This document shows, in pieces, positions 1 through 10,615 of a DNA stretch of 10,615 bases (position 1 is its first letter; every line of letters starts with the position of its first letter). The stretch is taken from the NCBI GenBank assembly GCA_000997405.1, contig LCBU01000040.1, positions 1-10,615 of the forward strand, read 5' to 3'. The translations under genes were made by a program, and so were the position numbers. The DNA is from Candidatus Woesebacteria bacterium GW2011_GWA1_41_7 (GTDB lineage Bacteria; Patescibacteriota; Microgenomatia; UBA8517). The notes under the pieces are model-generated. The model was not told the origin of the DNA and ran no database searches. It saw only the letters and a list, made by a program, of their open reading frames with translations.

Positions 1-2
1 TT

Positions 3-1913
3 CCCAACAAAGAAATGGTATTGGGTTGCTACTATCTCACAACCCTGGATATTTCTTCAGATACGAAAGACGAAAAAGATTTGTACGCGTATTCTGACGA
101 GAACGAGCTTGTCTTTGCCTACCAATCCGGCAAGGTCGGGCTTCGATCCTCAGTACGGCTCCATGTGGGTGGTGCGTGGATTATCACGAGTGTCGGCCGC
201 GTTCTATTTAATGAAGCATTGCCTAGTGAACTACGGTTTTTCAATACTCCGGTAAAAGCAGCGACGATTAAATCTATTATTACTCGGGCGCTGGGCATGT
301 ATACGAAAGAAGAAGTCGTTGCTACCATTGATGCCATTAAAAATATCGGCTTTATGGGAGCGACGCTGTGCGGCGGACTTTCCGTTTCCGTCTTTGATTG
401 CGTCATGGTAGAGGAAAAACAAACGATCGTCAAAGAGGCAGAGGAGAAGGTTAAAGAGGTGGATCAAAATTACCAGCAGGGGCTGATTACTCTTGAAGAA
501 AAAAAGCGACTATCTAACGAAATTTGGATTGAAGTGACCGAGCGGATTGCCGACGTGACCTGGAGCCGCATGAAGAGAGATAATCCAGTAAAAATGATCA
601 TCGACTCCGGAGGCGCTCGCGCTTCCAAGGACCAGCTCAAACAACTCTCCGCAATCAAAGGATTAGTCGTTGATCCGCTGGGTAAAATTGTGGAGTTGCC
701 GACGAAGAGTAACTATCGTGAGGGCCTGTCGATCTTTGAATACGTAACGAGCACTCGCGGATCCAGAAAGGGTCTTACCGATACCGCTATTAAAACGGCA
801 GACGCAGGTTATCTAACCAGAAGGCTTGTTGATGTAGCCCACGATCTTATTGTGAGACTTGACGATTGTGGTACCAAGGATGGTCAGGAAATCAGAAAAG
901 ACTTAAGACCTCAATCGTTCGCATCCAGAATTTTTGGTAGGTTTGCTGCAAAAGATATTGTTGGCAAGGACGGTAAAACAGTAATCATACCCTCGGGTGA
1001 AATGATTGATCAGGAAGCCGCTAAAAAGATTGATGAGTCAGGCATAATTTCGATTTCGGTCAGATCTCCACTCACTTGTCAGGCCAGGCATGGAATTTGT
1101 GCAAAATGTTACGGTTGGGATCTTGGCACCAAGTCTTTGGTTGAAATAGGAATGCCGGTCGGAGTTGTTGCAGCCCAGTCTATCGGAGAGCCCGGAACAC
1201 AGCTTACTCTTCGTACAAAGCACGCTGCAGGTGTGGTCGGAGTTGACGTTACCCAAGGTCTCCCTCGTGTTGAAGAGCTTGTTGAGGCCAGACTTCCTAA
1301 AGTAGTTTCGGCACTTTCTGAAATTACAGGTAAAGCACGAATTTCTGAAACCGACGAAGGTTGGAAAGTTACGATAACTTCGAAAGGAACGCCAAAGGAA
1401 GAGAAAGAGTATATTATTCCTAAAACTTTAGAGCTTGCGATAGAAGACGGAGAATTGGTAGATGCCGGTCGAGCTCTCGCAAAGGGAGCGCTCGACATCA
1501 AAGATATTCTTTCTATTAAAGGCCTTAGACCGGCACAAGAGTATATTGTTAATGAAATTCAGAAAGTTTATGAATCACAGGGAATTCCGATTAACGACAA
1601 ACACGTTGAAGTCATTGTCAGAAAAATGAGTGATGAAGTCAGAATAGTTACCACAGGAGACACACCATTCCTTCCCGGTGAATTAACGTCACGTGCCAAT
1701 TTTGACGAAGAGAACGAAAAAGTATTGGCAGCAGGTGGAGAACCGGCCAGCGCACAGCAGGTTGTCTTGGGTATCACAAGACGCGCACTTTATACTGACA
1801 GCTGGCTTTCAGCCGCATCATTCGAGCAAACCACCGATGTATTAACGGAAGCCTCGCTATTGAAAAAGAATTCTCAGAAAGACCAAAACAACGGCTTTAA
1901 AAAGGTGGTTTAA
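3..1913 (+). CDS. rpoC: DNA-directed RNA polymerase subunit beta', 3' part
   Basis: This is the C-terminal 636 residues of the beta' subunit of RNA polymerase; the frame is open to the left edge, so the start lies outside. The visible protein begins at [14 protein letters not shown], the conserved segment after the active-site region. It includes the bridge-helix/trigger-loop block ([19 protein letters not shown], then [10 protein letters not shown]). The four zinc-ligand cysteines are encoded at 867, 1077, 1098 and 1107 (C...C-x6-C-x2-C). [19 protein letters not shown] and [19 protein letters not shown] follow. After [10 protein letters not shown] the usual tail (consensus like GLKENVIIGRLIP) is absent and is replaced by about 17 basic/polar residues, ending at TAA 1911-1913. 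The first dozen Arg codons (to about 760) are almost all CGN, while the next ten are all AGA/AGG. Identity is certain; integrity of the 3' end is doubtful. Confidence 0.97.
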
Positions 1914-2250
1914 TGCAAAAACAAGAAAGTTTTCAGACAGCCACTCGGCTTTCAAAAGAGGTGTGGTTTTGGCAGTTCGTACAATGACTCCCAAAAAACC
2001 AAATTCTGCACTTCGTAAGGTTGCAAGAGTTAGACTCTCCAACAAACAAGAAATTACAGCTTACATTCCCGGCGAAGGCCACGAACTTGCAGAGCATTCA
2101 ATTGTTATGATTAGGGGAGGACGTGTTAAAGATCTTCCAGGTGTAAAATACCATGTGGTTAGGGGAAGATATGACACGACCGGAGTTTCCGGCAGACAAA
2201 GAGGCAGAAGCAGATATGGTGCAAAGAAAAGTCAGGGAGGAGCTAAATAA
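1870..2250 (+). CDS. rpsL: 30S ribosomal protein S12, N-terminus unresolved
   Basis: S12 belongs to the decoding centre of the 30S subunit. The frame carries the near-invariant [50 protein letters not shown] and GRSRYGAK. S12-like sequence extends upstream through [11 protein letters not shown] and [14 protein letters not shown], back to an in-frame TGA at 1861-1863, overlapping the end of rpoC in another frame. No ATG, GTG or TTG exists between that TGA and GTG 1963, and starting at GTG 1963 would cut into the conserved core. I place the start at ATT 1870 as the least bad choice; 1963 is the first ordinary start codon. The expected leading segment (like MPTINQLVRKGR) is not encoded in any frame here. 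There are about 17 residues between TAL and KRG where E. coli has 5. Product is certain, start is not. Confidence 0.85.
2235..2242 (+). promoter_or_regulatory. Shine-Dalgarno of rpsG
   Basis: GGGAGGAG lies 7 nt before the rpsG ATG, inside the last codons of rpsL. It is the only strong Shine-Dalgarno in the window and contrasts with the other genes, which lack one. It shows that the organism has a normal anti-SD, so absence elsewhere is informative. Confidence 0.8.
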
Positions 2251-2729
2251 TGTCAAGAAAAGGTACAACCAAAATAAGAGTCGTAGAACCCGATGCTATT
2301 TATGGAAGCAGGCTTTTAACCAAACTCATAAACAGGAGTATGTTTGATGGCAAAAAGTCGGTTGCCAAGCGTGAGATTTATGAGGCACTTGAGACGATCG
2401 AGGAAAAAACAGGAAGCGATCCTTTGCAAGTTTTTAATCAGGCCATCGAAAACATTAAACCCACCATGGAAGTTCGCCCAAAGCGTATCGGGGGAGCAGC
2501 CTATCAGGTTCCGCAGCCGGTTCGTGGAATAAGACGTGAGTCCTTGGCGATAAGGTGGTTGGTTTTGGCAGCAAATTCCAGGGCTAATTCAGAATTTCAC
2601 ACATACAGTGCAAAATTGTCAACCGAAATTATGGATGCAGCAAAAGGTGAAGGATTAGCTGTCAAGAAAAGGACAGACATGGAGAGAGTTGCAGAGGCGA
2701 ACAAGGCATTCAGTCATTTTCGCTGGTAG
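2250..2729 (+). CDS. rpsG: 30S ribosomal protein S7
   Basis: S7 nucleates assembly of the 30S head by binding the 3' major domain of 16S rRNA and lies near the E site. The 159-residue product is close to the usual 156. It shows the family pattern: basic N-terminus [10 protein letters not shown], then PDAIYGSRLLTKLINRSM, the core EVRPKRIGGAAYQVPQPV, RGIRRESLAIRWLV and the C-terminal VKKRTDMERVAEANKAFSHFRW. The ATG shares its A with the rpsL stop (TAATG) and is preceded by GGGAGGAG at 7 nt, so translation is probably coupled to rpsL. The stop is TAG. Complete and ordinary. Confidence 0.97.
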   Translation: MSRKGTTKIRVVEPDAIYGSRLLTKLINRSMFDGKKSVAKREIYEALETIEEKTGSDPLQVFNQAIENIKPTMEVRPKRIGGAAYQVPQPVRGIRRESLAIRWLVLAANSRANSEFHTYSAKLSTEIMDAAKGEGLAVKKRTDMERVAEANKAFSHFRW

Positions 2730-2771
2730 TGCTTTTAAAGTTACCTCGTTTAGTATTTATCATTTCTAATT

Positions 2772-2777
2772 TATAAT
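2772..2777 (+). promoter_or_regulatory. -10 element of a fusA promoter, predicted leaderless
   Basis: The 56-nt gap between rpsG and fusA contains an exact TATAAT ending 8 nt before the fusA ATG. There is no convincing -35 at normal spacing and no Shine-Dalgarno. Transcription starting 7-8 nt after the -10 would begin at or within a base of the ATG, giving a leaderless mRNA. The spacing is the same as at tuf and at 7630. Confidence 0.55.
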
Positions 2778-2785
2778 TTAGTGTC

Positions 2786-4954
2786 ATGGCAGAAATAGCA
2801 AAGAAAAAGGCTAGCATAGTGGTTACTGCGACAAAGGATCGCAATGTTTCCTATGAAAAAATTAGAAACATTGGAATTATTGCACATATTGACGCCGGAA
2901 AAACCACCACCACAGAGAGACTTCTTTTTGAAACAGGCAGAACCTACAAATTGGGATCGGTAGATGAAGGCACAACCGTTACCGACTGGATGGCACAAGA
3001 AAGGGAGCGTGGTATAACAATCGTTTCTGCTGCAATTACAGCCTTCTGGGACATAAAAGAAAGTACATCAGTTGAGGCGGGACATTACAGAATTAACATC
3101 ATTGATACACCAGGTCATATCGATTTTACAGCGGAAGTTGAGAGAAGTTTGAGAGTGTTGGACGGTGCTTTGATGGTTTTTGATGGTAGAACAGGAGTCG
3201 AATCCCAGTCAGAGACTGTTTGGAGACAGGCTGACAAATATAACGTCCCAAGGATTTGTGTTCTTAATAAGTTAAACCTTATAGGTGCTGATTTTGAATC
3301 TTCAATTAAATCGATTAGGGAAAGACTCAGGGCAAACGCATCACCCGTTGTGGTTCCGATAGGTTTGGAACACGACCATAGGGGTGTCGTTGATCTCATC
3401 AGGATGAAAGCATTCACTTTCAAGGCTGTTGAGGACCATGCACTTACTGAAGAGGAAATTCCGGCTGATCTTCTCGAAACGGCCAAAAAATATAGAGCTG
3501 AACTTATTGAAAAAGTTTCCGAGTTTGATGATGAAGCTTTGAACTTGTTCCTTGAAGGTAAAGAACCTGATGAAAAAATCCTAAAAAGGGCAATAAGAAA
3601 AGGTGTCATTACAGGAAAATTCTTCCCGGTATTCGGAGGAGACAATAGGACAGCAGAAAGTCAGCTTTTATTGAATGGTGTCGTTGAATATTTACCTTCT
3701 CCAACAGATCTTCCTCCCGTAAAGGGAATTAATCCTAAAACAGGTGGTGAGGATATACGCGAAAGGAAAAACGAAGCCCCGTTGAGCGCACTGGCCTTCA
3801 AGGTTATGACAGATCCCCACGTGGGACGTTTGGTTTACATGAGGGTTTATTCAGGATCAATCAAAGCAGGACAGGAAGTTTATAACGCTTCTAAACAAAA
3901 AAATGAAAGAATCGGTAAATTGGTCTTGCTGCATGCCGACCAAAGGGAACTTATAGAAGAGGCTTATGCAGGAGAGATAGTTGCAGTCGTAGGAGTTAAA
4001 GAAACTTCGACGGGGGACACGATTTGTGATCCGGGGCACACAATAGTTCTTGAATCCATCAGTTTCCCTGAGCCTGTCATTTCATTGGCAATTGAGCCTG
4101 CCACAAAGAGCGATCAGGAAAAAATGGGAATCGCATTAAATAAACTTTCAGATGAGGATCCAACCTTTAGAATAAAAAGCAATCCGGAAACAGGACAAAC
4201 CATTATTTCCGGAATGGGAGAGCTTCAACTTGAGGTGTTGGTAGACAGAATGAAGAGAGAATTTAACGTTGTGGCCAATACCGGTGCCCCCCAGGTCGCT
4301 TACAAAGAGACGGTCAAAAAGATTGGCGAGGGAGAAGGGAAGTATATCAGGCAAACCGGTGGTCGTGGGCAATATGGTCACTGCCTACTTCGCCTTGAAC
4401 CTCTCGGAAGAGGTGAGGGATTTGAGTTCAAAAGCGAAATTAAGGGTGGAGCAATTCCTCAGGAATATGTTCCTGCCATTGAAAAAGGAATCAAAGAAAA
4501 AATGGAAAATGGTGTTATGGCAGGTTTCCCAATGGTAGACATGAGAGCTGTCGTTTACGACGGAAGTTACCACGATGTCGATTCTTCAGAAATGGCGTTC
4601 AAGATTGCCGGATCAATGGCTTTGGAGGATGCATTTAAGCATTCCGACCCAATACTTCTTGAGCCAATCATGAAAGTTGAAGTATTTACCCCCGGTGAAT
4701 ATATGGGAGATGTTATAGGAGACCTTTCCAGTAAGCGTGCCCAAGTTTCAGGATCTGAGGAAAAAGCAGGTGAAACCGTGATTTACGCGCAGGCACCTTT
4801 GGAAGAGCTTTCCGGTTACGCAACAAAGTTGAGATCACTTACCCAAGGTCGTGCCAGAGCATACGTTGAACCGTCCCATTATGATGAAGTCCCGTCTCAT
4901 ATTGCTGCTCAAGTAGTAGCAAAGAGCGGAAAGGTCGAAATGCCCAGAGGATAA
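2786..4954 (+). CDS. fusA: Elongation factor G, with altered G4 and G5 motifs
   Basis: EF-G is the translocase GTPase of protein synthesis. The 722-residue product is slightly long because of about 15 extra N-terminal residues. Domains: G domain about 25-310 with G1 AHIDAGKT (33-40), switch I RERGITIVSAA, and G3 DTPGH (107-111); domain II about 330-415; III about 425-500; IV about 505-620 with TGGRGQYGH and the tip sequence DGSYHDVDSS; V to the end with EVFTPGEYMGDVIGDL. The odd part is base recognition. G4, normally NKMD, reads NKLN (161-164; Asn codon AAC at 3275-3277). G5, normally GSA, reads GGD (about 284-286, bases 3635-3643). All other landmarks are intact, so it looks functional and is the only EF-G in the cluster. 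Start ATG 2786 fits the -10 element and the gene order. Confidence 0.97.
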   Translation: MAEIAKKKASIVVTATKDRNVSYEKIRNIGIIAHIDAGKTTTTERLLFETGRTYKLGSVDEGTTVTDWMAQERERGITIVSAAITAFWDIKESTSVEAGHYRINIIDTPGHIDFTAEVERSLRVLDGALMVFDGRTGVESQSETVWRQADKYNVPRICVLNKLNLIGADFESSIKSIRERLRANASPVVVPIGLEHDHRGVVDLIRMKAFTFKAVEDHALTEEEIPADLLETAKKYRAELIEKVSEFDDEALNLFLEGKEPDEKILKRAIRKGVITGKFFPVFGGDNRTAESQLLLNGVVEYLPSPTDLPPVKGINPKTGGEDIRERKNEAPLSALAFKVMTDPHVGRLVYMRVYSGSIKAGQEVYNASKQKNERIGKLVLLHADQRELIEEAYAGEIVAVVGVKETSTGDTICDPGHTIVLESISFPEPVISLAIEPATKSDQEKMGIALNKLSDEDPTFRIKSNPETGQTIISGMGELQLEVLVDRMKREFNVVANTGAPQVAYKETVKKIGEGEGKYIRQTGGRGQYGHCLLRLEPLGRGEGFEFKSEIKGGAIPQEYVPAIEKGIKEKMENGVMAGFPMVDMRAVVYDGSYHDVDSSEMAFKIAGSMALEDAFKHSDPILLEPIMKVEVFTPGEYMGDVIGDLSSKRAQVSGSEEKAGETVIYAQAPLEELSGYATKLRSLTQGRARAYVEPSHYDEVPSHIAAQVVAKSGKVEMPRG

Positions 4955-4962
4955 AATGCTTG

Positions 4963-4992
4963 TTGACACGGCTTTTTAGCCTCAGGTATAAT
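4963..4992 (+). promoter_or_regulatory. tuf promoter P1, consensus sigma-70 type
   Basis: A perfect TTGACA (4963-4968) and a perfect TATAAT (4987-4992) are separated by 18 nt, starting 9 nt after the fusA stop. Transcription should begin near 4999-5000, which is also where the small ORF at 5000 starts. This is the best promoter in the window, as expected for tuf, whose product is among the most abundant cell proteins. Confidence 0.85.
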
Positions 4993-5002
4993 ACACTACA
5001 TG

Positions 5003-5017
5003 AGGGCGATTTGCCCT
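5003..5017 (+). other. Hairpin at the 5' end of the tuf P1 transcript
   Basis: AGGGC and GCCCT form a 5-bp stem around the loop GATTT, followed shortly by TGTATTTTTT. It sits at the very start of the P1 transcript. It could protect the 5' end or act as a weak terminator; the stem is short. Confidence 0.35.
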
Positions 5018-5044
5018 TGTATTTTTTCAGAGAGAATATATAAT
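5017..5044 (+). promoter_or_regulatory. tuf promoter P2, predicted leaderless
   Basis: TTGTAT (5017-5022), 16 nt, then an exact TATAAT (5039-5044) that ends 8 nt before the tuf ATG at 5053. The -35 is weak (TTG only). The -10-to-ATG spacing is identical to those at fusA and at 7630, so P2 would yield a leaderless tuf mRNA, while P1 yields one with a leader of about 53 nt. Confidence 0.5.
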
Positions 5045-5052
5045 TAACAAAC

Positions 5053-6246
5053 ATGGCAGGCGAAGCAAAACAACATTTTGAGAGGACAAAACCACACGTA
5101 AATATTGGTACTATTGGTCACGTTGACCACGGTAAAACAACTCTTACCTCAGCCATTACTATAGTTTTGGCCAAGAAAGGTTTAGCCATAGCCAAGAAAT
5201 ACGAGGATATTGACAGTGCTCCCGAAGAAAAAGAAAGAGGAGTCACCATTAATCTTTCCCATCAAGAATATCAAACCGAAAAAAGGCATTATGCCCATAT
5301 CGATGCTCCTGGTCATGCTGATTACATTAAGAACATGATCACCGGTGCTGCTCAGATGGACGGAGCAATTTTGGTTGTATCCGCAGCCGATGGCCCAATG
5401 CCTCAAACCCGTGAGCACGTAATTTTAGCCAAACAGGTTAACGTTCCGGCAATCGTAGTTTTCCTCAACAAATGTGACATGGTAACTGACACCGAACTTA
5501 TTGATTTAGTTGAAGCTGATGTCCGAGAACTTCTTAAGAAATATGGATACCCGGGTGATGAAGTACCTGTTATAAGAGGATCAGCTCTTAAAGCAGTTGA
5601 GGGTGATGCTGAGGCTGAGAAGAAAATTGAGGAACTTATGGCCGCAGTTGACAGTTACATTCCGGATCCTGTTCGTGAAATAGACAAGCCTTTCTTAATG
5701 GCTGTTGAGGACGTATTTACAATTCAAGGCCGAGGTACAGTGGTCACAGGAAGAGTTGATAGAGGAATTATCAAGGTAAACGAAGAAGTTGAAATAGTAG
5801 GTCTTAAAGCAACTCAAAAATCAGTTGCAACAGGATTGGAAATGTTCAGAAAAACACTAGACGAGGCTCAGGCAGGAGATAACGTCGGAATACTTCTCCG
5901 CGGAGTAGAGAAAGAACAAGTCGAAAGAGGTCAGGTTCTTGCAAAATCCGGATCACTTACTCCTCACACAGATTTTGAAGCAGAAGTTTATATTTTGAGC
6001 AAAGAAGAGGGAGGACGACACACACCGTTCTTCACGGGTTATAAGCCACAGTTTTATATTAAGACGGCTGATATTACCGGCGAGGCCACACTTCCTGAAG
6101 GAATTGAAATGGTCATGCCTGGTGACAATGCCAAGATGACTGTTAAACTTATCCAACCGGTAGCTATAGAAGAAGGATTCAGATTTGCAATTCGTGAGGG
6201 TGGACACACCGTAGGAGACGGAGTCATCACCAAGATAATTAAGTAA
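5053..6246 (+). CDS. tuf: Elongation factor Tu
   Basis: EF-Tu carries aminoacyl-tRNA to the ribosomal A site as a GTP complex. The 397-residue length is typical. The G domain shows G1 GHVDHGKT (22-29), switch I ERGVTIN, G3 DAPGH (with the catalytic His) and G4 NKCD, all consistent with GTP use. Small departures from the common sequence are INLSH for INTAH and DAPGH for DCPGH. Domain II has the expected [20 protein letters not shown], and domain III ends with [17 protein letters not shown]. No Shine-Dalgarno precedes the ATG. Two tandem promoters lie in the 98-nt gap after fusA. rpsJ follows 34 nt downstream and is probably cotranscribed. Confidence 0.98.
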
Positions 6247-6263
6247 TACGCCAAGGTGGCGTA
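6247..6263 (+). other. Perfect hairpin between tuf and rpsJ
   Basis: TACGCCA and TGGCGTA form a perfect 7-bp stem with a 3-nt loop (AGG), starting on the base after the tuf stop codon and ending 17 nt before the rpsJ ATG. No T-run follows, so it is not an ordinary terminator. It could be a processing or stability element that uncouples tuf and rpsJ mRNA levels. Confidence 0.5.
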
Positions 6264-6280
6264 AAGCACATTAACCTTAG

Positions 6281-6589
6281 ATGGCAAGCTCAAGACTTAG
6301 AGTAAAACTCAAAAGTTACGATCATAGAGTAGTTGACGAGGCGGCAGCAAAGATAGTCGATACCGCTTTAGCTACTGGTGCAAAAATTATAGGACCGATA
6401 CCTCTTCCTACAAAAAGAAGCTTAATGGCCATCAAGGAATCTCCATTTACAGATAAAGACGCACAGGAACATTTCGAGGTTTTAGTGCATAAAAGACTGA
6501 TTGATATTATTGATCCCAGTGCACGCACAGTTGATTCTTTGGGAAATTTGGATCTTCCGGCAGGCGTAAGTATCGAAATCAAAATGTAA
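6281..6589 (+). CDS. rpsJ: 30S ribosomal protein S10
   Basis: S10 is a 30S head protein that in many bacteria also serves as the NusE antitermination factor. The product is 102 residues, the usual size, with SRLRVKLKSYDHRVVDEAA, TGAKIIGPIPLPTKRS, KRLIDIIDPSARTVDSL and the C-terminal LDLPAGVSIEIKM. There is no Shine-Dalgarno and no clear promoter in the 34-nt gap after tuf, so it most likely depends on the tuf promoters. Its stop codon lies inside a terminator-like hairpin. A shrunken second copy of both ends of the gene follows 47 nt downstream. rplC, normally the next gene, is displaced by about 3.6 kb. Confidence 0.97.
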   Translation: MASSRLRVKLKSYDHRVVDEAAAKIVDTALATGAKIIGPIPLPTKRSLMAIKESPFTDKDAQEHFEVLVHKRLIDIIDPSARTVDSLGNLDLPAGVSIEIKM

Positions 6590-6605
6590 CGCCAGTTACA
6601 TTTTT
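6581..6605 (+). terminator. Terminator-like hairpin over the rpsJ stop codon
   Basis: AAAATGTAAC (6581-6590) and GTTACATTTT (6595-6604) are perfect 10-bp inverted repeats with loop GCCA; five T residues (6601-6605) form the 3' side. The rpsJ stop TAA lies in the 5' arm. The stem is AT-rich, so termination strength is uncertain. The position, where the ribosomal gene order breaks and strand-alternating genes begin, supports a transcription end. Confidence 0.6.
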
Positions 6606-6636
6606 CGAACGCCGAGTGCTCCGTCAATAACGCCCC

Positions 6637-6717
6637 ATGAGTCGTATTCGAATAGAATTGAAAAGACGAATGGTAAGTTTGACTGGGGCCGGAGTCAGTA
6701 TTGAGATCAAGATGTAA
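6637..6717 (+). pseudogene. Miniature S10 remnant (both ends, middle deleted)
   Basis: An ATG-to-TAA frame of 26 codons begins MSRIRIELK, matching the S10 start (S-R-L-R-V-K-L-K in the intact gene), and ends AGVSIEIKM, identical to the last nine residues of the intact S10. About 75 middle residues are missing. Over the shared last ten codons including the stop, six differ from rpsJ and all six are synonymous. The N-terminal codons also differ strongly (AGT CGT for TCA AGA). It is therefore not a fresh tandem copy; it looks like a diverged second rpsJ that lost its centre, or an assembly join. No Shine-Dalgarno or promoter is seen. A functional 26-residue peptide is possible but unsupported. 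Confidence 0.65.
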
Positions 6718-6743
6718 GGTTATTAAATTTATTTCATCCCTCG

Positions 6744-7604
6744 CTAGCGCTCATGTTTTTTTGAAATTGTTGTAAATTTTGTTCCCTTTAGGTTTACTTT
6801 ACAGGATAAAGGACTATCCACAACGATTGAGGCTCTCCAAAAATAGTTAAAGATTTTAATTGGCAAAATAGGCTCAAAATATTTTAGATATGGCCTTAAT
6901 TTTCTTGCCAGATCCCAAACAAATTTTGGAACCTTGATTTGAAAAATTTCGGCCAGGGTTAAATTTTCTACTGCAATTGAAGTAATTTTTGCCGGTTTTT
7001 GAGCGGCGTCAAGAATAAACCTCGCTGCATCCTCGACATTAATTAAAGCCACTTTTCCGGGCCAATTTAGTCTCGAAAAAATTGAATTTTTATCGACCAA
7101 ACTTTTCAAAAAATTCAAAAAGCTGTTTTTTCGGGGGTTATCTCCCCAAACAGTCGGAAGTCTTATGATTGTTAATTTAAAACCTTTCTTTTTAGATTCT
7201 GCCAGAAGCATCTTTTCGGCTTCAAGTTTTGTTTCTCCGTATTTATTGTTTATTGCCGGTTTTGTCTTTTCGCTTATGGGATTTTTAGTATCGTGCCTAT
7301 CTGAAAAAATTGCCTGGGAACAGGTAAAGATAAAATGCGTTTTTGGTCCGATTTCGCTAAGTGCATTGAGAAGATTTCTGGTGCCCAAGTCGTTACACCT
7401 TTGATCGCGTTTACTTGTGTCGGTTGCAGCGGCCAAGTGAAAAACGAGATTTGGGTTTTTCGGAACCTTTCCAAGACCCCTTCCGGAAACTAAGTCATGT
7501 CTTTTTTTGTCCAGAATAAATACGTCTTTTTTAGGGTATTCTTTCTTGATTAGTGGTAAAAGTTTCTTTCCTATAAAACCCGACGCCCCTGTTATAAGTA
7601 TCAT
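6744..7604 (-). CDS. NAD-dependent epimerase/dehydratase, extended SDR family
   Basis: A 286-residue extended short-chain dehydrogenase/reductase, the group that includes nucleotide-sugar epimerases, dehydratases and dTDP-4-dehydrorhamnose reductases. It begins MILITGASGFIG, with the NAD(P)-binding GxxGxxG at residues 6-12. An acidic residue (D32) at the end of the second strand favours NAD. HLAAATD (57-62), a catalytic Ser region FTCSQ (about 96) and YxxxK (Y122, K126) follow, then RLPTVWGD. The C-terminal substrate part is short and basic, so the sugar cannot be named. It is divergent from the membrane gene at 7630, with only 25 nt between starts and a shared -10 palindrome. No Shine-Dalgarno precedes the ATG. 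The context of two membrane glycosyltransferase-like genes suggests a nucleotide-sugar step in surface-glycan synthesis. Confidence 0.88.
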   Translation of the reverse strand: MILITGASGFIGKKLLPLIKKEYPKKDVFILDKKRHDLVSGRGLGKVPKNPNLVFHLAAATDTSKRDQRCNDLGTRNLLNALSEIGPKTHFIFTCSQAIFSDRHDTKNPISEKTKPAINNKYGETKLEAEKMLLAESKKKGFKLTIIRLPTVWGDNPRKNSFLNFLKSLVDKNSIFSRLNWPGKVALINVEDAARFILDAAQKPAKITSIAVENLTLAEIFQIKVPKFVWDLARKLRPYLKYFEPILPIKIFNYFWRASIVVDSPLSCKVNLKGTKFTTISKKHER

Positions 7605-7613
7605 ATTTTTCAG

Positions 7614-7624
7614 AGTATAATACT
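7614..7624. promoter_or_regulatory. Shared palindromic -10 element for divergent genes
   Basis: AGTATAATACT is a palindrome apart from its central base, in the 25-nt gap between two divergent starts. On + it gives TATAAT (7616-7621), ending 8 nt before ATG 7630. On - it gives TATACT (7614-7619), ending 9 nt before the ATG at 7604. Neither side has a clear -35 or a Shine-Dalgarno. Both transcripts would be leaderless and would compete for one polymerase site. Confidence 0.55.
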
Positions 7625-7629
7625 TTCGA

Positions 7630-8619
7630 ATGCGTGAAAAAATAACGAAACATAAATGGTTTTTGTTGAGTCTTATTTTGGCCGTATTATTGGCATTTTA
7701 TAGATTTAACCAAGGAGTCATCCAGCAAGATAATTACATGGAGTATGCCAGACACTTGCCTTTTGAGGTGGGTAAAATCTCCTTTTATGATTCCAGACTT
7801 TTGCCCGGGCTACCAATTTTGATTTATTTGTTACATTTTTTAACAGGGGATATCTATGTGGCCGGTTACCTTTTAATGTTCATTTTTTTTGGTGGCTCAT
7901 ATTTATTGTTATACAAATTAACCCACTCACCTTTAAGTTTCGTGCCGCTTATTTTTCCCCCGATACTCCTAAACCTGGCTTCATTAATCGATACGGAATA
8001 TCCTTTTATATTTCTAATAGTTTTATCTTACTTTTTAACTAAGAGTAAGAATTTTAAATGGGCGTTTTTAATAATAGGCATATCCGTATGGTTCAGACTG
8101 GCCGGTTTAGCAGTTCTTGCCGGAGTTTTTATTTATATGGCTTTGAAGAAAAAGTTTGGTAAATTTTTATTAAATTTACCCTATTTTGTGATGCCGGTAT
8201 TGTTACTTACGCTTTACAATATTTATTTTTACGGTTCCGGCAACCCCTTCTACCAGCTTTTTACTTATCAAGCACTACATCCGGAAAGAATCAGTATGGG
8301 GATTGTCCAGTTGGGACAAGATGTGTTAAGAGCGTTCAGGTGGCAGTGGTACAGAATTCTTGTTTCAGGCATTTTTTATATTTTTGTGTATTTCTATCTC
8401 TATCTCAAATCATTTAAAAATAAAACTTTGGAATTTTGGATAATAAGTTCTATATATTTATTCACATTAACCGTTAACCTGGTTCCTTTCTTGGAGAATT
8501 TGGGAAGATATTTGGCTCCGACAATACCGCTTTTTTGGCTAATGTTTCACTCAAAATTAAAAAGTTCAAATATTTTATACCTGGCGCTTCCGATATCTGT
8601 TTTAGCTGTATTTTTGTGA
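7630..8619 (+). CDS. Polytopic membrane protein, GT-C glycosyltransferase-like
   Basis: A 329-residue protein of roughly 9-11 hydrophobic segments (first at about 11-27, last at about 313-329). The first extracytoplasmic loop holds an acidic motif, QQDNYMEYARHLP (D34), followed by FYDSRLLPGLP. An acidic residue just after the first membrane segment is the hallmark of GT-C enzymes such as PMT/ArnT-like transferases, which use polyprenyl-phosphate sugars as donors. The family assignment rests on architecture, not on a diagnostic motif. The protein is short for GT-C enzymes and stops within or right after its last membrane segment, so 3' truncation is possible. Its last 73 bases overlap the converging gene. 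ATG 7630 is supported by the TATAAT 8 nt upstream. The stop is TGA. Confidence 0.7.
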   Translation: MREKITKHKWFLLSLILAVLLAFYRFNQGVIQQDNYMEYARHLPFEVGKISFYDSRLLPGLPILIYLLHFLTGDIYVAGYLLMFIFFGGSYLLLYKLTHSPLSFVPLIFPPILLNLASLIDTEYPFIFLIVLSYFLTKSKNFKWAFLIIGISVWFRLAGLAVLAGVFIYMALKKKFGKFLLNLPYFVMPVLLLTLYNIYFYGSGNPFYQLFTYQALHPERISMGIVQLGQDVLRAFRWQWYRILVSGIFYIFVYFYLYLKSFKNKTLEFWIISSIYLFTLTVNLVPFLENLGRYLAPTIPLFWLMFHSKLKSSNILYLALPISVLAVFL

Positions 8620-9725
8620 GTACTTACCAAAAAATAAATATTCATTCCCCACATGATCAGCGTTCCATAAAATTGATTTGAAAGAAGAATGGTGGGGTAA
8701 AGATCCGGTTTTTTGAAGTTCCAACTGACCAGGAAATAGGCAATAGTAAGGAGTCCCAGAAGTATAATTCTTTTTGATTTAATGACTCGGAAAAATAAAA
8801 CTATAGAAGGGAAAATGAGCCAGACAAAGTGATGTTGCCAGGAAGTAGTATCAAATAAAAGCAAGGTAATAATGAAAAGCGAAAGAACCAAATCTTGACC
8901 TTTCTTTTTTATTGCCATAATTACAGGCAAAACAATGAGTGCAATTGTTGTAACCAAATTAAGATAAATTCTTGCATTAATGTTACTTATGAATCTTGAA
9001 ATGAAACTGACAACCCCCTGGTTGACATAAGCCTCACGGCCTGCAAAATTTGAAAGAGGGACTATTCCGGTTTCAAACCACGAAATCCAGATATCCAAAG
9101 GCCAAAATATTAAAGTAGAAACAGCCAAAAGAGTGACAAGAAGCACGCTTGCCAGAACGGTTTTCCAGGATTTTTTTAAGACAAAAAACAAAAGGAAGAA
9201 TACAAAAATCGGTTTTAGGGCAATTGCGATACTTAAAGATACACCCGCCCAAAGAAAATTATTTTTTCTGTCCAGGTAGACCCCCAGAAGCAATAGAAAA
9301 AGAACAATCGGGTTAATCTGCCCCATTCCCAGAGAAAACTTTGTCGGAAAAGACATTAAGGTTAGTCCCAAAAAAAGGAGGAAATAATGCCAGGCGGCCT
9401 TTTTTGCAGTTAGCTTTAAAGACAAAAAAACGGATCCCAAAATTGAAGCGAAGGAAATAAAAGTAAAAACGGCCAGGGCTTTTTGATAAGAAAGAAAACC
9501 CAGGGGTAAATAAAATATCTCGCTTATCGGAGGATAAGCGTTGGGGGTGTAAATTGTTGGGTTTGTGTATGGATTTTTGCCCACCAGCATGTCTTTCGCA
9601 GAAATCCACAACACTCCGAAGTCGGGGGCGGACGTAGATATAATTCTATAAAGATTTCCTAAAATCAGGGTAAAGCAGGTCATAAAAAAAGCCAAAACCA
9701 CGATTTTTTTAAAGGTTTTTGTCAC
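8547..9725 (-). CDS. GT87/DUF2029 family membrane glycosyltransferase
   Basis: A 392-residue polytopic membrane protein with features of the GT87 (DUF2029, PimE-like) mannosyltransferase family, which transfers sugar from polyprenyl-phosphate-sugar on the outer face of the membrane. After a first membrane segment (about 8-25) comes DFGVLWISAKDMLVGKNPY, with the likely catalytic Asp at D35. NAYPPISEIFYLPLGFLS, the conserved LGMGQINPIVLFLLLLG (about 132-148), ALKP (169-172), NQGVVSF (235-241) and a WQHHFVWL block (296-303) follow. The start is GTG at 9725, with a TTGGCA/TATGTT promoter candidate upstream. The last 22 residues are hydrophilic and are encoded opposite the 3' end of the membrane gene at 7630, a 73-bp tail-to-tail overlap. 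Sugar and acceptor are unknown. Confidence 0.85.
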   Translation of the reverse strand: MTKTFKKIVVLAFFMTCFTLILGNLYRIISTSAPDFGVLWISAKDMLVGKNPYTNPTIYTPNAYPPISEIFYLPLGFLSYQKALAVFTFISFASILGSVFLSLKLTAKKAAWHYFLLFLGLTLMSFPTKFSLGMGQINPIVLFLLLLGVYLDRKNNFLWAGVSLSIAIALKPIFVFFLLFFVLKKSWKTVLASVLLVTLLAVSTLIFWPLDIWISWFETGIVPLSNFAGREAYVNQGVVSFISRFISNINARIYLNLVTTIALIVLPVIMAIKKKGQDLVLSLFIITLLLFDTTSWQHHFVWLIFPSIVLFFRVIKSKRIILLGLLTIAYFLVSWNFKKPDLYPTILLSNQFYGTLIMWGMNIYFLVSTHKNTAKTDIGSARYKIFELFNFE

Positions 9726-9736
9726 ATCGCGATTTT

Positions 9737-9763
9737 AACATAATTATTGTTTTTTTATGCCAA
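9737..9763 (-). promoter_or_regulatory. Candidate promoter of the GT87 gene
   Basis: Read on the minus strand, TTGGCA (9758-9763) is followed by a 15-nt spacer and TATGTT (9737-9742), 11 nt before the GTG start. An alternative -10, TAAAAT (9732-9737), lies 6 nt before the GTG. Both put the transcript start within a few bases of the start codon. No Shine-Dalgarno is seen. Confidence 0.4.
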
Positions 9764-9787
9764 ATACTCTTTAATAATATCTTAGAT

Positions 9788-10012
9788 ATGGGGAAGGAAC
9801 TGCCTAGTGATGCTGCGGGATATGTAGAAAAACGTTTGTCTTGGGAAAAATATTTAGGCTGTGACAGCGAGGTTGCCATTGAGGCGTATAAGATCTATCT
9901 AAATAGGGCTGCAAAGGGGAAAGAAGGGACAGAGGAACAGGATTGGATTAGGGCTGAGAGCATTGTAAGAAACAGGTTTGCGAGGGAGCTTATTCATAAA
10001 TTGACCACCTAG
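9788..10012 (+). CDS. Small DUF2934-like protein
   Basis: A 74-residue soluble, charged protein. The segment SEVAIEAYKIYLNRAA, a short linker and EEQDWIRAESIVRNRF resemble the DUF2934 pattern (an A-Y-x-x-Y helix, then E-x-D-W-x-x-A-E). That family has no known biochemical role. A longer frame runs back to GTG 9719, but ATG 9788 is preferred: upstream residues are hydrophobic and poor in homology, and TAATAT at 9775-9780 could serve as a -10 giving a near-leaderless start. The stop TAG is 1 nt from the -35 of the rplC promoter. Moderate confidence that it is a real gene; low confidence in function. Confidence 0.65.
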   Translation: MGKELPSDAAGYVEKRLSWEKYLGCDSEVAIEAYKIYLNRAAKGKEGTEEQDWIRAESIVRNRFARELIHKLTT

Positions 10013-10013
10013 C

Positions 10014-10042
10014 TTGCTAAGGATTTTGACTTCTGGTATAAT
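10014..10042 (+). promoter_or_regulatory. Promoter of the rplC (L3) transcription unit
   Basis: TTGCTA (10014-10019), 17-nt spacer, exact TATAAT (10037-10042) with a TG one base upstream (extended -10, TGGTATAAT). Transcription should start near 10049, giving a leader of about 137 nt before rplC. It lets the remaining S10-type ribosomal genes be expressed despite the interruption upstream. Confidence 0.75.
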
Positions 10043-10048
10043 TCCCCT

Positions 10049-10185
10049 CATAACAATATGGTGGTTATGATTACAGTCAGCCACACAGACAGTCTTCTCT
10101 AGGATGCTTCGTAGCGCCTTAAGAAGGCGCCTTTTGTTTAATGTCCACCCGGCTTTTTATAGGTCGTGTAGGATTCACAACAAGC
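10049..10185 (+). promoter_or_regulatory. rplC leader RNA, possible attenuator or short ncRNA
   Basis: The leader between the promoter and rplC contains ATG 10058 opening a 14-codon frame (MVVMITVSHTDSLL, TAG 10100-10102), then a strong hairpin with T-rich tail (10114-10140), then about 45 nt to the rplC ATG. If the hairpin terminates, a free RNA of about 90 nt results; if it is read through, it forms an attenuator. I recognise no known riboswitch, tRNA or SRP RNA in it. r-protein operons often carry autoregulatory leaders; the ligand here is unknown. Confidence 0.45.
10114..10140 (+). terminator. Terminator-like hairpin within the rplC leader
   Basis: GCGCCTT (10114-10120) and AAGGCGC (10124-10130) form a perfect GC-rich 7-bp stem with a 3-nt loop (AAG), followed by CTTTTGTTTA. 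It has the form of an intrinsic terminator and lies downstream of the rplC promoter, so it must be passed for L3 to be made. Confidence 0.65.
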
Positions 10186-10615
10186 ATGATTAATACTATT
10201 TTAGGATCTAAAGGTGTAAACAGTCAGACCTTCGTTGAAGGTCTGAGAATTCCCGTTACAAAAGTAATGGCGGGACCTTGTGTTGTGACACAAATTAAGA
10301 AAATGGACAAAGATGGGTACTGGGCAGTCCAGCTAGGTTTTTCCTCAAAGAAGGCTAAAAACACCTCGAAATCTCTCCAAGGACATTTAAAAGAAACCTC
10401 AAAAGATAATAAATTTTCAAGATATTTACAGGAAGTGAAGCTTGAGAAAGAACCCGAATTCAAGGTCGGTGATGTAGTTACCGCAACTGAAATTTTTAAG
10501 CGTGGGGACGTTGTTGCGGTTTCAGGTATTTCAAAAGGAAAAGGATTCGCGGGTGTAGTTAAGAAACATCATTTTAGAGGTGGTCCCAGAACCCACGGTC
10601 AAAGCGATCGTGAGA
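10186..10615 (+). CDS. rplC: 50S ribosomal protein L3, N-terminal part
   Basis: L3 is an early 50S assembly protein reaching towards the peptidyl transferase centre. The 143 residues present match the family: MINTILGSKG, then RIPVTKVMAGPCVVTQIKK, DGYWAVQLGF, EFKVGDVVTATEIFKRGDVV and the hallmark SKGKGFAGVVKKHHFRGG followed by PRTHGQSDRE, where the window ends. The ATG at 10186 gives the normal N-terminus; only a weak AGGA lies 12 nt upstream. It sits downstream of its own promoter and leader rather than directly after rpsJ. Confidence 0.95.
   Translation, partial: MINTILGSKGVNSQTFVEGLRIPVTKVMAGPCVVTQIKKMDKDGYWAVQLGFSSKKAKNTSKSLQGHLKETSKDNKFSRYLQEVKLEKEPEFKVGDVVTATEIFKRGDVVAVSGISKGKGFAGVVKKHHFRGGPRTHGQSDRE

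Follow-up and report, generated by a model that had tools for sequence, protein, structure and literature searches.

How does a 26-codon frame that ends exactly like ribosomal protein S10 come to lie directly behind an intact S10 gene? The window, that is, the whole 10,615-nt stretch of DNA analysed, is the entire contig C40 of a draft genome of Candidatus Woesebacteria bacterium GW2011_GWA1_41_7 (548 kb, 54 contigs, 84% complete). The gene order on this contig is rpoC, rpsL, rpsG, fusA, tuf and rpsJ (names assigned by eye, except for rpsJ). The intact S10 gene rpsJ (6281..6589, plus strand, 102 codons) matches NCBIfam PRK00596 with E=1.8e-38 and is the only full-length rpsJ match in the genome. 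The frame behind it exists as initially annotated: positions 6637..6717 of the plus strand translate as MSRIRIELKRRMVSLTGAGVSIEIKM followed by a stop codon. The initial annotation took this frame for an S10-like start joined to the S10 end with the middle deleted. The observations described here suggest a different origin, namely that the feature was probably (with a probability of roughly 0.8) left at the 3' end of rpsJ by a small structured mobile element.

The last nine codons and the stop codon of rpsJ (tail 1, 6560..6589, plus strand) are repeated directly 128 nt downstream (tail 2, 6688..6717, plus strand), with 24 of 30 nucleotides identical (80%), and an S10-tail pattern allowing up to one mismatch has two matches in the window's genome. 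As the initial annotation stated, tail 2 encodes the C-terminal end of S10 with synonymous differences only: six of the nine sense codons differ from rpsJ, and the stop codon is the same. The nine codons of tail 1 equal those of genome G009, which carries hairpin copies of the kind described below elsewhere, and differ from the related genomes G004, G032 and G001 (the sister genome) at 8, 8 and 6 of nine codons, compared with 3, 3 and 4 for tail 2. Random pairs of rpsJ tails from the family differ at 5.3 ± 1.5 of nine codons. The window's two tails differ at six sense codons, and those of G010, a second genome with a duplicated rpsJ end, at four; judged against the random pairs, both therefore behave like two alleles. 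The tails thus look like alleles that were each selected in a different genome. The synonymous codon differences and the allele comparison bear out the earlier view of tail 2 as derived from a diverged S10 allele that was once under selection, not as a recent duplicate of the rpsJ end now in place. A simple duplication, whether local or of a target site, was rejected, because the window's tails differ as ordinary alleles do. From the codon comparison, tail 1 would be a foreign allele by which the gene stays complete, and tail 2 the displaced native end; for G010 the codon comparison singles out neither tail as native.

The body of the gene was compared with the same relatives in 30-nt blocks. 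Identity to G001 is 26–30 of 30 over the first 180 nt of rpsJ and 21–25 of 30 over the last 120 nt, whereas identity to G009 is 19–26 of 30 in earlier blocks and 28 of 30 in the last. Because identity to G001 falls and identity to G009 rises toward the last block, rpsJ looks mosaic. The neighbouring tuf blocks are 68–88% identical to G001 and G004. Compared with these, the first 60 nt of rpsJ (6281–6340) are very similar to both genomes (59/60 to G001, 56/60 to G004), which would reflect either recent exchange or an unusually constrained mRNA start.

The genes downstream of rpsJ indicate where the extra DNA lies. Sister genome G001 (87% complete), in which neither the hairpin nor a second tail was found, has a single-tailed rpsJ followed directly by the homologue of a small ORF (window 9788–10012) and then by rplC. 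The window has an NAD-dependent epimerase family gene (6744..7604, minus strand), a putative membrane glycosyltransferase (7630..8619, plus strand; weak family match, below cut-off) and a GT87-type glycosyltransferase (8547..9725, minus strand; longest ORF), the G029 homologue of which lies directly 3' of rpsJ. In G004 the epimerase and its adjoining glycosyltransferase also form a pair, directly behind an rpsJ with one tail. Because this pair directly follows rpsJ in G004, the extra 128 bp of the window sits between rpsJ and its G004 neighbour. The boundary of the epimerase cassette was rejected as the cause of the duplication, since the G004 cassette follows rpsJ with one tail only and the cassette alone is therefore insufficient to explain it.

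Several further observations concern these genes. The annotated start of rpsL (S12; window 1880–1990) lacks the N-terminus, and upstream of its GTG the same frame resembles the S12 of G004 and overlaps the end of rpoC. Because the MPTINQL start of the G004 S12 is missing in the window, the sequence between rpoC and rpsL appears to have been lost or rearranged. In the only rpsJ found in G004 (L049 2262–2559), the frame is broken by a gap of 8 nt compared with its kin; the gap is either an assembly error or real. Before rplC, at window 10030–10135, a promoter-like TATAAT, a GTGGTTATG...AGCCAC hairpin and a terminator-like GC hairpin were seen by eye; these elements have counterparts in G001 and G004 and are possibly a conserved L3 operon leader.

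Between the two tails lies a hairpin. A perfect inverted repeat of 10 bp (AAAATGTAAC / GTTACATTTT, 6581..6604, unstranded) spans the rpsJ stop codon, and a spacer (6590..6617, plus strand) leads to the hairpin; TTTTC..ACGCCGA.T is common to this spacer and that of the G010 copy, and the spacer differs at the other gene-end copies read. The 71-nt hairpin core (6618..6688, plus strand) is a copy of a dispersed structured family with covariation, scoring 75.4 bits (E=6.5e-21) against model R2, which itself contains the window copy. Tail 2 begins at the hairpin's 3' end.

Positions 6637–6687 of the frame correspond to the apex and 3' arm of this hairpin, so that the supposed S10 start did not hold up. 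A peptide of the form R-[IV]-[RQ]-[IT]-[EVD] is read in the same frame from 33 of 57 hairpin copies, the window included, with SRIRIELKRRK in copy L138 and exactly the window's SRIRIELKRRM in L128, another locus. Because similar peptides recur in this way, the resemblance of MSRIRIELK to S10 is attributed to chance, and the mini-ORF (6637..6717, plus strand) to a chance fusion of the hairpin with tail 2. The initial annotation also proposed a second, degenerate rpsJ whose start and end were fused, possibly yielding a peptide that competes with S10/NusE. The tail is truly an S10 end and MSRIRIELK does resemble an S10 start, but that start is dispersed hairpin sequence without an S10 N-terminus, and the frame is not conserved: in the most similar copy, at the rpsJ of G010, the second-tail frame has a stop and then no ATG, and in G001 the frame is absent. 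Of the 47 family genomes compared, G067 alone has another full second tail, as a long repeat of the rpsJ end, and sequence comparison found no support for a peptide from the 26-codon frame. A decayed second rpsJ is accordingly extremely unlikely. The frame would be a by-product, and its translation would not be required.

The window and G010 spacers are homologous (global alignment score 11.5 versus a shuffled mean of -13.2, reached by 0/5000 shuffles; local score 17.0 versus 8.1, 2/5000). The two copies share a fold of 31 pairs, nine of them changed on both sides and none broken, with a consensus energy of -28.5 kcal/mol versus -7.2 ± 2.8 for column shuffles (0/1000 as stable). Taken singly, neither copy is unusually stable (window z -1.34, 18/200 shuffles as good; G010 z -0.83, 43/200). 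Covariation was then assessed in 28 copies picked by the window-plus-G010 covariance model and aligned by sequence. Thirteen of 14 core pairs are changed on both sides, a count that, taken alone, is reached by 25/500 shuffles; 96.9% of cells are paired, compared with 68.4% in shuffles (0/500) and 25–39% in slid alignments, and the covariation score is 0.779 versus 0.275 (0/500). In 32 further matches, in an alignment fitted to the model, 99.6% are paired, and the further pair types that they add are equalled in 311/500 shuffles. The searches that yielded the hairpin copies used models with this structure built in. Seen by eye, the core combines a conserved apex (CGAATAG) with an internal GA/GA loop and a base rich in GC. 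The element is thus an imperfect hairpin of ~71 nt kept by compensatory changes.

The hairpin family is widely dispersed. The core model matches 155 of 373 genomes of the class at E<=0.01; copy numbers per genome are lower bounds, since no more than 13 candidates were scored in each, and the window's own genome has at least two matches, of which the window's copy is the one read. Strong matches of the two-copy covariance model lie elsewhere in the family genomes, away from S10 tails, and weak ones are mostly at rpsJ ends. The copies are short, non-coding, imperfectly palindromic, dispersed and multi-copy, as expected of a MITE-like element. For the window hairpin, Rfam 15 had no hit up to E=5, and none at gathering cut-offs for the copies in 40 other loci (L156 and L159–L167 excluded). 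A known RNA family was rejected, since the only match was to a miRNA, for the G010 copy, with E=2.9, far below cut-off; phage, viral-contig or plasmid origin was likewise rejected, with no match by blastn or exact patterns. Full-text searches found no description of this hairpin element in the portions of the literature that they return, which is weak evidence of absence.

We examined the flanks of 57 copies, a non-random sample from mostly draft genomes that comprises 28 copies from family f1 and 29 of the 30 best class loci, leaving out L156 (the same copy as one in L118) and four weak matches. The hairpin lies between direct repeats containing the 3' end of one gene at the window and seven further copies (8/57, compared with 2/2228 mispaired flanks). 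The genes are rpsJ, gyrB and rpsI (two cases each), nusG (one) and a SEC-C-like motif protein (one), and Pfam and NCBIfam support the identities of gyrB, nusG and rpsI. For the SEC-C-like protein, presumably SecA, a first family search gave no hit and a second gave two, both far below cut-off. At a ninth flagged copy, in L118, the repeat is non-coding. Across the eight pairs, 55 codons differ, 51 of them synonymously (46 sense, 5 stop) and four non-synonymously, a ratio that is biased upward because the pairs were found by amino-acid match. Because the pairs differ synonymously, these repeats are not simple duplications. In six of the eight cases tail 2 starts no more than 2 nt from the 3' end of the hairpin, and in the other two we read the flank as starting at that end. 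By gapped DNA alignment, the flanking repeats of 11 of the 57 copies score higher than any of 1684 mispaired controls (in two of the 11 it is the same repeat, in sister genomes), and 46 copies have none above the control maximum.

Two other features of the flanks were noted. GTCAAG occurs directly behind the hairpin and again 16–47 nt before it in L128, L149, L160, L162 and L163, and is possibly a preferred target motif. Copy L138 is flanked by a 29-nt repeat (26/29 identical) that in one frame reads AREYLLCKCRS on both sides, the codons differing synonymously at three positions; it may be another gene end.

These cases also bear on whether the window merely joins two strains by misassembly, as had been suggested. 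The genome is a draft in 54 contigs and 84% complete, which would allow for such an error. However, the same hairpin and tail layout is present in the independent genome G010 (129 versus 128 nt) and, at gyrB, nusG and rpsI, in other genomes, so an assembly artefact is hardly credible.

The hairpin could also be an RNA element that the host encodes, such as a signal for processing or for the 3' end of an mRNA, around which recombination duplicated the tails. The RNA-like covariation, the several copies that adjoin rRNA genes, tRNAs and conserved genes, and the 46 copies lacking clear flanking repeats are consistent with such a role. We nevertheless consider it improbable, because the family is patchy (155/373 genomes, and not found in sister G001), flanking repeats are present at 11 of 57 copies, and one copy (L129 3034–3107, G060) by eye appears to interrupt an RNase P RNA, although the Rfam scan gave no RNase P match there. 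By eye, another copy lies inside a cobalamin riboswitch, a family that the Rfam scan did not report at that position.

Duplicated rpsJ ends were next considered independently of the hairpin. Besides the window, a pattern search of 50 family genomes gave extra tails in G010 (spacing 129 nt) and G067 (1117 nt). Tail-plus-stop repeats with at least 6/9 residues, sought downstream of rpsJ in 47 of the 50 genomes (three left out), gave five extra matches, in G000, G007, G010 and G067 (two), compared with 0.03 on average and at most 3 for 150 permuted tails. When 839 ORF tails of the same loci were searched (without G010, whose rpsJ start was cut), repeats of at least 7/9 residues were obtained for rpsJ only; five pairs reach 6/9, of which one is the third, decayed tail in G067 and most of the rest are rich in lysine. 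Across the class, an Asp-type tail pattern matches 124 of 373 genomes, five of which have neighbouring extra rpsJ tails (G143, G184, G264, G282 and G374, the last from translations). Second tail matches in G312 and G155 were discarded because they lie in other genes, as was L064, which the double-tail scan gave as its second hit and which matches by chance within its own rpsJ.

When the hairpin was sought by model in G143, G184, G264, G282, G374, G007 and G067, it was not found. Five of these seven hairpin-free genomes (G007, G067, G184, G264 and G282) have an ORF between the tails, and G143 and G374 have a 77-bp tandem repeat and a short spacer, respectively. In G067 (L060 4371–5809), a 270-aa ORF is followed by a minus-strand pair, with an S10 tail after each and the farther tail more decayed, which is a record of two successive insertions behind rpsJ. 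By eye, the minus-strand pair resembles a RelBE-type toxin-antitoxin. Because neighbouring extra tails recur, mostly with an ORF between them, rpsJ ends are recurrent insertion points.

Tails duplicated in this way, including two in G067, would also result from homology-facilitated illegitimate recombination alone, by which a foreign rpsJ end and its downstream DNA were joined near the old end and the hairpin is simply sequence from downstream of the donor gene. The mosaic structure of rpsJ in 30-nt blocks agrees with this possibility. We regard it as rather unlikely, since tail 2 lies within 2 nt of the hairpin 3' end in six of eight cases and the hairpin is dispersed and structurally conserved.

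If, as we favour, a small structured mobile element was involved, the incoming DNA would have consisted of a foreign rpsJ end plus the hairpin and would have inserted within the final codons of the rpsJ already present. The foreign tail would then complete the gene, and the old tail would remain downstream without function. From sequence comparison we infer the mobility, the order of events and the native status of tail 2. Movement might involve an integrase acting on gene ends, single-strand integration of the hairpin, or gene-anchored recombination that ends at the hairpin; the candidate route that we favour is integration at gene ends, after which homologous recombination would spread the element among relatives.

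No integrase gene lies within the element, there being only 98 bp between the window's tails. An all-against-all comparison of 301 distinct ORFs near copies gave 18 groups recurring in different loci, and representatives of 10 were scanned (RadA-like, S1, response regulator, Rho, transpeptidase, ABC, HU, DnaX-like, GIY-YIG and BacA; names partly by eye). None of the 10 is a transposase, and a recurrent enzyme was rejected, since they are housekeeping-like save for one GIY-YIG protein pair. Groups outside these 10 include elongation factors, the S10 of two rpsJ loci and gyrB. The GIY-YIG pair consists of related small ORFs near copies L134 (2020 nt) and L165 (108 nt), of which that near L134 has a GIY-YIG nuclease domain; their proximity may be due to chance.

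A more elaborate proposal, and a very doubtful one, is that the hairpin and the gene end behind it form an RNA scaffold with a 3' guide, that a hypothetical trans-acting nuclease cuts empty gene ends, and that repair from an occupied copy spreads the hairpin. The synonymous left tail would then both keep an essential gene whole and shield it from the cut, and the element would be a natural homing element that occupies gene ends, protects itself and lacks a protein of its own. However, the tail differences are no larger than those between ordinary alleles. The idea that the left tail was deliberately recoded as a protection was rejected as unneeded, because the differences match ordinary allele divergence.

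Should the mobile element proposed here be real, it would occur in 155 of the 373 genomes sampled from a large, mostly uncultivated group, with no Rfam 15 match in the copies tested, and could occupy the ends of essential genes without breaking them. Pairs of foreign and native tails would then record gene exchange between genera. Hairpin copies can also pass for small genes, as in the window.

Several known systems provide comparisons. Integron attC sites are structured hairpins recognized by shape, with core sites RYYYAAC/GTTRRRY; none of these were seen at the hairpin by eye. The structured hairpin is common to both, and the serial insertions after rpsJ in G067, with tails between them, are reminiscent of integrons, although there without the hairpin. 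The loci read here differ from integron cassettes in forming no cassette arrays.

The second comparison is with MITE-like repeats. The Rickettsia palindromic elements, ERIC, RUP and Correia/NEMIS are described (PMC2229807) as non-autonomous repeats of <200 bp whose transcripts form long stem-loops and which occur between and inside genes and in RNA genes, most of them with terminal inverted repeats and a 5'-TA-3' motif. The present family resembles these repeats as a short stem-loop repeat located between or inside genes. It differs in that the hairpin alone is conserved and the left spacer varies, and in that 8 of 57 copies are flanked by a gene 3' end of at least 27 nt with mainly synonymous differences.

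Integrative elements are also known from gene 3' ends, with repeats of 12–54 bp, and streptococcal ICEs with tyrosine integrases use rplL, rpsI, guaA and lysS as sites (PMC4701971). The target rpsI is common to both. Here, in contrast, the insert is ~100 bp without an integrase, copies of a single family are found at several target genes, and many synonymous differences separate the two gene ends.
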